Of a stretch of DNA of 54,159 nucleotides, positions 1-54,159 are shown one piece after another. A program made the translations under genes and the position numbers. Within the stretch, counting starts at the first letter, position 1; each line of letters starts with the position of its first letter. Origin of the DNA: Gemmobacter megaterium (lineage in GTDB: Bacteria; Pseudomonadota; Alphaproteobacteria; Rhodobacterales; Rhodobacteraceae); NCBI RefSeq assembly GCF_900156815.1, contig NZ_FTOT01000012.1, forward strand, positions 1-54,159. The letters are read 5' to 3'. Under the pieces are notes generated by a model. The model saw only the letters and a list, made by a program, of their open reading frames with translations. It did not search any database and had not been told where the DNA came from.

Positions 1-418
1 GTCCTGTAGGTCGGGGGTGTAGGTCTGCTCATGTATCCCAGCTACCACGCTGGATTCATGAGATGAATCCCACACGGGATTTGTGCAACAGAGCCCTATG
101 CTGAAACAAAAGGCCAAGGCAAGTTTTGGCGATGACAGCATCGCGCAATTTGCCGAACCGGACCGCATGTCACAGCTTGTCCGACGATATCTGCTGCGCG
201 ATCAGGTTGCACAGATGGGGCCGGGCCTCGGTGCCACCTCGATTGCGCTGACGCTCGTCAGTCAAACCGCGCTGGCCATGCGGGCTCGGTGACTTTGCAG
301 CGTTCCTGATGTGCCGGGGGTCTGCATCGCAGTCCATCCGTGGCGCGAATTGTGGGCAAACCGCTTTCAAGCCGAGGCGGCAGGCGCTAGGAAGTGCAGA
401 ACTGTTCGGGAGGCGGGT
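1..418. other. Region upstream of aroC, no confident gene
   Basis: I see no recognisable gene here. A perfect 8-bp inverted repeat with a 3-nt loop lies at 52-70 (GGATTCAT / ATGAATCC) and could be a weak terminator or an operator. A possible 64-codon ORF runs 98-292 on the plus strand; it matches no family I know, has no convincing ribosome binding site and could be spurious. The reading frame of aroC stays open upstream to 311, but that extension looks non-coding. Confidence 0.4.
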
Positions 419-1519
419 ATGAGCTTCAACACCTTCGGCCATCTGTTTCGTGTCACGACCTGGGGCGAGAGTCATGGGCCCGCGCTTGGCTGCACGGTGG
501 ATGGCTGCCCCCCGCGTGTCGAACTGGACGAGGGCGATATCCAGCCCTGGCTGGACAAGCGTAAGCCGGGCACCTCCAAATTCACCACGCAGCGCCGTGA
601 GGAAGATGCCGTGCGCATCCTCTCCGGGGTGTTCGAGGGGCAGACGACCGGCACGCCGATCCAGATGATGATCGAGAACACCGATCAGCGATCCAAGGAT
701 TATGGGGATATTGCAGCCAGCTTTCGACCTGGCCACGCCGATATGGCCTATCTCCAGAAATATGGCATCCGGGATTACCGCGGCGGTGGGCGGTCCAGCG
801 CGCGCGAAACCGCGGCGCGGGTGGCGGCCGGCGGTATTGCGCGCAAGGTTCTGGCGGCGCTGGTGCCAGACCTGAAAGTGACGGGCTATATAGTTCAGAT
901 GGGGCCGCGCCGGATTGACCCTGCGCGGTTCGATGCGGCCGAGATCGGGCGCAACCCCTTCTGGTGCCCGGACCCCGAGGCGGCAGCCGACTGGGCGACC
1001 TATCTGGACGACCTGCGCCTGTCGCACAACTCGGTCGGGGCGGTGATCGAAGTCGTTGCCGAAGGCGTGCCCGCAGGCCTTGGTGCGCCGCTGTATGCCA
1101 AGCTTGATAGTGATCTGGCGGCCGCAATGATGTCGATCAACGCGGTGAAGGGGGTGGAGATCGGCGATGGCATGGCAGCGGCGGCCCTGACCGGCGTCGA
1201 GAATGCCGACGAGATCCGCATGGGGAACGATGGGCCGATGTTCCTGTCAAACCATGCAGGCGGCGTGCTGGGCGGCATTTCGACCGGGCAGCCCGTCGTG
1301 TGCCGCTTTGCGGTCAAGCCGACCTCCTCCATCCTGACGCCGCGTCGCACCATCACCGCTCAGGGCGCCGAGATTGATCTGGTCACCAAGGGCCGCCATG
1401 ATCCTTGCGTCGGGATTCGCGCGGTTCCGGTGGGCGAGGCAATGATGGCCTGCGTGATCCTTGATCATCTGCTGATGGATCGGGCGCAGACTGGCGGACA
1501 GCGCGGCACCATCGGCTGA
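419..1519 (+). CDS. aroC: Chorismate synthase
   Basis: This enzyme makes chorismate from 5-enolpyruvylshikimate-3-phosphate with reduced FMN, the last step of the cytoplasmic shikimate pathway. The protein is 366 residues, the normal bacterial length. It opens with the family signature [20 protein letters not shown], and the FMN-binding signatures [17 protein letters not shown] (about residues 121-137) and the C-terminal [18 protein letters not shown] are intact. The frame is open back to 311, but the start at 419 follows GGGAGGCGG and gives the conserved N-terminus, so I chose it. The next gene is co-directional and begins about 100 nt downstream. Confidence 0.97.
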
Positions 1520-1618
1520 CCGGGGGGCTTGCAGGGACGTGCTGGCAGGCGTATCAGGCTCTGTCCCCGGCGGTTCGGGGGCCAAGTCTCCGCCACCTTG
1601 TCAAAACGGATCAGATCC

Positions 1619-2236
1619 ATGCGACTTCTGCCCGGCATCCTTGCCATGGCCACCACTGTGGTGGCCTCGAATATCCTGGTGCAATTCCTGTTTGGCCAAT
1701 GGCTGACCTGGGGCGCCTTTACCTATCCCATTGCCTTTCTTGTCACCGACCTGACCAACCGCCTGTACGGCCCTGCGGCTGCGCGCAAGGTGGTGTTTGC
1801 CGGGTTTGCCACCGGGATTGTCTGCTCGGTCATCGGCACGCAGATCATCGGGGACTTCGGACCACTCGTCACCTGGCGTATCGCGCTTGGTTCCGGCCTT
1901 GCCTTCCTGCTCGCCCAACTGGTGGATGTCGAGGTTTTTGACCGCCTGCGCTCGGGTGCCTGGTGGCGCGCGCCGCTCGCCTCCACGCTGATCGGCTCGG
2001 CGCTGGATACAGCGGTGTTCTTCACCTTGGCCTTTTCCGCGAGCCTCTCGTTCCTTGAGCCGGGAAATGATGTCGGCTGGGCGAACGAGGCGCTGCCCCT
2101 GCTGGGCGCCGGTCCGGTGGTTCCGTTGTGGGTGTCGCTTGCCGTGGCCGACTGGGGTGTCAAGCTTGCCCTTGCCGTCATCGCCTTGGTGCCATTTCGC
2201 CTCATTCTTGGGCGCCTGCGGGCAGGGCTAGCGTAA
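1619..2236 (+). CDS. Queuosine precursor transporter (YhhQ/VUT family)
   Basis: This is a 205-residue inner-membrane protein with about six hydrophobic segments and the family-typical LVTDLTNRLYGPAAARKVV stretch near residues 41-59, where charged and Asn/Asp residues follow a membrane helix. VUT/YhhQ proteins take up queuosine precursors (preQ0/preQ1) for tRNA modification; this role is inferred from family membership. The frame is open from 1529, but the residues before 1619 are Arg-rich and lack family character, so I use ATG 1619. It follows aroC in the same direction and may share its transcript. I saw no clear preQ1 riboswitch in the 100-nt gap. Confidence 0.85.
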   Translation: MRLLPGILAMATTVVASNILVQFLFGQWLTWGAFTYPIAFLVTDLTNRLYGPAAARKVVFAGFATGIVCSVIGTQIIGDFGPLVTWRIALGSGLAFLLAQLVDVEVFDRLRSGAWWRAPLASTLIGSALDTAVFFTLAFSASLSFLEPGNDVGWANEALPLLGAGPVVPLWVSLAVADWGVKLALAVIALVPFRLILGRLRAGLA

Positions 2237-2306
2237 TTTCATTTGACAACCACCAGATCTGTGGCAGCCTGAGCTCAACGGCAACGCAGTGAAAGGAGGT
2301 GGTCCA

Positions 2307-2363
2307 GTGTCTAGAGTGATATTGGAGAGAGGTGTCGGGACAGTCAGGGGGGCCGTGGCCTGA
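2307..2363 (+). CDS. Possible 18-residue peptide with near-perfect SD
   Basis: GTG at 2307 stands one base after a 14-nt stretch that can pair almost completely with the anti-Shine-Dalgarno tail of 16S rRNA. The spacing from the GGAGG core is a normal 7 nt. The frame encodes MSRVILERGVGTVRGAVA and stops at TGA 2361-2363. The peptide belongs to no family I recognise. It overlaps the second small ORF, so ribosomes leaving this frame terminate inside that gene. An SD this strong before so short a frame suggests a leader peptide or ribosome-binding regulatory RNA (inference). Confidence 0.35.
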   Translation: MSRVILERGVGTVRGAVA

Positions 2364-2436
2364 GGGCAAACCCAAGGGTCGTAAACCTTGGCTGGGACGG
2401 TTTTCGCCAAAGGCCCTAACCGGACCATCTCCGTAG
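2332..2436 (+). CDS. Possible 34-residue basic peptide
   Basis: GTG 2332 follows GGAG (2324-2327) by four bases. The frame continues for 34 codons to TAG 2434-2436, just before the terminator hairpin. The second half is rich in Lys, Arg, Trp and Pro (for example KPKGRKPWLGRFSPKAL), which reads more like a real protein than random high-GC sequence. It is one frame away from the upstream 18-codon ORF, so either coupled reinitiation or a frameshift could link them. No family is recognised. Confidence 0.35.
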   Translation: MSGQSGGPWPEGKPKGRKPWLGRFSPKALTGPSP

Positions 2437-2442
2437 ATCTCG

Positions 2443-2476
2443 GAAAGGGTTGCGTCTTTGCGCAACCCTTTCTCTT
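2443..2476 (+). terminator. Intrinsic terminator
   Basis: A perfect 12-bp stem, GAAAGGGTTGCG (2443-2454) and CGCAACCCTTTC (2461-2472) with a 6-nt loop, is followed by TCTTT. It closes the small transcription unit before the YcgN gene. Confidence 0.8.
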
Positions 2477-2517
2477 TGCCCCTTCCCATTCCCGCGCTTG
2501 GCAGGCACAACTGCCCC

Positions 2518-2970
2518 ATGCCGCGCCTTCGCCCCCGATATTGGGAAACTGTCCCGCTCGCCGATATGGCGCCCACCGAATGGGAGGCGCTTTGCGATGG
2601 CTGTGGCAAATGTTGCCTGAACAAGATCGAGTTCGAGGACACCGGCGAGGTTGCCTTTACCCGCCTGGCCTGCCGCTTGCTGGACGGGGCGACGTGCCGC
2701 TGCACACAATACCCGATTCGCCACCAGTTCGTGCCGGATTGCGTGTCACTGACGCCCGACAAACTGCCCGAGGTGGCCTATTGGCTGCCACGGACCTGTG
2801 CCTATCGCCTGTTGCATGAGGGCAAACCGCTGTTGCCCTGGCATCCGCTGGTATCTGGCGATCCCGAATCGGTTCATCTGGCCGGGGCTTCGGTTCAAGG
2901 ATGGACCGTCCCGGAATACGAGGTCGATGAAGACGACTGGGAAGATTACATCATCGAGGAGACGCCCTGA
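2518..2970 (+). CDS. YcgN/UPF0260 family cysteine-cluster protein
   Basis: The protein is 150 residues, the family length. The conserved motif CDGCGKCC lies at residues 26-33 and is followed by further cysteines in ACRLLDGATCRC and by PDCVSL and PRTCAY; this is the CxxCxxCC-type cluster of zinc- or iron-binding YkgJ/YcgN proteins. Its biochemical role is not established. ATG 2518 is chosen because the family begins close to the WETVPL segment; upstream in-frame codons overlap the terminator. Its stop overlaps the threonine aldolase start by one base (TGATG), so the two are probably translationally coupled. Confidence 0.85.
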   Translation: MPRLRPRYWETVPLADMAPTEWEALCDGCGKCCLNKIEFEDTGEVAFTRLACRLLDGATCRCTQYPIRHQFVPDCVSLTPDKLPEVAYWLPRTCAYRLLHEGKPLLPWHPLVSGDPESVHLAGASVQGWTVPEYEVDEDDWEDYIIEETP

Positions 2971-3986
2971 TGTTCTTTGCCTCTGACAATGGCGCGCGCT
3001 GCCCTGCTCCGGTTATGGAGGCGCTGATGCGTGCCAACGAGGGGTCCGCCATGCCCTATGGCAACGATCCGGTCACGGCTGCCGCCGCGGATCGTATCAG
3101 GGAGGTGCTGGAGGCGCCGCAGGCCGCGGTCTATTTCGTGGCAACCGGGACAGCGGCGAACGCGCTGGCGCTGGCGACGCTTTGCCCGCCCTATGGCGCG
3201 GTGTTCTGCCATGAGGGTGCTCATGTCCAGCATGACGAATGCGGTGCGCCCGAATTCTTCAGCGGCGCCAAGTTGCTGCCTGTTCCTGGCGATCATGGCC
3301 GCATGAGCCCGCAGGCGCTTGATGCGCGAATCCGTGCACAGGGCACCCGCGTGGTTCATTCGGTGCAACCCGGTGCTGTCACCATTACGGATGTGACCGA
3401 AGCCGGGACCATCTATAGCCCCGACGAAATTGCGGCCTTGGCAAAGGTTGCGCAGTCCCATGGTCTGCCGGTGCATCTTGATGGCGCCCGTTTTTCCAAT
3501 GCGCTGGCCGCCACCGGCGCAACGCCGGCCGAATTGACGTGGAAGGCTGGGGTGGATGCGCTGTCGTTTGGTGGCACGAAAGGCGGATTGCTCGGTGCAG
3601 AGGCGGTGGTGTTCTTTGACCCCGCCAAAGCCTGGGAATTTGAGCTGCGCCGCAAGCGTGGTGGTCATCTGTTTTCCAAGAACCGCTATCTGGCCGCGCA
3701 GTTCCTGGGATGGCTGCAAGGGGGGCTGTGGCTCGATCTTGCCGATCATGCCAACGCGATGGCGGCCCGGCTTGCCAAGGGCATCGAACAGATTGCTGCG
3801 GCCTCGCTGGTTCATCCGGCACAGGCGAACATTGTGTTCGCTACGCTGCCTGACGCGGCGCATGATCGGCTGAAGGCCGCAGGCGCAATGTATTACAACA
3901 TGGGAGAGGGCCGGGTACGGCTGGTAACAAGCTGGGCAACGACCGAAGCAGAGGTTGACAGCTTTCTCCAGTATACCAACGGCTGA
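2970..3986 (+). CDS. ltaE: Low-specificity L-threonine aldolase
   Basis: This is a PLP-dependent fold-type I enzyme of 338 residues that cleaves L-threonine/allo-threonine to glycine and acetaldehyde. The N-terminal FASDN motif, the HLDGARF segment (Asp171 for the PLP ring nitrogen, Arg174) and SFGGTKGG with Lys204 as the Schiff-base lysine are all present. The start overlaps the stop of the YcgN gene. A bidirectional terminator follows at 4036-4061 and separates it from the convergent CorC gene. Confidence 0.9.
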   Translation: MFFASDNGARCPAPVMEALMRANEGSAMPYGNDPVTAAAADRIREVLEAPQAAVYFVATGTAANALALATLCPPYGAVFCHEGAHVQHDECGAPEFFSGAKLLPVPGDHGRMSPQALDARIRAQGTRVVHSVQPGAVTITDVTEAGTIYSPDEIAALAKVAQSHGLPVHLDGARFSNALAATGATPAELTWKAGVDALSFGGTKGGLLGAEAVVFFDPAKAWEFELRRKRGGHLFSKNRYLAAQFLGWLQGGLWLDLADHANAMAARLAKGIEQIAAASLVHPAQANIVFATLPDAAHDRLKAAGAMYYNMGEGRVRLVTSWATTEAEVDSFLQYTNG

Positions 3987-4035
3987 ATGGCGATTGGCAG
4001 GTTGCGCGTGCCGCCCCGCCCGTATTTGCGGATAA

Positions 4036-4061
4036 CGCTCACAGGCGAGGGCCTGTGAGCG
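4036..4061. terminator. Bidirectional terminator between ltaE and CorC gene
   Basis: A perfect 11-bp inverted repeat CGCTCACAGGC / GCCTGTGAGCG with a GAGG loop lies between the convergent stops at 3986 and 4072. There is no long T tract on either side, so efficiency is uncertain. Confidence 0.7.
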
Positions 4062-4071
4062 ATTCCGGCGC

Positions 4072-5001
4072 CTAACCCGCTATTTCGGCTTCCTGAACGG
4101 GCAGGTGGGTCGCACTGGGCAGGCGCAGGCGCAGACGCTTGATCCGCCGGGGTTCGGCGTCCACCACCTCGATCTGGGCGCCGTTTTCATGCGGGACAAC
4201 CTCTCCCCGCGCAGGAACGCGGCCTGCGCGCAGGTAGACAAGGCCGCCCAGCGTGTCGATGTCCTGATCCTCGTCCGAAACCCGCAGCCGCTGGCCGATG
4301 GCCGCCTCGACCTCATCCAGCGGTGCCATGGCCTGAATCAGCCAGACGCCCGGCTTCTCTTCGGCCCAGAGTGCGGATTCCTCGGTATCATGTTCGTCGG
4401 AGATGTCGCCGACCACGGTTTCCAGCAAGTCCTCGATGGTTACAAGTCCATCGACGCCGCCGTATTCGTCGATCACCAATGCCATATGGACCCGTTCGGT
4501 CTGCATCTTCTGCAACAGGACGGTCAGGGGCATGGAGGGCGGGGCATAGAGCAATGGGCGCAAGAGCTTGCGCAGGCTGAACCTGCCATTCCCGGCGCCG
4601 AACCCATAGGTCAAGGCCAGGTCTTTCAGTGTCACCACGCCCAGAGGATGATCCAGCGATCCCTTGTACACCGGCAGGCGCGAGAAACCGTGTTCGCGGA
4701 ACACCTCGGCAAGTTCGTCGCGCCCGATGGTCACGGGCACTGCCACAATGTCAACTTTGGGAACCGCCACGTCATCGACGCGCAACCGACGCAGGTTGGA
4801 CAGGCCAGGCAGGGAAATGTGAGGAGGATGGCCTGCCGTCGCGGTCGCTGTCGGGGCATGATGTGATGGTGTTCCGCCATCGACGCCATCGGTGGCAGTC
4901 CTGCGGAACAACCTGCTGAAAAGCCCGGCCGATCGTCTCGGGTCGGGTTCGGCTTCTGGCGCGCCCTGCGCTGCCATCAAGCCATCGGTGCTACTGCCCA
5001 T
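4072..5001 (-). CDS. CBS-domain CorC/HlyC family protein
   Basis: The 309-residue protein has a low-complexity Ala/Thr/His-rich N-terminus, a tandem CBS pair at about residues 70-200 (FSRLPVYKGSLDHPLGVV and VIDEYGGVDGLVTIEDLLE), and a C-terminal CorC_HlyC FAD-type domain from about 215. It lacks the DUF21 membrane domain, so it is the soluble CorC/YbeX type linked to magnesium/cobalt export or ribosome biology. The order phoH-ybeY-corC is a common bacterial arrangement and supports the call. A terminator-like hairpin at the ybeY stop suggests it also has its own promoter. Confidence 0.88.
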   Translation of the reverse strand: MGSSTDGLMAAQGAPEAEPDPRRSAGLFSRLFRRTATDGVDGGTPSHHAPTATATAGHPPHISLPGLSNLRRLRVDDVAVPKVDIVAVPVTIGRDELAEVFREHGFSRLPVYKGSLDHPLGVVTLKDLALTYGFGAGNGRFSLRKLLRPLLYAPPSMPLTVLLQKMQTERVHMALVIDEYGGVDGLVTIEDLLETVVGDISDEHDTEESALWAEEKPGVWLIQAMAPLDEVEAAIGQRLRVSDEDQDIDTLGGLVYLRAGRVPARGEVVPHENGAQIEVVDAEPRRIKRLRLRLPSATHLPVQEAEIAG

Positions 5002-5015
5002 CGGTCCTTTCCGAA

Positions 5016-5041
5016 AAACCGGCGCTTGCGCGCGCCGGTTT
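5016..5041 (-). terminator. Terminator at the ybeY stop
   Basis: Read on the minus strand, a 10-bp stem AAACCGGCGC / GCGCCGGTTT with a 6-nt loop is followed by further T residues. It overlaps the last base of the ybeY stop codon and lies just before the CorC start at 5001. Confidence 0.7.
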
Positions 5042-5556
5042 CAATATGGGTTGCCGATGCCCAGTCTGGCAAGGGCGCGAATCTCGATTCCCTCCATCAG
5101 TGCCGCGTCTTCGTCGGTTTCATGGTCATAGCCCAACAGATGCAAGACGCCATGGGCGACCAGATGGGTCACATGATGGTCAAAAGCCTTGCCATGCTCC
5201 AGCGCCTCGGCCTGACATACCCCCCAGGCGATGGCGATATCGCCCAGTTCCTCCGGGTCGTCCGAATCGCCGGGTTCGGGCCTCTCGGGCACGCCGCCCG
5301 CCGTGTCTGGCGCGCGCTCCTCCGATGGCCAGGACAGCACGTTGGTGGGTTTGGGCTTGCCACGGAAATCGGCGTTGAGCGCGGCGATGCGCATATCGTC
5401 GCAGCCCATGACGCTGATCAGGTAGCCCTCGGCGGACATGCCAAGTTCGGCCAGTACGGCCTGTGCCGCGCGTTCGGCGATATCTTCAAGCCCCGCCGTT
5501 TCCCAGCGGGGCTCTTCGATCACGATGTCAACCAGCTTCTCCATCGGCGCGCTCAT
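5041..5556 (-). CDS. ybeY: Endoribonuclease YbeY (rRNA maturation)
   Basis: YbeY is a single-strand endoribonuclease that matures 16S rRNA and takes part in ribosome quality control. The zinc motif H135-x3-H139-x5-H145 in HGVLHLLGYDH is intact. The chosen ATG 5556 (MSAPMEKL) follows a GAGG and gives 171 residues; ATG 5544 (MEKL) is an alternative, and the further open frame to 5658 runs antiparallel to nothing but lies inside phoH. The start overlaps the end of phoH by 29 nt, so the pair is probably coupled. Confidence 0.92.
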   Translation of the reverse strand: MSAPMEKLVDIVIEEPRWETAGLEDIAERAAQAVLAELGMSAEGYLISVMGCDDMRIAALNADFRGKPKPTNVLSWPSEERAPDTAGGVPERPEPGDSDDPEELGDIAIAWGVCQAEALEHGKAFDHHVTHLVAHGVLHLLGYDHETDEDAALMEGIEIRALARLGIGNPY

Positions 5557-6598
5557 ACGCCTCGATGACGCGGGCCACAAGCGGGTGACGCACCACATCC
5601 TTCGAGTCGAAGTAATTGAAGCTGACGCCCTTGACCCCTTTGAGAATCCGCTCGGCATCGGCCAGTCCGCTGGCGGTGCCGCGTGGCAAATCCACCTGGG
5701 TGCGGTCGCCGGTGATCACCATGCGGCTACCCTCGCCCAGACGGGTAAGGAACATCTTCATCTGCATGGTGGTGGCGTTCTGCGCCTCGTCCAGGACGAC
5801 GAAGGCATTGGACAACGTGCGCCCGCGCATGAAAGCCAGCGGCGCGATCTCGATCCGCTTGTCGAGCATCAGCTTTTCCACCTGCTTGGCGGGCAGGAAG
5901 TCGTTCAGCGCATCATAGAGCGGCTGCATGTAGGGATCGACTTTCTCCTTCATGTCGCCCGGCAGAAAGCCAAGCCGCTCGCCCGCCTCGACAGCCGGAC
6001 GGGACAGGATGATCTTTTCCACCTGCCCACCGATCAGCATGGTCACACCGACGGCCACCGCCAGATAGGTCTTGCCAGTGCCGGCCGGACCGATCCCGAA
6101 GGCCAGTTCATGCTTGAACAGGTTCGCGACATAGGCCTTTTGCGCCTCGGTCCTGGGTTCGACCGGCTTTTTGCGGGTCCGCAGTTCAAACCCGGCGGCG
6201 TTGAACATCTCCAACTGGTCATCGCTGCGCACCGGCGCCGCGATGCCGCCGACCCCCAGTCGCAGCGCGCCATCGATATCCCCGGCGCCGATGGTTCTGC
6301 CCTGTTCCAGCCGGGCATACAGCCCTTGCAAGACGGCCGCCGCCTGTGTTCGGGCCTGCGCATCGCCCACCACTGCCAACCTGTTGCCGCGACGCAGGAT
6401 ATGCACGCCTGTCGCCTGTTCGATCCGGGCAAGGTTGCGGTCATATTCGCCGCAAAGCCCGATCAGCAGCCGGTTGTCGGGAAATTCCAGAACCGTTTCG
6501 ACCGTATCGTCGGAGCGGGGCGGGGGGGTCAGCGCGCTGATGCCCAAGCGTGTCTCCTTGTCGTCGTCGAGTTTGTCGTCGTCAGGGGTGCCAGTCAT
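5528..6598 (-). CDS. phoH: PhoH family ATPase
   Basis: The 356-residue protein has a KH-like N-terminal region and a PhoH P-loop ATPase domain. The Walker A motif is GPAGTGKT (residues 170-177), and the Walker B-type VVLDEAQN is followed by ITGDRTQVDLP. PhoH/YbeZ works with YbeY in rRNA metabolism, and the overlap with ybeY here fits that. ATG 6598 is preferred because the upstream in-frame 42 codons do not resemble the family. Confidence 0.93.
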   Translation of the reverse strand: MTGTPDDDKLDDDKETRLGISALTPPPRSDDTVETVLEFPDNRLLIGLCGEYDRNLARIEQATGVHILRRGNRLAVVGDAQARTQAAAVLQGLYARLEQGRTIGAGDIDGALRLGVGGIAAPVRSDDQLEMFNAAGFELRTRKKPVEPRTEAQKAYVANLFKHELAFGIGPAGTGKTYLAVAVGVTMLIGGQVEKIILSRPAVEAGERLGFLPGDMKEKVDPYMQPLYDALNDFLPAKQVEKLMLDKRIEIAPLAFMRGRTLSNAFVVLDEAQNATTMQMKMFLTRLGEGSRMVITGDRTQVDLPRGTASGLADAERILKGVKGVSFNYFDSKDVVRHPLVARVIEAYERADGEAG

Positions 6599-6710
6599 GA
6601 TGTCAATCTGCGCCCGCTGCGGCGTTGCGGCAAGACGCCACGCGAATGCATCGCCAGTTTGCGCGGCATTTGCGCATATTCTGTGACAGTTCTGCCTGTT
6701 TCGCAGCAAG

Positions 6711-6738
6711 AAGGGCCGCAACATGCGCTGCGGCCCTT
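6711..6738 (-). terminator. Terminator after the lipoprotein gene
   Basis: A perfect 10-bp stem AAGGGCCGCA / TGCGGCCCTT with an 8-nt loop lies 26 nt past the lipoprotein stop (minus strand). It separates this pair from phoH. The T tract is short. Confidence 0.65.
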
Positions 6739-6763
6739 CGGGAATTGCGATATACTGGCAGCG

Positions 6764-7132
6764 TCAGTTCGCGCCGTGCATCCTGCCACGCGCCGGGGCC
6801 CAGTCGCGCAGGCCGGCATTCGGCGACTGGTAGTTTCCGACCACCGCGCCGGGCGGGAAGTGGTTGTTGCAGACATTCGCCATGCCGGTCGCCGGGTCAA
6901 AGCGTGGCGACGCATATCCTTCGACACCGTCGTCGATGATCCAGTTCTGGCAGCCGTCCGGATCATAGGCAATGGCGGCCCGCTGGTTCGGAATGCGCGT
7001 CTTGTCCCAGCCGCGGTCTTCGGCAATGGCGATATAGCTGTCGGCTTGCCCATCATGCGGTGCAAGGCCGCACCCGGACACACCAAGGGCGAGAAGAAGG
7101 CTGACGCCTGCGATACGTTTCGTCATCATCAT
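6764..7132 (-). CDS. Small lipoprotein with DPDGC module
   Basis: The 122-residue protein starts with a signal peptide ending in a lipobox (GVSGC, cleavage before Cys), so it should be a lipid-anchored periplasmic protein. Its core reads DPDGCQNWIIDDGVEGY then PRFDPATGMANVC, closely matching a stretch in the adjacent OmpA-like protein. Three ATG codons in a row (7132, 7129, 7126) could serve as start; I use the first. It begins 2 nt after the OmpA-like gene stop, so the two are co-transcribed. No function is known to me. Confidence 0.75.
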   Translation of the reverse strand: MMMTKRIAGVSLLLALGVSGCGLAPHDGQADSYIAIAEDRGWDKTRIPNQRAAIAYDPDGCQNWIIDDGVEGYASPRFDPATGMANVCNNHFPPGAVVGNYQSPNAGLRDWAPARGRMHGAN

Positions 7133-7134
7133 GA

Positions 7135-7749
7135 TCACCACCGATAGCAGACGATTTCGACGCGGCGGTTCTGCCGCATCCCTTCAGCGGTGGCGTTGGT
7201 GGCGCGCGGCTGCCGCTCGCCCATCCATTCCACCCGCTCTACCGACGCCCCGACGGATTCGGCGACTGTCGCAACGGCCTTGGCCCGGCGCATTGACAAG
7301 TTCATGTTGTACTCGTCAGATGCGCGGCTGTCGGTATGGCCGTAGATCGCATAGCCAAAGGCGCCTTGCGTGCGGAAGATATGTTCCAGACGAGAGCGGC
7401 CATTCGCGGTCAGCCGGGCGCTGTCGGTTGCGAACAGCGTGTCGGTCGGCTCGACCGCGCAGGTGTTCTTCTTGAGGCAGACGGCGCGGCCGGTCTTGGG
7501 GTCGCGGCGCGGGACCATATATCCCTCCAGCCCGCCATCGGCCCACCAATGCATACAGCCGTCAGGGTCGATCCACAGACCCCAGTCGATCCGCCCGGTC
7601 TGGCGCGGCTTGCCGTCCGGGCCGAAGGTTTCGGCTGTGGCCGGGTTGTAGGCCGACTGGGCCATGGCCTCGGTTCCGGCTGACAGCCCTGCGGCCAGCA
7701 CCAGAGCCCCGGCCACAAGCCGCAGCGTTTCGGAAATCCTCCGTCTCAC
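7135..7749 (-). CDS. OmpA-family outer membrane/peptidoglycan-binding protein
   Basis: The 204-residue protein has a signal peptide (cleavage near AMAQS), a middle module IDPDGCMHWWADGGLEGY with PRRDPKTGRAVC, and a C-terminal OmpA domain (about residues 95-200) with the peptidoglycan-binding NMNLSMRRAKAV and QNRRVEI motifs. OmpA domains anchor the outer membrane to meso-diaminopimelate of the cell wall. The start is GTG at 7749. The small lipoprotein gene follows immediately and shares the middle module. Confidence 0.85.
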   Translation of the reverse strand: MRRRISETLRLVAGALVLAAGLSAGTEAMAQSAYNPATAETFGPDGKPRQTGRIDWGLWIDPDGCMHWWADGGLEGYMVPRRDPKTGRAVCLKKNTCAVEPTDTLFATDSARLTANGRSRLEHIFRTQGAFGYAIYGHTDSRASDEYNMNLSMRRAKAVATVAESVGASVERVEWMGERQPRATNATAEGMRQNRRVEIVCYRW

Positions 7750-7871
7750 GGCAAATGTCCCCCTTGGTAAATTGCAGACACGTGTACCCCGACGTCAGAA
7801 TTGACGTTCGCGTTACTGAAAGTCCAGCGGATTCTGCGGTTTGCAGGTGGCAGGACACAATCTGTCGCGTT

Positions 7872-9194
7872 TCAGTCTACGATACGCATCCCGGCCAGCG
7901 AGTTCGGCGCGGCGGCCGTGATGCGCACGCGCACCAGTTCGCCCGGCGTGCCGGTGGGGTCTTCGACGTGCACGGCGTGCAGGTGGTCGGATTTTCCCGA
8001 CATCTGCCCAGGCAGCCGGCCGGGTTTTTCGTACAGCACACCGACCTCTCGCCCGACCATGGCGTCCTGGCAGGCCCGTTGCTGTTCTGTCAGCAAGGCT
8101 TGCAGGCGTTGCAGGCGTGCATCTGCGATATCGGGCGCAACAGGCGTCTTTTCGGCGGCGGGGGTGCCGGGACGGGCGGAATATTTGAAGGAATAAGCCA
8201 TGCCGTAGCCGACCTGCCGCACCAGATCCATCGTGGCCTCGAAATCTGCGTCGGTCTCGCCGGGAAATCCGACGATGAAATCCGAGGTCAAGACGATATC
8301 GGGCCGAGCCGCGCGGATGCGCTCGATCAGCCGCAGATAGGCGTCGGCGGTATGCTTGCGGTTCATCGCCTTGAGAATGCGGTCCGAGCCTGATTGCACC
8401 GGCAAATGCAGATAGGGCATCAGCGCCGGGCAATCGCCATGGGCGGCGATCAGGTCGTCGTCCATGTCGTTGGGGTGGCTGGTGGTATAGCGGATGCGGG
8501 CGATCCCCTCGATCTCGGCCATTTCGCGGATCAACCGGCCAAGTCCCCAGGTGCCGCCCTGTCCTTCGCCGTGATAGGCGTTGACGTTCTGCCCCAGCAG
8601 GGTGATGTCGCGCACGCCGCGTGTGGCCAGATCGCGCGCCTCCGACAGCAGACGCTCGACCGGGCGGCTGACTTCGGCGCCACGGGTATAGGGCACGACG
8701 CAAAAGGCGCAGAACTTGTCGCACCCTTCCTGCACCGTCAGAAAGGCGGACGGCGCAGACCGGGTGCGCAGTTTCGGCAGATGGTCGAACTTGTCCTCGG
8801 GCGGGAAATCGGTATCCAGCGCCTTTTCTCCGGCATCGACCCGCGCCAGCATGTCGGGCAGCCGATGATAGGCTTGCGGTCCCACGACCAGATCGACGAG
8901 CGGCATCCGACGCTGAATCTCGGCCCCCTCTGCCTGCGCGACGCAGCCTGCGACACCGATCTTCAGATCCGGCTTTCGCGCCTTCAGCGGTTTCAGCCTG
9001 CCCAGATCGGAATACACCTTCTCCGCAGCTTTTTCCCGGATGTGACAGGTGTTCAGCAGCACCATGTCGGCGTCGTCGGCCGTTTCGGTCAGCGTATAGC
9101 CCTGTGCGCCCAGCGTTTCCGCCATGCGTTCGCTGTCATAGACGTTCATCTGGCAGCCATAGGTCTTGATGAACAGCCGCTTCTGCCCGGTCAT
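7872..9194 (-). CDS. miaB: tRNA-2-methylthio-N6-dimethylallyladenosine synthase
   Basis: MiaB is a radical-SAM methylthiotransferase that modifies i6A37 of tRNAs. The 440-residue protein opens with [20 protein letters not shown] (UPF0004 domain), has the radical-SAM cluster [17 protein letters not shown] (C-x3-C-x2-C) near residue 155, and ends in a TRAM RNA-binding domain. All three UPF0004 cysteines appear present. The start is ATG 9194, in a short region shared with the divergent gene at 9316. Confidence 0.96.
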
Positions 9195-9315
9195 GGCATT
9201 CCCTCTGGGTTACGGGGGTCGCTTCTACACCCAGCCGCCCCCTGCCGCAACGCTTGCATCCGGGGGCGGGCTGCGCGAATTTGCAGGTGTCCCGAAGGCG
9301 GGCAGGCGGGCAGGC

Positions 9316-10185
9316 ATGAAATACACATCCATCGGCGCATTTCTCGACAGTGTTTCACCCGCGCTTGCCAGTGCGCCGGGGGCGCTTGTCTTTGCGGAGG
9401 ATCAGGTCGAAGTGGCTTCGACGCTGGAGCACGCCCTGAACATCGGCTTTCGCACGGTCGCGTTGTTTGCCGGGGATGAAATCGAACTGCCAGAGGCACT
9501 GGCGCCACGGATCCACCGTGTTGCTTGGGATATCCACCGTGACGACGCGGTGCAGACCGCCGTGAACAAGGTGGTCAGTGCGGCGCCAGGGGCATGGCTG
9601 CACTACTGCTACAACGCCGAATACCTGTTCTTTCCGTTCTGCGAAACGCGCAGCATCGGCGAGTTGACCGCGTTCCATGCGGAAGAGCGGCGTGACGCGA
9701 TGCTGACCTATGTGATCGACCTGTATGCGGATGATCTCGACCGGCATCCGAATGCGGTTTCCCTGGCCGAAGCCTTGCTGGACCGTTCGGGGTACTACGC
9801 ACTGGGGCGGCCGGATCCCGCGAATCACAATTACCCAAAGGAACGGCAACTGGATTTCTTTGGCGGCCTACGCTGGCGGTTCGAAGAACACGTTCCGCCC
9901 AGCCGACGCCGCATCGACCGTATCGGCCTGTTCCGCGCGCGGGCCGACCTTGCGCTGCGCGACGATCACACCTTTACCAACGAGGAATACAACACCTACG
10001 CCTGCCCGTGGCACAACAATCTTACGGCAGCGATCTGTTCGTTCCGCACCGCCAAGGCGCTGCGCACCAATCCCGGTTCCCGGTTCGACATCCACAGCTT
10101 TCGCTGGCAGAACTCGACGCCGTTTCAGTGGCATAGTCAGCAGTTGATGGATCTGGGGCTGATGGAGCCGGGGCAGTGGTTTTGA
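9316..10185 (+). CDS. Conserved protein of unknown function
   Basis: The 289-residue soluble protein has no signal peptide. Its distinctive segments include WLHYCYNAEYLFFPFCETR near residue 95, FHAEERRDAMLTYVIDLYADDL, ERQLDFFGGLRWRFEEH and a C-terminal MDLGLMEPGQWF. The pattern vaguely recalls family 2 glycosyltransferase-like proteins of alphaproteobacteria, but I do not see a clear DxD nucleotide-sugar motif, so no function is assigned. ATG 9316 is chosen over upstream in-frame codons, which run back into the miaB start region. It is divergent from miaB and convergent with gpt. Confidence 0.75.
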   Translation: MKYTSIGAFLDSVSPALASAPGALVFAEDQVEVASTLEHALNIGFRTVALFAGDEIELPEALAPRIHRVAWDIHRDDAVQTAVNKVVSAAPGAWLHYCYNAEYLFFPFCETRSIGELTAFHAEERRDAMLTYVIDLYADDLDRHPNAVSLAEALLDRSGYYALGRPDPANHNYPKERQLDFFGGLRWRFEEHVPPSRRRIDRIGLFRARADLALRDDHTFTNEEYNTYACPWHNNLTAAICSFRTAKALRTNPGSRFDIHSFRWQNSTPFQWHSQQLMDLGLMEPGQWF

Positions 10186-10290
10186 TCTGCGCGCGGGCGT
10201 GTTGCGGCCAACCGGGTGCACGCCTGCGGCGGCCTGCAGGGACCGGCGCGCCGCGTCGTTGATCGGGCGCTGCCGGCCTGTGCGATCCTG

Positions 10291-10800
10291 TCAGTCGCGG
10301 CCCCGATAGGGATCGACATATTGCAGGGCCATATCCCAGGGAAAGAAGATCCAGGTGTCCTGACTGACCTCGGTGATATAGGTGTCCACCTGCGCCCGGC
10401 CCGCTGGTTTGGCATAGACCGTGGCAAAATGAGCCTTGGGATACAGCCTGCGCACCAGTTCCAGCGTCTTGCCGCTGTCCACCAGATCGTCGACGACCAG
10501 AATTCCGGTGCCATCGCCCAGCAGGTCGGCTTGCGGCGCCTTGGTCACCATCGCTTCGGATCTGGACTGGTGGCTGTAGGATTGCACGCTGATCGTATCG
10601 ACCACGCGGATGTTGAGCTCGCGGCTGACGATGGCTGCCGGAACAAGGCCCCCGCGGGTGATCCCGACGATGGCCTTCCAGGTGCCGCCTTCGCCGGGGC
10701 CCTTGCCGTCAAGGCGCCAGGCCAGGGCACGGGCATCGCGATGGATTTGGTCCCAGGAGACGTGAAACCCTTTTTCGTGCGGCAGGCGATCCGATGCCAT
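10291..10800 (-). CDS. gpt: Xanthine-guanine phosphoribosyltransferase
   Basis: This purine salvage enzyme converts xanthine or guanine and PRPP to the nucleotide monophosphate. The 169-residue protein carries the PRPP-binding motif [13 protein letters not shown] near residues 98-110 and the family segment [15 protein letters not shown] at its end. Length and C-terminus match the Gpt family. It lies 9 nt downstream of the LysE-type gene on the same strand and may form an operon with fabI and that gene. Confidence 0.93.
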
Positions 10801-10809
10801 GGCGTCCTC

Positions 10810-11424
10810 TCAGGTGGCGGCGATCTTCAATCCAAGAACAGCCAGAATCCCGCCAAAGGCGCGGTCGATCCCGGTTTTCAGTCTGGCGTAGATACTGCGG
10901 GTCCGGTCAAAGGAAAACAGTCTTGCGACAAGGATATTGCAGATCACCTCGTTCATCCATACCGCAAACAGCAGGGCTGCGATCCATGGCAACGAGGTGC
11001 CGGGCGGGACGGTGCCCACGAAGACGGCGCCAAAGAACACCGCAGGTTTTGGATTGGCAAGCTGCGTGGCAAGGCCCAGGCGCAGGGCGCTCAGCCGGCC
11101 ACGGGCCGCACGGCCTTCGACCGGGGCGGGCAGGGGGTCTGCGGCGTGGCGCCACATGTTCCAGGCGATCCAGCACAGGAACAGCCCGCCCGCGACCTTG
11201 AATCCCCACAACAGCGCAGGGGCGATCTGAAACAGGACAGCAAGCCCGAACAATGCCGCCACGGCCCAGACCAGCGCGCCCAGTCCCAGCCCAAAGGCAA
11301 GCCACATGCCCGTGCGAAACCCTTCGGTCACACCCGTGCGCGCAGCCATCAGCACCGCTGGCCCCGGCGACGCCGCTGCGACCAGGTGGAGCGCCCAGGC
11401 GGCCAGAAAGGCGGCGAGCGTCAC
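10810..11424 (-). CDS. LysE/RhtB family amino-acid exporter
   Basis: The 204-residue membrane protein has about six hydrophobic segments and the signature AAASPGPAVLMAARTGVTEG near residues 16-35, in which the SPGP turn is typical of LysE/RhtB exporters of amino acids such as lysine, threonine or homoserine. The substrate cannot be predicted. The start is a GTG at 11424 that overlaps the fabI stop by 4 nt (GTGA), so translation is probably coupled to fabI. Confidence 0.85.
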   Translation of the reverse strand: MTLAAFLAAWALHLVAAASPGPAVLMAARTGVTEGFRTGMWLAFGLGLGALVWAVAALFGLAVLFQIAPALLWGFKVAGGLFLCWIAWNMWRHAADPLPAPVEGRAARGRLSALRLGLATQLANPKPAVFFGAVFVGTVPPGTSLPWIAALLFAVWMNEVICNILVARLFSFDRTRSIYARLKTGIDRAFGGILAVLGLKIAAT

Positions 11425-12242
11425 TCCTTGCGCCCCGTCACCACGTCGATGTCGGGCGCGTCGACGGCTTTCATGCCCACGACATGATACCCTGCATCGA
11501 CATGCAGATTCTCGCCCGTGGTTCCGCTGCCCAGATCAGACAGCAGGTACAGCGCGGCCTTGCCCACTTCTTCCTGGGTCACGTTGCGGCGCAGCGGGCT
11601 GTTCAACTCGTTCCACTTCATGATGTAGCGGAAATCGCCGATGCCACTGGCGGCAAGTGTCTTGATCGGTCCGGCGGAAATGGCGTTCACGCGGATGCGG
11701 TCCTTGCCCAGATCCTCGGCCAGATATTTGACCGACGCCTCCAGCGCGGCCTTGGCCACGCCCATCACGTTGTAATGCGGCATCACCTGTTCGGCGCCGT
11801 AGTAGGTCAGCGTCAACATGCTGCCGCCATCGGGCATCATGGCGGCGGCGTGTTTGGCAACGGCGGTGAAGGAATAGACCGAGATGTCCATCGTCATGGT
11901 GAAATTGTCGCGTGACGTGTCGACATACCGGCCACGCAACTCGTTCTTGTCCGAAAAACCGATGGCGTGGACGATGAAGTCCAGTGTGCCCCATTCGGTC
12001 TTCAGCGTCTCGAACAGGGCCTGGATGCTGGCGTCATCGGCCACATCGCATTCGGCAAGCAGGCTGGACCCCACCTTGGAGGCCAGCGGCTCGACCCGCT
12101 TTTTCAGCGCATCGCCCTGATAGGAAAAGGCAAGTTGGGCGCCCTGATCGGCCAGCGCCTTGGCGATGCCCCAGGCAATGGATTTGTCGTTGGCAAGGCC
12201 CATGATAAGCCCGCGTTTGCCCTGCATCAGACCATTTGACAT
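11421..12242 (-). CDS. fabI: Enoyl-[acyl-carrier-protein] reductase (NADH)
   Basis: FabI catalyses the last reductive step of each fatty-acid elongation cycle. The 273-residue short-chain dehydrogenase-like protein has the atypical nucleotide loop GLANDKSIAWGIAKAL and the catalytic Tyr157-x6-Lys164 of the FabI type, within YGAEQVMPHYNVMGVAK. ATG 12242 gives the standard MSNGLMQGKRGL start. The next gene on this strand overlaps by 4 nt. Pyridoxine oxidase is divergent upstream. Confidence 0.95.
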   Translation of the reverse strand: MSNGLMQGKRGLIMGLANDKSIAWGIAKALADQGAQLAFSYQGDALKKRVEPLASKVGSSLLAECDVADDASIQALFETLKTEWGTLDFIVHAIGFSDKNELRGRYVDTSRDNFTMTMDISVYSFTAVAKHAAAMMPDGGSMLTLTYYGAEQVMPHYNVMGVAKAALEASVKYLAEDLGKDRIRVNAISAGPIKTLAASGIGDFRYIMKWNELNSPLRRNVTQEEVGKAALYLLSDLGSGTTGENLHVDAGYHVVGMKAVDAPDIDVVTGRKE

Positions 12243-12338
12243 TAAGAGTCCCTCGCCCACTTATGTTCGGGTCCGGTCGGGTGTAGGGCATCGCAACCGC
12301 CGCATCAAGGCCGGGTGGACGCAATGCAAGGCACACTC

Positions 12339-12941
12339 ATGGACCGAACCGGCATCTTCGCAGGCGACGACCCCTTTCACATCGCACGGACCTGGCTTGC
12401 CGAAGCCGAAAGGACCGAGCCGAACGACCCCAACGCGATCGCGCTGGCCACGGTGGACGCCCAGGGTTTACCCAATGTCCGCATGGTGTTGCTGAAGGAA
12501 ATCGCAGAGGATGCCTTCGTCTTTTACACCAACTACGAAAGCGCCAAGGGCACAGAGATCGCGGCAACCAGAAAAGCGGCTTTCGTGATGCACTGGAAAT
12601 CGCTGCGCCGCCAGATTCGGGTGCGCGGTACGGTGGACCGGGACGATGGCCCTGGCGCCGATGCCTATTATGCCAGCCGCAACATCCAGTCCCGGCTGGG
12701 CGCATGGGCAAGCCGGCAGTCCCGCCCGTTGTCCAGCCGTTCGGCCCTTGTGGCCGAGGTGGCAAAGATCACCGCGATGAAGGGGCCGAACCCGCCCCGC
12801 CCGCCGTTCTGGGGTGGCTTTCGTATCAACCCTGTGGAAATCGAGTTCTGGGCGGATGGCGCCTTCAGGTTGCACGACAGATTCCGTTGGTGCAGACATG
12901 GCGGTGCTGGCGGCTGGGATGTGCAGCGGCTCAATCCGTGA
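12339..12941 (+). CDS. pdxH: Pyridoxamine 5'-phosphate oxidase
   Basis: PdxH is an FMN enzyme that oxidises pyridoxamine/pyridoxine 5'-phosphate to PLP. The 200-residue protein has the expected order: [49 protein letters not shown] and the C-terminal [14 protein letters not shown] with [11 protein letters not shown] 12339 (MDRTGIF), preceded by AAGG, matches the usual family start; ATG 12324 and GTG 12315 are in-frame alternatives. Confidence 0.94.
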
Positions 12942-13095
12942 AAATCTTGGGCAGGCATCAACCTTTTGGCTAGGTTGACTTATTTCACGTTACGCGAATT
13001 GCTTGGCCCGCGCCTGCCCAGTATTTGCCCTTGAAAGTCAGATGTGGGCAGCGCAGAAATGCACAGTGAGCTGAAGCTGGGGAAAAGGCTCGGTT

Positions 13096-13635
13096 ATGGA
13101 AGAACAAGACAAGGCCCTGGAGCGATTTCGCATTCAGGGCCGCGTAAAGTGGTTTGATCCGGTCAAGGGGTTCGGCTTCATCATTGCAGATGAAGGTGGG
13201 CCCGATATCCTGCTACATGCGAATGTGTTGCGGAATTTCGGTCAGGGATCGGTGGCAGACGGCGCAGGGATCGAGGTCTTTGTCCAACGTACGAGTCGTG
13301 GCGCGCAGGCGGTGGAGATCATCGAGATCCATCCCCCTGAAGGTACCGGCTTTGTGCTTGGCGAGGACATTCCCCCAGAGGTCGCCAGCACGATCGCTGA
13401 TCTGGTGATCGAGCCTGCCAGGGTGAAGTGGTTCGACAAAGGCAAGGGCTTTGGCTTTGCGAATGTCTTCGGGCGCCCCGAAGATGTTTTCGTTCATATC
13501 GAAGTGCTGCGGCAATCCGGTTTCGCGGATCTTCAGCCGGGCGAGGCTATCGGCTTGCGCATTGTTGACGGAAAACGCGGTCGCATGGCCGCACAGGTGC
13601 TGTCATGGGAAGCTGCGCTGCGCAAACCTGCCTGA
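13096..13635 (+). CDS. Double cold-shock domain protein
   Basis: The 179-residue protein contains two cold-shock OB-fold domains. The first is at about 12-70 (GRVKWFDPVKGFGFI, then PDILLHANVL) and the second at about 110-175 (ARVKWFDKGKGFGFANV, then DVFVHIEVL). RNP1-type KGFGF motifs are present in both. Tandem CSD proteins of this form are typical of alphaproteobacteria and are presumed RNA chaperones. The stop lies inside the DUF192 gene, with a 31-nt overlap. Confidence 0.92.
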   Translation: MEEQDKALERFRIQGRVKWFDPVKGFGFIIADEGGPDILLHANVLRNFGQGSVADGAGIEVFVQRTSRGAQAVEIIEIHPPEGTGFVLGEDIPPEVASTIADLVIEPARVKWFDKGKGFGFANVFGRPEDVFVHIEVLRQSGFADLQPGEAIGLRIVDGKRGRMAAQVLSWEAALRKPA

Positions 13636-14099
13636 TCCGCGGCCTGTCCGCCGCGATCGTGCTGCTGGTCTCGGCCGTGGCAGGCGTTGCCGCCTGTGCG
13701 CCAAACATGGTCGAGTTGAAAGGCCCGCGCGGTACTGCCAGATTCGCCGTCGAACTGGCCGACACCGATGCCAAACGGATGCAGGGCCTGATGTTTCGGG
13801 ACAAGATGGCCAGCTCTGCCGGGATGTTGTTTATCTACGACCGTCCAGGGCGCGCCATGTTCTGGATGAAGAACACCCTGATCCCGCTGGATATGATCTT
13901 TGCGGATCCCACAGGGACCGTGCTGCGCGTGCACGAGAACGCGATTCCGCATGACGAAACCCCGATTGATGGCGGCGATGGTGTGTTGGCCGTGCTGGAA
14001 ATCAACGGCGGACTCGCCCGTCGGCTGGGGATCGGCCCCGGAACGCTGATGCGTCATCCTGCATTTGCCGATGGTCCGGCCGCTTTCCCGTGCGAGTGA
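13605..14099 (+). CDS. DUF192 family exported protein
   Basis: The 164-residue protein has an N-terminal hydrophobic signal sequence (about residues 10-30; AGVAAC could also act as a lipobox) followed by a DUF192 domain with the conserved KRMQGLMFRD, GMLFIYDRPGRAMFWMKNT and PLDMIF blocks. The function of DUF192 is unknown. It overlaps the cold-shock gene and ends 40 nt before tRNA-Pro. Confidence 0.9.
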   Translation: MGSCAAQTCLIRGLSAAIVLLVSAVAGVAACAPNMVELKGPRGTARFAVELADTDAKRMQGLMFRDKMASSAGMLFIYDRPGRAMFWMKNTLIPLDMIFADPTGTVLRVHENAIPHDETPIDGGDGVLAVLEINGGLARRLGIGPGTLMRHPAFADGPAAFPCE

Positions 14100-14139
14100 C
14101 CTTTTCATTGCCGAAAGCCTTCGCTAAAGAGGGGCCAGT

Positions 14140-14216
14140 CGGGGCGTAGCGCAGCCTGGTAGCGCGACGGTTTTGGGTACCGTAGGTCGAGAGTTCGAAT
14201 CCCTCCGCCCCGACCA
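14140..14216 (+). tRNA. tRNA-Pro (anticodon TGG)
   Basis: The 77-nt sequence folds as a full cloverleaf. The acceptor arm is CGGGGCG / CGCCCCG with discriminator A and an encoded CCA. The D arm contains AGCGCAGCCTGGTAGCGC. The anticodon stem ACGGT/ACCGT carries loop TTTGGGT with anticodon TGG, and the T arm contains GTTCGAATC. The integrase gene stops 20 nt beyond the 3' end, which is the usual geometry of phage integration into a tRNA gene. Confidence 0.98.
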
Positions 14217-14235
14217 ATACTTAGCAGGTTTCGAC
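14190..14235. other. Presumed left attachment site (attL) at tRNA-Pro 3' end
   Basis: The tyrosine integrase is encoded head-on against the tRNA and ends 20 nt from it, so the crossover core is expected in the T arm/acceptor end. The exact core cannot be defined because I found no second copy of the tRNA 3' end near the right side of the prophage. This is inferred from layout only. Confidence 0.4.
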
Positions 14236-15333
14236 CTATCCGGTTTGCACCGCAGTTTGCACTTTCGTTCTGGATTCGGCCTCTTGCAGTTTTGCGGCCA
14301 GGCCGTCGGTCATCTCCGGTGATAGTGCGACATATCGTTCAATCACCTCTGCCGCGTGCTTGATCGACCAGCCCATGTGGGTGGCGATCTCGCGCAGTTC
14401 GGCCCCGGCTTGGAACAGTCTGGTGGCTGCGGTGCCGCGCGCATCATAGAGCCGCAGTTCGGATCGCAGCCCCAGCTTGTCACGCCACGTGCTGACCGCG
14501 TCTCCCAGGTAGTTCTCGTGCTGATAGGGCTGTCCGCCCTTGTTGGTGATGATGGCGCGCTGATCGGCTGGTGTGCTGTCGATCAGCGCGGCCATGCGCG
14601 GTGTCACGGGAATAGAGGCAATGCGCCGCTTGGCCTTGCCCTTGGATGTCCAGACGACGATGCGACGGCCAGTCGGCGTCGGGTGGATATGCTCGCGCGC
14701 TAGCTTGGCCAGATCGCCGGGCCGGAGGCCGGTTTCGGTGGCGGCAATCAGGATGCGCCCGACATGGGGCGGCGCCCCTGCCACAAATGTCTCGATGTCG
14801 GCCGCCAGCCAGAACACCTCGGCGCGGGTGGCCTTGTAGGTCGATTTGATACCCATCAGGCGGTGCTGCATCAGGAGCCCGCGATCCAGCGACCAGCCGA
14901 CGATCCGTTGCAGGTGGCGAATGCGGTCATCGCCCACCTTGCCGCCGATCCCGTCTCTCCAGTCCAGCACTCGCTTGCGGATGCGCGGATCATCGAACGC
15001 CCGGATCGGGGCATCACCGAATTTGACGTCTATCCCGTTTTTCGGATGGTTGATGGATGTGCGCATGTCTGACTGGGTGCGCGGTGCCAGCCCGCGAAAC
15101 TCCTGGCTGGCAAGAAAGCCAAGGATCGCCTCGCGGAACTTGCCTTTTGCGGCCTGCCCCTTCGGCGCGGCCTCGGCCAGCGCGGCGACATACTCCGGCG
15201 ATCCGATCAGGATATTGCTGTCGCTGCGCCAGAAGCATGGGGCGCCCTTGCCGCGCCACGCATAGTGCATCTCGATCACACTGCCGTCTGACAGGCGTTT
15301 GCGGATCTTGTTGATGCCGCGCAGATTAACCAT
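14236..15333 (-). CDS. Prophage tyrosine integrase
   Basis: This 365-residue tyrosine recombinase should catalyse integration into, and excision from, tRNA-Pro. The catalytic Arg is R204 in TETGLRPGD, the beta-strand Lys lies in SKGKAKRR (about 230-237), box II is YDARG with R299 but Tyr296 in place of the usual His, the third His/Trp position is W322 in HMGWS, and the nucleophile is Y334 in VIERY. ATG 15333 is chosen because it overlaps the upstream small gene by 8 nt; a longer frame to 15429 looks non-coding. It is the last gene of the leftward operon. Confidence 0.93.
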
Positions 15334-15511
15334 CGTCACGCCCGAACCATGCCTCCACCTCGTCGGCCGGTTTCTCTGGGGTGGATTCCGGCAGGATTCG
15401 TATCGTGCCAGACTGTGTGATGATTTCAATCACCGCGCGCGGGTCTGCTGCGCGCGCAGCCGCGACGGCAGCGGAGATCTGCTTTCCCGTGAAAGTGGCG
15501 CGCTTGCCCAT
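15326..15511 (-). CDS. Small phage protein, unknown
   Basis: The 61-residue protein is basic at the N-terminus (MGKRATFTGKQISAAVAAA) and acidic at the C-terminus ([11 protein letters not shown]). Position just before the integrase, with an 8-nt overlap, would suit an excisionase or an integrase-associated DNA-binding protein, but I see no clear winged-helix or AlpA-like motif, so it stays unassigned. Confidence 0.7.
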   Translation of the reverse strand: MGKRATFTGKQISAAVAAARAADPRAVIEIITQSGTIRILPESTPEKPADEVEAWFGRDDG

Positions 15512-15538
15512 GTCAGTCCTTCATCTTGGCGAGGTCGG

Positions 15539-16207
15539 TCATGCTGCGCTCCTGATCTGTTGCAGGGCCGCGCGGCCCCATTGGTCGGCACATGCGGCGG
15601 CAACGCCCTCGAATGTGCGGCTGCGGAATTTCCAGCGATCCGGGCCGGGGCTGGCGCGGTGGACGGCCTGCCATCTTTTGTCCTCGTCGCTGCCCTTGGC
15701 GGGCAGGGGCAGGCGATTGGTCGCCACGAGAGGCGGCAGGCCGCGCAGGTAGAATCCGGTTGCCTTCTTGGCGGGTTCACCGAACCACCACGGCTGCACG
15801 ATCTGCGGGCGCGGCAGATTGGCCGGCAGCCGCTCGCGGGCGTGGCGGTGCATCACCGGGTTTTCCACGGCCACCCGGTCCACCGGCGCCTGCCAGCAGG
15901 CCGTGAACAGGGCCGCGCCCTCGTCCAACTCTGCCCACATGTCCGCAGCCGTGCGCCCCGGAGGCGGACTGTGCAGCCAGCGGACACCGCTGTTGCAGAG
16001 CCGGGTGCAGGGCGGGTGGGCCACGACGAGCAAATCCCAGCCGTCGGCCAGATGGTCGCGCACGTCGCCCCGAATGTGCCGATTGCTTCCGTCCTCGGAA
16101 GGCAGCAGGTCGCAGGACCATGTGTCGTGGCCATGGGCGGCAAAGGCCCGGCGCATGACGCCAGAGGTTTCGCAGCCGATCAGGACGCGCAGGGGGCGGT
16201 CAAGCAT
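15539..16207 (-). CDS. C5-cytosine methyltransferase-like phage protein
   Basis: The 222-residue protein starts with RVLIGCETSGVMRRAFAAHG, like motif I of Dcm-type enzymes. It has LLVVAHPPCTRLCNSG, where PPC corresponds to catalytic motif IV with the nucleophile cysteine, and VAVENPV resembling motif VI (ENV). A full target-recognition domain seems missing, since C5 methyltransferases are usually over 300 residues, so it may be a minimal or degenerate methyltransferase. Overlap by 8 nt with the DUF4326 gene indicates one operon. Confidence 0.7.
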   Translation of the reverse strand: MLDRPLRVLIGCETSGVMRRAFAAHGHDTWSCDLLPSEDGSNRHIRGDVRDHLADGWDLLVVAHPPCTRLCNSGVRWLHSPPPGRTAADMWAELDEGAALFTACWQAPVDRVAVENPVMHRHARERLPANLPRPQIVQPWWFGEPAKKATGFYLRGLPPLVATNRLPLPAKGSDEDKRWQAVHRASPGPDRWKFRSRTFEGVAAACADQWGRAALQQIRSAA

Positions 16208-16523
16208 TGGCGATTTCCAGCAGCACGTCGGCGTGGCAGGGGCTGCCTATGGGGCACCAGCAGGCGAGGTTCTTGCCGCGTAGTTCGCGCGGTTCAGGCA
16301 TGACGTGGGCCGGGATGAATGCCATGCCAGTAATCGGTTCGGACGGGCCGCAAATCACTTTGCAGCGCCCCCGATAAAGGTCACGGAACGCTGCGACACA
16401 TGCGGCGGCATCCCCCTTGAACGGGTTGCCCCACTTCGTTGTGCGGTCCACCTTCACGGTGTTCGGCGGCATCCGCCAGCCCTTGGCGCGGGATAGCTGG
16501 ATGCGGATTGGCGTCTCCCCCAT
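16200..16523 (-). CDS. DUF4326 domain protein
   Basis: The 107-residue protein matches the DUF4326 pattern: RIQLSRAKGWRMPPNTVKVD, RTTKWGNPF, and a C-terminal ELRGKNLACWCPIGSPCHAD with three cysteines and a histidine. These small proteins are frequent in phages and their role is not known. ATG 16523 is chosen because it overlaps the preceding stop by one base; GTG/ATG codons further upstream would run into that gene. Confidence 0.82.
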   Translation of the reverse strand: MGETPIRIQLSRAKGWRMPPNTVKVDRTTKWGNPFKGDAAACVAAFRDLYRGRCKVICGPSEPITGMAFIPAHVMPEPRELRGKNLACWCPIGSPCHADVLLEIANA

Positions 16524-16636
16524 CACAACCCCCACACCACAATCGCCGCGATGACCATCAGCGCGCCCAGCGCGGCCAGCAGCAGAGGCGGGGGCGGGTC
16601 GGGCTGGGGGTTCCGCAGTTCTTCAAGCTCGTTCAT
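16523..16636 (-). CDS. 37-residue single-span membrane peptide
   Basis: The frame encodes an acidic, Pro-rich N-terminus (MNELEELRNPQPDPPPP) and one strong transmembrane helix (LLLAALGALMVIAAIVVWGL) that ends at the C-terminus. It overlaps the upstream gene as ATGA and the downstream gene by one base, which argues that it is translated. No family is known to me. Confidence 0.65.
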   Translation of the reverse strand: MNELEELRNPQPDPPPPLLLAALGALMVIAAIVVWGL

Positions 16637-16899
16637 GGGGTGGCCTCCGTGCAATGACAGGCCACGGCCTCGGTGCCGGTGACGCCAAATTCGACGCGGC
16701 GGGTGTGCCAGCCCGTGCCGCCGCAGGTCGGGCAGTCGGGGTTGGCGAGGGGCCGCAGGGCAGACAGGGCGCCGCGCCGGGCAGAGGCGGCGGTGAGGTG
16801 GGTAGCCCACGGGGCGGGATGGGGGGCATTCGGGGATACTCCTAAGCTGGCGCTTGGGATGCTGGCCCGCGCGGGGCCAGTCACCGAAGGGTCAGGCAT
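16633..16899 (-). CDS. Small zinc-ribbon-like phage protein
   Basis: The 88-residue frame has a Cys motif CPTCGGTGWHTRR and a second pair CHC near the C-terminus, so the last 40 residues could bind zinc like a DnaJ-type or rubredoxin-type knuckle. The N-terminal half is low-complexity and the true start could lie further in. It is joined to its neighbours by an 8-nt overlap upstream and an ATGA overlap downstream. Confidence 0.55.
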   Translation of the reverse strand: MPDPSVTGPARASIPSASLGVSPNAPHPAPWATHLTAASARRGALSALRPLANPDCPTCGGTGWHTRRVEFGVTGTEAVACHCTEATP

Positions 16900-17041
16900 C
16901 GCCGCCGGTCGCGCGGATGCGCTCGATCTCGGATGGTGTTGCGGGGTGGGCGCGGCCGCATTTGAGGCACCAGACGGCCTGTCCGCTTGGGGTTTCGGCC
17001 CGATACAGGCGCTGGTGCTTGATGTCGTCGCAGCAGGTCAT
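16892..17041 (-). CDS. 49-residue Cys-rich phage protein
   Basis: This very short gene begins MTCCDDIKHQRLYRAETP and contains WCLKCGRAHP, giving a possible CC...CxxC zinc knuckle. It starts 1 nt after the GapR-like stop and overlaps the next gene by 8 nt, so it fills the operon without a gap. No function is known. Confidence 0.6.
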   Translation of the reverse strand: MTCCDDIKHQRLYRAETPSGQAVWCLKCGRAHPATPSEIERIRATGGDA

Positions 17042-17042
17042 G

Positions 17043-17429
17043 TCACACCATCCCCAGCGCGGATTTGTACATGTCGAGGATCGCCTCTTCCTCGGCCACG
17101 TCGTCTGGCTTGCGCTTGCGCAGGGCGATGAGTTTGCGCATCACCTTGGTGTCGTAGCCGCGGCCCTTCGCTTCGGCGAACAGTTCCTTCTCCTGCTCGG
17201 CGATGTCCTTCTTTTCGGCGGCAAGCTGTTCGGCACGTTCGATGAACTGGCGCAGCTCGTCGGAGGTGACGGCGTAGGCGTCGGTGTTCTGGCGGGCAAA
17301 GTCGGGGTCGTGTTTCATGGGCGGGGTTCCTCGGACCTGATCAAGCGCGGCTTTGAACACTTCCATCGGGACCGGGACGGTCTTTGTCCCGTCGCCGGTG
17401 CTGATGGAGATCAGCGTGCCGCGCGTCAT
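17043..17429 (-). CDS. GapR-like DUF2312 nucleoid protein
   Basis: The C-terminal 91 residues (MKHDPDFARQNTDAYAVTSD onward) are a DUF2312 domain: a long Glu/Lys-rich coiled coil with KELFAEAKGRGYD and the conserved MRKLIALRKRKPD. GapR in alphaproteobacteria clamps overtwisted DNA ahead of replication and stimulates topoisomerases. From ATG 17429, supported by an ATGA overlap with the upstream gene, the protein has 128 residues and a 37-residue N-terminal extension; ATG 17318, preceded by GAGGA, would give the domain alone. Both starts may be used. A phage copy may manage supercoiling on replicating phage DNA (inference). Confidence 0.85.
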   Translation of the reverse strand: MTRGTLISISTGDGTKTVPVPMEVFKAALDQVRGTPPMKHDPDFARQNTDAYAVTSDELRQFIERAEQLAAEKKDIAEQEKELFAEAKGRGYDTKVMRKLIALRKRKPDDVAEEEAILDMYKSALGMV

Positions 17430-17590
17430 GGGTGGGGAAGCTGGGCGAGGTGGCCGAGGTAGAGGCGCGCGCCTTCGGCCAGCAGGATGGCCCAGCCAAG
17501 GGCCGCGCCGGTGGACCACAGGGCGGTGAGCGCGGCGTGGATCAGGTCGGTGCGGGCGCGGCGGGTGTTGAGGCGTTCGAAATGCGTCAT
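17426..17590 (-). CDS. 54-residue membrane protein
   Basis: The frame begins MTHFERLNTRRARTDLIHAA and has one or two hydrophobic helices (LTALWSTGAALGWAILLAEG). ATGA overlaps on both sides place it inside the leftward early operon. It resembles no family I know. Confidence 0.6.
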   Translation of the reverse strand: MTHFERLNTRRARTDLIHAALTALWSTGAALGWAILLAEGARLYLGHLAQLPHP

Positions 17591-17778
17591 GCGGCACCGC
17601 CGGGGCGGTGGGTGACGGTGACGCGGCCCTGGTGGACCATGTGGCGGACGGCCATTTTCACACGGCCACATGCCTGCGCCAAAAAGGTGGGCAGATCGGC
17701 CTCGGGGCGGGGCGCCGGGCGCAGCGGGTGCAGGCGCACCACATTCGCGGCGCCGTGCGTGGGGTCGGGGGTGGGCAT
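17587..17778 (-). CDS. 63-residue phage protein, unknown
   Basis: The protein begins MPTPDPTHGAANVVRLHPLR and has a basic helical half (TFLAQACGRVKMAVRHMVHQ). The start at 17778 follows a strong AGGAGG with 6-nt spacing, and the stop overlaps the next gene as ATGA. It could be a small nucleic-acid-binding protein, but nothing specific supports that. Confidence 0.6.
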   Translation of the reverse strand: MPTPDPTHGAANVVRLHPLRPAPRPEADLPTFLAQACGRVKMAVRHMVHQGRVTVTHRPGGAA

Positions 17779-17824
17779 CGGGGCCTCCTGTGTTGTGAGG
17801 GTGGGGGAAACGGCTAGACTTGGT

Positions 17825-17855
17825 GCCGGGCGCGCGCCGCAAACACGCGCCCGGC
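17825..17855. repeat. Inverted repeat between divergent phage genes
   Basis: A perfect 10-bp inverted repeat GCCGGGCGCG / CGCGCCCGGC with an 11-nt spacer lies in the 111-nt gap between the leftward gene at 17778 and the rightward gene at 17890. It could be an operator or a leader hairpin. It is unrelated to the GACAAGA operators. Confidence 0.55.
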
Positions 17856-17889
17856 GATTCCCACGCAAACGAGAAGGAGAACGCGGGAA

Positions 17890-18396
17890 ATGATTGAGGT
17901 TTCGGCAGCCCCGCTCGACCGGGATCTGCAGCGGCGTATTCTCGTGGCATTGGCGGAGCTGTATCCGGCCGCCATGGCGTTGCCGGACCTGTCGCCCCAA
18001 TTCCGGGCTGAGCCACTGTTTGTGCGGAACCTGATGTATCTGAGCGGCCATGGGTTGGTGGTGGCCAGCGCGGTCAGAAAATCGCCTGCGTCAATGCCCG
18101 AGATCCTGCGGGCAGAGATCACCCCGCGAGGCCTCGATTTTCTTGCCGATGACGGAGGGTTGACCGCCATCCTTGGCGTCGTGACGGTCAAGCTGCACGA
18201 TGATACGATCAGGCAGATCATGCTGGACGCAGTGGATGCAGCCGAAGCGCCGGACGGGATCAAGGAAAAGCTGCGCGCGGCCATCACGGACCTGCCCGCC
18301 GATGGAGTGAAAGCAGCCGTACCCGCACTTCTGCGTCAGGCTCTGGACGCCGCCCCGGAGGCCATTCGTCTGATCGGAAAATCACTCGGCCTTTGA
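17890..18396 (+). CDS. Phage protein of unknown function, rightward orphan
   Basis: The 168-residue protein has a winged-helix-like first half (residues 12-80: RRILVALAELYPAAMALPDL ... LMYLSGHGLVV ... EITPRGLDFLADDGG) and a helical second half with TVKLHDDTIRQIML and a Leu/Ala-rich tail. GAAGGAGAA precedes ATG 17890. It is the only rightward gene in the leftward block, and its 3' end overlaps the convergent gene at 18284 by 113 nt. A DNA-binding role is plausible only from the first half. Confidence 0.75.
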   Translation: MIEVSAAPLDRDLQRRILVALAELYPAAMALPDLSPQFRAEPLFVRNLMYLSGHGLVVASAVRKSPASMPEILRAEITPRGLDFLADDGGLTAILGVVTVKLHDDTIRQIMLDAVDAAEAPDGIKEKLRAAITDLPADGVKAAVPALLRQALDAAPEAIRLIGKSLGL

Positions 18397-18649
18397 GGAT
18401 CGTAAGTCTCTGCATCCATATGGCCTGCCCTGGGCGCTCGTCGCCGACCAGCAGCCAGAACCCGCGCTGGTCGGCCAGCCAGCCCGTGACCGGGTCGTGG
18501 TATCCCCGTGCAGCACGTGTCGGATCGTCGTCATCGTCCTGAGCCCACATGACAAAGGCCACGCACAGACGGCAGGTCTTTGCCCCGGACTCGGGGGCGT
18601 CGAACCATACCTCGTCGGGGTAGGCTTCATGTATGCGTAGCGTGGGCAT
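18284..18649 (-). CDS. Phage protein under repressor-controlled leftward promoter
   Basis: The 121-residue frame begins MPTLRIHEAYPDEVWFDAPE, has a CxxC in KTCRLCVAFV and an acidic DDDDDP stretch. GGAGGCTCCG precedes ATG 18649 (ATG 18661 is an in-frame alternative). The last 37 codons run antisense to the end of the rightward gene, so the C-terminus may be less constrained. It is the first gene after the operator-containing promoter at 18680-18730. No family is recognised. Confidence 0.55.
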   Translation of the reverse strand: MPTLRIHEAYPDEVWFDAPESGAKTCRLCVAFVMWAQDDDDDPTRAARGYHDPVTGWLADQRGFWLLVGDERPGQAIWMQRLTILKGRVIFRSDEWPPGRRPEPDAEVRVRLLSLHRRAGP

Positions 18650-18679
18650 CGGAGCCTCCATCGGGTTGCGATGGGGGCT

Positions 18680-18730
18680 ATACTAGACAAGAAAATTGTC
18701 AGATCAAGGAAAAATGACAAGAATCTTGTC
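18680..18730 (-). promoter_or_regulatory. Leftward early promoter with two repressor operators
   Basis: On the minus strand, TTGATC (18702-18707) and TAGTAT (18680-18685) form -35 and -10 elements with a 16-nt spacer. The spacer is almost exactly filled by the palindrome GACAAGAAAATTGTC (18686-18700). A second, perfect 15-bp palindrome GACAAGAATCTTGTC lies at 18716-18730, its centre 30 bp away. Both match sites in the immunity region near 20000, so the prophage repressor probably shuts off leftward transcription, integrase included, from here. Confidence 0.75.
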
Positions 18731-18820
18731 TGTTCGAGTCGCTATGAGATGCGCCAACCAAGAATCGGGGCATATCGAGCTATATTTTGGTAGCTCTGGC
18801 GGGCGTTGGGTTCCTGGTGT

Positions 18821-19447
18821 CTACCAGCCGCACGCCTTTCTGACCGGCGCGAGTGCATCCGAAAGGCCGGTAAGATTGAAGGTCGTCTCGATGCTATCTT
18901 CGTTCACTGGCAGTATGCGCAGGCGGATCTTCGTTGCACCCAGAAGCGACTTGACGAAGGGAATGCTCTGCTTCCCAGACCAGAGTCCAAGCGCTCTATT
19001 GTCGTTGCTTTCTGTCATTCGGACTGTTTTCATGGGTTGATCGTCGAGGCGATACTCGACTTTGCCCCAGTATTTTGAAAAAAAACATCCTTCGCCTTCA
19101 ATAGTTATGCTCGTCGTGTTCTCGTAGCAGGAGATCATCATCACCATTGGTTTGGCGCGCGAGTGATCATTGCATTTTACGGCGCTCTCGGAGTTGGCCG
19201 CTACCCAATGGCTCATGGTATCTGTCATTGCTGACTGCTCTGAGAATGAATGCCAGATAGTCTTCTCCATGGCATTGATAGTAGCGGGGGCGGGCGATTG
19301 GCGTGGGAAGAAATAATCATAGCATGAAAGCCTTTGGCTGTTCTCGGCCACCTTCGCGCATTCCGCCACTGTGCTCGCGCTCTGTGCGAATGCGCTAACC
19401 GTTTGAAAGCAAAAGATAATAGAGAGAATTCCACCAACCTTGATCAT
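18821..19447 (-). CDS. Secreted TagO/VasI-like protein (prophage cargo)
   Basis: The 208-residue protein has a Sec signal peptide (cleavage near AFAQS), an N-terminal Cys-pair segment VAECAKVAENSQRLSCYDYF, a central CYENTTSITIEGEGCF, then RALGLWSGKQSIPFVKSLLG and a C-terminal RKACGW. This pattern matches the TagO/VasI group of type VI secretion-associated periplasmic proteins. The DNA is clearly more AT-rich than the rest of the phage, pointing to recent acquisition. No other type VI gene is in the window. It lies outside the lytic modules, so it may be expressed in the lysogen (inference). Confidence 0.65.
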   Translation of the reverse strand: MIKVGGILSIIFCFQTVSAFAQSASTVAECAKVAENSQRLSCYDYFFPRQSPAPATINAMEKTIWHSFSEQSAMTDTMSHWVAANSESAVKCNDHSRAKPMVMMISCYENTTSITIEGEGCFFSKYWGKVEYRLDDQPMKTVRMTESNDNRALGLWSGKQSIPFVKSLLGATKIRLRILPVNEDSIETTFNLTGLSDALAPVRKACGW

Positions 19448-19689
19448 CCCAGCCCCCTTGTAGCCGCAGAGGCTATTGTGGTTCGGCGGCGTGGATTCGC
19501 CAAGCATTAATTGATGTGTGTCAAATTAGGGGGGAAAATGTGTGTTTTTGCCAATGAGGTTGAATGTGACGATGCATCGCATGACGATCTTGGGTGGAAT
19601 CATAGGGCGGAACTGATGAAAGAAGGCGACAGAATCAGGCTATTGGCTTCAGCGGCAAGGGAGTCTGGTCTAACAATTGACTTCCTCGA

Positions 19690-19959
19690 TCATCTATCGA
19701 TGGGCTTGTCTAGCAGAGCTTTTCTCAAGTTCATCGGCAATGCCTCGACTTCACCCTCATATATGAAATCGAGCGATAGCCCGTACGTCTTCCGCAGAGC
19801 GCGGGCAGCAGCCAGCCCAATCTGAAAATCACCGCTTTCATAGTTGTTGATAGCGGCCCGTTTCAAGCCCGCCCTCCGCGCGTACTCGTCTTGAGTATAC
19901 TGCAGTAGGGCTCGGTGCCAGAGGATCCGAGAAGCTTGATCGGCGAAGGGCTTGTCCAT
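19690..19959 (-). CDS. CI-type XRE-family repressor
   Basis: The 89-residue protein carries a helix-turn-helix at about residues 10-62: LQYTQDEYARRAGLKRAAIN followed by NYESGDFQIGLAAARALRKT. It has no C-terminal LexA-like peptidase domain, so it cannot be cleaved like lambda CI, and induction must work in another way. ATG 19959 is used; the alternative at 19980 would overlap an operator. It is divergent from the Cro-like gene, with three operator-like sites between. Confidence 0.85.
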   Translation of the reverse strand: MDKPFADQASRILWHRALLQYTQDEYARRAGLKRAAINNYESGDFQIGLAAARALRKTYGLSLDFIYEGEVEALPMNLRKALLDKPIDR

Positions 19960-19975
19960 GGAGCAAGTCCTATCT

Positions 19976-20033
19976 GACAAGATTCTTGCCGCAACGTGAA
20001 GTTCTTGTCTTGTGTAGAGACAAGAAAGTTGTC
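19976..20033. promoter_or_regulatory. Immunity operator array between repressor and Cro
   Basis: Three related sites occupy the divergent intergenic region: GACAAGATTCTTGCC (19976-19990, one mismatch from a perfect palindrome), a half-conserved site ending TTCTTGTC (19995-20009), and GACAAGAAAGTTGTC (20019-20033). Their centres are at 19983, 20002 and 20026. The layout matches a lambda OR-like switch. The same palindrome recurs at 18686 and 18716. Confidence 0.8.
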
Positions 20034-20044
20034 ATTTATGGCGC

Positions 20045-20266
20045 ATGACGAACGTATCTGACATCATAGCTGCCCTTGGAGCCGAAGAGGTGCGTCGCCT
20101 CTGTGGTGTAGGTGAGTTTTCCGTTCGCGCGGCAAAGAGAGATGGAAAATTTCCGGCAAGTTGGTTTGACGCGTTGGAGCGGGCGTGCGCGGCGAAGGGC
20201 TTGCATTGCCCCAGATCTCTCTTTGCTTTCAAAAAGATACCTCCCCAAACGAAAGGCGCCGCGTGA
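20045..20266 (+). CDS. Cro/YdaS-like phage regulator
   Basis: The 73-residue protein has a helix-turn-helix: IIAALGAEEVRRLCGVGEFS followed by VRAAKRDGKFPASWFDALER, which matches the YdaS/Cro-like group (the second helix usually reads VSxWxxxxxFPxxW). It starts 12 nt after the last operator and should be repressed in the lysogen. The stop overlaps the next gene by one base. Confidence 0.82.
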   Translation: MTNVSDIIAALGAEEVRRLCGVGEFSVRAAKRDGKFPASWFDALERACAAKGLHCPRSLFAFKKIPPQTKGAA

Positions 20267-20625
20267 TGAAGCACACGGCGCCCTCGGTCCTTTCCTCTGT
20301 TCCTGTTCGCTCTCCACACGGGCAGAACAGCACAGGAGTGTCGGAAATGTCTTTCCGAAAATTGCCGCCGCGTGGCAGCGAGGATGCCGAGCGGGCGTGG
20401 TTTGCCGGGTTGCTGTGGCGGGCCTTTCCCGAGGCGGTCACCGAAAACGAACTGGCAGAGCTGGCCGCGCAGGTGCTGACCTCGGATCGTCGCCCGGTGA
20501 CGGCGCGCACGGTGCGCAACTGGCTGCGGCAGGAAAATGCGCCGCATTTCCGCTACGTGCTGCGGGTGATTGCCCTGGTGGGGGCCGAGGCGGTGTTTCA
20601 GGTGATCGACCCGGAGGGCGTGTGA
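20266..20625 (+). CDS. Phage helix-turn-helix protein
   Basis: The 119-residue protein carries an HTH near its C-terminus (ELAAQVLTSDRRPVTARTVR then NWLRQENAPHFRYVLRVIAL), so it is probably a regulator acting on early genes. ATG 20266 is coupled to the Cro-like stop; ATG 20347, preceded by AGGAG, would remove the Ser-rich N-terminal 27 residues and may be the main start. It is followed directly by a 43-residue gene. Confidence 0.7.
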   Translation: MKHTAPSVLSSVPVRSPHGQNSTGVSEMSFRKLPPRGSEDAERAWFAGLLWRAFPEAVTENELAELAAQVLTSDRRPVTARTVRNWLRQENAPHFRYVLRVIALVGAEAVFQVIDPEGV

Positions 20626-20756
20626 TGCAGCGCGTGTTCTGGCGGATTCTGGCGCGGTTCTACCGGCGCCGTGCCATGCGCGCGGCCCGTGCGCATCATG
20701 TGTTCCTGCTGCGGTCGGAAAAGTTTTTCCGCCGCCTCAAGGGGGCAGATCAATGA
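20625..20756 (+). CDS. 43-residue highly basic phage peptide
   Basis: ATG 20625 overlaps the stop of the HTH gene by one base. The product (MQRVFWRILARFYRRRAMRA and further) contains about 13 Arg/Lys residues and aromatic residues and is predicted helical. It might bind nucleic acid or membrane. No family is known. Confidence 0.55.
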   Translation: MQRVFWRILARFYRRRAMRAARAHHVFLLRSEKFFRRLKGADQ

Positions 20757-20981
20757 TTTCCCCCCGCCCCCATGCCTCGGCCTGCGCATCTACTGCTCGC
20801 GCGGGTCATGCCTGCCCCCGGCCCGCCGTGGCCGGGGGGCTTTTCGATACCGGGGCCGCTGATTTCGCCACCACTGGCGCGGCCCGCCGCCCGGCCTGCG
20901 CGCCTGCGGGTCGGGCCATATCTTCGGCGTGGTGCGCGCCGGAGGCCGGGGCAGGGTGCCCCGGCACCTCCCTGTTGACCT

Positions 20982-21013
20982 CCCCCCGAGGTGGCGCCCT
21001 CGGGGGGCTTTTT
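20982..21013 (+). terminator. Intrinsic terminator of the rightward early unit
   Basis: The stem CCCCCCGAG / CTCGGGGGG (20982-20990 with 20999-21007) encloses an 8-nt loop and is followed by CTTTTT. It is a strong rho-independent terminator on the plus strand. Confidence 0.85.
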
Positions 21014-21018
21014 CTGGG

Positions 21019-21057
21019 CTTTGGCAGCATCGCTGGACGTCAGCGGTGCTGCCAAAG
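21019..21057. repeat. Long perfect hairpin
   Basis: CTTTGGCAGCA (21019-21029) pairs with TGCTGCCAAAG (21047-21057), and the inner CGCTG pairs with CAGCG around a 5-nt loop; including one G-U pair this makes 17 bp. It stands between a rightward and a leftward terminator. It could be an RNA element, a DNA operator or an added barrier to convergent transcription. Confidence 0.7.
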
Positions 21058-21066
21058 CGCAGCAAA

Positions 21067-21095
21067 ACGACCGGCGGGTCGAAACCGCCGGTCGT
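21067..21095 (-). terminator. Intrinsic terminator for the leftward small gene
   Basis: An 11-bp stem ACGACCGGCGG / CCGCCGGTCGT with a 7-nt loop is followed on the minus strand by TTTTGC. It lies 42 nt past the stop of the leftward gene 21137-21358. Confidence 0.8.
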
Positions 21096-21136
21096 CAGTT
21101 CCCTTGGCGCTTCTCCCTGCTTTTCATCGGATCAGC

Positions 21137-21358
21137 TCAGAACAGCGACAGCTGATCTTTGCCTTTCCGGCCGGTACGACCCAGAGCCGCCTGCACGCGG
21201 CCTTGGTTCGTTCCAAGCATGGCCGCAATGTCCTGGATCTTGTGCCCCTCGGAGCGCAGGCGGCGGGCAACGGCTTGGGCCTTGGGGTCCAGACTTATGC
21301 GCTTCTTCGGTACGGCATTAAGTTCGAGCCCGGACTCCGGGTCGATGAACGTGGCCAT
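21137..21358 (-). CDS. Small HTH-like phage protein
   Basis: The 73-residue protein begins MATFIDPESGLELNAVPKKR and has a helix-turn-helix-like stretch, HKIQDIAAMLGTNQGRVQAA, similar to the recognition part of small resolvase/Hin-type or sigma-like HTH proteins. It is transcribed leftward on its own and has its own terminator. AGGAGAAACACC precedes the ATG. It may be a late or lysogenic regulator. Confidence 0.7.
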   Translation of the reverse strand: MATFIDPESGLELNAVPKKRISLDPKAQAVARRLRSEGHKIQDIAAMLGTNQGRVQAALGRTGRKGKDQLSLF

Positions 21359-22067
21359 GGTGTTTCTCCTGTCATGGCTATGTGTGGCAGCGGGCGGGAT
21401 TGCCTGGCTGTCGCGGAGGGCGGTTCGCGTCAACGAATCGCCCTCACACCGCCCATTGTAGCCTGCGACGACATGTCGCGGATAGTGCGTCGTTCCAGTC
21501 CACATTTTGCGGCGCGTTCCGGTTGCCAGCCCCTGCATCCCTGCCCTCCCCGCCACCTCGGCGCCCGCGCGCCCTTCGGTGGTCACGGCAAGTTGGCGGG
21601 TGGGGCTGGCGTCCCGAGCGCGCAGGCGTGGTCCAGTGTAGGCAGCCGCGAAATCAGAACCCGTCGCGGCGGGATGGGCGCGCGGACCCTGAACGGGATC
21701 AGGGGGCACAGCCTATGGCAGGCCAGCGCCCGAAAGCCGAAGCCGTGCGTGCTCGACCCCATTGCGGCCAGGACCGGCCGTGATCTGCTGGCGGCCGGTC
21801 GCCGCCGTTCGTCCTGTATCGTGGCCCCCGGTGCGCAACTCGCCGGGGGTCATTCCGGGGCACCATATTCCCGGCGCGCGTTGCTTGTCCCGAGCGCGCG
21901 GGCCGCGCATCGCATCCCCTGCGGGGGCCAGGGGCGCATGTGCCCCGCCGCACCGGGCGTTCCCGGCAAATCTGAAAGGCCTGTTCTTGCCTGTCGGGCT
22001 GCACCTTCGCGGCTGACGACTGCCGCGCCGTCCCCTCGGCGCGGCGGGATCTGCGGGGGGCTGCGGC
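21359..22067. other. Gap without a convincing gene
   Basis: About 700 nt contain only long open frames typical of high-GC sequence, rich in Arg, Pro and Ala on both strands, with no good ribosome binding sites or known motifs. The promoter of the leftward small gene and probably a rightward promoter for the DnaA-like gene should be here, but I could not place either with confidence. A decayed gene is possible. Confidence 0.5.
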
Positions 22068-22481
22068 ATGGAGGGTGATCAGGCCTTTCGCGTGCGCCAT
22101 GCCATGCTGGCCAGCCTCGACGGGCTGGAACAGGCGGTGCATTCGATTGGCGCTGCCGTTGCGGCAGAGTTTGGCGACGATGCGGTGGCGCGTGTCCGGG
22201 CGATCGAGGCCGATGCGCAGATGCTGCGCCGGGTGTTGCTGCCCGAGTCGATGCTGGATGAGGTGATCGAGGTCGTCGCCCGCACGAATGGCCTGCCCGT
22301 TGCTGCGATCCGCGGCGCCGGGCGCAGCAAGCCGGTCGTGGCGGCCCGCTGGGCGGTTATGGCGATTGCGCGCAAGCGGGGCATGTCAGCGCCCGAGATC
22401 GCCCGCGCCCTGCGCTGTGACCAAAGCAGCGTGACCCATGGCCTGCGGCGGGTGGCGGCAAAGCTGGAGGCGGCAGGATGA
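22068..22481 (+). CDS. DnaA domain IV-like phage protein
   Basis: The 137-residue protein ends in a helix-turn-helix that closely follows DnaA domain IV: VVARTNGLPVAAIRGAGRSK, then RWAVMAIARKRGMSAPEIAR, then LRCDQSSVTHGLRRV (residues 69-128). In DnaA the corresponding D-H-[ST]-T-V segment contacts the DnaA box; here it reads D-Q-S-S-V. There is no AAA+ ATPase domain. It may bind origin sequences or recruit replication factors. It opens a tightly packed rightward operon. Confidence 0.78.
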   Translation: MEGDQAFRVRHAMLASLDGLEQAVHSIGAAVAAEFGDDAVARVRAIEADAQMLRRVLLPESMLDEVIEVVARTNGLPVAAIRGAGRSKPVVAARWAVMAIARKRGMSAPEIARALRCDQSSVTHGLRRVAAKLEAAG

Positions 22482-22732
22482 GCAATCGCGGGGTCAACGA
22501 ATTGAGCACCGCCGAGCGCCGCGCCTTTCTGCGGGCGTTCTGGCATGGGGCCCGGCGGTGCTGGGTGCCGTTGACCGGCCCGGAATGGCGCGGGCGCTGC
22601 GGGATCCAGCCCGCCGATATCGCCGAGCTGCGCCGCTGTGGCGATATTCTGGCGCTCGGCCCGCCGGATCGGCGCAGCTATGAGATTTCCCCGGCGGGCG
22701 TCGCGCTGCTGGGCGTGAGGGTTGCGGCATGA
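22478..22732 (+). CDS. Small phage protein, possible winged helix
   Basis: The 84-residue protein (MSNRGVNELSTAERRAFLRA onward) has a C-terminal GDILALGPPDRRSYEISPAG that looks like the wing of a winged-helix domain. It overlaps its neighbours as ATGA on both sides. The function is unknown. Confidence 0.68.
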   Translation: MSNRGVNELSTAERRAFLRAFWHGARRCWVPLTGPEWRGRCGIQPADIAELRRCGDILALGPPDRRSYEISPAGVALLGVRVAA

Positions 22733-23394
22733 CGCGGCCTGCGGCCTCCGCGCGCGGGCTGTTCCGCGCAACCGGCAAGGTGGCGCAGCCGGTGCTGGTC
22801 GGGATCGAGGCGGGCGAGGGCGTTTATGACGCCGCGCCGCCCCGCGAAAAGCACGATTTCTACCCCACGCCGCCCGAGCCGACCCGCGCCCTGCTGGCGG
22901 TGGAGGGCGCGCGGCTGCGCGACTTTGGCATGGTGTGGGAGGCAGCGGCGGGTGACGGCGCGATGGTGCGCGAGATGCAGGCCGTGGGCCTGACGGTCGC
23001 GGCGTCTGACCTGATCGACCGGGGCTGCGGCGCGGCGATCCGGTCGTTTTACGACTATGGCCCGCAGGATGCGCCTGCGCGGGCGCTGGTGACCAATCCG
23101 CCGTTTGCCGAGTGCAATTCGGGCGACTGGATCCGCCACGCGCTGGATGTGCTGGGGCTGGAGTATGTGGCCCTGCTGCTGCCGCTGGGCTGGCCCGGTG
23201 CGGCCTCGCGCGCCGCGCTTTGGGCGCAGCATACGCCTGCCCGCGTGTATCTGATGCGCTGGCGGATCGATTTCAGCGGCGGGGGTGCGCCACCGATGCT
23301 CAATGCCTGGTTCGTATGGGATCGGGCGCATGAGGGGCCGGCGCATCTGCTGATGCTGGACAAGGCCGATGGGCGGCAGGGGGTGCTGTTGTGA
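22729..23394 (+). CDS. Phage DNA N6-adenine methyltransferase-like protein
   Basis: The 221-residue protein has DFYPTPPEPTRALL (the usual phage methyltransferase start), an SAM motif-like VWEAAAGDGAMVREM near residue 66, and the catalytic NPPF in LVTNPPFAEC near residue 123. It should methylate adenine or cytosine N4 in DNA, most likely to protect phage DNA from restriction. Overlaps of 4 nt at both ends place it in the same operon. Confidence 0.83.
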   Translation: MTRPAASARGLFRATGKVAQPVLVGIEAGEGVYDAAPPREKHDFYPTPPEPTRALLAVEGARLRDFGMVWEAAAGDGAMVREMQAVGLTVAASDLIDRGCGAAIRSFYDYGPQDAPARALVTNPPFAECNSGDWIRHALDVLGLEYVALLLPLGWPGAASRAALWAQHTPARVYLMRWRIDFSGGGAPPMLNAWFVWDRAHEGPAHLLMLDKADGRQGVLL

Positions 23395-23564
23395 CCGACC
23401 GTGCGAGCAAGGACACGATCCGCCGGCGGGCCGGTGAGCGCCGCATCCGGGCCTATGAGGCCCTGACCTGGGCGCGGCAGCAACCGGCCGCCTGCACCAC
23501 CGACGCGATGCGCGCGCGGCTGTTGGAAGAGACGATCATGCGCGCAGATGAGGGGGACGCATGA
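23391..23564 (+). CDS. 57-residue phage protein, unknown
   Basis: GTG 23391 overlaps the methyltransferase stop (GTGA). The frame encodes a basic, helical protein (MTDRASKDTIRRRAGERRIR onward) and ends overlapping the next gene as ATGA. The packed layout argues it is real. No family is known. Confidence 0.65.
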   Translation: MTDRASKDTIRRRAGERRIRAYEALTWARQQPAACTTDAMRARLLEETIMRADEGDA

Positions 23565-24187
23565 CAGCGCCGCGCCTGAAACCTGTTCCGAACGATCTGC
23601 CGGAATACCCCGTTGCGCGAGGTGTTCGGCTGGATGGTCATAGCTTCGTCAAATGGCAGCATCTGCGCTGGCTGTCGTCGCGGTCGTTCCGCCTGTGCAG
23701 CTGGGAGGTGCAGGGCATGGCGCGGGCGCTGTTCGATCTGAGCCAGTTGGAAAGCCCCGTGGGCACGCTGCCCGACGATGACGCCGAATTGGCCCAGATG
23801 CTGCGCGTTGATGCGCGGCGCATGGCAGAGCTGCGGCGCATGGAGTTCGGGCCGCTGCGCAACTGGTGCCCGTGCCTGTCCGATGGAGAGGTGCGGCTGA
23901 TGCATCCTGTGGTGCTGGCGCAGGTGCAGGATGCCATCGAACGGCGCGAGATCCACGAGCTGTCGAAAGAGGACAAGGCCACCTATCAGCGCCTCAAACG
24001 CCTGCGCGAGGCGCTGCGCGGCATGGGTCTGTCCGAGCATGTTCTGGCCGATGACCGGCTGATCGGGCGCATGGATGACTGGCTCAAGCAAGGCTGCAAG
24101 GGCAACCGCCGGGCGACGCATTACGAGGCGGCGCTGATGCACGCCGTGGCGCAGGGCTGGTGCGAGGGGCCGATGCGCGGGCGGTGA
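23561..24187 (+). CDS. DUF1376-like phage replication-region protein
   Basis: The 208-residue protein follows the layout of DUF1376/YdaU proteins: FVKWQHLRWLSSRSFRLCSW, then GTLPDDDAELAQMLRVDARR and LMHPVVLAQVQDAIERRE. In related phages such proteins sit at the primosome/replication-initiator position. The C-terminal helical part (LSKEDKATYQRLKRLREALR) may mediate protein contacts. The GTTC array starts 15 nt after its stop. Confidence 0.65.
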   Translation: MTAPRLKPVPNDLPEYPVARGVRLDGHSFVKWQHLRWLSSRSFRLCSWEVQGMARALFDLSQLESPVGTLPDDDAELAQMLRVDARRMAELRRMEFGPLRNWCPCLSDGEVRLMHPVVLAQVQDAIERREIHELSKEDKATYQRLKRLREALRGMGLSEHVLADDRLIGRMDDWLKQGCKGNRRATHYEAALMHAVAQGWCEGPMRGR

Positions 24188-24199
24188 AACTGTCGAATT

Positions 24200-24257
24200 C
24201 TGTTCCGGAACAGTTCCAGTCTGTTCCGGAACAGTACCGCACAGTTCGGAACTGTTC
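24200..24257. promoter_or_regulatory. Phased GTTC array with SOS-box match
   Basis: Two identical perfect 14-bp palindromes CTGTTCCGGAACAG (24200-24213 and 24221-24234) and a related palindrome ACAGTTCGGAACTGT (24241-24255) together place GTTC (once GTAC) at 24202, 24213, 24223, 24234, 24244 and 24254, that is, one per helical turn. GTTC-N7-GTTC at 24202-24216 equals the LexA box known from Rhodobacter-type alphaproteobacteria. The array may bind LexA, a phage regulator or an initiator. Confidence 0.7.
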
Positions 24258-24262
24258 TGCGT

Positions 24263-24295
24263 AGAAGAGAAGAGAAAAGAGAAGAGAAGAAAAGA
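24263..24295 (+). repeat. 33-nt purine-only tract
   Basis: An uninterrupted run of A and G residues (GAAGAGAAGAGAAAAG type) follows the GTTC array directly and precedes ATG 24304. It could act as a leader, an unwinding element or a triplex-prone tract; its AG-rich sequence also provides weak ribosome binding. Confidence 0.6.
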
Positions 24296-24303
24296 CTTAC
24301 GCG

Positions 24304-25008
24304 ATGGAACAGAACGCAGCCGCGCTGGTGGCCAGCCGGGCAGGGCTGAGAAAAGGGGCAGGGATGATGGACACGGGCAACACCGATACCCACGAGGCGA
24401 CAGGGCGAGAGGCGGTGCGCGAGCTGTTCGTGCAGCGGCTGGCCACCAGCGGATTGCAGCGTGGAAAGGGCGCCAACGGCAAACCGATGACCGAGGCCGA
24501 GCATGAGGCGCTGATGCAGCGTCTGGTGACGCATCTGGCCTATCTGTCCCGGCCCTCGCTGGTCGCGCTGGCGGATGAGGTGCTGCGCGCCGCCGGTGGG
24601 CCAAAGCGCAATGTCTGGCCGTCAGAGGTGCTGATCCGCCAGATGGCCGCAGGCAAGGAGGATCGGCCCCCGGCCATCCCGGATATCGTGCGCAGCTGGC
24701 TGGCCTCGGTCGCCGGGCCGCGTGCCGAGGCGTCGGGCTATCTCGTCCAGCTCTACCGACACCTGATCGCGCATCCACGCCCGGTGATGCCGCATGACCT
24801 GACCCTGTGCCAGCGTCAGGCGGTCGAGGATCGCAGTATGCGTGACCGGGTGCAGGAGCGTATTGCGCTGGGGGTCGCCTCGGATGCGGATCGCGCCTGG
24901 TTGCGCCGTCTGGTCGATGATGAGGCCGCGGCGCGCGAGATCGTCGCGCGTGGGGATCAGGCCCGCGCCGCCCGTGCGCAGGCCGCCAGCCAAGGGGATG
25001 CCGCATGA
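24304..25008 (+). CDS. Phage protein of unknown function
   Basis: The 234-residue protein is soluble and helical, with LMQRLVTHLAYLSRPSLVAL, RNVWPSEVLIRQMA and an Arg/Ala-rich end. ATG 24364 (after AAGGGGCAGGG) may be the true start, removing 20 residues. Its place after the GTTC array and before the NusG-like gene suggests it takes part in replication or regulation. I recognise no family. Confidence 0.7.
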   Translation: MEQNAAALVASRAGLRKGAGMMDTGNTDTHEATGREAVRELFVQRLATSGLQRGKGANGKPMTEAEHEALMQRLVTHLAYLSRPSLVALADEVLRAAGGPKRNVWPSEVLIRQMAAGKEDRPPAIPDIVRSWLASVAGPRAEASGYLVQLYRHLIAHPRPVMPHDLTLCQRQAVEDRSMRDRVQERIALGVASDADRAWLRRLVDDEAAAREIVARGDQARAARAQAASQGDAA

Positions 25009-25670
25009 TGGCCGCGCGTTCGTTCCTTGGCCTGTCCATTGGCGATGCCGTGACGCTGGCCCCTTCGGGTGCGGCGCTGGTCACGCCCGGCCCGTCGCGG
25101 TGGTATGCGCTGCGCGTCACGCCCCAGCGCGAGGATCAGGCCGAGGCATGGCTGCGCCTGCGCGGGGTCTATGGCTTCCACCCGGTGCTGATGCGTCGTG
25201 TCACCCGCCACGGCAAGCCCCGCGACTATGCCCGGCGCTACCTGCCGGGCTATGTCTTCGCGCGGTTCCGGGGGCAGCCGGTGGTGCACCGCGTCCTGTC
25301 CTGCCCCTTCATCACCGGCGCCCTGTGCCGGGCGGATGGGAAGTGGGGTGTGCTGGAGCCGGAACGCCTGCGCCAGATCCATGCCATGCGCCGGGTGGAT
25401 GCCGAGGGCGAGGCCGCACGGATGGCGCTGGCTGCTCGCCGCCGTGCCTCTGCCATGGCGCGTCCAGGCGAGATGGCCCTGTTCACTGGCGGGGCGTTTG
25501 CGGGCGCGCGCTGCGAGGTGGTCGAGCTGAATGCCGACGGTGGCGCCACGGTGCGAATGCAGTTGTTCGGGGGCGAGGTGCTGGTGGGTGCCAGCGCGGC
25601 CGATCTGGTCGGCCTGCACAAAGGGGGATTGACAGGCGCGAATCGCTACGCCTATCGTCCCTCCCCATAG
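25005..25670 (+). CDS. NusG-like (NGN/KOW) phage transcription regulator
   Basis: The 221-residue protein contains an NGN domain at about residues 32-125: RWYALRVTPQREDQAEAWLR, YARRYLPGYVFARF with the typical PGYVF loop, and VLSCPFITGAL. A C-terminal KOW-like segment follows (ALFTGGAFAGARCEVVELNA). NusG paralogues such as RfaH/UpxY bind RNA polymerase and let it pass terminators. The gene is the last before a strong terminator and the late operon, so it is a good candidate for the late antiterminator, in place of lambda Q. It overlaps the upstream gene as ATGA. Confidence 0.8.
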   Translation: MMAARSFLGLSIGDAVTLAPSGAALVTPGPSRWYALRVTPQREDQAEAWLRLRGVYGFHPVLMRRVTRHGKPRDYARRYLPGYVFARFRGQPVVHRVLSCPFITGALCRADGKWGVLEPERLRQIHAMRRVDAEGEAARMALAARRRASAMARPGEMALFTGGAFAGARCEVVELNADGGATVRMQLFGGEVLVGASAADLVGLHKGGLTGANRYAYRPSP

Positions 25671-25766
25671 CCTTACGCCCGATGGACCCCCGCAAAGCGG
25701 GCAGCGCCTCGGGCTGGTGGGCGGCGCGCTCGGGTTGATACGCTCCGAGTGACACGCCTGCAATGT

Positions 25767-25797
25767 GCCCCGAGCCTCGCTCGGGGCTTTCGCTTTT
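25767..25797 (+). terminator. Terminator between the NusG-like gene and the late operon
   Basis: The stem GCCCCGAGC / GCTCGGGGC with a 3-nt loop is followed by TTTCGCTTTT. It lies about 97 nt after the NusG-like stop and 13 nt before the next start, at the position where an antiterminator would act. Confidence 0.85.
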
Positions 25798-25809
25798 CCG
25801 GGGGTAGGG

Positions 25810-26538
25810 GTGGAACTTTCCTTCGATCTCGATGACGCCCGCTTTCAGGCTCAAATCAGACAGCTTGCCACACGTGATGTGCGTCAGGCTGCGACATGGG
25901 CCTTGAACGACACCGCGACGGAAGTGCAGCAGCACATTCAGAACCGGATGAACGTGGTGTTTGATCGGCCAACCCGCTACACCCAGCGCGCTTTCGGTGT
26001 GTTGCGTGGGGCGAGGCCAAGCAGGCTGGAAGTCGAGATAGGGGAAAGGGCGTCGGTCGAGCGGCGGTATTTCCTGAAGGTGCAGGAACATGGTGGGTCG
26101 CGGCCACAGAAAGCCGTCGAACGCCGTATCGCGCTTGCGTCGGATGACTATGTGCGGACCGCCATACCGACAGATGCCGCCCGTATCGACGGATATGGCA
26201 ACTGGTCATCGGGCGAACGCAATCAGGTGATGTCGCAGCTGCAAGTCGGGCGCGATGTCGGATATACATCGAACGAAACCGAAGCCTCGCGGAAGCGCAA
26301 AGCCCGGCGTGGCAAGGCGCGGTACTTCATCCCAAAGCATGGGCTGGCACCCGGCGTCTATCGGCGCAACGCGCCTGACGATATCCCGATCCGCATTCTG
26401 ACGCTGACGGACACGGCCCCAATCTACCAACCCCGATTGGGGTTTCACGCAGAGGCCGCGCGCGAGTTCTGGGCGCGGCTTCCAGCCCACCTCTCCCGCA
26501 CCCTGGGCCGAATGGTCGAAAAGCGGTCTCGCGGGTAG
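25810..26538 (+). CDS. Possible minor tail Z-like structural protein
   Basis: The start is GTG 25810 after GGGGGTAGGG, giving 242 residues. The N-terminal SFDLDDARFQAQIRQLATRD and ATWALNDTATEVQQHIQNRM resemble the helical start of prophage minor tail protein Z (GPZ) proteins, and the C-terminal region is basic (RKRKARRGKARYF). Its place ahead of the terminase genes is unusual for a tail gene, so another structural or morphogenesis role is possible. It follows the terminator closely. Confidence 0.5.
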   Translation: MELSFDLDDARFQAQIRQLATRDVRQAATWALNDTATEVQQHIQNRMNVVFDRPTRYTQRAFGVLRGARPSRLEVEIGERASVERRYFLKVQEHGGSRPQKAVERRIALASDDYVRTAIPTDAARIDGYGNWSSGERNQVMSQLQVGRDVGYTSNETEASRKRKARRGKARYFIPKHGLAPGVYRRNAPDDIPIRILTLTDTAPIYQPRLGFHAEAAREFWARLPAHLSRTLGRMVEKRSRG

Positions 26539-26675
26539 GCAGAGACCACCCCCAGACCCCCCTTCGGGTCCTTCCCCGGCACCTCCGCACGCGGGTAATT
26601 CGCACCGTGCGTGTGGGGGTGCGCTTAACTTTGGGCAAAGCCTAAACTTGGCTGGCCTTAACGATGGAAAGGTAA

Positions 26676-27302
26676 ATGCCTGAACTGAACGCAACCGAGC
26701 TTGCGGCGCGACTGGATGTCTCCAAGGCCCGCATCAGCCAGTATGTCAGTGAAGGCAAGCTGGAGGGGTGCTTTTCAGGCGATGGGCGTGCCCGCAGGTT
26801 CGACCTGGACAAGGTCGCCGCCGCGCTCGGCAAGGGGCTTCATCCGGGCCAGATGCTGGGAAATGGTGCTGCGACCAAGCGCGCCATCCGGGAACTGGAC
26901 GGGGATGCTCCTCCGACAGTCCCGACCACCAAGGCGCCCAGGTCCGGCGCACCGCTCGATGCCAAGGATCCGGATCGCTATGAACTGGCCCGGATCCAGA
27001 ACGCCGAAGAGGATGCCCGCCGCAAGCGCAGGGACAATCAGCGGGACGAGGGCCGCTGGGTGTTGGCAGATGAGGTCCAGCGCCAGACCGCGCGGGCCAT
27101 GACTCAGGAGGTCGCGCAGTTCGAAGCCGTTCTGCGCGACGCCGCTCGGGCGGTCGCGGATCGCTTCGGCCTGGATTACCGGGAGGTGCGCAAGGTGCTG
27201 ATCGACGAGTGGCGCAAACACCGGGGTCAGCGGTCTGCGCAGCTTGTGGCAGATGCGGAGGTTGCCCCCATGACCGAAGCCGAAACGGCGGCGCAGGTCT
27301 GA
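26676..27302 (+). CDS. Terminase small subunit (Nu1-like)
   Basis: The 208-residue protein starts with a winged-helix/MerR-like HTH (ELAARLDVSKARISQYVSEG and FDLDKVAAALG), as in lambda Nu1, followed by a charged helical linker and a C-terminal part that should contact the large subunit. It would recognise the packaging (cos) site. The large-subunit gene starts one base after its stop codon. Confidence 0.82.
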   Translation: MPELNATELAARLDVSKARISQYVSEGKLEGCFSGDGRARRFDLDKVAAALGKGLHPGQMLGNGAATKRAIRELDGDAPPTVPTTKAPRSGAPLDAKDPDRYELARIQNAEEDARRKRRDNQRDEGRWVLADEVQRQTARAMTQEVAQFEAVLRDAARAVADRFGLDYREVRKVLIDEWRKHRGQRSAQLVADAEVAPMTEAETAAQV

Positions 27303-27303
27303 A

Positions 27304-29337
27304 ATGGGGTTTCTGTCATCGGCCGAGGCCGCCGTTCTGCGGGGGCTGGCTCAGGCCATGTTGCCACCGCCACCCCCCGACATCACCCGGTGGTGCGAAG
27401 ACAATATCGTCTTTGATGAAAGGTCTCCGTTTCCGGGACCGTTCCGAATTGCGCGCTTTCCCTTCCTGCGCGAGATCCACGAGGTGCTGAGCCCGGAACA
27501 TCCGGCGCGCGAGGTGACAATCCGGGGGAGCGCGCAATGGGGCAAGACCGTGTCGGTCCTGAATCCTGCGGTTGCCGCGTGGCACGAATATGGCCCGCTG
27601 GACAGTCTGGTGGTTCACCCCACCACGTCGGCTGCGACAGAATGGGTGCGCAACAAGTGGATGCCGATGCGCCGGCAGGCCCCAGCCCTGCGGGCGATCT
27701 TCGGCGAAGGGCGTGGCGATCAGACCGACACGCTGTCCAACCAGGAAACACTGGCGCGGGACGGATCGCTCAAGGTGACGTCGGCGGGGTCACCCGATGA
27801 TCTTGCAGGCACCACGCGGCGGTTCGTTGCCATGGATGACGTCAGAAAGTTCGAAATGACGCCGAAGGGTGATCCCGAGAAACTGGCCGAAAGCCGGGCA
27901 TCGGGTTTTGAAGATGCCAAGATCCTGCGGATCAGCACGCCGCAGGTTCTGGGCACCTGTCGCGTCACGCGGGCCTATCTGCGGTCGGATCAGCGACACT
28001 ACCATGTGCCATGCCCGCATTGCGGCCACATGGCCCCCCTGACCTGGGAGAATTTTCGCAAGTCGATTGACCCAGAGCGGCTGCACGCGGCGCATTTCAC
28101 CTGCGATAGCTGCCACGTGGCCATAGGCCACCAGCACAAGGCGCAGATGGTCGCCGCTGGGCGCTGGGTGCGCCACAATCCGCGGGGGGATCACCCTGGG
28201 TTTCACCTGTGGCGTGCCTATGTGCCTCAAAGGGACTGGGCCAGTATCGCAGTGGAATATGCCCAGGTGATGGGCTGGACGGGCAGTCCGGCCAATATCA
28301 CAACCGAAGAGGATGCCGCCGACAAGGTCGAGGCCGAGACGGAGCAGACCTTCTGGAACGACGTGTTGGGCCTGCCTTATGAACAGGCCAGCAAGGGCCC
28401 GGACTGGGAAAAGCTGCGCGACCGGGTCGAACTGGCCGAGGAGGGGCAGTATCTGCCGATCGGTCGCATTCCTGCCTGTGGCGTTCTGATGACCGCCGGG
28501 GTGGACTGCCAGGCTGACCGCATAGAAGTCACTCTGGTGGCCTATGGGCGCAATTATCGGCGTTGGGTGATCGAACATCGTGTGATCCCGCATCATATCG
28601 GCGACGATGAAGGCCGCGCCGGTCTGGATGCGCTGTTGAAATCGACCTGGCGCACCACACTGGGCCTGCCGTTGCAGATCGACATGATGGCGGTGGACGA
28701 GGGCGCGTTCACGGAAGATGTGCGGGACTGGGCCAAGCGCCACCCTTGGACGCGGGTGATCCTGATCAAGGGTTCCTCCTCTGGTAATGGCCCAACCCTG
28801 CGCCCCCAGGCGGATCGCAAGGCCAATGGCCGTGTGATCAAGCGCCAGCGGCGGGGCTGGATGCTGAATGTCAGCCAGATGAAGGCGGATTTCTACGCCT
28901 GGTTGGCCAAGGAAGACGCGCAGGAGCGCGGGTTCATCGCCTTTGCCCTGGGGCTGGGGGACGAATACTACCGCCAGATCACGTCCGAAGTGCGTGTGCT
29001 CAAGCGCAGCCGGTCGGGCGTTATGGTGTCGAGCTGGGAGTTGGTCGAGCCAAGCCGCCGCAACGAGTGCCTGGACACCATGATCTATTCCGAAGCCGCC
29101 GCCCGCAAGCGCGGCTGGACCGCCATGACGGATGGACAGTGGGACATTATGGAAGCCGAACGCGGCATCGCGCCGCCAGAGGCCCAGGCCGATCTGTTCG
29201 ACGCCGCAATGCCAGTGGTGCCCTTGTCCCAGCAGGCAGCGGCCAGAGCACCACGGCAGACGGCCCCGCCACCTGCGCCTGAACCGCAACAAGATCAACC
29301 CGGCTGGATCGCCGACAGGGGGAACGACTGGTTATGA
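27304..29337 (+). CDS. Terminase large subunit (GpA family)
   Basis: The 677-residue protein belongs to the lambda gpA-type packaging ATPase/nuclease family. It has the N-terminal ATPase region with GSAQWGKTV near residue 80 and FVAMDDV near 175, a zinc-like segment HVPCPHCGHMAPLTW and FTCDSCHV, and a C-terminal nuclease part with TAGVDCQADRIEVTLVAYG. It cuts and pumps DNA into the prohead. The last 4 nt overlap gpW. Confidence 0.93.
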   Translation: MGFLSSAEAAVLRGLAQAMLPPPPPDITRWCEDNIVFDERSPFPGPFRIARFPFLREIHEVLSPEHPAREVTIRGSAQWGKTVSVLNPAVAAWHEYGPLDSLVVHPTTSAATEWVRNKWMPMRRQAPALRAIFGEGRGDQTDTLSNQETLARDGSLKVTSAGSPDDLAGTTRRFVAMDDVRKFEMTPKGDPEKLAESRASGFEDAKILRISTPQVLGTCRVTRAYLRSDQRHYHVPCPHCGHMAPLTWENFRKSIDPERLHAAHFTCDSCHVAIGHQHKAQMVAAGRWVRHNPRGDHPGFHLWRAYVPQRDWASIAVEYAQVMGWTGSPANITTEEDAADKVEAETEQTFWNDVLGLPYEQASKGPDWEKLRDRVELAEEGQYLPIGRIPACGVLMTAGVDCQADRIEVTLVAYGRNYRRWVIEHRVIPHHIGDDEGRAGLDALLKSTWRTTLGLPLQIDMMAVDEGAFTEDVRDWAKRHPWTRVILIKGSSSGNGPTLRPQADRKANGRVIKRQRRGWMLNVSQMKADFYAWLAKEDAQERGFIAFALGLGDEYYRQITSEVRVLKRSRSGVMVSSWELVEPSRRNECLDTMIYSEAAARKRGWTAMTDGQWDIMEAERGIAPPEAQADLFDAAMPVVPLSQQAAARAPRQTAPPPAPEPQQDQPGWIADRGNDWL

Positions 29338-29534
29338 GCTACACCCAAACAGACGTGGCCCGCCTGCGGTCGGCTATCGCCAAGGGCGCCAGTCAGGTGA
29401 AGGTCGGAGAGGAACAGATCACCTTCCGCAGCTTGGCGGAAATGCGCTCGCTCCTGGCGGAAATGGAGGCATCGGTGGCTGGCGAAAGTGCGCCCAGCCG
29501 CCAGCATTACCCCCAGTTCATGGAACGTCCCTGA
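29334..29534 (+). CDS. gpW-like head-tail joining protein
   Basis: The 66-residue protein (MSYTQTDVARLRSAIAKGAS then TFRSLAEMRSLLAEME) has the length and alternating helix/hairpin pattern of lambda gpW, which sits at the head-tail connector. Position between terminase and portal is canonical, and it overlaps both. Confidence 0.88.
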   Translation: MSYTQTDVARLRSAIAKGASQVKVGEEQITFRSLAEMRSLLAEMEASVAGESAPSRQHYPQFMERP

Positions 29535-30988
29535 TGAATCTGCTGGATCGGGCCATTGCGGTGGTCAGCCCGCGCGCCGGGCTGCGCCGGGCGCAGGCGC
29601 GGATGTCGCTGCAAGCCATGGCGCATTATCGTGCCGGATCGCTGCCTCGTCGCAGCCCGTCGGTTCGGGCCGTCGCGGGTGATGCCGATGCCGTGTCGGC
29701 CGTGGCCCGGCGCCAGATCGCCTTGTCGGTTCGGGATGTGGTGCGGAACAACGCCGTGGCCGAACGCGCGGTCCAGGTGCTGGTCAACGCAGTGATCGGA
29801 ACCGGGATCGAGCCCAAGCTGATCAGCGACGATACGGAGCTGCGCGACGCCTGGAAGGTGCAGCAGTCGCTGCTGGACACGGTCAGGATCGACGCCGACG
29901 GTGCTTCGACCCTGGCCGCGATGCAGCGGCTGATGGTGCGCGCGATGATCGTCGATGGCGAGTCGCTGATGATAATGCCACGCGAATCCGGCCCGGACAG
30001 CTTCTTTCAGGTGCGGGTGCTGGAGGCGGACTATCTGGATGACCGGATGCAGGGTCGCGCGGGGAACCCGGCAAACACCCTGTATGACGGAATCGAATAT
30101 GGCCCGGACGGGCGCGTGGTGGCCTATCACCTGTACGACGAGCATCCGGGCAGTGCGGTCTGGCACCCGGAATGGCGCGGCCTGACATCCTCGCGCATTC
30201 CGGCAGATCGGGTGATCCACCTCTACCGCACGGATCGGGCTGGCCAGAGGCGTGGTGTCAGCTGGTTTGCCCCGGTCCTGGACGATCTGGTGGCGCTGGC
30301 CGAGAACGACGAGGCGCAGATGATGCGTCAGAAGATCGCTGCCTGCTTTGCGGTGTTCTGGCGGTCGGACAAGGAAGGCCCGGCCTCCGGCATTCCGTCA
30401 AAGCTGGCACCGGGCATGATCCAGCAAATCGGCAGTGATGACGAAATTTCTTTCGCCACCCCGCCGGATGTGACTGGCTATGACGATTTCGCCAGGGTGC
30501 ATCTGCGCCGGATCGCGGCCGGGCTGGGCATCACGTACGAGGCGCTGACCGGCGATCTGTCAGGCGTGAACTACAGTTCGGCCCGCATAGGGCGGATGGA
30601 AATGGCCGCCAATGTCGAGGCATGGCAGTGGACGCTGGTCATGCCGCGCCTCTGTGCCCCCATGGGTCAGTGGTTTCTGCGCAGTTGGGCCTATGCCGAT
30701 CCAAAGAAGGTCTCGGCCCTGAGCAAGGCGCGTATCGCCTATACACCGCCGCCGCCCGCTGTGGCCGACCCAAAGACGGAAACCCAGGTGGCGGTCCAGA
30801 AGATCGAGGCGGGCCTGTCCAGCCGCCCCGCCGAGATCCGGCGCATGGGGTACGAGCCGGGCGAAATCGACGCCGAAATCAAGGCGGATGCGGAAACCCG
30901 GCAATCCCTGGCCGCACTGAAAGCCCCGTCGCAGGCAGCGGCGGCACAATCCGAAACAGACCAGCAGGAAAGAGACGCCAATGCGTAG
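29534..30988 (+). CDS. Phage portal protein (lambda gpB family)
   Basis: The 484-residue protein forms the dodecameric ring through which DNA enters the head. Family features include VRNNAVAERAVQVLVNAVIG near residue 72, LEADYLDDR, VIHLYRTDRAGQRRGVSWFA near 230 and ITYEALTGDLSGVNYSSARI near 335. ATG 29534 overlaps the gpW stop by one base. The C-terminus is Ala/Gln-rich and overlaps the next gene by 8 nt. Confidence 0.93.
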   Translation: MNLLDRAIAVVSPRAGLRRAQARMSLQAMAHYRAGSLPRRSPSVRAVAGDADAVSAVARRQIALSVRDVVRNNAVAERAVQVLVNAVIGTGIEPKLISDDTELRDAWKVQQSLLDTVRIDADGASTLAAMQRLMVRAMIVDGESLMIMPRESGPDSFFQVRVLEADYLDDRMQGRAGNPANTLYDGIEYGPDGRVVAYHLYDEHPGSAVWHPEWRGLTSSRIPADRVIHLYRTDRAGQRRGVSWFAPVLDDLVALAENDEAQMMRQKIAACFAVFWRSDKEGPASGIPSKLAPGMIQQIGSDDEISFATPPDVTGYDDFARVHLRRIAAGLGITYEALTGDLSGVNYSSARIGRMEMAANVEAWQWTLVMPRLCAPMGQWFLRSWAYADPKKVSALSKARIAYTPPPPAVADPKTETQVAVQKIEAGLSSRPAEIRRMGYEPGEIDAEIKADAETRQSLAALKAPSQAAAAQSETDQQERDANA

Positions 30989-31418
30989 AGAAGACGATTC
31001 CGGGCTGATGCCACATGCGTATCATAGCGCCGCTTCGGACAGCCGACAGGACGAGTTCCCTCGACCCCGCCGGGGCGCTGGAAAGAGGGACGAATACCTA
31101 GCGTTGTTCCTGTCGCGGGGCATCAGCGTGCATTCCACGGCAGACGGTGGCGTGATGGTCCTTATTCACGGGTCTCGCCAGCCATTCTCGCCGACCGCCC
31201 CGCAGACGATTCTGCCGTTCCGCATCAGCCGTGCCGATGCGGTTGGACTGCGCGACCGGCTGAGCGCCCTTGTCGGTGATACCGACCCGATGCCATCGGA
31301 GGATCCTCCGCCTTCGGATGAAGGGATTGTCGGCCCCGACATCGACGGATCGGGCACCGACCCGGTAGATGCGCCCGCCGATGGCATGGCGTCGGAGCCT
31401 TACGCCGATGCGGGGTGA
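30981..31418 (+). CDS. Phage protein of unknown function
   Basis: The 145-residue protein has a basic start, a central beta-rich stretch (ISVHSTADGGVMVLIHGSRQ, ILPFRISRADAVGLRDRLSA) and an acidic, Pro/Asp-rich tail. It overlaps portal by 8 nt and the protease-capsid gene by 11 nt. A role in head assembly is suggested only by position. Confidence 0.68.
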   Translation: MRREDDSGLMPHAYHSAASDSRQDEFPRPRRGAGKRDEYLALFLSRGISVHSTADGGVMVLIHGSRQPFSPTAPQTILPFRISRADAVGLRDRLSALVGDTDPMPSEDPPPSDEGIVGPDIDGSGTDPVDAPADGMASEPYADAG

Positions 31419-33504
31419 CATCTATCTGGAAGGGTCGGTGGGCGCAGCCTTCTGGCCCGAAGACCCGCATTTCACGACGGCCGATGTCCGGGGCTGGCTG
31501 GCCGGGCAGGGTGACGTGACGGTCCATATCAATTCCGGGGGCGGTATCGCTTCGGAAGGTCTGGCCATCTATCACCTGCTGAAGGATCACCCCGGATCGG
31601 TCCATGTCGTGGTATCGGGAACGGCTGTCAGTGCAGCCAGCCTGATTGTCATGGCGGGGGACCGGATCACGATGCGCATGGGCGCATCCCTGATGATCCA
31701 TGATCCTGCGGTTGGGTTCACCCAAGGGCGCGGGACAGAGGACGATCACCGCGCCGTGGCCGATATGCTGGCGGGTCTGGCCGATGGCTATGCCGCGATC
31801 TATGCCGAGCGCGCCGGTATCGACGCCGAAGCGGCCCGAGAAATCATGCGCGCGGAGACGTGGTTCAGCCCGGACGAGGCCATTGCAGCCGGATTCGCGG
31901 ATGACGTTGGCGATGTCGAGGCCAGCGCCGCCGCGCGGTTCCCGTATCACGTCTATGCAAATTCCCCGCCGCACCTGTTGTCGGGGGCAGGGGCCAAAGG
32001 CCCCGGAAAACGGGCCGTCATGGCCCTTATGTGCGGCATTTCCACCCCAAGACAGGAGCCTGAGATGGCCAAGAAACCCACTGCGAAGACGGCCACCACC
32101 ATGGCCGAAGACGACAACGAGGATATCAAGCCCGAGGCGGAACTCGAGGATGAGGCCGAAGCGCGCGCCGAATCCGAGGAAGATGCCGACGAGGCGGAGG
32201 CCGAAGGCGGCGAAGATCCCGACGAGGCCGAGGCCGAAGGCGCAGAGACCGAAGACGAGGAAGACGGCGATGCCGTGGCGATCCTCGATCTGGTGTCCAT
32301 GCATGGCGGGACCGTCGCGACGGCCCGCGACTTCATCGCCAAGCGCACCCCCATTCAGGGCGTGATTGCCCATTACCGCGAGAAAGGACCGAGCGTGACC
32401 AAGCACAAGCCCGGCGGTGCCACCGCCCGGATCACCCGCGACGAGCGCGAAACGCGCCGCATTGGCATGACCGAGGCGCTGGCGGCGCAGATCGGGCGCC
32501 GCAAACCGACCGATGATCGGGCGCGTCCGTTCATGTCGCTGTCGCTGGCCGAGATGGCGGCGCTGAGCAATGGCCATCGTGGCCCGCTGCGCACCGCCAA
32601 CGACCGGCTGGAGGTGTTCATGGCGATGCACTCGACCAGCGATTTCCCGCTGTCGTTGCAGAACGCGCTGAACAAGGAGTTGGAAACCCGCTACCGCGAG
32701 GCCAATCCGACCTATCGCCGGATCGCGCGGCAGAAAACCTTCCGCGATTTCCGGCCCCATCCGATCATCCGTCCGGGTGATTTCCCGACGCTTCAGCCCA
32801 TCGGCGAAGGCGGCGAAATCAAATATGGCACCATCGGGGAAAAGGCGGAAACGGTCGCGCTGGTGTCCTATGGCATTGCGATGTCGATCACCCGTCAGAC
32901 CCTGATCAACGATGATATCGGCGCGATTGCCGACACGATTGCCGATCAGGGCCGCGCCGTGTCGCGGTTCGAAGATGCCACCTTCTACAAGATGATGCTG
33001 GGCGGTGCAGGCAGTGACGGCCCGACCCTGGCGGAAACCACCCGGCAGGTGTTCAACACCACCGATGGCACCAAGGCGGCGACGGCAGCGGCCATCAACG
33101 TCACCTCGCTGTCTGTGGGCCGGGCGGCGATGATGAAACAGACCTCGGTTGACAAGAACCTGCTGGGCATCCTGCCGTCGATCCTGTTGGTCGGACCCGA
33201 CAAGCTGACCGAGGCGCAGCAGATCGTGGCGCCGATCCAGGCCGATCAGGCGGGCAATGTGAACCCCTTTGCCGGGATTCTGGAGGTGGTGCCTTCGGCC
33301 CGGATCACCGGCAACGCCTGGTATCTGCTGGCCGATCCGGCCGATCTGCCCTGCTTTGTCTATGGCTATCTGGAAGGCGCGGCGGCCCCGCGCACCCGGA
33401 TGGAGGAACCGTTCGGGCGTCAGGGGATGCAGCTCAGCATCGAACATGACTTCGGGGTCGGGGCCATCGACTTCCGCGGCGGTTACAAGAACGCCGGCGC
33501 CTGA
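31408..33504 (+). CDS. ClpP-like prohead protease / major capsid fusion
   Basis: From ATG 31408 the product has 698 residues. Residues 1-170 form a ClpP/S14 serine protease with Ser75 in GTAVSAAS and His98 in MIHDP. A very acidic linker (about 230-290) resembles a scaffold/delta domain, and residues from about 340 are an HK97-fold capsid protein ending VGAIDFRGGYKNAGA. Such protease-capsid fusions are known in tailed phages. An in-frame ATG at 32065, preceded by GACAGGAGCC, would make a separate 479-residue scaffold-capsid form. Self-cleavage is expected at maturation. Confidence 0.9.
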   Translation: MRGDIYLEGSVGAAFWPEDPHFTTADVRGWLAGQGDVTVHINSGGGIASEGLAIYHLLKDHPGSVHVVVSGTAVSAASLIVMAGDRITMRMGASLMIHDPAVGFTQGRGTEDDHRAVADMLAGLADGYAAIYAERAGIDAEAAREIMRAETWFSPDEAIAAGFADDVGDVEASAAARFPYHVYANSPPHLLSGAGAKGPGKRAVMALMCGISTPRQEPEMAKKPTAKTATTMAEDDNEDIKPEAELEDEAEARAESEEDADEAEAEGGEDPDEAEAEGAETEDEEDGDAVAILDLVSMHGGTVATARDFIAKRTPIQGVIAHYREKGPSVTKHKPGGATARITRDERETRRIGMTEALAAQIGRRKPTDDRARPFMSLSLAEMAALSNGHRGPLRTANDRLEVFMAMHSTSDFPLSLQNALNKELETRYREANPTYRRIARQKTFRDFRPHPIIRPGDFPTLQPIGEGGEIKYGTIGEKAETVALVSYGIAMSITRQTLINDDIGAIADTIADQGRAVSRFEDATFYKMMLGGAGSDGPTLAETTRQVFNTTDGTKAATAAAINVTSLSVGRAAMMKQTSVDKNLLGILPSILLVGPDKLTEAQQIVAPIQADQAGNVNPFAGILEVVPSARITGNAWYLLADPADLPCFVYGYLEGAAAPRTRMEEPFGRQGMQLSIEHDFGVGAIDFRGGYKNAGA

Positions 33505-33529
33505 TCGGGCGCTGATCTGATCACCGGAC

Positions 33530-33555
33530 AAAGGGCGGCCTTCGGGCCGCCCTTT
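33530..33555 (+). terminator. Hairpin after the capsid gene
   Basis: AAAGGGCGGCC / GGCCGCCCTTT with a TTCG tetraloop makes an 11-bp stem followed by GTTGT. It may partially terminate or stabilise the capsid mRNA within the late operon. Confidence 0.75.
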
Positions 33556-33581
33556 GTTGTGCAATCCAATCGGAGGCCACA

Positions 33582-33932
33582 ATGGCAAAGAACTACATCC
33601 AGCCGGGTCACGTTGTCAGCGTCCCGGCCCCGCGCGATATCACCAGCGGCACGCTGGTTGTTGTCGGCTTGCTGGCAGGCATCGCCCAGCATGACGCGCT
33701 GTCGGGCGCCCCTGTCGAAATCGTGACCGAGGGTGTTTTCACGGTGCCGAAAACCTCGGCGCAGGCATGGGCGGTCGGGCAGGCCATCTATGTGATTCCC
33801 GGCACGGGGGTCTGCACCACGGCCACGACCAGCGGAAACGTGCTGGTTGGTGCCGCACTGGCCGTTGCATCGAACCCGTCCGCGACGGGCGTTGTGCGGT
33901 TGAATGGCGCCGTCCCGGCCGCCGCTGCCTGA
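33582..33932 (+). CDS. DUF2190 capsid cement-like protein
   Basis: The 116-residue protein matches DUF2190: MAKNYIQPGHVVSVPAPRDI, GTLVVVGLLAGIA and AWAVGQAIYVIPGTGVCTTA, a beta-rich fold that decorates phage heads. CGGAGG precedes the ATG. The stop overlaps the next gene by one base. Confidence 0.85.
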   Translation: MAKNYIQPGHVVSVPAPRDITSGTLVVVGLLAGIAQHDALSGAPVEIVTEGVFTVPKTSAQAWAVGQAIYVIPGTGVCTTATTSGNVLVGAALAVASNPSATGVVRLNGAVPAAAA

Positions 33933-34258
33933 TGAGCCACTTTTTCGACGGGATGGTGGGGGTGTTCTCCGATCTGCTGGGCGCCCCCGTTTCCTACACC
34001 CCGGCGGGCGGCGCGGCGCGCGTGATCCAGTCGATCTTCCGGGAATCTCCGGTCGATCTTCTGGACCGCGACGGCCACCCGGTGCGGGATGTCGGGCCGG
34101 TCTGGAAAGTGGCGAAGGTGGATGCGCCAGAGCTGAAGCGCGGCGATACGATCACGCTGGAGAATGGCCGCACCTTCGAGGTGCAGGCGGTCTGGCCGGG
34201 CGGATCGCCCGCGTCGGATGCGTTCCTGCACGCTGATCTCTACGAGGTGTCGCCATGA
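33932..34258 (+). CDS. Head-tail connector (FII-like) protein
   Basis: The 108-residue protein (MSHFFDGMVGVFSDLLGAPV, then DVGPVWKVAKVDAPELKRGD and TFEVQAVWPGG) has the beta-barrel type pattern of lambda gpFII-like stopper proteins. Position after the cement protein and before the tail terminator supports this. Sequence identity to FII cannot be judged by eye. Confidence 0.65.
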   Translation: MSHFFDGMVGVFSDLLGAPVSYTPAGGAARVIQSIFRESPVDLLDRDGHPVRDVGPVWKVAKVDAPELKRGDTITLENGRTFEVQAVWPGGSPASDAFLHADLYEVSP

Positions 34259-34671
34259 CATGGCGCGCTGGCTATCGCAGTGCTGCGCGGGCGGCGCTGG
34301 CCGCAGTGCCACGCTTTGCGGATATGACCGTGCTGGCCACCTGGTCCGGATCGGTCGATCCTGAAACGCTGCCTGTGCTGGGTGTTGTCACGGCCAGCGA
34401 ACAGCAACAGCCGACCTCTGGCGGCCGGTTCGAACATGACACCCTGTTGCAGATCATCGTGAAGCGGCAGGGCGGTGACGATCTGGAAGACGAGCTGGAC
34501 GCCGACGATGCCGCGATCATCCAGGCGGTCATGGGCGCGATCTACACGCGCGAAACCCCCTGCCTGCCCACCGACATGAGCCAGATGCTCAATGGCGAGG
34601 GGCGTCAGCGCATCGGCACGCTGGTGCGCAGTTTCAAGATCACCTCGTGGCGCGCAGCGCCCGTCTACTAA
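34255..34671 (+). CDS. Tail terminator (gpU-like) protein
   Basis: The 138-residue protein (FADMTVLATWSGSVDPETLP, LLQIIVKRQGGDDLEDELDA) has the alpha/beta pattern and position of tail-completion proteins of the lambda gpU/minor tail group. It overlaps the connector gene by 4 nt and is followed by the tail tube. Confidence 0.65.
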   Translation: MTWRAGYRSAARAALAAVPRFADMTVLATWSGSVDPETLPVLGVVTASEQQQPTSGGRFEHDTLLQIIVKRQGGDDLEDELDADDAAIIQAVMGAIYTRETPCLPTDMSQMLNGEGRQRIGTLVRSFKITSWRAAPVY

Positions 34672-34683
34672 GGAGAACGACAG

Positions 34684-35160
34684 ATGAGCACCACAGGTGT
34701 AAATATCGGCTGGGGCGCGGTTGTCCGCATTGGCCGGGGCGAAACCCCCGACTGGACCACGCTGGAAGGGGTCGGGGATTTCGAATTCCCGCAGATGCAG
34801 GCGGATGACATTGACGTCACGTCGCATTCCTCGCCCAATCGCACCAAGGAATTCATCGCGGGCATGGCCGACAATGGCGAAATGTCCCTGCCGCTGGATT
34901 ATATCCCGGACAATCCGCAGGATCTGCTGCTGCGGGTGCTGAATCAGACCAAGGAACTGATCCAGGTCAGCATTCGGCCCGCAGGCAGCAATCTGGATCC
35001 CGAGGTCTACGCCTGCTACGTGCGCAGCTATGGCCGCACCGCTCCGGTGCAGGGAAAATCCAGTGCAACACTGGTGCTGCGCATCAGCGGCATTGTCGCG
35101 GGCGAGGCGACACTGCCCGGTGGCGGCGGCGATGAAACCCTGCCCGGCGGGGGCGTCTGA
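34684..35160 (+). CDS. Major tail tube protein
   Basis: The 158-residue protein contains GVNIGWGAVVRIGRGETPDW, VTSHSSPNRTKEFIAGMADN and the C-terminal IRISG-like LVLRISGIVAGEATLPGG, the typical pattern of the lambda gpV/phage tail tube family. The last 15 residues repeat LPGGGG/LPGGGV. AAGGAGAACGACAG precedes the ATG. Confidence 0.85.
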   Translation: MSTTGVNIGWGAVVRIGRGETPDWTTLEGVGDFEFPQMQADDIDVTSHSSPNRTKEFIAGMADNGEMSLPLDYIPDNPQDLLLRVLNQTKELIQVSIRPAGSNLDPEVYACYVRSYGRTAPVQGKSSATLVLRISGIVAGEATLPGGGGDETLPGGGV

Positions 35161-35165
35161 CCCTG

Positions 35166-35570
35166 ATGCTGGGCCTGACGGGTGATGTGCGCCTGCCCAT
35201 GGATCATGGGCGGGTGCTGCTGCGGCTGGACTTCAACGCGCTCTGTGCGTTCGAGGCGGAGACGGGCCTGGAGGCCCTGCCCTGGATCGCAGAGCTTGAA
35301 GCGGGTCGGGTAAAATCCTCGACCCAATTGCGGGCCATGGTTTGGGCCGCGATGCTGCGCCACGATCCGGGCGCCAGTGTTGCTATGGCGGGCGCTGTGC
35401 TGGATCGACACCCCGACGCTGCCCATCGCGCGATTGGCGTTGCCATGCCGCAGGCCACCGGCGCCGGGGACGCGCCCGCCGGAAAAAAGCCGGGGGCGCT
35501 GCCGATCTGGCGGCGCTGTTTCGGGGCTTTGTCGCGGCCGGGCTTTCGCCGGACCACTTCTGGTCCCTGA
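35166..35570 (+). CDS. Tail assembly chaperone, short form (gpG-like)
   Basis: The 134-residue protein has a DFNALCAFEAETG segment near residue 20 common to tail chaperones of this type, which bind the tape-measure protein before tube assembly. The last 26 codons downstream of the slippery site are unusual (Arg-rich), as expected for the unshifted end of a G/GT pair. It starts just after the tail-tube gene. Confidence 0.8.
   Translation: MLGLTGDVRLPMDHGRVLLRLDFNALCAFEAETGLEALPWIAELEAGRVKSSTQLRAMVWAAMLRHDPGASVAMAGAVLDRHPDAAHRAIGVAMPQATGAGDAPAGKKPGALPIWRRCFGALSRPGFRRTTSGP
35483..35489 (+). promoter_or_regulatory. -1 ribosomal frameshift slippery site
   Basis: The heptamer A AAA AAG is in the correct phase for a -1 slip (codons GGA AAA AAG). 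It joins the short chaperone frame to the following open frame, which would otherwise have no start codon. The GC-rich stretch downstream may form the stimulating structure. Confidence 0.85.
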
Positions 35571-35818
35571 CCCCGCGCCAATATCTGATCGCCTGCGAGG
35601 CCGCGCTGGAAACGTCGCATCGCAACAGGATGGTGTTGGCCTGGTCCACTGCCGTGCTGGGACGGACCAGAACCGTCCCGAAACTGGGCGCACTGATCGC
35701 ACCAGAGCGCCGGTCCCCCTCCGAAGCCGCACAGGAACTGCGCGCGCAGATGCGGGCCTATCGTGAAGTGGCCGCAAGCCGTGGCCTGGTCAGGAGTTGG
35801 AAAGAATGGCTTCACTGA
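35489..35818 (+). CDS. T part of the GT tail chaperone (made by -1 frameshift)
   Basis: This frame continues from codon 108 of the short form after the slip and adds 109 residues, giving a 217-residue fusion. It contains FRGFVAAGLSPDHFWSLTPRQYLIACEAAL, abbreviated here: LSPDHFWSLTPRQYLIACEA. This motif marks the TAC_2/DUF2376-type chaperones found in gene transfer agents and related phages. The stop overlaps the tape-measure start by 13 nt. Confidence 0.85.
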   Translation, partial: AGGAADLAALFRGFVAAGLSPDHFWSLTPRQYLIACEAALETSHRNRMVLAWSTAVLGRTRTVPKLGALIAPERRSPSEAAQELRAQMRAYREVAASRGLVRSWKEWLH

Positions 35819-38010
35819 AAGAGCGCCTGCGCGCCTTCCTTGGACTGGATACCACGGATTTCGACCGGGGATTGGACAGGTCCGGCAAGCGGGTAAAGAC
35901 CTTTGGCCAGCAGGCTGAAACCAGCCTGTCGGCGGCATTTTCGCGCATGTCGGGTCTGGCCACCGGCTTTGTCGGCGGACTGGGCGCCGGGCTGGTCACG
36001 ACGGCGCTGTCCAGCCTGAATGCCGATCTGGCGGGCACCGTGAAGGGCATTGCGCAACTGGGGGACGAGGCCAAGCGGTCGGGTCTGGGCCTGCGCGCGT
36101 TCCAGGAATGGAAATTCGTGGCCGAACAGAACCGCATCGGGGTGGATCAGCTGGTGGACGGGTTCAAGGAACTGTCCCTGCGCGCCGATGAGTGGATCGT
36201 CACCGGCGGCGGCGCGGCGGCAGAGGCATTCACGCGGCTGGGATATAGCGCCAGCGATCTGCGCAGCAAGCTCAAGGATCCCTCTGCCCTGATGCTGGAA
36301 ATCATCGGTCGGCTGGGGCAGTTGGACAAGGCGGCGCAAATCCGGGTCTCGGATGAGCTGTTCGGTGGCAGTGCGGGCGAACGGTTTGTTGAGTTGCTGG
36401 GGCAGGGCGAGTCTGGCCTGCGTAGTACCATCGAGCGCGCGCATCAGCTCGGCATTGTAATGGATTCCGAGTTGGTGGCGAAGGCAAACGATCTCGACCG
36501 CAAGTTCGGAGAGATTGGCGCGAAGATAGACAATTTCTTCAAGCGCATGGTGGTGGGTGCTTTTGAGGCGGCGGAAGACTACTCTAGGCTGCGCAGGGAG
36601 CACGGAGAGCTGTTTGCCCAATTTGAGCGGTTCACGGCATTTGGCGCATTTGGGGCCAGCATGGATCTATTCGGATCCGCTGCGGGTGCATTTGCGACCG
36701 AGACAAAGAACCTTGCAGATGCACTGAGTGTCGAACTTTCCGAGGCAATGAACACCGTTCGTGGCCAAGCGGAAGCGTTGGAATCTGCTCTCATCGAAGA
36801 TGCCGATGCTCTCCACCTGATGAAGCGCGGTGCGGATGCGGCGCAAATTCGCGCCTACGCGCGAGAAATCGGTGTCTTGTTGGCTGAATTTGCCACCACC
36901 AAGAATGCTCAGGCATTTGCCGAGGGTTTGGCGGAGGTAAATCGCAAGGCCGTGTTGGCATATGATGAGATCAGAAACATCGACGGGATCAAGCTTGGCG
37001 GGGTCATAGGTCAGATCGGTAGCTTGGCGCTGGCTCTGTTGAATACCATCGGAATCGCGCAGCGCCTGAAAGATAGCCTTCCCGGAGGTCCAGACACAGA
37101 GGATAGCAAGGCAAGTCAGATTGCGGCGCGAGGGCTGGAGTGGAGCGTTGATCCGTCCATCCCGAGCAATCGCCCCCGCCGTGCCCCGAATGATGCCTGG
37201 TGGGAGGACCCTGTCGGCGGCAAAGGCAAGAGCAAGGGCGGCGGCAAGCGGGACGGCTTTGCCGCAGAGGTGGAATCGACACGCGCGCGCATCGCAGAGC
37301 TGGAGGCGGAGGCAATCGTTCTGGCCGCCGTGGCCAGTGGCAACCGCCAGCTAGGCGATGCCGTGGAATTCGCCCGCAAGAAGGCCCAGTTGCTGAACGC
37401 CGCGAAAAAAGAGGGGCGCGAGATCACGCCTGAATTGGCCGCCGAGATCGACCAGCTGGCCCTATCCTATATGAACGCGGGCCTGAATGCAGATCAGGCC
37501 AAGGACAAGCTGGAAGAGATGCGCGAGGCGACGGAACGCGGCATCGACAGCATTGTCGATATGTTCGACGAACTGATGTTCCGGGGTGGCAATGCGAAAA
37601 AGGTCATTGCATCGCTGATCGCCGAGATTGCCAAGGCCCAGTTCCGGCAGGCGCTTGCCGGGGTGGCGGCCAGCGGCGGCGGCGGGATCCTGCGCTTGCT
37701 GGGTGGTTTGATCGGACGGAACGCCCATGGGACCACCAACTGGGCCGGGGGCATCACCATGGTGGGCGAACTCGGGGCAGAGCTGGTCAGCCTGCCACGC
37801 GGATCTCAGGTCTATTCCGCACTGGATACCCAGCGGATGCTGGGCAATGCTGGTCAGGCCAGCAGAACCGCTGTCGAGGTTATCCCGAGCCCCTATTTCG
37901 ATGTGCGCGTGTCCGAGATCTCCGGCCAGGGCGATATGCAGATGGCGCGGGCGCAGCAACTGGCCATGCCGTCGATGCTGCAAGACATGCAGGCGCGGGG
38001 GCTGCGGTGA
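35806..38010 (+). CDS. Tape-measure protein
   Basis: The 734-residue protein sets tail length; at the usual 0.15 nm per residue it predicts a tail near 110 nm (inference). The start reads SLKERLRAFLGLDTTDFDRG, a typical lambda-integrase-type tape-measure opening. Long helices, a Gly-rich hydrophobic stretch (residues about 45-70) and a C-terminal region with GGGGILRLLGGLIG, AHGTTNWAGGITMVGELGAE and LPRGSQVYS follow. The middle (about 36430-37040) has lower GC and different codon use, suggesting recombination. ATG 35806 follows GGAG by 9 nt. Confidence 0.9.
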   Translation: MASLKERLRAFLGLDTTDFDRGLDRSGKRVKTFGQQAETSLSAAFSRMSGLATGFVGGLGAGLVTTALSSLNADLAGTVKGIAQLGDEAKRSGLGLRAFQEWKFVAEQNRIGVDQLVDGFKELSLRADEWIVTGGGAAAEAFTRLGYSASDLRSKLKDPSALMLEIIGRLGQLDKAAQIRVSDELFGGSAGERFVELLGQGESGLRSTIERAHQLGIVMDSELVAKANDLDRKFGEIGAKIDNFFKRMVVGAFEAAEDYSRLRREHGELFAQFERFTAFGAFGASMDLFGSAAGAFATETKNLADALSVELSEAMNTVRGQAEALESALIEDADALHLMKRGADAAQIRAYAREIGVLLAEFATTKNAQAFAEGLAEVNRKAVLAYDEIRNIDGIKLGGVIGQIGSLALALLNTIGIAQRLKDSLPGGPDTEDSKASQIAARGLEWSVDPSIPSNRPRRAPNDAWWEDPVGGKGKSKGGGKRDGFAAEVESTRARIAELEAEAIVLAAVASGNRQLGDAVEFARKKAQLLNAAKKEGREITPELAAEIDQLALSYMNAGLNADQAKDKLEEMREATERGIDSIVDMFDELMFRGGNAKKVIASLIAEIAKAQFRQALAGVAASGGGGILRLLGGLIGRNAHGTTNWAGGITMVGELGAELVSLPRGSQVYSALDTQRMLGNAGQASRTAVEVIPSPYFDVRVSEISGQGDMQMARAQQLAMPSMLQDMQARGLR

Positions 38011-38663
38011 TCCGCGATATCATCGACATTCCGCTGCCGTTCCTGCGCGCACTGACGGTGGACTGGCGCCCGGACTGGCGCGGCCAGCCGCCTGCGACCG
38101 GGACAGATGGGTCCGACCAGGTGGTCTATAACGCTTTCCCGCGCTGGGTCGGTGCCCCGCAGCTGGTGCTGCCGCCCGAGATGGTCGGCGCCTGGCGCGC
38201 GCTGGTGCTGCGCGGGCAGGGCCGGGTCAATGCCTATCGGGTGCGGATGGTCGACCCGGTGGTCAGTCCGGTATGGTCCGGGGCCGGGTGGCGCGAGGTC
38301 TGGTCCGCCTGGCAGTCGGGCCTGTATGTCGAGCCGCGCCCACAGATGCCCTGCGCCGCGCCTGCGGCGGCAGGGGCCACCAGCATCGTGGTCGATGAAT
38401 CCGCCCTGTCGCGGCCCATCACCGTGGGCAGTTTTCTGTCCTATCAGGATTGGCCCTTTGCGGTGACCGGGCGCAGCGGATCGGGTGCGGCGACCACATT
38501 GCAGGTGGAGCTGTTGCGGGTGGCAATTCCGGCCGGCGCGCAGATCGACGTGATCGCGCGCGGGGTGTTCTTGGCGTCCGGTGACGCCATGGGCCTGCCT
38601 GCCTATGGGCTGGACCGTGTGGCGCGGCCCCAGTTGGATCTTGTGGAGTGGATCACGCGATGA
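38007..38663 (+). CDS. Distal tail protein
   Basis: The 218-residue protein follows the tape measure by an ATGA overlap and begins MIRDIIDIPLPFLRALTVDW. Its pattern of beta strands, WSGAGWREVW and the C-terminal GLDRVARPQLDLVEW suits a distal tail or baseplate component, as in the lambda M/L or gene transfer agent position. Exact homology is not certain. Confidence 0.7.
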   Translation: MIRDIIDIPLPFLRALTVDWRPDWRGQPPATGTDGSDQVVYNAFPRWVGAPQLVLPPEMVGAWRALVLRGQGRVNAYRVRMVDPVVSPVWSGAGWREVWSAWQSGLYVEPRPQMPCAAPAAAGATSIVVDESALSRPITVGSFLSYQDWPFAVTGRSGSGAATTLQVELLRVAIPAGAQIDVIARGVFLASGDAMGLPAYGLDRVARPQLDLVEWITR

Positions 38664-38875
38664 GGTTCGATACAGAGACATCGAATGACGTTCCGCTGAA
38701 ATCCATCCGAGTCTGTGCTCGGCTGTCGCGTATCGAACGCGAGGGCGGTGCACTGATCAGGATGGAGTTCGATCTTTCGCAGATCGGGGGATTTCTTTCC
38801 GGCGCCCATATCGTCGTGGTTGAGCCTAGTGAGTATTTCGATGCGCGGGTTGAGCAAGCGTGTCGCGAAGGTTGA
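38660..38875 (+). CDS. 71-residue protein in the tail cluster, unknown
   Basis: ATG 38660 overlaps the previous stop as ATGA. The product (MRFDTETSNDVPLKSIRVCA onward, then EGGALIRMEFDLSQIGG) is hydrophilic. GC content is lower than in the tail genes around it, and it does not correspond to a lambda tail gene. It may be an inserted cargo gene. Confidence 0.6.
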   Translation: MRFDTETSNDVPLKSIRVCARLSRIEREGGALIRMEFDLSQIGGFLSGAHIVVVEPSEYFDARVEQACREG

Positions 38876-39038
38876 GCAGGAAATTCTGTTGGCCTTCAGC
38901 TGCAATGAACTTGTCGAGTTCCTCGATCCATCGGTCGGCGATGTCTGTTTTTGACATGGCGCGTGCGAGTGACATCATTGCATTCGCAATTTGGGCATTC
39001 TGCGAGTTCAGGCGCGCTACCGCTTCGTCGATGGTCAT
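38826..39038 (-). CDS. 70-residue antisense-oriented ORF in the tail operon
   Basis: A minus-strand frame starting at ATG 39038 encodes MTIDEAVARLNSQNAQIANA followed by SLARAMSKTDIADRWIEELD. The composition and amphipathic helical pattern look like real protein, with coiled-coil potential at 1-35. It overlaps the end of the rightward 71-residue gene by 50 nt and fills the gap before 39123. It would be expressed opposite to the late operon, perhaps in the lysogen. Confidence 0.45.
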   Translation of the reverse strand: MTIDEAVARLNSQNAQIANAMMSLARAMSKTDIADRWIEELDKFIAAEGQQNFLLNLRDTLAQPAHRNTH

Positions 39039-39122
39039 TTCCAAGGCGAATCCTCCGCTGTGTATCGGTCAGCGCCGATAATGCAGTTGGTCTCCGAGTC
39101 AGTCTATCTGCGAGGTGCTTGA

Positions 39123-39695
39123 GTGACGTTTGACCCACGGGCCGAGGTGATCGGCGTGCTGGATCTGGTGTCGATCGACACGCCGGACGGGGTGTTCCGG
39201 TTTCTGGTCGGGGTGGATGGGATATTCACCGATGTAGACGGCCACCAGTGGATCGGGTCGCGGCTGATCGGGGCCAGCGATCTGCGCCCGTCGATACAGG
39301 GCGAGGCGGCGGGGGGCAGCCTGACGCTGGCCTTTATCCCCGACCCCGACGGCGCCGATCTGATTGCAGAGGTGCGGGCGCTGGGGACGGATTACATCCG
39401 CGACCGCGAAATCATCTTCTGGGACCAACCCCTGTTGTCGATGGCGGAATTTCACGCCCCGACCCTGCCGCCGCAGCGGTTTCTGACCCGGCGGGGCCGC
39501 GATGTGCAGTTCGATCTGTCCGGCGCGCTGGAGCGGCGGATCACCCTGAATTTCGAGGGGCCGTTCACGGGCCGCAACCGCGCGCCGGGGCTGCAATATA
39601 CCGTGGCCGATCACAGCCGCCTGATCGGGGCGGGCAATGCGAGCCTGCGGTTCATGCCGACCGACATGTTCCAAGAGCAAAAGCTGTTCGGATGA
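39123..39695 (+). CDS. Phage tail tip protein
   Basis: The 190-residue protein (VIGVLDLVSIDTPDGVFRFL, TLAFIPDPDGADLIAEVRAL, ITLNFEGPFTGRNRAPGLQY) resembles tail proteins at the lambda gpL / hub position that precede an NlpC/P60-type gene. The C-terminal MFQEQKLFG is typical of the group. The stop overlaps the next start. Confidence 0.7.
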   Translation: MTFDPRAEVIGVLDLVSIDTPDGVFRFLVGVDGIFTDVDGHQWIGSRLIGASDLRPSIQGEAAGGSLTLAFIPDPDGADLIAEVRALGTDYIRDREIIFWDQPLLSMAEFHAPTLPPQRFLTRRGRDVQFDLSGALERRITLNFEGPFTGRNRAPGLQYTVADHSRLIGAGNASLRFMPTDMFQEQKLFG

Positions 39696-40108
39696 TGAGT
39701 CCACTCTATGCCGAGTTGAACCGCTGGCTGGCGCTGCGCCACGCCTGGGGCAGCGCCGATTGCATCACCCTGCCAGCCGATTGGGTGCTGCGGATGCGCG
39801 GGGTCGATCCTGCCGAGGATATCCGCCTGACCTATGAGTCTGCCTCCGAGGCGCAGCGCGTCTGGCGGTTTTTCTCGCATCCGCTGGAGGCAGTGGCCCC
39901 CCGGATGCAGCGCGCGGGGCTGGCGCTGACCAGCGCCCCGGTGGCCGGGGATGTCGGCGTGCTGCTGCTGCCGCTGGATGGGATGCTGCGCCCGCATGGC
40001 GGACTGTGCCTGGGCCGGGATTGGGCGGTCAAGATGGCGGATGGCGGCGTGGCCAACGGGCCGCCGGTCAAGGTTCTGGGCGCCTGGGGGGTGGGCTATC
40101 ATGCGTAG
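39692..40108 (+). CDS. DUF6950/NlpC-P60-like tail tip hydrolase
   Basis: The 138-residue protein carries the catalytic pattern GSADCITLPADW (Cys near residue 25) and a His in MLRPHGGLCLG (about 103), as in NlpC/P60-type cysteine peptidases at the tail tip (lambda gpK position). It should cut cell-wall peptides during DNA entry. It overlaps genes on both sides. Confidence 0.78.
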   Translation: MMSPLYAELNRWLALRHAWGSADCITLPADWVLRMRGVDPAEDIRLTYESASEAQRVWRFFSHPLEAVAPRMQRAGLALTSAPVAGDVGVLLLPLDGMLRPHGGLCLGRDWAVKMADGGVANGPPVKVLGAWGVGYHA

Positions 40109-42287
40109 ATGGATCCTGGCGGCGCTGCTGTCCACCACCTGCCTGTGCACGCCCAGCCAGGCCAAGGCGGGGCCGATTGCGCCGTTTTTGCAGGGCATCT
40201 GGGTAGGGCTGACCACGGGGGTCGGGGCGGCAGCTGGGATCGGTGGTGCCTTTGCGACGGGAATGAGCGCAGGCGCCTGGCTGGTGGGCGGGACATTCCT
40301 GTCGCGCATCGTGGTTTCGGTCGGGCTGTCGCTGCTGTCACAGGCGCTGATGCCCAAGCCCAAGATGCCGCCGCCGCCCGAGATCATGACGAACTACGCG
40401 CAGGACGTGGCTTTCGTCGAATGGGCCTATGGCCGGGTGCGCAAGGGCGGGCCGATGGCCCTGTCGGCCTATTCCGCGGTGCCGGTGGTCAATCCCGGCG
40501 GGTCGGATGCCAAGGGCAAGCGCCACTATGGCGTGCTGATCGCCTGCCATTCCACGCGCGGGCCGGTGGTGCATTACCTGGACAAGCGCGAGGTGGAGCT
40601 GGACGCGGGCGGCTTTGTCACCACCGATCCGATCCGCTGGCCCGAAGGGTCGCATCCCGGCGTCTGGCACGGTCAGGTGCGGCCCTATACCGGCCAGCCG
40701 GGGCAGGCCGCCGATCCGGTCTGGCAGGCCGCATTCCCCGAAGTGGGGGCCAGCGACAATTTCGCGGGCCTGTCCTATGCGGGCCTCTACGCGGCGCGCT
40801 GCGCGACAGAGCTGTTTTCGCAGATTTATTCCAATGGCAGGGAATGGGCTTATGCGCCGGTCTGGGATGGCTGCGATACGGTCTATGATCCGCGCACCGA
40901 CAGCACCGACTGGACCGACAATGCCGCGCTGATCATCGCCGATATCGCCACCCGCATCTACGGCAAGCAGGTGGATTGGGCCGAGGTGGCAGCCGAGGCC
41001 GATATCTGCGACCAGCCGGTCACCAACCGCGACGGTGGCACGCAAAAACGCTGGACGATCAACACCGTGATCCGCGCGGATATGACCTGGGAACAGGCGC
41101 GCGCGCATCTCCAAATGTGCTGCGATGCGTGGTTTTACGAGCGGTCGGACGGCAAGCTGGGGTTCAAGGTTGGCGATTATCAGGAGCCGGACCTGATCCT
41201 GACAGCGGCGGATTTTGTCAGCCTGACGGTCAAGCACAAGGCCACCGATCCTGATGCCGTGGGCAGCTACGCCCTGCGCTATGTCGAACCGGCGCGGGAC
41301 TGGAACGAAGAGGTGTCGGGGGCGGTCATCGTCAACCCCGATCCGACGGCACCACGGGCGGAAGAAGAATGTTTCGGGATCGACAGCCACAATCAGGCGT
41401 GGCGCGTGATCCGTCGCTGGGCGGCCACGGCCCAGCCGGAATGGTCGATCACCGGCACCCTGAAATATATCGGGCGCCAGGTGATGGGGCGGCGTTTCGT
41501 GCGCATCCAGCACGCCGAACTGGGGCTGGATTGCCGCTGCGAGGTGGGTCTGCTGGCCCGCAATGGCGGATCGCATACCTGGCAGATTCAGGCGGTTTCG
41601 GTCGAGCCAGAGGATTTTACGCCGGATGCCCTGGCGCTGGAGCCGCCGCGCACGCTGCGCGCCTCGGTGGCCGAGGATGGCACGGTGCCCGCGCCTGCCA
41701 GCCTGTCGGGTCAGGTGGTCGAGGGCACCGGCGGTGTCGCGCTGATCGACTGGACCTGGCCTGCCCAGACCGAGGATCTGCGCCAGCAGCTGCGCGTCCG
41801 GTCACCGGATGCCGGTTTGCCGGATTGGCAGATCGTCGATATCCCCGGCGGGCAGGGCAATCTGCTGTCCTCTGGACTGATCGACGGCGCGGAATATGAG
41901 GCGCAGCTGCGCAACCGCACCAATGCCGGGCGGCTGTCGGTCTGGGTGCCCGAGGCGCCCGTGGTGGTGCAGGCGGTGGCCAATACCGACCCGCCCCCTG
42001 CGGTCGAGGATTTTGCCGCCACGGTGGCCGGGTCGACCGTCGTGGTGGGCTGGACCGCGCCCAATAGCCCCCGCTATGTCGCCGCCCGCATCTATCGCGC
42101 GGCGGGCGCGGGGGCCGTCTTTGGCGACGCATCGGTGGTGCGGCTGGAATTCGGCGCCGCCTCGCTGGCGGATAGCTGGACTGACCCCGGCCCAGGTGTC
42201 GGGGCGCATCGCTACTGGATAGAGCCGATCAACGGATCGGGTATCGGCGGGCCGGTCAGCGGCCCCCAAACCATCACACTCATCTGA
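40101..42287 (+). CDS. Tail tip / host specificity protein (J-like)
   Basis: The 728-residue protein is a central tip attachment protein. It has conserved NYAQDVAFVEWAYGRVRKGG, GVLIACHSTRGPVVHYLDKR and LQMCCDAWFYERSDGKLGFK, as in lambda J-type proteins, and one or two fibronectin-III-like domains near the C-terminus (residues about 535-725). Unusually, the N-terminus reads like a signal peptide (MRRWILAALLSTTCLCTPSQ) followed by a hydrophobic Gly/Ala segment; this may instead be a tail-channel or membrane-active part. Confidence 0.85.
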   Translation: MRRWILAALLSTTCLCTPSQAKAGPIAPFLQGIWVGLTTGVGAAAGIGGAFATGMSAGAWLVGGTFLSRIVVSVGLSLLSQALMPKPKMPPPPEIMTNYAQDVAFVEWAYGRVRKGGPMALSAYSAVPVVNPGGSDAKGKRHYGVLIACHSTRGPVVHYLDKREVELDAGGFVTTDPIRWPEGSHPGVWHGQVRPYTGQPGQAADPVWQAAFPEVGASDNFAGLSYAGLYAARCATELFSQIYSNGREWAYAPVWDGCDTVYDPRTDSTDWTDNAALIIADIATRIYGKQVDWAEVAAEADICDQPVTNRDGGTQKRWTINTVIRADMTWEQARAHLQMCCDAWFYERSDGKLGFKVGDYQEPDLILTAADFVSLTVKHKATDPDAVGSYALRYVEPARDWNEEVSGAVIVNPDPTAPRAEEECFGIDSHNQAWRVIRRWAATAQPEWSITGTLKYIGRQVMGRRFVRIQHAELGLDCRCEVGLLARNGGSHTWQIQAVSVEPEDFTPDALALEPPRTLRASVAEDGTVPAPASLSGQVVEGTGGVALIDWTWPAQTEDLRQQLRVRSPDAGLPDWQIVDIPGGQGNLLSSGLIDGAEYEAQLRNRTNAGRLSVWVPEAPVVVQAVANTDPPPAVEDFAATVAGSTVVVGWTAPNSPRYVAARIYRAAGAGAVFGDASVVRLEFGAASLADSWTDPGPGVGAHRYWIEPINGSGIGGPVSGPQTITLI

Positions 42288-42297
42288 GAGGCACCCC

Positions 42298-45200
42298 ATG
42301 CCGATGCTGTTGACCCGGATCACCGGCCCCGTTGACCTGCCCAATGGCGAGACGCCGCGCCACGGGCGGGTGCATTTCCAGCTGCGTGACTGGGACCGGA
42401 CGGGCGATCACCTGATCATGCCGCGCGAGGTGGTGGCGCAGCTGGATGCCATGGGCTGGCTGGACGTGCGGTTGCAGACCACCACGACGCTGGACCGTGG
42501 GTCGATCTACGATGTGGCGGTGCAATATTGGTCGGTCGCGCTGGGGCGGCAGATCGTGGTGCAGCTGCCCGGTATCGCCGTGCCCGCCTCTGGCCCCGTC
42601 ACCCTGGCCAGCCTGTTGGCGATCCCGGCCCCGGTGCCGGATGTGCCCGATGCGCTGGCACAGGCCATTGCGGCCAAGGCGGCGGCCGAGGCGGCGGCGG
42701 TGTCGGCGGCGGCCTCGGCCACCTTCGCGGGTGGGGCAGCGGATATGACCAAGGGGCGCCGGACGCGCCTGCGCGCGATTGTGACCGGCGACTGGCAGCC
42801 AAAGATCGGTGATCCGCTGATGCCGCCGGGGCAGGAGAACAGTCAGTTCGGGATTCTGGAGCGGGTGCTGGACAGCATGGGTGCGCAACTGCCCGCCGCC
42901 GATCTGATGTTGCACGTCGGCGATATCGGCCAGCGTCTGGCCTGTTCCACGACAAATATCACCACGATTCGTGCGGCCGGGCTGGATCCCGATGAGGTGT
43001 TGCAACCGGGCGACCCCTACCCTTGGGGTATGGGGCGGGTGCTGCCCGAGGTCTGGGGCCGTGCGCGGATCAGCCTGGATCGTTTTTTCGCGGTGGCGGG
43101 CAACCACGACGTCTCGGGTCGGGGTGGCAAGACGAACCCACGCGCCTGGATGTTCGACGATTTCCGCGAAGTCTTTGGCCGGTCCACCTATGCGATGACG
43201 ATTGGTCGTCTGGGTTTCATGTTCATGAGCACCGAATCCGGCGGCGTAGGAGGGCAGATCCCGCGTGATGCGGTGGATTACGCCGACCGGGTGATGCGGG
43301 CGCATCCCTATCATTTCTGGCACATCGTGATCCACCAGCCCCCGGTGGGCTATGGGCCAGAACCGAATTCCGAAACCCGCGATCCTGTCACGGTGCCCTC
43401 GGCGGCGGCCACGTCCTGGGCCGGGGGCGGGCAGCCGCTGGTGACGGTGGGCGCCTATGCCTATGGGTCAGAGGCTGCGACGCAGGTGTTTCTGGGGGAA
43501 GTCGAGGACGGCGTTTTGCTGACCTACGGGGTGGACTATGCCTATGCCGACGATGCCGGCGCTCCGCCCGAGGATGACACTCTGCCGCCCGAGGGCGAAG
43601 AAGGGGCCGACGACGACACGCCAGAGCCTGCCCCGCCGTATACCGATATCCGGCTGTTGCAGACCTGGCAGCACGGGCCGATCACCGATGAGACTGTGCT
43701 GCAATTGCGTATCGCCTATGTCAAGGCGGCGCTGGATTTCCACAGCACGCAACTGGTGCTGGGAACGCCATCGGACCCCGGCCTGATCCGTCGCCATGCG
43801 GACCGGATTTTCGCGGTGTTCTACGGGCACACCGGGATCATCAATAGCTATGACCAGACCCCGACGCGGTATGACGCCGATCTTGATCTTTGGTGGGTCT
43901 GCAACAACATGGCAATTCCGCGCTGCGCCCGCGCGGGGATCGACGGCACCGACAATCCGCTGATCTGGTCGGTCGCGGATTGGGATACGGACAGCAGCAC
44001 CCTGACCTTTCGGCGCTGGAATGCCACCGCAGATGAGGTGGGCGGCGAATGGGTCGGGGCCTGGCTGTCGGACACCCACCCCGGCCTGATGTGCGATTTC
44101 CAGATCACCTATCCCGGTCAGCTGGACCTGGGTGACGGGCGGGTGACGTTCGACGGGCGGCGCCAGCAGCTGACCGATATGGACGCGCGGCACATCCTGA
44201 TCCGCCGCGATATCGACGAGGCGCCGGGCCGCCGCACGCCGGGCGCCCCGGATGAGGCGGGCTGGCCGACCTTTGACCGCGAGGGCGGCAGCAGCCTGGA
44301 AATCGCCCGGCTGGTCCTGGAAGATAAGGCGCTGAATGGCATCGTCGCTGGCGACGGGATGCATACCAGCGTGTCGCTGGCGCGTGGGGCCACATCCTCG
44401 CTGGGCGGTCGCGTTGCCTGGCAGCGCGATGCGACGCGCGAGGTGATGCAGGCCGGATATGAGCACGCGACCGGATCGGACGGCACGCCGCGCGCCCGCG
44501 CCTGGTGGTCGGCGGTGGACGTGGCCGGGGTCTGGCGCCGCGTGTTCGAGATCGACGGCGACACGGGCCGGATCCGCGCGCCGGGGGGCGTCGAGGGGCC
44601 GCTGGAAATCTCTGTTCCCGCGATCAGCATCGACGATGCGCCGGTTGCACCGCAGGCTGGCCTCAAGCTCGACTGGCGCGAGGGCGGCCAGAACCTGGGC
44701 GCGGGCGAGGGTGTGAGCGTAGAATGGACTGTCACATTGCTGGACGATCCGGCCCCGGTGCCGGTAGGCCGCATAGCGATGCGCAAGGTCAACGCCCTGG
44801 ACGCCAGCCGATTGTCAGAGCTGGCGTTCCAACTGTCCGAGGATGGCGCGGCGGTGCCGCGCGACGTGCTGGTGGTCGACCCGGTCACGGGGCGGTTCAC
44901 CGGGCCGGGCATTACCCAGACCTCGACCGACGCCACCGCTGGGCGGCTGAGCAAGGCGGGCGATTATGGATGGGGCGCGCTGGCCACCGCACCGGCCAAT
45001 ATCGGCAGCTGGTTGCGCACCGATGCGCCCAGCGGGGTCTATGTCTTTGGCGCGACCACGACGGATCAGACCGATATGCCGCCCGGCTATTCGTCGGGCA
45101 ACTTCGGCACCGTCGTGGTCGAGCGATTCAGCCCGACGTTCTTCACCCTGCGTGCCATGCGGGCGGGTGCGGCCAATCCGCCAGAAACCTGGACCCGGCG

Positions 45201-45660
45201 CTACATGAACGGCACCTGGGGCACGTGGCACCAGGTGCGCAACACCGCCAATACGACGGTGGACAGCAACGGGTTCGTCAAGGCCGCGTCCCCAATCGCC
45301 CGCGTGGGCGGCGGGGTGGACCCCGATCAGGGCTTTGCCGCGGCGGGCGATGGTGCGGTCAATGCGATGGCGGCGGGCGTGACGATCACGCGGGTGGGGC
45401 TGGGGGTCTATATGCTGGGCGGCAGCCACGGCCTCGCGCAGAGCGGCTGGCAGATCGAGGTGCCGCGCGATCACAATGGCAATCGTCTGGTGCATGTGGC
45501 CACGACCTGGGCGGATGGCGTGCTGATCGTCACCCTGACCGCCCCTGTCTGGGATGATGGGCTGTGGATCGCGGGCGATCCGATGGACGCGCCCGGCGGC
45601 CGCTGGGTCGATGTGCGTCTGCACCAGCCCGAGCCAGAGCCGGAGACCGAGCCGGACTAG
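42298..45660 (+). CDS. Tail fibre with metallophosphoesterase-like domain
   Basis: The 1120-residue protein has an N-terminal attachment part (1-145, ending in an Ala-rich helix) and a calcineurin-like phosphoesterase core at about 155-530. The core motifs are VTGDWQ (D165), HVGDIG (D209), AGNHD (N269-H270-D271), VIHQPP (H345) and YGHTG (H511). Motif I has Gln167 instead of the usual His, and motif V lacks the second His. An acidic linker lies at 415-450. The C-terminal third has a pyocin-knob-like repeat (SKAGDYGWGALATAPANIGS) and a fibre tip. It may hydrolyse surface phosphodiesters. Confidence 0.82.
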   Translation: MPMLLTRITGPVDLPNGETPRHGRVHFQLRDWDRTGDHLIMPREVVAQLDAMGWLDVRLQTTTTLDRGSIYDVAVQYWSVALGRQIVVQLPGIAVPASGPVTLASLLAIPAPVPDVPDALAQAIAAKAAAEAAAVSAAASATFAGGAADMTKGRRTRLRAIVTGDWQPKIGDPLMPPGQENSQFGILERVLDSMGAQLPAADLMLHVGDIGQRLACSTTNITTIRAAGLDPDEVLQPGDPYPWGMGRVLPEVWGRARISLDRFFAVAGNHDVSGRGGKTNPRAWMFDDFREVFGRSTYAMTIGRLGFMFMSTESGGVGGQIPRDAVDYADRVMRAHPYHFWHIVIHQPPVGYGPEPNSETRDPVTVPSAAATSWAGGGQPLVTVGAYAYGSEAATQVFLGEVEDGVLLTYGVDYAYADDAGAPPEDDTLPPEGEEGADDDTPEPAPPYTDIRLLQTWQHGPITDETVLQLRIAYVKAALDFHSTQLVLGTPSDPGLIRRHADRIFAVFYGHTGIINSYDQTPTRYDADLDLWWVCNNMAIPRCARAGIDGTDNPLIWSVADWDTDSSTLTFRRWNATADEVGGEWVGAWLSDTHPGLMCDFQITYPGQLDLGDGRVTFDGRRQQLTDMDARHILIRRDIDEAPGRRTPGAPDEAGWPTFDREGGSSLEIARLVLEDKALNGIVAGDGMHTSVSLARGATSSLGGRVAWQRDATREVMQAGYEHATGSDGTPRARAWWSAVDVAGVWRRVFEIDGDTGRIRAPGGVEGPLEISVPAISIDDAPVAPQAGLKLDWREGGQNLGAGEGVSVEWTVTLLDDPAPVPVGRIAMRKVNALDASRLSELAFQLSEDGAAVPRDVLVVDPVTGRFTGPGITQTSTDATAGRLSKAGDYGWGALATAPANIGSWLRTDAPSGVYVFGATTTDQTDMPPGYSSGNFGTVVVERFSPTFFTLRAMRAGAANPPETWTRRYMNGTWGTWHQVRNTANTTVDSNGFVKAASPIARVGGGVDPDQGFAAAGDGAVNAMAAGVTITRVGLGVYMLGGSHGLAQSGWQIEVPRDHNGNRLVHVATTWADGVLIVTLTAPVWDDGLWIAGDPMDAPGGRWVDVRLHQPEPEPETEPD

Positions 45661-45709
45661 GCCCCGGTGGCTGACCAAATCCCGACACGACATCTGCGCA
45701 GGAGTGACC

Positions 45710-46033
45710 ATGGCCGACCTACCGCCCGATCCGGGCCTGATCGAGACAATCAACCGGGCCATCGGTGGCGCGGCCACCGCGCTGATCGCGGGCTTTGCGG
45801 GCCGGGCGATGTATCACGCGGGCGAAGTGCGCGCCAAGCGCCGTCCGATCCTGTCGTGGGATCTGCTATGGGAGGCGCCTCTGGTCCTCGGCATGGCGAT
45901 GATTGGCGACAGCGTCGGTGTCTACTTCGCTTTCCCGCGCGAGGTGACAGTCGGGCTGATCGCATTTCTTGCCTACCTCGGCCCGCGTGGGGCCGGGGCG
46001 GCGCTGGAACGCTGGGCCAGCCGCAAGGGCTGA
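45710..46033 (+). CDS. LydA-like phage holin
   Basis: The 107-residue membrane protein has a Gly/Ala-rich first helix (ETINRAIGGAATALIAGFAG), a basic turn (RAKRRPI), and two further helices (APLVLGMAMIGDSVGVYFAF and GLIAFLAYLGPRGAG). This is the LydA/holin superfamily III pattern. GCAGGAG precedes ATG 45710. It should permeabilise the inner membrane for lysis. The endolysin gene lies 4.3 kb downstream, which is an unusually wide separation. Confidence 0.8.
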   Translation: MADLPPDPGLIETINRAIGGAATALIAGFAGRAMYHAGEVRAKRRPILSWDLLWEAPLVLGMAMIGDSVGVYFAFPREVTVGLIAFLAYLGPRGAGAALERWASRKG

Positions 46034-46075
46034 CCGTCTGACATCCGTCTAACAATTCAGCTTCAGGAGCCTGAG

Positions 46076-46345
46076 ATGCCCCCCATTGACATGTTTACCT
46101 ATAGCGCCACGGCGCTTGCGGACCCGGCCAGCGCCGCGCTGGCGATCACCCCGTCCGACGGCAGTGATCTGCTGATGGTGCCCCGTGCGCTGTATTGCAC
46201 CGGCGCTGGCACGGTGCAGGTCACGATGCGCGCCGGTGGCGATCCGGTCATCCTGCCGATGCTGGTGGGCACGCCCTTGCCGGTGCGCGTGACGCGGGTC
46301 TGGGCAACGGGCACCACCGCCACCGGAATTGTTGGGGTCTGGTGA
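46076..46345 (+). CDS. Small phage structural protein
   Basis: The 89-residue protein (ALAITPSDGSDLLMVPRALY, VTMRAGGDPVILPMLVGTPL, RVWATGTTATGIVGVW) is of a beta-rich type commonly found next to phage tail-fibre genes, possibly a trimeric spike or adaptor. AGGAGCCTGAG precedes the start, and the stop overlaps the next gene by one base. Confidence 0.72.
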   Translation: MPPIDMFTYSATALADPASAALAITPSDGSDLLMVPRALYCTGAGTVQVTMRAGGDPVILPMLVGTPLPVRVTRVWATGTTATGIVGVW

Positions 46346-49300
46346 TGTTTGGCCTTGGGTTCGGATTGGCAGCCGTCGCGCTGCACGCGGGTGGTACGCC
46401 CCCGGTGATCACCGGCACCGGCCCGGTGCTGGCGGCGCTGTACGCAGGTGACAGGCTTGGTGATGCCGTGACCTGGGGCAGCTATCACCCCGTCGATTCC
46501 TCCACCGTGCGGCAGATGCGGCTGGACGCTGGGGAATGGGTGGCCTTTGACGGTGATACTCTGGTGCAGGACGGCGAGAGCTGGCAGGTGCGCGAGCTGG
46601 TCAGCCTGGGCGAGGTCGAGGTGATCTATGCCACCCTGCCGCGCGTGGTCGAGGCTGTGGTGACAGAGCCGACGGAACCAACCGAACCCACGGAGCCAAC
46701 GGAACCCACAGAGCCGACCGAGCCAACCGAACCCACGGAACCAACGGAACCGACAGAGCCGACCGAACCAACCGAGCCGGTGCCTGCCGCAGCGCCGGTC
46801 TATGCCGATGAGATCACGGTGGCCGGGATCAGCTTTACCTTCTGGGATGCCGCGACGGGGGGCAATCAGATCGAGGTGCCGGTCTATTGGGACGCCTTGG
46901 GCGATCTGCCGGTGATCGGCACGCATGACAGCGATATCTATGTGCAGGATGGCACGCCGTCCGAGCTGATCGCCCACGCCAACCCCAGCTATTCCAGCGG
47001 CAGCACGGTGGATGCGGCATTCCCGGCCCTGACATGGGCGCATGGGATGATGCGCGACGCTGATCTGCGCGGCAGCCAGATCGTCAACCCTTTCGGTGAC
47101 CGGGTGCAGGCGTTGGACCAGTTGCTGTCCGGGGCCGCCAGTGCCCAGACCAGTGGCCGGTCGCGGTATGTCCACGGGCTGAATGTCTCGGTCGGGGCAA
47201 CCGGCGTGCGGGTCAAGATCGACCAAGACGATACCGCCTCGCTGATCAAGTCGGTGCGGCGCAGCGATATTGACCACCCGTCCAGTGGATCGGGCTGGCA
47301 GTTGTTCCTGGAGCCGCCTGCGGTGCTGTCCTTTGTGCCGACCGCCCCGCCCGAGGGCTTTTTCGCACCGTGCCCGACACGCGGGCTGGGCGAGATCAAG
47401 GGGCACGAGGCGGCGGTCAATCTGGGAGTGCTGCGCAATCTGGCGCCCGTGGGCACCTTCAGCAAGGCCGACGCGGAAACCCGCACCCAGCCTTGGCGGC
47501 TGCACAATGGCTGGGGTGGCGATGCGCTGTCGAGGATCCAGACCGTCTACGAATCCACCGGCACCCGCTATGCCTCGTACTACGGCATCGAATTCGCGCG
47601 GGCGGGGCTGTGGCTGCACACCGATCAATCGGCGGTGGACAAGCGGCTGACTGCCCTGCGCAAGATCCGGCAGGGGCTGTGGATGCTGGCCGAGCTGGAG
47701 ATGGGCTATCGGCTGGGCGCGGGCGCGGGCCAGAATCACGGCTATTGGCCGGATATGATGCTGGCGGCATTCGCGCTGGGGCGGCAGGATTGGCTGGACC
47801 TGATCGACAGCCAGCTGCGCACTGGCGCGCTGCAACAGCCGTTCTGGCGGACCGAGGCGGCGGTGGGCTACCCCGTGGCCTGGGAAAGCCCCACTTCTCT
47901 GCGGCAGAAACAGTATATCCCGGTGCGGCCGGAAACCGTCGGCACCGCCTGGCTGTGCCAGCAGCTGGGGCAGGGGCGCAATTCGGCCTATTCCGACAAT
48001 GAACAGCAGGGCTATCTGCCGATGACCAGCCATCCCGGCGCGCTGGAGACGCTGTTCGTGGGCCTGCTGCAAAACGGCCCCGGCGGTCAGACCGGCGTGG
48101 ATGCGATATTGCGCGGTGGGCCGCTGGACCCGACCAATGACCGGGCCGCCAAGATCGCCTATTTCGACCATTTCGCGGCCATCAGCCTGGCCAATGACTG
48201 GGAGGCATCGACCGGCGCGCTGTCCGGCTATGGGTCGCAATTCTGGGCCGCGCATCGCAATGCCATGCCCGCGGCGGTCTATCCCCATGTGCCGGCGGAA
48301 ATCGTCGTGCCATCTGTCACGGGCGGAACGCGGTCCTTCAGCTATGATTTCCAGGGCAAGGACAAATCCGCCTGGCCGATCACCCGCCGCGATCTGCGGT
48401 TCTCCTTGGATCAGGTGCAGTATGTGCAGGTCGATGATGTCGCGGCCAGCGGATCGGTCAGCGGCCTGATCGCCGCGCCGCATTATGTGCAGCTGCGCCA
48501 GCACAATGAGCATGGCCCCGGCCCTTGGTCCAGCCATCAGCGTTTCACGACCCAGACCGAGGCGGCGCCGCGTGGCTATGCCAATGTCACCGGCGCCGTG
48601 ACCAATGCCCAGCCGGAATTCGCTGTGGCGCCGCGCATGATGGTCAAGCGGATGCCCGCCGCCGCCTTCCCCGACTATGTCGAGGCGCCCGAGGTGTTGT
48701 CGGTGGCCAATATCACGCTCTATGCCGGGGTGGGCTATCAGGCCGCCACGGTGCACCCGGCCCCGAGCTACACATTCCAGTGGATGCTCGATGGCGAGGA
48801 TATTCCGGGGGCGGTGGGTGCCAGCTATAACGTCACGATCCCTGATCTGGCGGAGGGCCTGAGCTACCGTGTGATCGCCGACAATGGGGTCGGCACGCCT
48901 GCCGTGGCGGTCAGCCAGACGGTGACGGTGTTCAGCGCACCGACGGTCCCGGATGAGGTCATATTCGACAGCCGCATGGGCAATGATCTGGCGCTGTTCT
49001 GGCCAGAGCAATACGGGACCATCGTCGTCAACAATGCCACCGCCCAGGTGCAGGGCAACCTGTCGCCGGATTGGGACCGGCTGGCTGACGATGTGGATCC
49101 CGGCGATTTCACCCCCGCCACGACCAGCGCCGGGGCGCTGGTGGGGATCAAGAGCGGGTCCAACCCGCGCCTCGATATCCGCCTGACCGGGGACAGCAAG
49201 AAGCTGACCGCTGGCCGCAAATACCTGCTGCGGCTGGGCATCGGATCGTCCATGTCCAAGGATAACGTGGATTCCGAGCTGGTGCGGATCGAGGTGCTCG

Positions 49301-50016
49301 TGGGCAAGACGGTCGGCGCCTCCGATGTGGTGGCGCCCTATGTGATCGACCCCAACCCAACCCGCCGGGTGGAAAATCTGGCCTTTGGCATCGACGTGGC
49401 GCCGGGCGAGACCAGTCTGGACCTGTGGTTGCGGGCGCGCATTCCAACCCCGGCGGCAGGCACCGGCGGGCTGAATATCGAGATCTTTGACATCAGCCTG
49501 ATCGAGGTCGAGGATTACGACGATGACCTGACCGCCGTCTATCCGCCGCCGCTGCCCGCGCCAGAGGTGGTCTATAGCCTCAATCCGGCTGGCTGGACCC
49601 TGACGGATTGCGCCTTTGATGGCGAGGGGCGGCTGGTGATCGGCCCGCAGGTCGGCGGCCAGACTTCGCGCGCGACGCTGGTCATTCCGGGGCTGGATCC
49701 GCTGCGGCAATACCGGGTCACGCTGACTGTCACCCGCGTGACCGGATCGTCGGGCGCCTCGGCGCTGGTCCGGCGCCTGGGGCGCGGGGCCTATACCTCG
49801 CCGCTGTTCGGAGAGATCGCGGCCTCGTCGCAGCTCTATTACGACACCAACCTTCCGGGTGGGTCCGGGTCGAGCACGATCACCGAAACCTTCCGGCTGG
49901 CCGAACGGCCCGATCTGGTGGACGAGACCAACCTGCAACTCTACCTCCAGCACACCGGCGGCACGCCCACCACGACGCAGCACCGGATCGACGCGCTGAC
50001 GGTAGAGGCGCTGTAG
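46345..50016 (+). CDS. Giant fibre/depolymerase-like tail protein
   Basis: The 1223-residue protein has a short N-terminal domain (1-105), a Thr-Glu-Pro linker (107-145) and a large central region (about 150-640). That region has helix-rich segments such as WRLHNGWGGDALSRIQTVYE and GAGQNHGYWPDMMLAAFALG, which look like an alpha/alpha-toroid glycan-active enzyme, though no catalytic motif can be named. Ig/fibronectin-like modules follow (690-870), then two beta-sandwich carbohydrate-binding-like domains at the C-terminus. It is probably a second receptor-binding or capsule-degrading protein. Confidence 0.72.
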   Translation: MFGLGFGLAAVALHAGGTPPVITGTGPVLAALYAGDRLGDAVTWGSYHPVDSSTVRQMRLDAGEWVAFDGDTLVQDGESWQVRELVSLGEVEVIYATLPRVVEAVVTEPTEPTEPTEPTEPTEPTEPTEPTEPTEPTEPTEPTEPVPAAAPVYADEITVAGISFTFWDAATGGNQIEVPVYWDALGDLPVIGTHDSDIYVQDGTPSELIAHANPSYSSGSTVDAAFPALTWAHGMMRDADLRGSQIVNPFGDRVQALDQLLSGAASAQTSGRSRYVHGLNVSVGATGVRVKIDQDDTASLIKSVRRSDIDHPSSGSGWQLFLEPPAVLSFVPTAPPEGFFAPCPTRGLGEIKGHEAAVNLGVLRNLAPVGTFSKADAETRTQPWRLHNGWGGDALSRIQTVYESTGTRYASYYGIEFARAGLWLHTDQSAVDKRLTALRKIRQGLWMLAELEMGYRLGAGAGQNHGYWPDMMLAAFALGRQDWLDLIDSQLRTGALQQPFWRTEAAVGYPVAWESPTSLRQKQYIPVRPETVGTAWLCQQLGQGRNSAYSDNEQQGYLPMTSHPGALETLFVGLLQNGPGGQTGVDAILRGGPLDPTNDRAAKIAYFDHFAAISLANDWEASTGALSGYGSQFWAAHRNAMPAAVYPHVPAEIVVPSVTGGTRSFSYDFQGKDKSAWPITRRDLRFSLDQVQYVQVDDVAASGSVSGLIAAPHYVQLRQHNEHGPGPWSSHQRFTTQTEAAPRGYANVTGAVTNAQPEFAVAPRMMVKRMPAAAFPDYVEAPEVLSVANITLYAGVGYQAATVHPAPSYTFQWMLDGEDIPGAVGASYNVTIPDLAEGLSYRVIADNGVGTPAVAVSQTVTVFSAPTVPDEVIFDSRMGNDLALFWPEQYGTIVVNNATAQVQGNLSPDWDRLADDVDPGDFTPATTSAGALVGIKSGSNPRLDIRLTGDSKKLTAGRKYLLRLGIGSSMSKDNVDSELVRIEVLVGKTVGASDVVAPYVIDPNPTRRVENLAFGIDVAPGETSLDLWLRARIPTPAAGTGGLNIEIFDISLIEVEDYDDDLTAVYPPPLPAPEVVYSLNPAGWTLTDCAFDGEGRLVIGPQVGGQTSRATLVIPGLDPLRQYRVTLTVTRVTGSSGASALVRRLGRGAYTSPLFGEIAASSQLYYDTNLPGGSGSSTITETFRLAERPDLVDETNLQLYLQHTGGTPTTTQHRIDALTVEAL
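46663..46779 (+). repeat. Thirteen tandem Thr-Glu-Pro codon repeats
   Basis: Thirteen 9-nt units each encode Thr-Glu-Pro. The codons vary (ACA/ACG/ACC, GAG/GAA, CCG/CCA/CCC), so the DNA repeat is imperfect while the protein repeat is exact. This indicates selection on the protein as a stiff, acidic spacer and limits slippage. Confidence 0.95.
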
Positions 50017-50036
50017 CGCGGCGCAGGATCAGTCGA

Positions 50037-50069
50037 GAGGCGCGGCTGGCGAAACTCCAGCCGCGCCTC
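50037..50069. terminator. Convergent hairpin after the giant tail gene
   Basis: A 13-bp stem GAGGCGCGGCTGG / CCAGCCGCGCCTC with a 7-nt loop lies between the rightward stop at 50016 and the leftward stop at 50099. It lacks a T run on the plus strand, so it may act from both directions. Confidence 0.7.
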
Positions 50070-50098
50070 TACTCTGGCGGCGATGTCGCGATTCCCGA

Positions 50099-50266
50099 TC
50101 AGGTCGTGGTATCCGGCCCGTCCCCTCTGTTTCCGACCACTGGGGGGTCGGGTTCCGGTTTGGACTGGAGGCGCATCGCCTCGCGCGCCAGTTCGGTCAG
50201 CCCGTATCGCTCGATGTAATCGACAAGCGCTTGTTCCAGGAGCGCGATGCGACGGTCGTTGTCCAT
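50099..50266 (-). CDS. 55-residue leftward phage protein
   Basis: The protein (MDNDRRIALLEQALVDYIER then YGLTELAREAMRLQ) is helical, with a disordered Pro/Asp-rich tail. CGGAGGC precedes the ATG. It is transcribed against the lysis genes, so it is expressed in another phase, perhaps in the lysogen. No family is known. Confidence 0.6.
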   Translation of the reverse strand: MDNDRRIALLEQALVDYIERYGLTELAREAMRLQSKPEPDPPVVGNRGDGPDTTT

Positions 50267-50344
50267 CAATGCCTCCGGTCTTCTGACCCTCCCCAGATTG
50301 CGCACGGATTAAGACAAAAATGTGGCCTTCCCGGTCACGCACAC

Positions 50345-50367
50345 GCCCCGCACCTGCGGGGCTTTTT
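50345..50367 (+). terminator. Terminator just before the endolysin
   Basis: A 7-bp stem GCCCCGC / GCGGGGC with an ACCT loop and a following TTTTT ends 16 nt before the endolysin start at 50383. It would block readthrough unless polymerase is antiterminated. Confidence 0.8.
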
Positions 50368-50382
50368 CATATGGAGAACACG

Positions 50383-51102
50383 ATGATGAACCGCATCGTC
50401 TGGCACCATACCGGTGGCGGCTACAGCCCCGGCCCGGAGGATCGTCGCGCCTATCATCGGCTGATCGACGGGGACGGGCAGGTCCATGATGGGCACCATG
50501 CCATCGCCGCCAACGCACCCGGCCGTGCGCTGACACCCGGCACCTATGCGGCCCACACGCGGGGCCTGAACACCGGCGCGATCGGCGTGGCCATCTGTGC
50601 CATGGCCGGGGCAGGCTGGGGCGGTGCGGTGCCCTGGACGCATCCGGTCAAGCCTGTCCAGGTCGATGCCTTGGTGGCCGAGACAGCGCGGCTCTGCGAC
50701 CGTTACGGAATCGTGCCTGGGCCACGCATCACGCTGAGTCATGCCGAGGTCGAGCCAACGCTGGGCGTTGTTCAGGCGGGAAAATGGGACTTTGACTACC
50801 CGCCCCGTGGCGGGCCCGGCGCCCGCGATCCCATCGCCATTGGCGACGAACTGCGGGCCGAGGTTGCGCGGCTTCTGTCCTCGCGGCCGGTGGCACCTGA
50901 CCCCATCCGCCCTGTCCTGCGCCAGGGCGCAACGGGCCAGCATGTCCGCGACCTGCAACGCCTGCTGCGGGGCCCCGGCATAGACGGCGCCTTTGGCCCG
51001 CTGACCCGGCGCGCGGTCGTCGAATTTCAGAGCCGCAATGAACTTCTTCCCGACGGCATCGTCGGGCCGATGACCTGGGCCGCACTGGCCCCCCAAGGCT
51101 GA
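50383..51102 (+). CDS. N-acetylmuramoyl-L-alanine amidase endolysin
   Basis: The 239-residue protein has an Amidase_2/PGRP domain with zinc-ligand motifs WHHTGGG near residue 7 and LSHAEVEP near 120, the GKWDFDYPP loop, and a C-terminal peptidoglycan-binding domain (LRQGATGQHVRDLQRLL, DGAFGPLTRRAVVEFQ, GIVGPMTWAAL). It cuts the amide bond between muramic acid and the stem peptide. ATG 50383 follows GGAG by 6 nt. ATG 50371 is an alternative. Confidence 0.93.
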   Translation: MMNRIVWHHTGGGYSPGPEDRRAYHRLIDGDGQVHDGHHAIAANAPGRALTPGTYAAHTRGLNTGAIGVAICAMAGAGWGGAVPWTHPVKPVQVDALVAETARLCDRYGIVPGPRITLSHAEVEPTLGVVQAGKWDFDYPPRGGPGARDPIAIGDELRAEVARLLSSRPVAPDPIRPVLRQGATGQHVRDLQRLLRGPGIDGAFGPLTRRAVVEFQSRNELLPDGIVGPMTWAALAPQG

Positions 51103-51114
51103 AAGGAGCCTCCG

Positions 51115-51309
51115 ATGTCCAACGTACTTGTCCGTATGGTCCTCTACGTCCTGTCGCCGCTGCTGGCGACGGCGGTCGCGCTTGTCCCCGGCTGGGGCGT
51201 GGCCTTCGACGGCACCACGCTCACGATCAACATCGAGGTGCTGATCGGAGCGGTCGTGGCCGCATTCGGGCTGTCAGGGGCCGTGTTCGCCAAGTGGGGG
51301 GTGAGGTAG
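51115..51309 (+). CDS. Small membrane protein of the lysis module
   Basis: The 64-residue protein has two hydrophobic helices (RMVLYVLSPLLATAVALVPG and IEVLIGAVVAAFGLSGAVFA) and a strong AAAGGAGCC ribosome site. Position after the endolysin fits a holin-like, antiholin or pinholin-type protein. It is the last gene I would assign to the prophage. Confidence 0.75.
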   Translation: MSNVLVRMVLYVLSPLLATAVALVPGWGVAFDGTTLTINIEVLIGAVVAAFGLSGAVFAKWGVR

Positions 51310-51708
51310 CACTTGCGATAATGGTTCGGCCGTGCGGCAGCATGGGGCGGGAAGCGGACCCATGTGGTCGTGGAACGGGTCGATGGCACTTCTCACAGTG
51401 GACGGTCACGGGCAGCGCCAGGACGCGTAGCTCTCTCGATGCGAAGAGCCCAAAGCGGCCGCACGGAGGACCACGCGCCTCGTATGTGCGGCATTTCGGA
51501 AACAGAAGCTGAAGCGCCATCAGTGCACCGTATTGCCCAGAAGGCGAGTTCCTTGTATCCGAGTGGCAAGGTGCCGGGCACCTGCCGCCTGCGGACGCGA
51601 GTCACGGTGAAGCCCGGAGCGAGACGACATCTCACCCTCGAAGCATTTCGCAGGTGGGTAATGCAGGCCCCCCTCCCGATCCGAAATGCCTCTCTGGAGG
51701 AGTGAGCG
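51310..51708. other. Prophage-chromosome junction, no gene seen
   Basis: About 400 nt hold no convincing gene on either strand. I looked for a copy of the tRNA-Pro 3' end (GTTCGAATCCC and acceptor) as attR and did not find one. The promoter for the MATE gene should lie in this stretch. Confidence 0.5.
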
Positions 51709-53103
51709 ATGTCTGTCAGACGCGCTGCCAATACAATTGAGAACCCCTTCCTGACCCTGCCGGTCAGACGATTATTCTTGGCCAACGCCCTTCCCATGGC
51801 GGTGGTCATGTCAACTGGCGGCCTGCTGAACGTGGTCGACTCTATATTTGTGGGACGTTTTATCGGTGCCCAAGCCCTTGCCGCAGTCAGCCTGGCCTTT
51901 CCGGTGGTCATGCTGTTGACGGCTCTGACCACCTTGGTGGGTGGCGGCATGTCGAGCCTTCTGGCCCGGCATCTGGGCAAGGGATCGCGAAGTGAGGCAG
52001 GTGCTGTTTTTGCGGGTGCGCACGGGCTGGTCTTCGCCATGAGCGCTGTCGTGATCCTTGGCGCGCTGACGTTTGGCCGGGGCATCGTCTCCTTCCTTGC
52101 CACTGGGAATGAAGCCGTCGCGGGGCCTGCCAAGGATTATCTGCTGATCCTGATCCTGGGTGCCCCCGTGCTGTTCGGTCTGGGCTTGCACGCTGATGCC
52201 CTGCGCAACGAGGGGCGAGCAGGCCTTATCGCGCTGCTGTCGGTGCTCGTGAATCTGCTGAACGTCGCAGCAAACTACATTGCGATCGTGATCCTCGATC
52301 TCGGAATCGCAGGATCAGCGATCGGAACTGTGGCGGCGCAGGCACTAGGCTTGGCGCTGCTTCTGTTGGTGCGCAAATGTAATCCAGCTCTCTTGCCCCT
52401 CAGCACTATCCGGCAAGCAAGCTGGCTGACAGGCTGGCGGCAGATCCTCTCGTTGGGTCTCCCATTGTGCCTGAGCTTCATTGGAATGGCGCTTGTGGCC
52501 AGCACCGTCCTCCTTGGCATCGATAACACCGCAGCGGATCCCGATTCTTATGTCGCAGCCTACGGGGTTGTGACGCGCGTCCTTGGTCTGGCCTTCCTGC
52601 CGCAGATGGCCATCGCGTTGACCACCCAGAGCATCACCGGGAACAATGTCGGCGCAGGCCGGATGGACCGGGCGCACGCGGCCCTGCGGCTCGCCATAGG
52701 GTGCGTGTTTCTGTGGTGCCTTGGCGTGGCACTGACTGGAATGCTGGCAGGTGAAACGCTCGGCGCTTTGTTTTCCAAAGATCCGGAGGTCATCACCGCA
52801 GTTGGCGTAATCATGCGCCCCATGACAGCGCTCTACGCCGTCACCGGGCCGATCCTTATCCTCGCGATGCATTTTCAGGCGATGGGGCATCCGCTGCGAA
52901 CCGCAGTTCTGACCCTGGTGAAACCCTGGCTGCTGACGCCTGTGCTCATTATTGTCCTGAACGCGCACTCGGGGCTTTCAGGCCTTTGGTTTGCGTTTCT
53001 TGTCGCAGATGCCACCCTGCTTCTTGTGGCTCTGACGATCATTTTCCGGGGCCGCATCTTCGACGCAACCTTCACGACACTGCATGCCAAGGAGGGATCA
53101 TGA
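51709..53103 (+). CDS. MATE family multidrug/Na+ antiporter
   Basis: The 464-residue membrane protein has about 12 hydrophobic helices and the MATE signatures STGGLLNVVDSIFVGRFIGA near residue 35 and LPQMAIALTTQSITGNNVGA near residue 298. MATE proteins export cationic compounds in exchange for Na+ or H+; the substrate is unknown. GGAGGAG precedes the ATG. The stop overlaps the next gene as ATGA. Confidence 0.9.
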   Translation: MSVRRAANTIENPFLTLPVRRLFLANALPMAVVMSTGGLLNVVDSIFVGRFIGAQALAAVSLAFPVVMLLTALTTLVGGGMSSLLARHLGKGSRSEAGAVFAGAHGLVFAMSAVVILGALTFGRGIVSFLATGNEAVAGPAKDYLLILILGAPVLFGLGLHADALRNEGRAGLIALLSVLVNLLNVAANYIAIVILDLGIAGSAIGTVAAQALGLALLLLVRKCNPALLPLSTIRQASWLTGWRQILSLGLPLCLSFIGMALVASTVLLGIDNTAADPDSYVAAYGVVTRVLGLAFLPQMAIALTTQSITGNNVGAGRMDRAHAALRLAIGCVFLWCLGVALTGMLAGETLGALFSKDPEVITAVGVIMRPMTALYAVTGPILILAMHFQAMGHPLRTAVLTLVKPWLLTPVLIIVLNAHSGLSGLWFAFLVADATLLLVALTIIFRGRIFDATFTTLHAKEGS

Positions 53104-53531
53104 CACAGCCATCGCTCGATACCGTCAAGGCACAGGCCAAAGCCCTCCGGCAGGCGCTGCAAGCCGGGGGCACTGTCGTCAGTCATGCGCAGGCCCTTGA
53201 ACTTATAGCCCGGCAACACGGGGCACGGGACTGGAATACGTTGCATGCCCGCGTCACCCGGCAAAACGCGCCCCCCGAGCTTGCCGTCGGAGATCGGGTG
53301 ACAGGGTATTACCTGGGTCAGGCATATACCGGCGAGATCGTCGGCTTGTCAGGACCGGCAGGGCATCGTCATGTGGAGATCAAACTCAACCAGCCGGTTG
53401 ATACAGTTCGGTTTGAGAGCTTCTCGAATTGGCGCCACCGCATCCGTGGAACACTCGACGTGGACGGACGCAGCCATCGCAAAACATCGGATGGCGCACC
53501 GCATCTGATCGTGGAAAAGGCTCCGCCTTGA
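53100..53531 (+). CDS. Glyoxalase_8-type small protein
   Basis: The 143-residue protein has the N-terminal pattern TVKAQAKALRQALQAGGTVV, SHAQALELIARQHGARDWNT and LHARV, which marks the helical domain (Glyoxalase_8) found attached to glyoxalase-superfamily proteins. A second part (LAVGDRVTGYYLGQAYTGEI) is a beta-barrel-like domain. There is no true glyoxalase metal site. It is coupled to the MATE gene. Confidence 0.78.
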   Translation: MTQPSLDTVKAQAKALRQALQAGGTVVSHAQALELIARQHGARDWNTLHARVTRQNAPPELAVGDRVTGYYLGQAYTGEIVGLSGPAGHRHVEIKLNQPVDTVRFESFSNWRHRIRGTLDVDGRSHRKTSDGAPHLIVEKAPP

Positions 53532-53696
53532 TTTGAGCAGAAGGCGGAGGTGCAAACAGTGGCAACGCCGCAGGCGACAGCAATGTCCCGCATAGCAGAC
53601 GCTGGAGCCCCAAAATGCTGCGGTCAGCATGAACGGCCGGTCTCGAGAATTTAAGCGAAATCCCGACCCGAGCACGATCGGCAGCTATGGGCCGAT

Positions 53697-54159
53697 CTAC
53701 CCGTGGAACGGCTCTACCAACTCTTCCCCCTCATCCGCGATCCCGAACCGCCGTACCGGATGATGCCGCACGCGCGCGCCAGCGCCAAACGGCAGATCAT
53801 CTGCGCCACCCAGCCAGGCCTCTCGTTCGTCGGTATCGAGAATCACCGGCATCCGGTCGTGGATCGGCTCGACGCTGTCGTTTGCGGCACGGGTCAGGAT
53901 GGTGCAGGTCAGCAAGTCTCGCCACTGGCTGATCAGGCCGGCGAACCACAAGGTGTCCTCATTGCCGGCCGCTTGGAACAGGTGCGGCTGCTTGGGACTG
54001 CGGTCGCCGGTCCATTCATAGTACCCTCCTGCCGGGATCAGGCACCGACCATTCCGCCACGGGTCGCGAAAGCTAGGCTTGTCGGCGGCCTCCTCGATCC
54101 GGGCGTTGATCGTGGCTGCCTTCCAGTCGCGTAGTTCGCCGCGATGCCAGGATGGGATC
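53697..54159 (-). CDS. SRAP/YedK-type abasic-site protein (N-terminus outside window)
   Basis: This is the C-terminal 153 residues of an SOS response-associated peptidase. It has INARIEEA (Asn of the active site), GGYYEWTG (Glu) and IHDRMPVIL (His). These residues, with the missing Cys2, form and release a covalent DNA-protein crosslink to abasic sites in YedK/HMCES. The frame is open to the window edge, so the first ~50 residues, including Cys2, are not visible. Confidence 0.9.
   Translation of the reverse strand, partial: IPSWHRGELRDWKAATINARIEEAADKPSFRDPWRNGRCLIPAGGYYEWTGDRSPKQPHLFQAAGNEDTLWFAGLISQWRDLLTCTILTRAANDSVEPIHDRMPVILDTDEREAWLGGADDLPFGAGARVRHHPVRRFGIADEGEELVEPFHG

Follow-up and report, generated by a model that had tools for sequence, protein, structure and literature searches.

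A metallophosphoesterase-type domain with altered metal ligands in a prophage tail fibre of Gemmobacter megaterium

Calcineurin-like domains in phage structural proteins

Phosphoesterase-type domains have been annotated in phage structural proteins before. BFVD includes a virion protein of Enterococcus phage Idefix that carries a calcineurin-like phosphoesterase domain, and the Idefix record names IDF_19 a 'putative virion protein with calcineurin-like phosphoesterase domain'; the word 'phosphoesterase' is absent from the main text of the Idefix paper as available to us (PMC6356687; the papers cited here by PMC number were available in part, and what we take from them refers to those parts). 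IDF_19 has relatives in 63 phage records, with 47/63 matching over at least 80% of its length. Among the best 40 of the 63 matches, some cover the N-terminal part only, and the hosts are mostly Enterococcus and Lactobacillus. Relatives in the family phrog_7158 are annotated 'putative collar fiber protein', 'minor capsid protein' and 'tail protein'. The proteins of Idefix, 1E1, Bassarid, phig1e and D2SVT, which we inspected, all have DxH in motif I and GHxH in motif V (5/5). A phosphoesterase in a phage structural protein is therefore not new in itself, and we rejected the idea that it is. As a side observation, D2SVT is recorded with Acinetobacter baumannii as host, and its tail-region protein (4419-6203 of locus L069) is 28% identical to Gram-positive virion phosphoesterases; this host label may deserve a check.

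The prophage and its fibre gene

We analyzed the whole 54,159-base contig NZ_FTOT01000012.1 of Gemmobacter megaterium (the window). An IMG/VR provirus corresponds to 14236-51102 of the window, the limits being computed from the place of the match within the provirus contig. The element encodes terminase subunits, portal, head maturation protease, major tail protein, tape measure and endolysin, together with a distal tail protein, a J-like protein and a holin recognized by Pfam or PHROG profile matches (holin: 45554..46033, forward strand; PF16083, E = 2.3e-9; phrog_126), and is a temperate siphovirus-like prophage. Its integrase (14236..15429, reverse strand; phrog_1, E = 9.4e-24) lies beside a tRNA-Pro found by ARAGORN (14140-14216), and the pair (14140-15429) likely marks the attachment site; no direct repeat of at least 18 bases involving the tRNA-Pro is among the repeats listed for 14100-54159.

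The fibre gene (42298..45660, forward strand) starts with ATG and encodes 1120 residues in an open frame with 69/53/82% GC at codon positions 1/2/3. It directly follows the J-like gene, as the sequence-only reading had stated: the upstream frame (39951..42287, forward strand, start codon provisional) matches phrog_5616 tail fiber protein (E = 3.5e-100) and phrog_31 central tail fiber J (E = 1.9e-12). The fibre itself matches seven PHROG families, four annotated as tail fiber protein and three as unknown, and no NCBIfam family. The proposed fusion of a fibre with a metallophosphoesterase-type domain was borne out, since PF00149 and PF25670 both match within this one frame. Gene order and fibre domains make it probable that the product is a virion protein.

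The N-terminal adaptor (about residues 1-112; 42298..42633, forward strand) is recognized by matches to phage proteins: residues 4-103 match p56 of Paracoccus phage Pben1 at 39%, a protein annotated as putative holin and encoded between two tail fibre genes, and residues 1-71 match Rhodobacter phage RcapNL, also at 39%. Because the relatives of the adaptor occur in a Paracoccus phage and in RcapNL, the phage likely has a host akin to Paracoccus or Rhodobacter. An Ala-rich linker follows, with limits set by eye (about residues 118-148; 42649..42741, forward strand), and then the metallophosphoesterase-type domain including its insertion, with approximate limits from profile and alignment (about residues 155-606; 42760..44115, forward strand). 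PF00149 matches the fibre with 24.9 bits (E = 3.1e-5), above its curated cut-off of 21.5 bits, so the HMM search proposed as a check came out positive; the match spans only residues 159-304, that is, motifs I-III. A profile built with the window left out (23 sequences: 21 cellular phosphoesterases, a fibre from a Paracoccus prophage and a cellular relative, both described below) extends the coverage to residues 157-359 at 37 bits and aligns H346 with the His of motif IV.

Between motifs IV and V, alignments reveal an insertion of about 120 residues (approximately 43363..43737, forward strand), which is without counterpart in the Paracoccus fibre and has pLDDT below 50 over most of its length. 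Inside it lies an acidic Pro-rich stretch of 25 residues (423-447; 43564-43638), likewise without a Paracoccus counterpart. The region after the domain (44116..44910, forward strand) is partly common to the two fibres, which are joined there by BLASTP segments 502-688 and 788-870. The C-terminal fibre domain PF25670 (residues 985-1111; 45250..45630, forward strand) scores 82 bits against a 27-bit cut-off (E = 5.3e-23) and is related to the solved entry 7z47 'Putative tail fiber' (E = 2.7e-8); it was the only part matched when the whole fibre was searched against solved-structure sequences.

The metallophosphoesterase-type domain is thus flanked by the adaptor and the shaft and is away from the C-terminal tip. 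This position suits a spacer, which would hold the shaft off the tail or aid fibre folding and would neither bind nor cut a host molecule. A spacer would have no need for conserved site residues, yet those of the domain are conserved across two fibres in which about 70% of positions are different (see below), and we regard this explanation as improbable.

Further downstream, a 1273-aa frame (46195-50016, forward strand) contains a TEP repeat with a 9-base period. Around residues 857-911 it weakly resembles Hoc (E = 0.0017), and Pfam does not match it. A search of solved-structure sequences with 46837-48200 returned no match, nor did megablast of 46345-48500 against phage records. The product could be a second adhesin or depolymerase; an antisense 1294-aa frame overlaps it.

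Metal ligands and predicted fold

Five calcineurin-type motifs lie in order on the forward strand: motif I, D165-W-Q167, with Gln replacing His (42790..42798); motif II, D209, the metal-bridging Asp by homology with LpxH (42922..42924); motif III, N269-H270-D271 (43102..43110); motif IV, H346 (43333..43335); and motif V, G510-H511-T512-G513, with Gly replacing the last His and a register to be taken with caution (43825..43836). Motifs II-IV were assigned from sequence and profile, motifs I and V from the sequence. The sequence-only reading had placed D165, Q167, D209, N269-H270-D271 and H511 correctly, and both Gln167 and GHTG were confirmed in the translated frame; its motif IV His, put at residue 345, is an Ile there.

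The C-terminal half of the domain, after the insertion, gives a weak profile match (3.8 bits), in which a two-sequence profile of relatives sets GH on GH. MAFFT and BLASTP place window TGII on Paracoccus SGHI, three residues off this register. In the predicted models a strand ends at H511 in the window domain and just before GH in the Paracoccus domain (strand limits read by eye in low-confidence models). The alignments thus leave motif V less certain than motifs I-IV.

In LpxH, the ligands of Mn1 are Asp8, His10, Asp41 and His197, and those of Mn2 are Asp41, Asn79, His114 and His195; the H10N variant, changed at the His of motif I, no longer bound Mn1 and yielded no captured product (PMC5016852). 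Mapped onto LpxH, the changes at Q167 and G513 both fall on metal site 1, and the ligands of site 2 and the GNH histidine are kept; of the three ligands that serve metal 1 alone, two are replaced, and all three that serve metal 2 alone are present (H511 subject to the cautious register). This one-sided loss and the LpxH H10N result would be expected of a retired enzyme, which still grips a surface group that carries phosphate, possibly through a single metal, without hydrolyzing it, and serves as a receptor-binding module. The intact GHxH and DxH of the other phages' structural proteins (5/5 inspected) point the same way. We regard such a module as a real possibility, though less likely than not.

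Narrower published signatures do not describe the window fibre. It has GHTG where the class III phosphodiesterase signature, D-(X)n-GD-(X)n-GNH[E/D]-(X)n-H-(X)n-GHXH in the text available, has GHxH; it has GDWQP and GDIGQR in place of the PPP signatures GDxHG and GDxVDRG (PMC8366450); and it keeps D209, the bridging Asp that is changed to Asn in VPS29 (PMC3101248). The superfamily signature, DX[H/X]..GDXX[D/X]..GNH[D/E]..[G/X]H..GHX[H/X], lets both positions vary at which the sequence-only reading had seen differing ligands (PMC3407115), and we rejected the two changed ligands as proof of inactivity. This loose signature is found in order in the window fibre as GDWQ, GDIGQ, GNHD, H346 and GHTG (the last with its cautious register). 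In PPP enzymes metal 1 is held by Asp-His-Asp, and these enzymes are active. Since the signature permits any residue at both positions and PPP enzymes are active, the ligand changes, as read from the alignment, weaken site 1 without settling activity. Within the same superfamily, SpdA hydrolyzes 2',3'-cAMP without detectable metal (PMC4222275).

AlphaFold2 models were built on two sequences, the window domain (mean pLDDT = 49.3) and the Paracoccus domain (mean pLDDT = 56.8), both of low confidence. With Foldseek against solved structures, the low-confidence window model has four matches at E <= 0.001: the YydD-YydB model, in which YydB is a phosphoesterase, GpdQ, purple acid phosphatase and an Mre11 complex. 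The Paracoccus model, also of low confidence, has 13 such matches, including 2nxf, pig purple acid phosphatase, GpdQ, SMPDL3A and acid sphingomyelinase. Unrelated folds enter the two lists from rank 14 (E = 0.08) and rank 32 (E = 0.11). The sequence-only reading had proposed structure prediction as a check. The best matches of the models have the phosphoesterase fold, and neither result named as refuting, a contrary fold or motifs scattered away from a common site, appeared, at a confidence (mean pLDDT of 49 and 57) too low to place the motif residues at one site. A three-sequence profile searched against solved structures ranked GpdQ (E = 0.16) behind a Kelch protein (E = 0.011), which we took as a chance match, and the other profile searches of solved-structure sequences returned no phosphoesterase. 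Four of the 13 Paracoccus-model matches are Vps29, which counts against an enzyme; it is a non-enzyme of this fold and a precedent for the fold's use as a binding module (PMC3101248).

Relatives of the domain

A tblastn search with the window domain found a Paracoccus denitrificans record that encodes a 769-residue fibre protein, on which PF00149 is stronger than on the window fibre (E = 3.1e-10). NCBIfam on this protein gives SpdA far below threshold (20.6 vs. 400 bits). The two fibres are 27-32% identical, varying with the alignment, and the motif residues D, Q, D, N, H, D, together with the His of motif IV, form invariant columns between them; at a per-site identity of 0.32, identity at seven of seven motif sites has P of about 3e-4, the sites having been picked as motifs. 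The motif V His is common to both only under the GH-on-GH register, and the altered motifs of the Paracoccus fibre are DxQ and GHxA. Kinship of the window domain with phosphoesterases, as first proposed, is upheld by the profile match, this second fibre and the Foldseek matches. The Paracoccus fibre begins with a phrog_1640 tail protein part of the Bordetella phage BPP-1 type, and BLASTP of the first 150 residues of the two fibres returned nothing reliable. Given these unlike adaptors, the domain and its downstream region are carried on different N-termini, so the module has moved between fibres.

Further members were sparse. Among 50,697 phage records, tblastn returned no match to the window domain at E = 0.01 and none to the Paracoccus domain at E = 0.1 or 10. 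IMG/VR returned the window's own contig and a Paracoccus contig only, and none with the cellular relative as query. Plasmid searches returned one and two records, and a genome contig collection gave no match at first and then P. denitrificans DSM 413. We counted the Paracoccus plasmid, IMG/VR and DSM 413 copies as one independent fibre. The same fusion, which the sequence-only reading had proposed to seek in other phages, is thus present in one independent fibre, of a P. denitrificans prophage, and in none of the 50,697 phage records. The literature sampled, in the parts available, contains no fibre-fused calcineurin-like domain.

Overlapping genome sets had matches in 1/195 (own genome), 3/394, 6/390, 3/289 and 1/349 (own genome). 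Among these, L008/L014 and L019 apart, DxQ together with loss of the last His occurs only in the cellular protein L012 (DLQ and GHVM). It starts, in our own reading, with a Tat-like sequence and has cellular neighbours. Since the same ligand set recurs in this protein, the pattern of DxQ and GHx(non-His) is suggested to be functional and not a product of decay within the fibre, and it is independent of service in a fibre. This Tat-like protein (403-2196 of L012 and 8532-10325 of L020, both reverse strand) lies about 4.4 kb from phosphonate-type ABC transporter-like genes with a HAD phosphatase (own reading). Another protein found by similarity, L016, has DTQ and a full GHTH, and the motifs of L013, L015 and L018 were read as full DxH and GHxH sets. 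Going by its frame list, we took L009 for a spurious match, and a Rhizobium jaguaris match proved to be an ordinary full-motif protein.

We also surveyed 43 loci, comprising 30 best-match loci, drawn from the own genome and 19 others, plus another 13 of the own genome, with a pattern that admits only H, Q or G after D-x. They yielded 41 distinct motif sets; five of the 43 loci added none, two of them since their frames were already in L042. Motif I is DxH in 39/41, DxG in 2/41 and DxQ in 0/41. Motif V is GHxH in 29/41, another GHxx in 8/41, and no GH was found in 4/41. The lack of DxQ in this cellular survey, like the intact motifs of the five inspected phage proteins, counts against an enzyme. 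All eight sets with another GHxx have D[IV]HG, and these PPP-like proteins, too, are without the last His, which argues against its loss as a sign of retirement. Moreover, the motif I Gln and the GNH histidine are kept in two diverged fibres and a cellular protein outside a phage, where a site no longer in use would tend to diverge.

Interpretation and comparison with known systems

Weighing these points, we rank action on a phosphate-bearing group first in likelihood, binding alone second and a spacer role last. The first reading, in which the fibre domain acts on a phosphate-bearing surface group through an altered metal center, has in our estimate a probability of roughly 0.5; metal binding, catalysis, substrate and a role in adsorption are what the domain's motifs and setting would predict. 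A metallophosphoesterase-fold domain placed between tail-attachment adaptor and shaft would, from the fibre context, sit at the tail of the virion and meet the cell surface. Its most likely target there is a group in the host envelope that carries phosphate, e.g., a surface-glycan phosphodiester; phosphate polymers and lipid A, named by the sequence-only reading, may be candidates. The reaction would rely on the intact metal site 2 (D209, N269, H346 and H511) and the GNH histidine H270, next to an altered site 1 (D165, Q167 and D209, with no second GHxH His), and turnover may be slow or substrate-narrow. A broader proposal is tentative and, taken whole, rather unlikely: that temperate phages of Paracoccus-like hosts carry a fibre phosphoesterase, of the same stock as the exported cellular family, whose rebuilt Asp-Gln-Asp metal 1 site serves to cleave or remove envelope phosphate at adsorption. 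If that is true, a class of surface-modifying fibre enzymes would stand beside glycosidases, lyases and deacetylases.

If the domain is active, phosphate-ester cleavage would join the reactions carried out by fibres of phages with Gram-negative hosts and would point to a phosphate-bearing receptor. If it is inactive, an enzyme fold would have been recruited as a phage binding module, with the fate of one metal site readable in the sequence. With the same module on two adaptors, either reading can be tested with one small domain.

Idefix IDF_19 and phrog_7158 share with the window fibre a PF00149 domain in a protein of the phage structural block, but belong to mostly Gram-positive hosts and keep DxH and GHxH in the five proteins inspected. 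At E up to 1, phrog_7158 is not among the PHROG matches of the window fibre. An hhalign comparison of the window group with the IDF_19 group gave E = 1.5e-4 and a probability of 51.5%, and with the two fibres only it gave 34 columns and 1.8%. The solved structures of GpdQ and others (2dxl, 3d03, 2nxf and 1ute) share the fold by Foldseek (E = 2.1e-5 to 2.3e-7) and motifs I-IV by profile; however, TM-scores are low (0.30-0.55 of the query) with large rmsd, these proteins are free enzymes by their entry titles, and it is the window and Paracoccus domains that have DxQ and miss the last His. The GDPD domain has another fold than the metallophosphoesterases. GDPD domains of enterococcal phage tail lysins are likewise phosphodiesterases in tail proteins (PMC10194240), but have teichoic acid targets and Gram-positive hosts. 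SGNH-domain fibres (G7C gp63.1 and Klebsiella prophages) resemble the proposed mode of action in that an enzyme neither glycosidase nor lyase modifies host polysaccharide (PMC13123978); they differ in fold and act by deacetylation, and we draw the analogy without claiming kinship. As far as these collections show, what appears to be new here is the fibre fusion with an altered site, carried on two adaptors.
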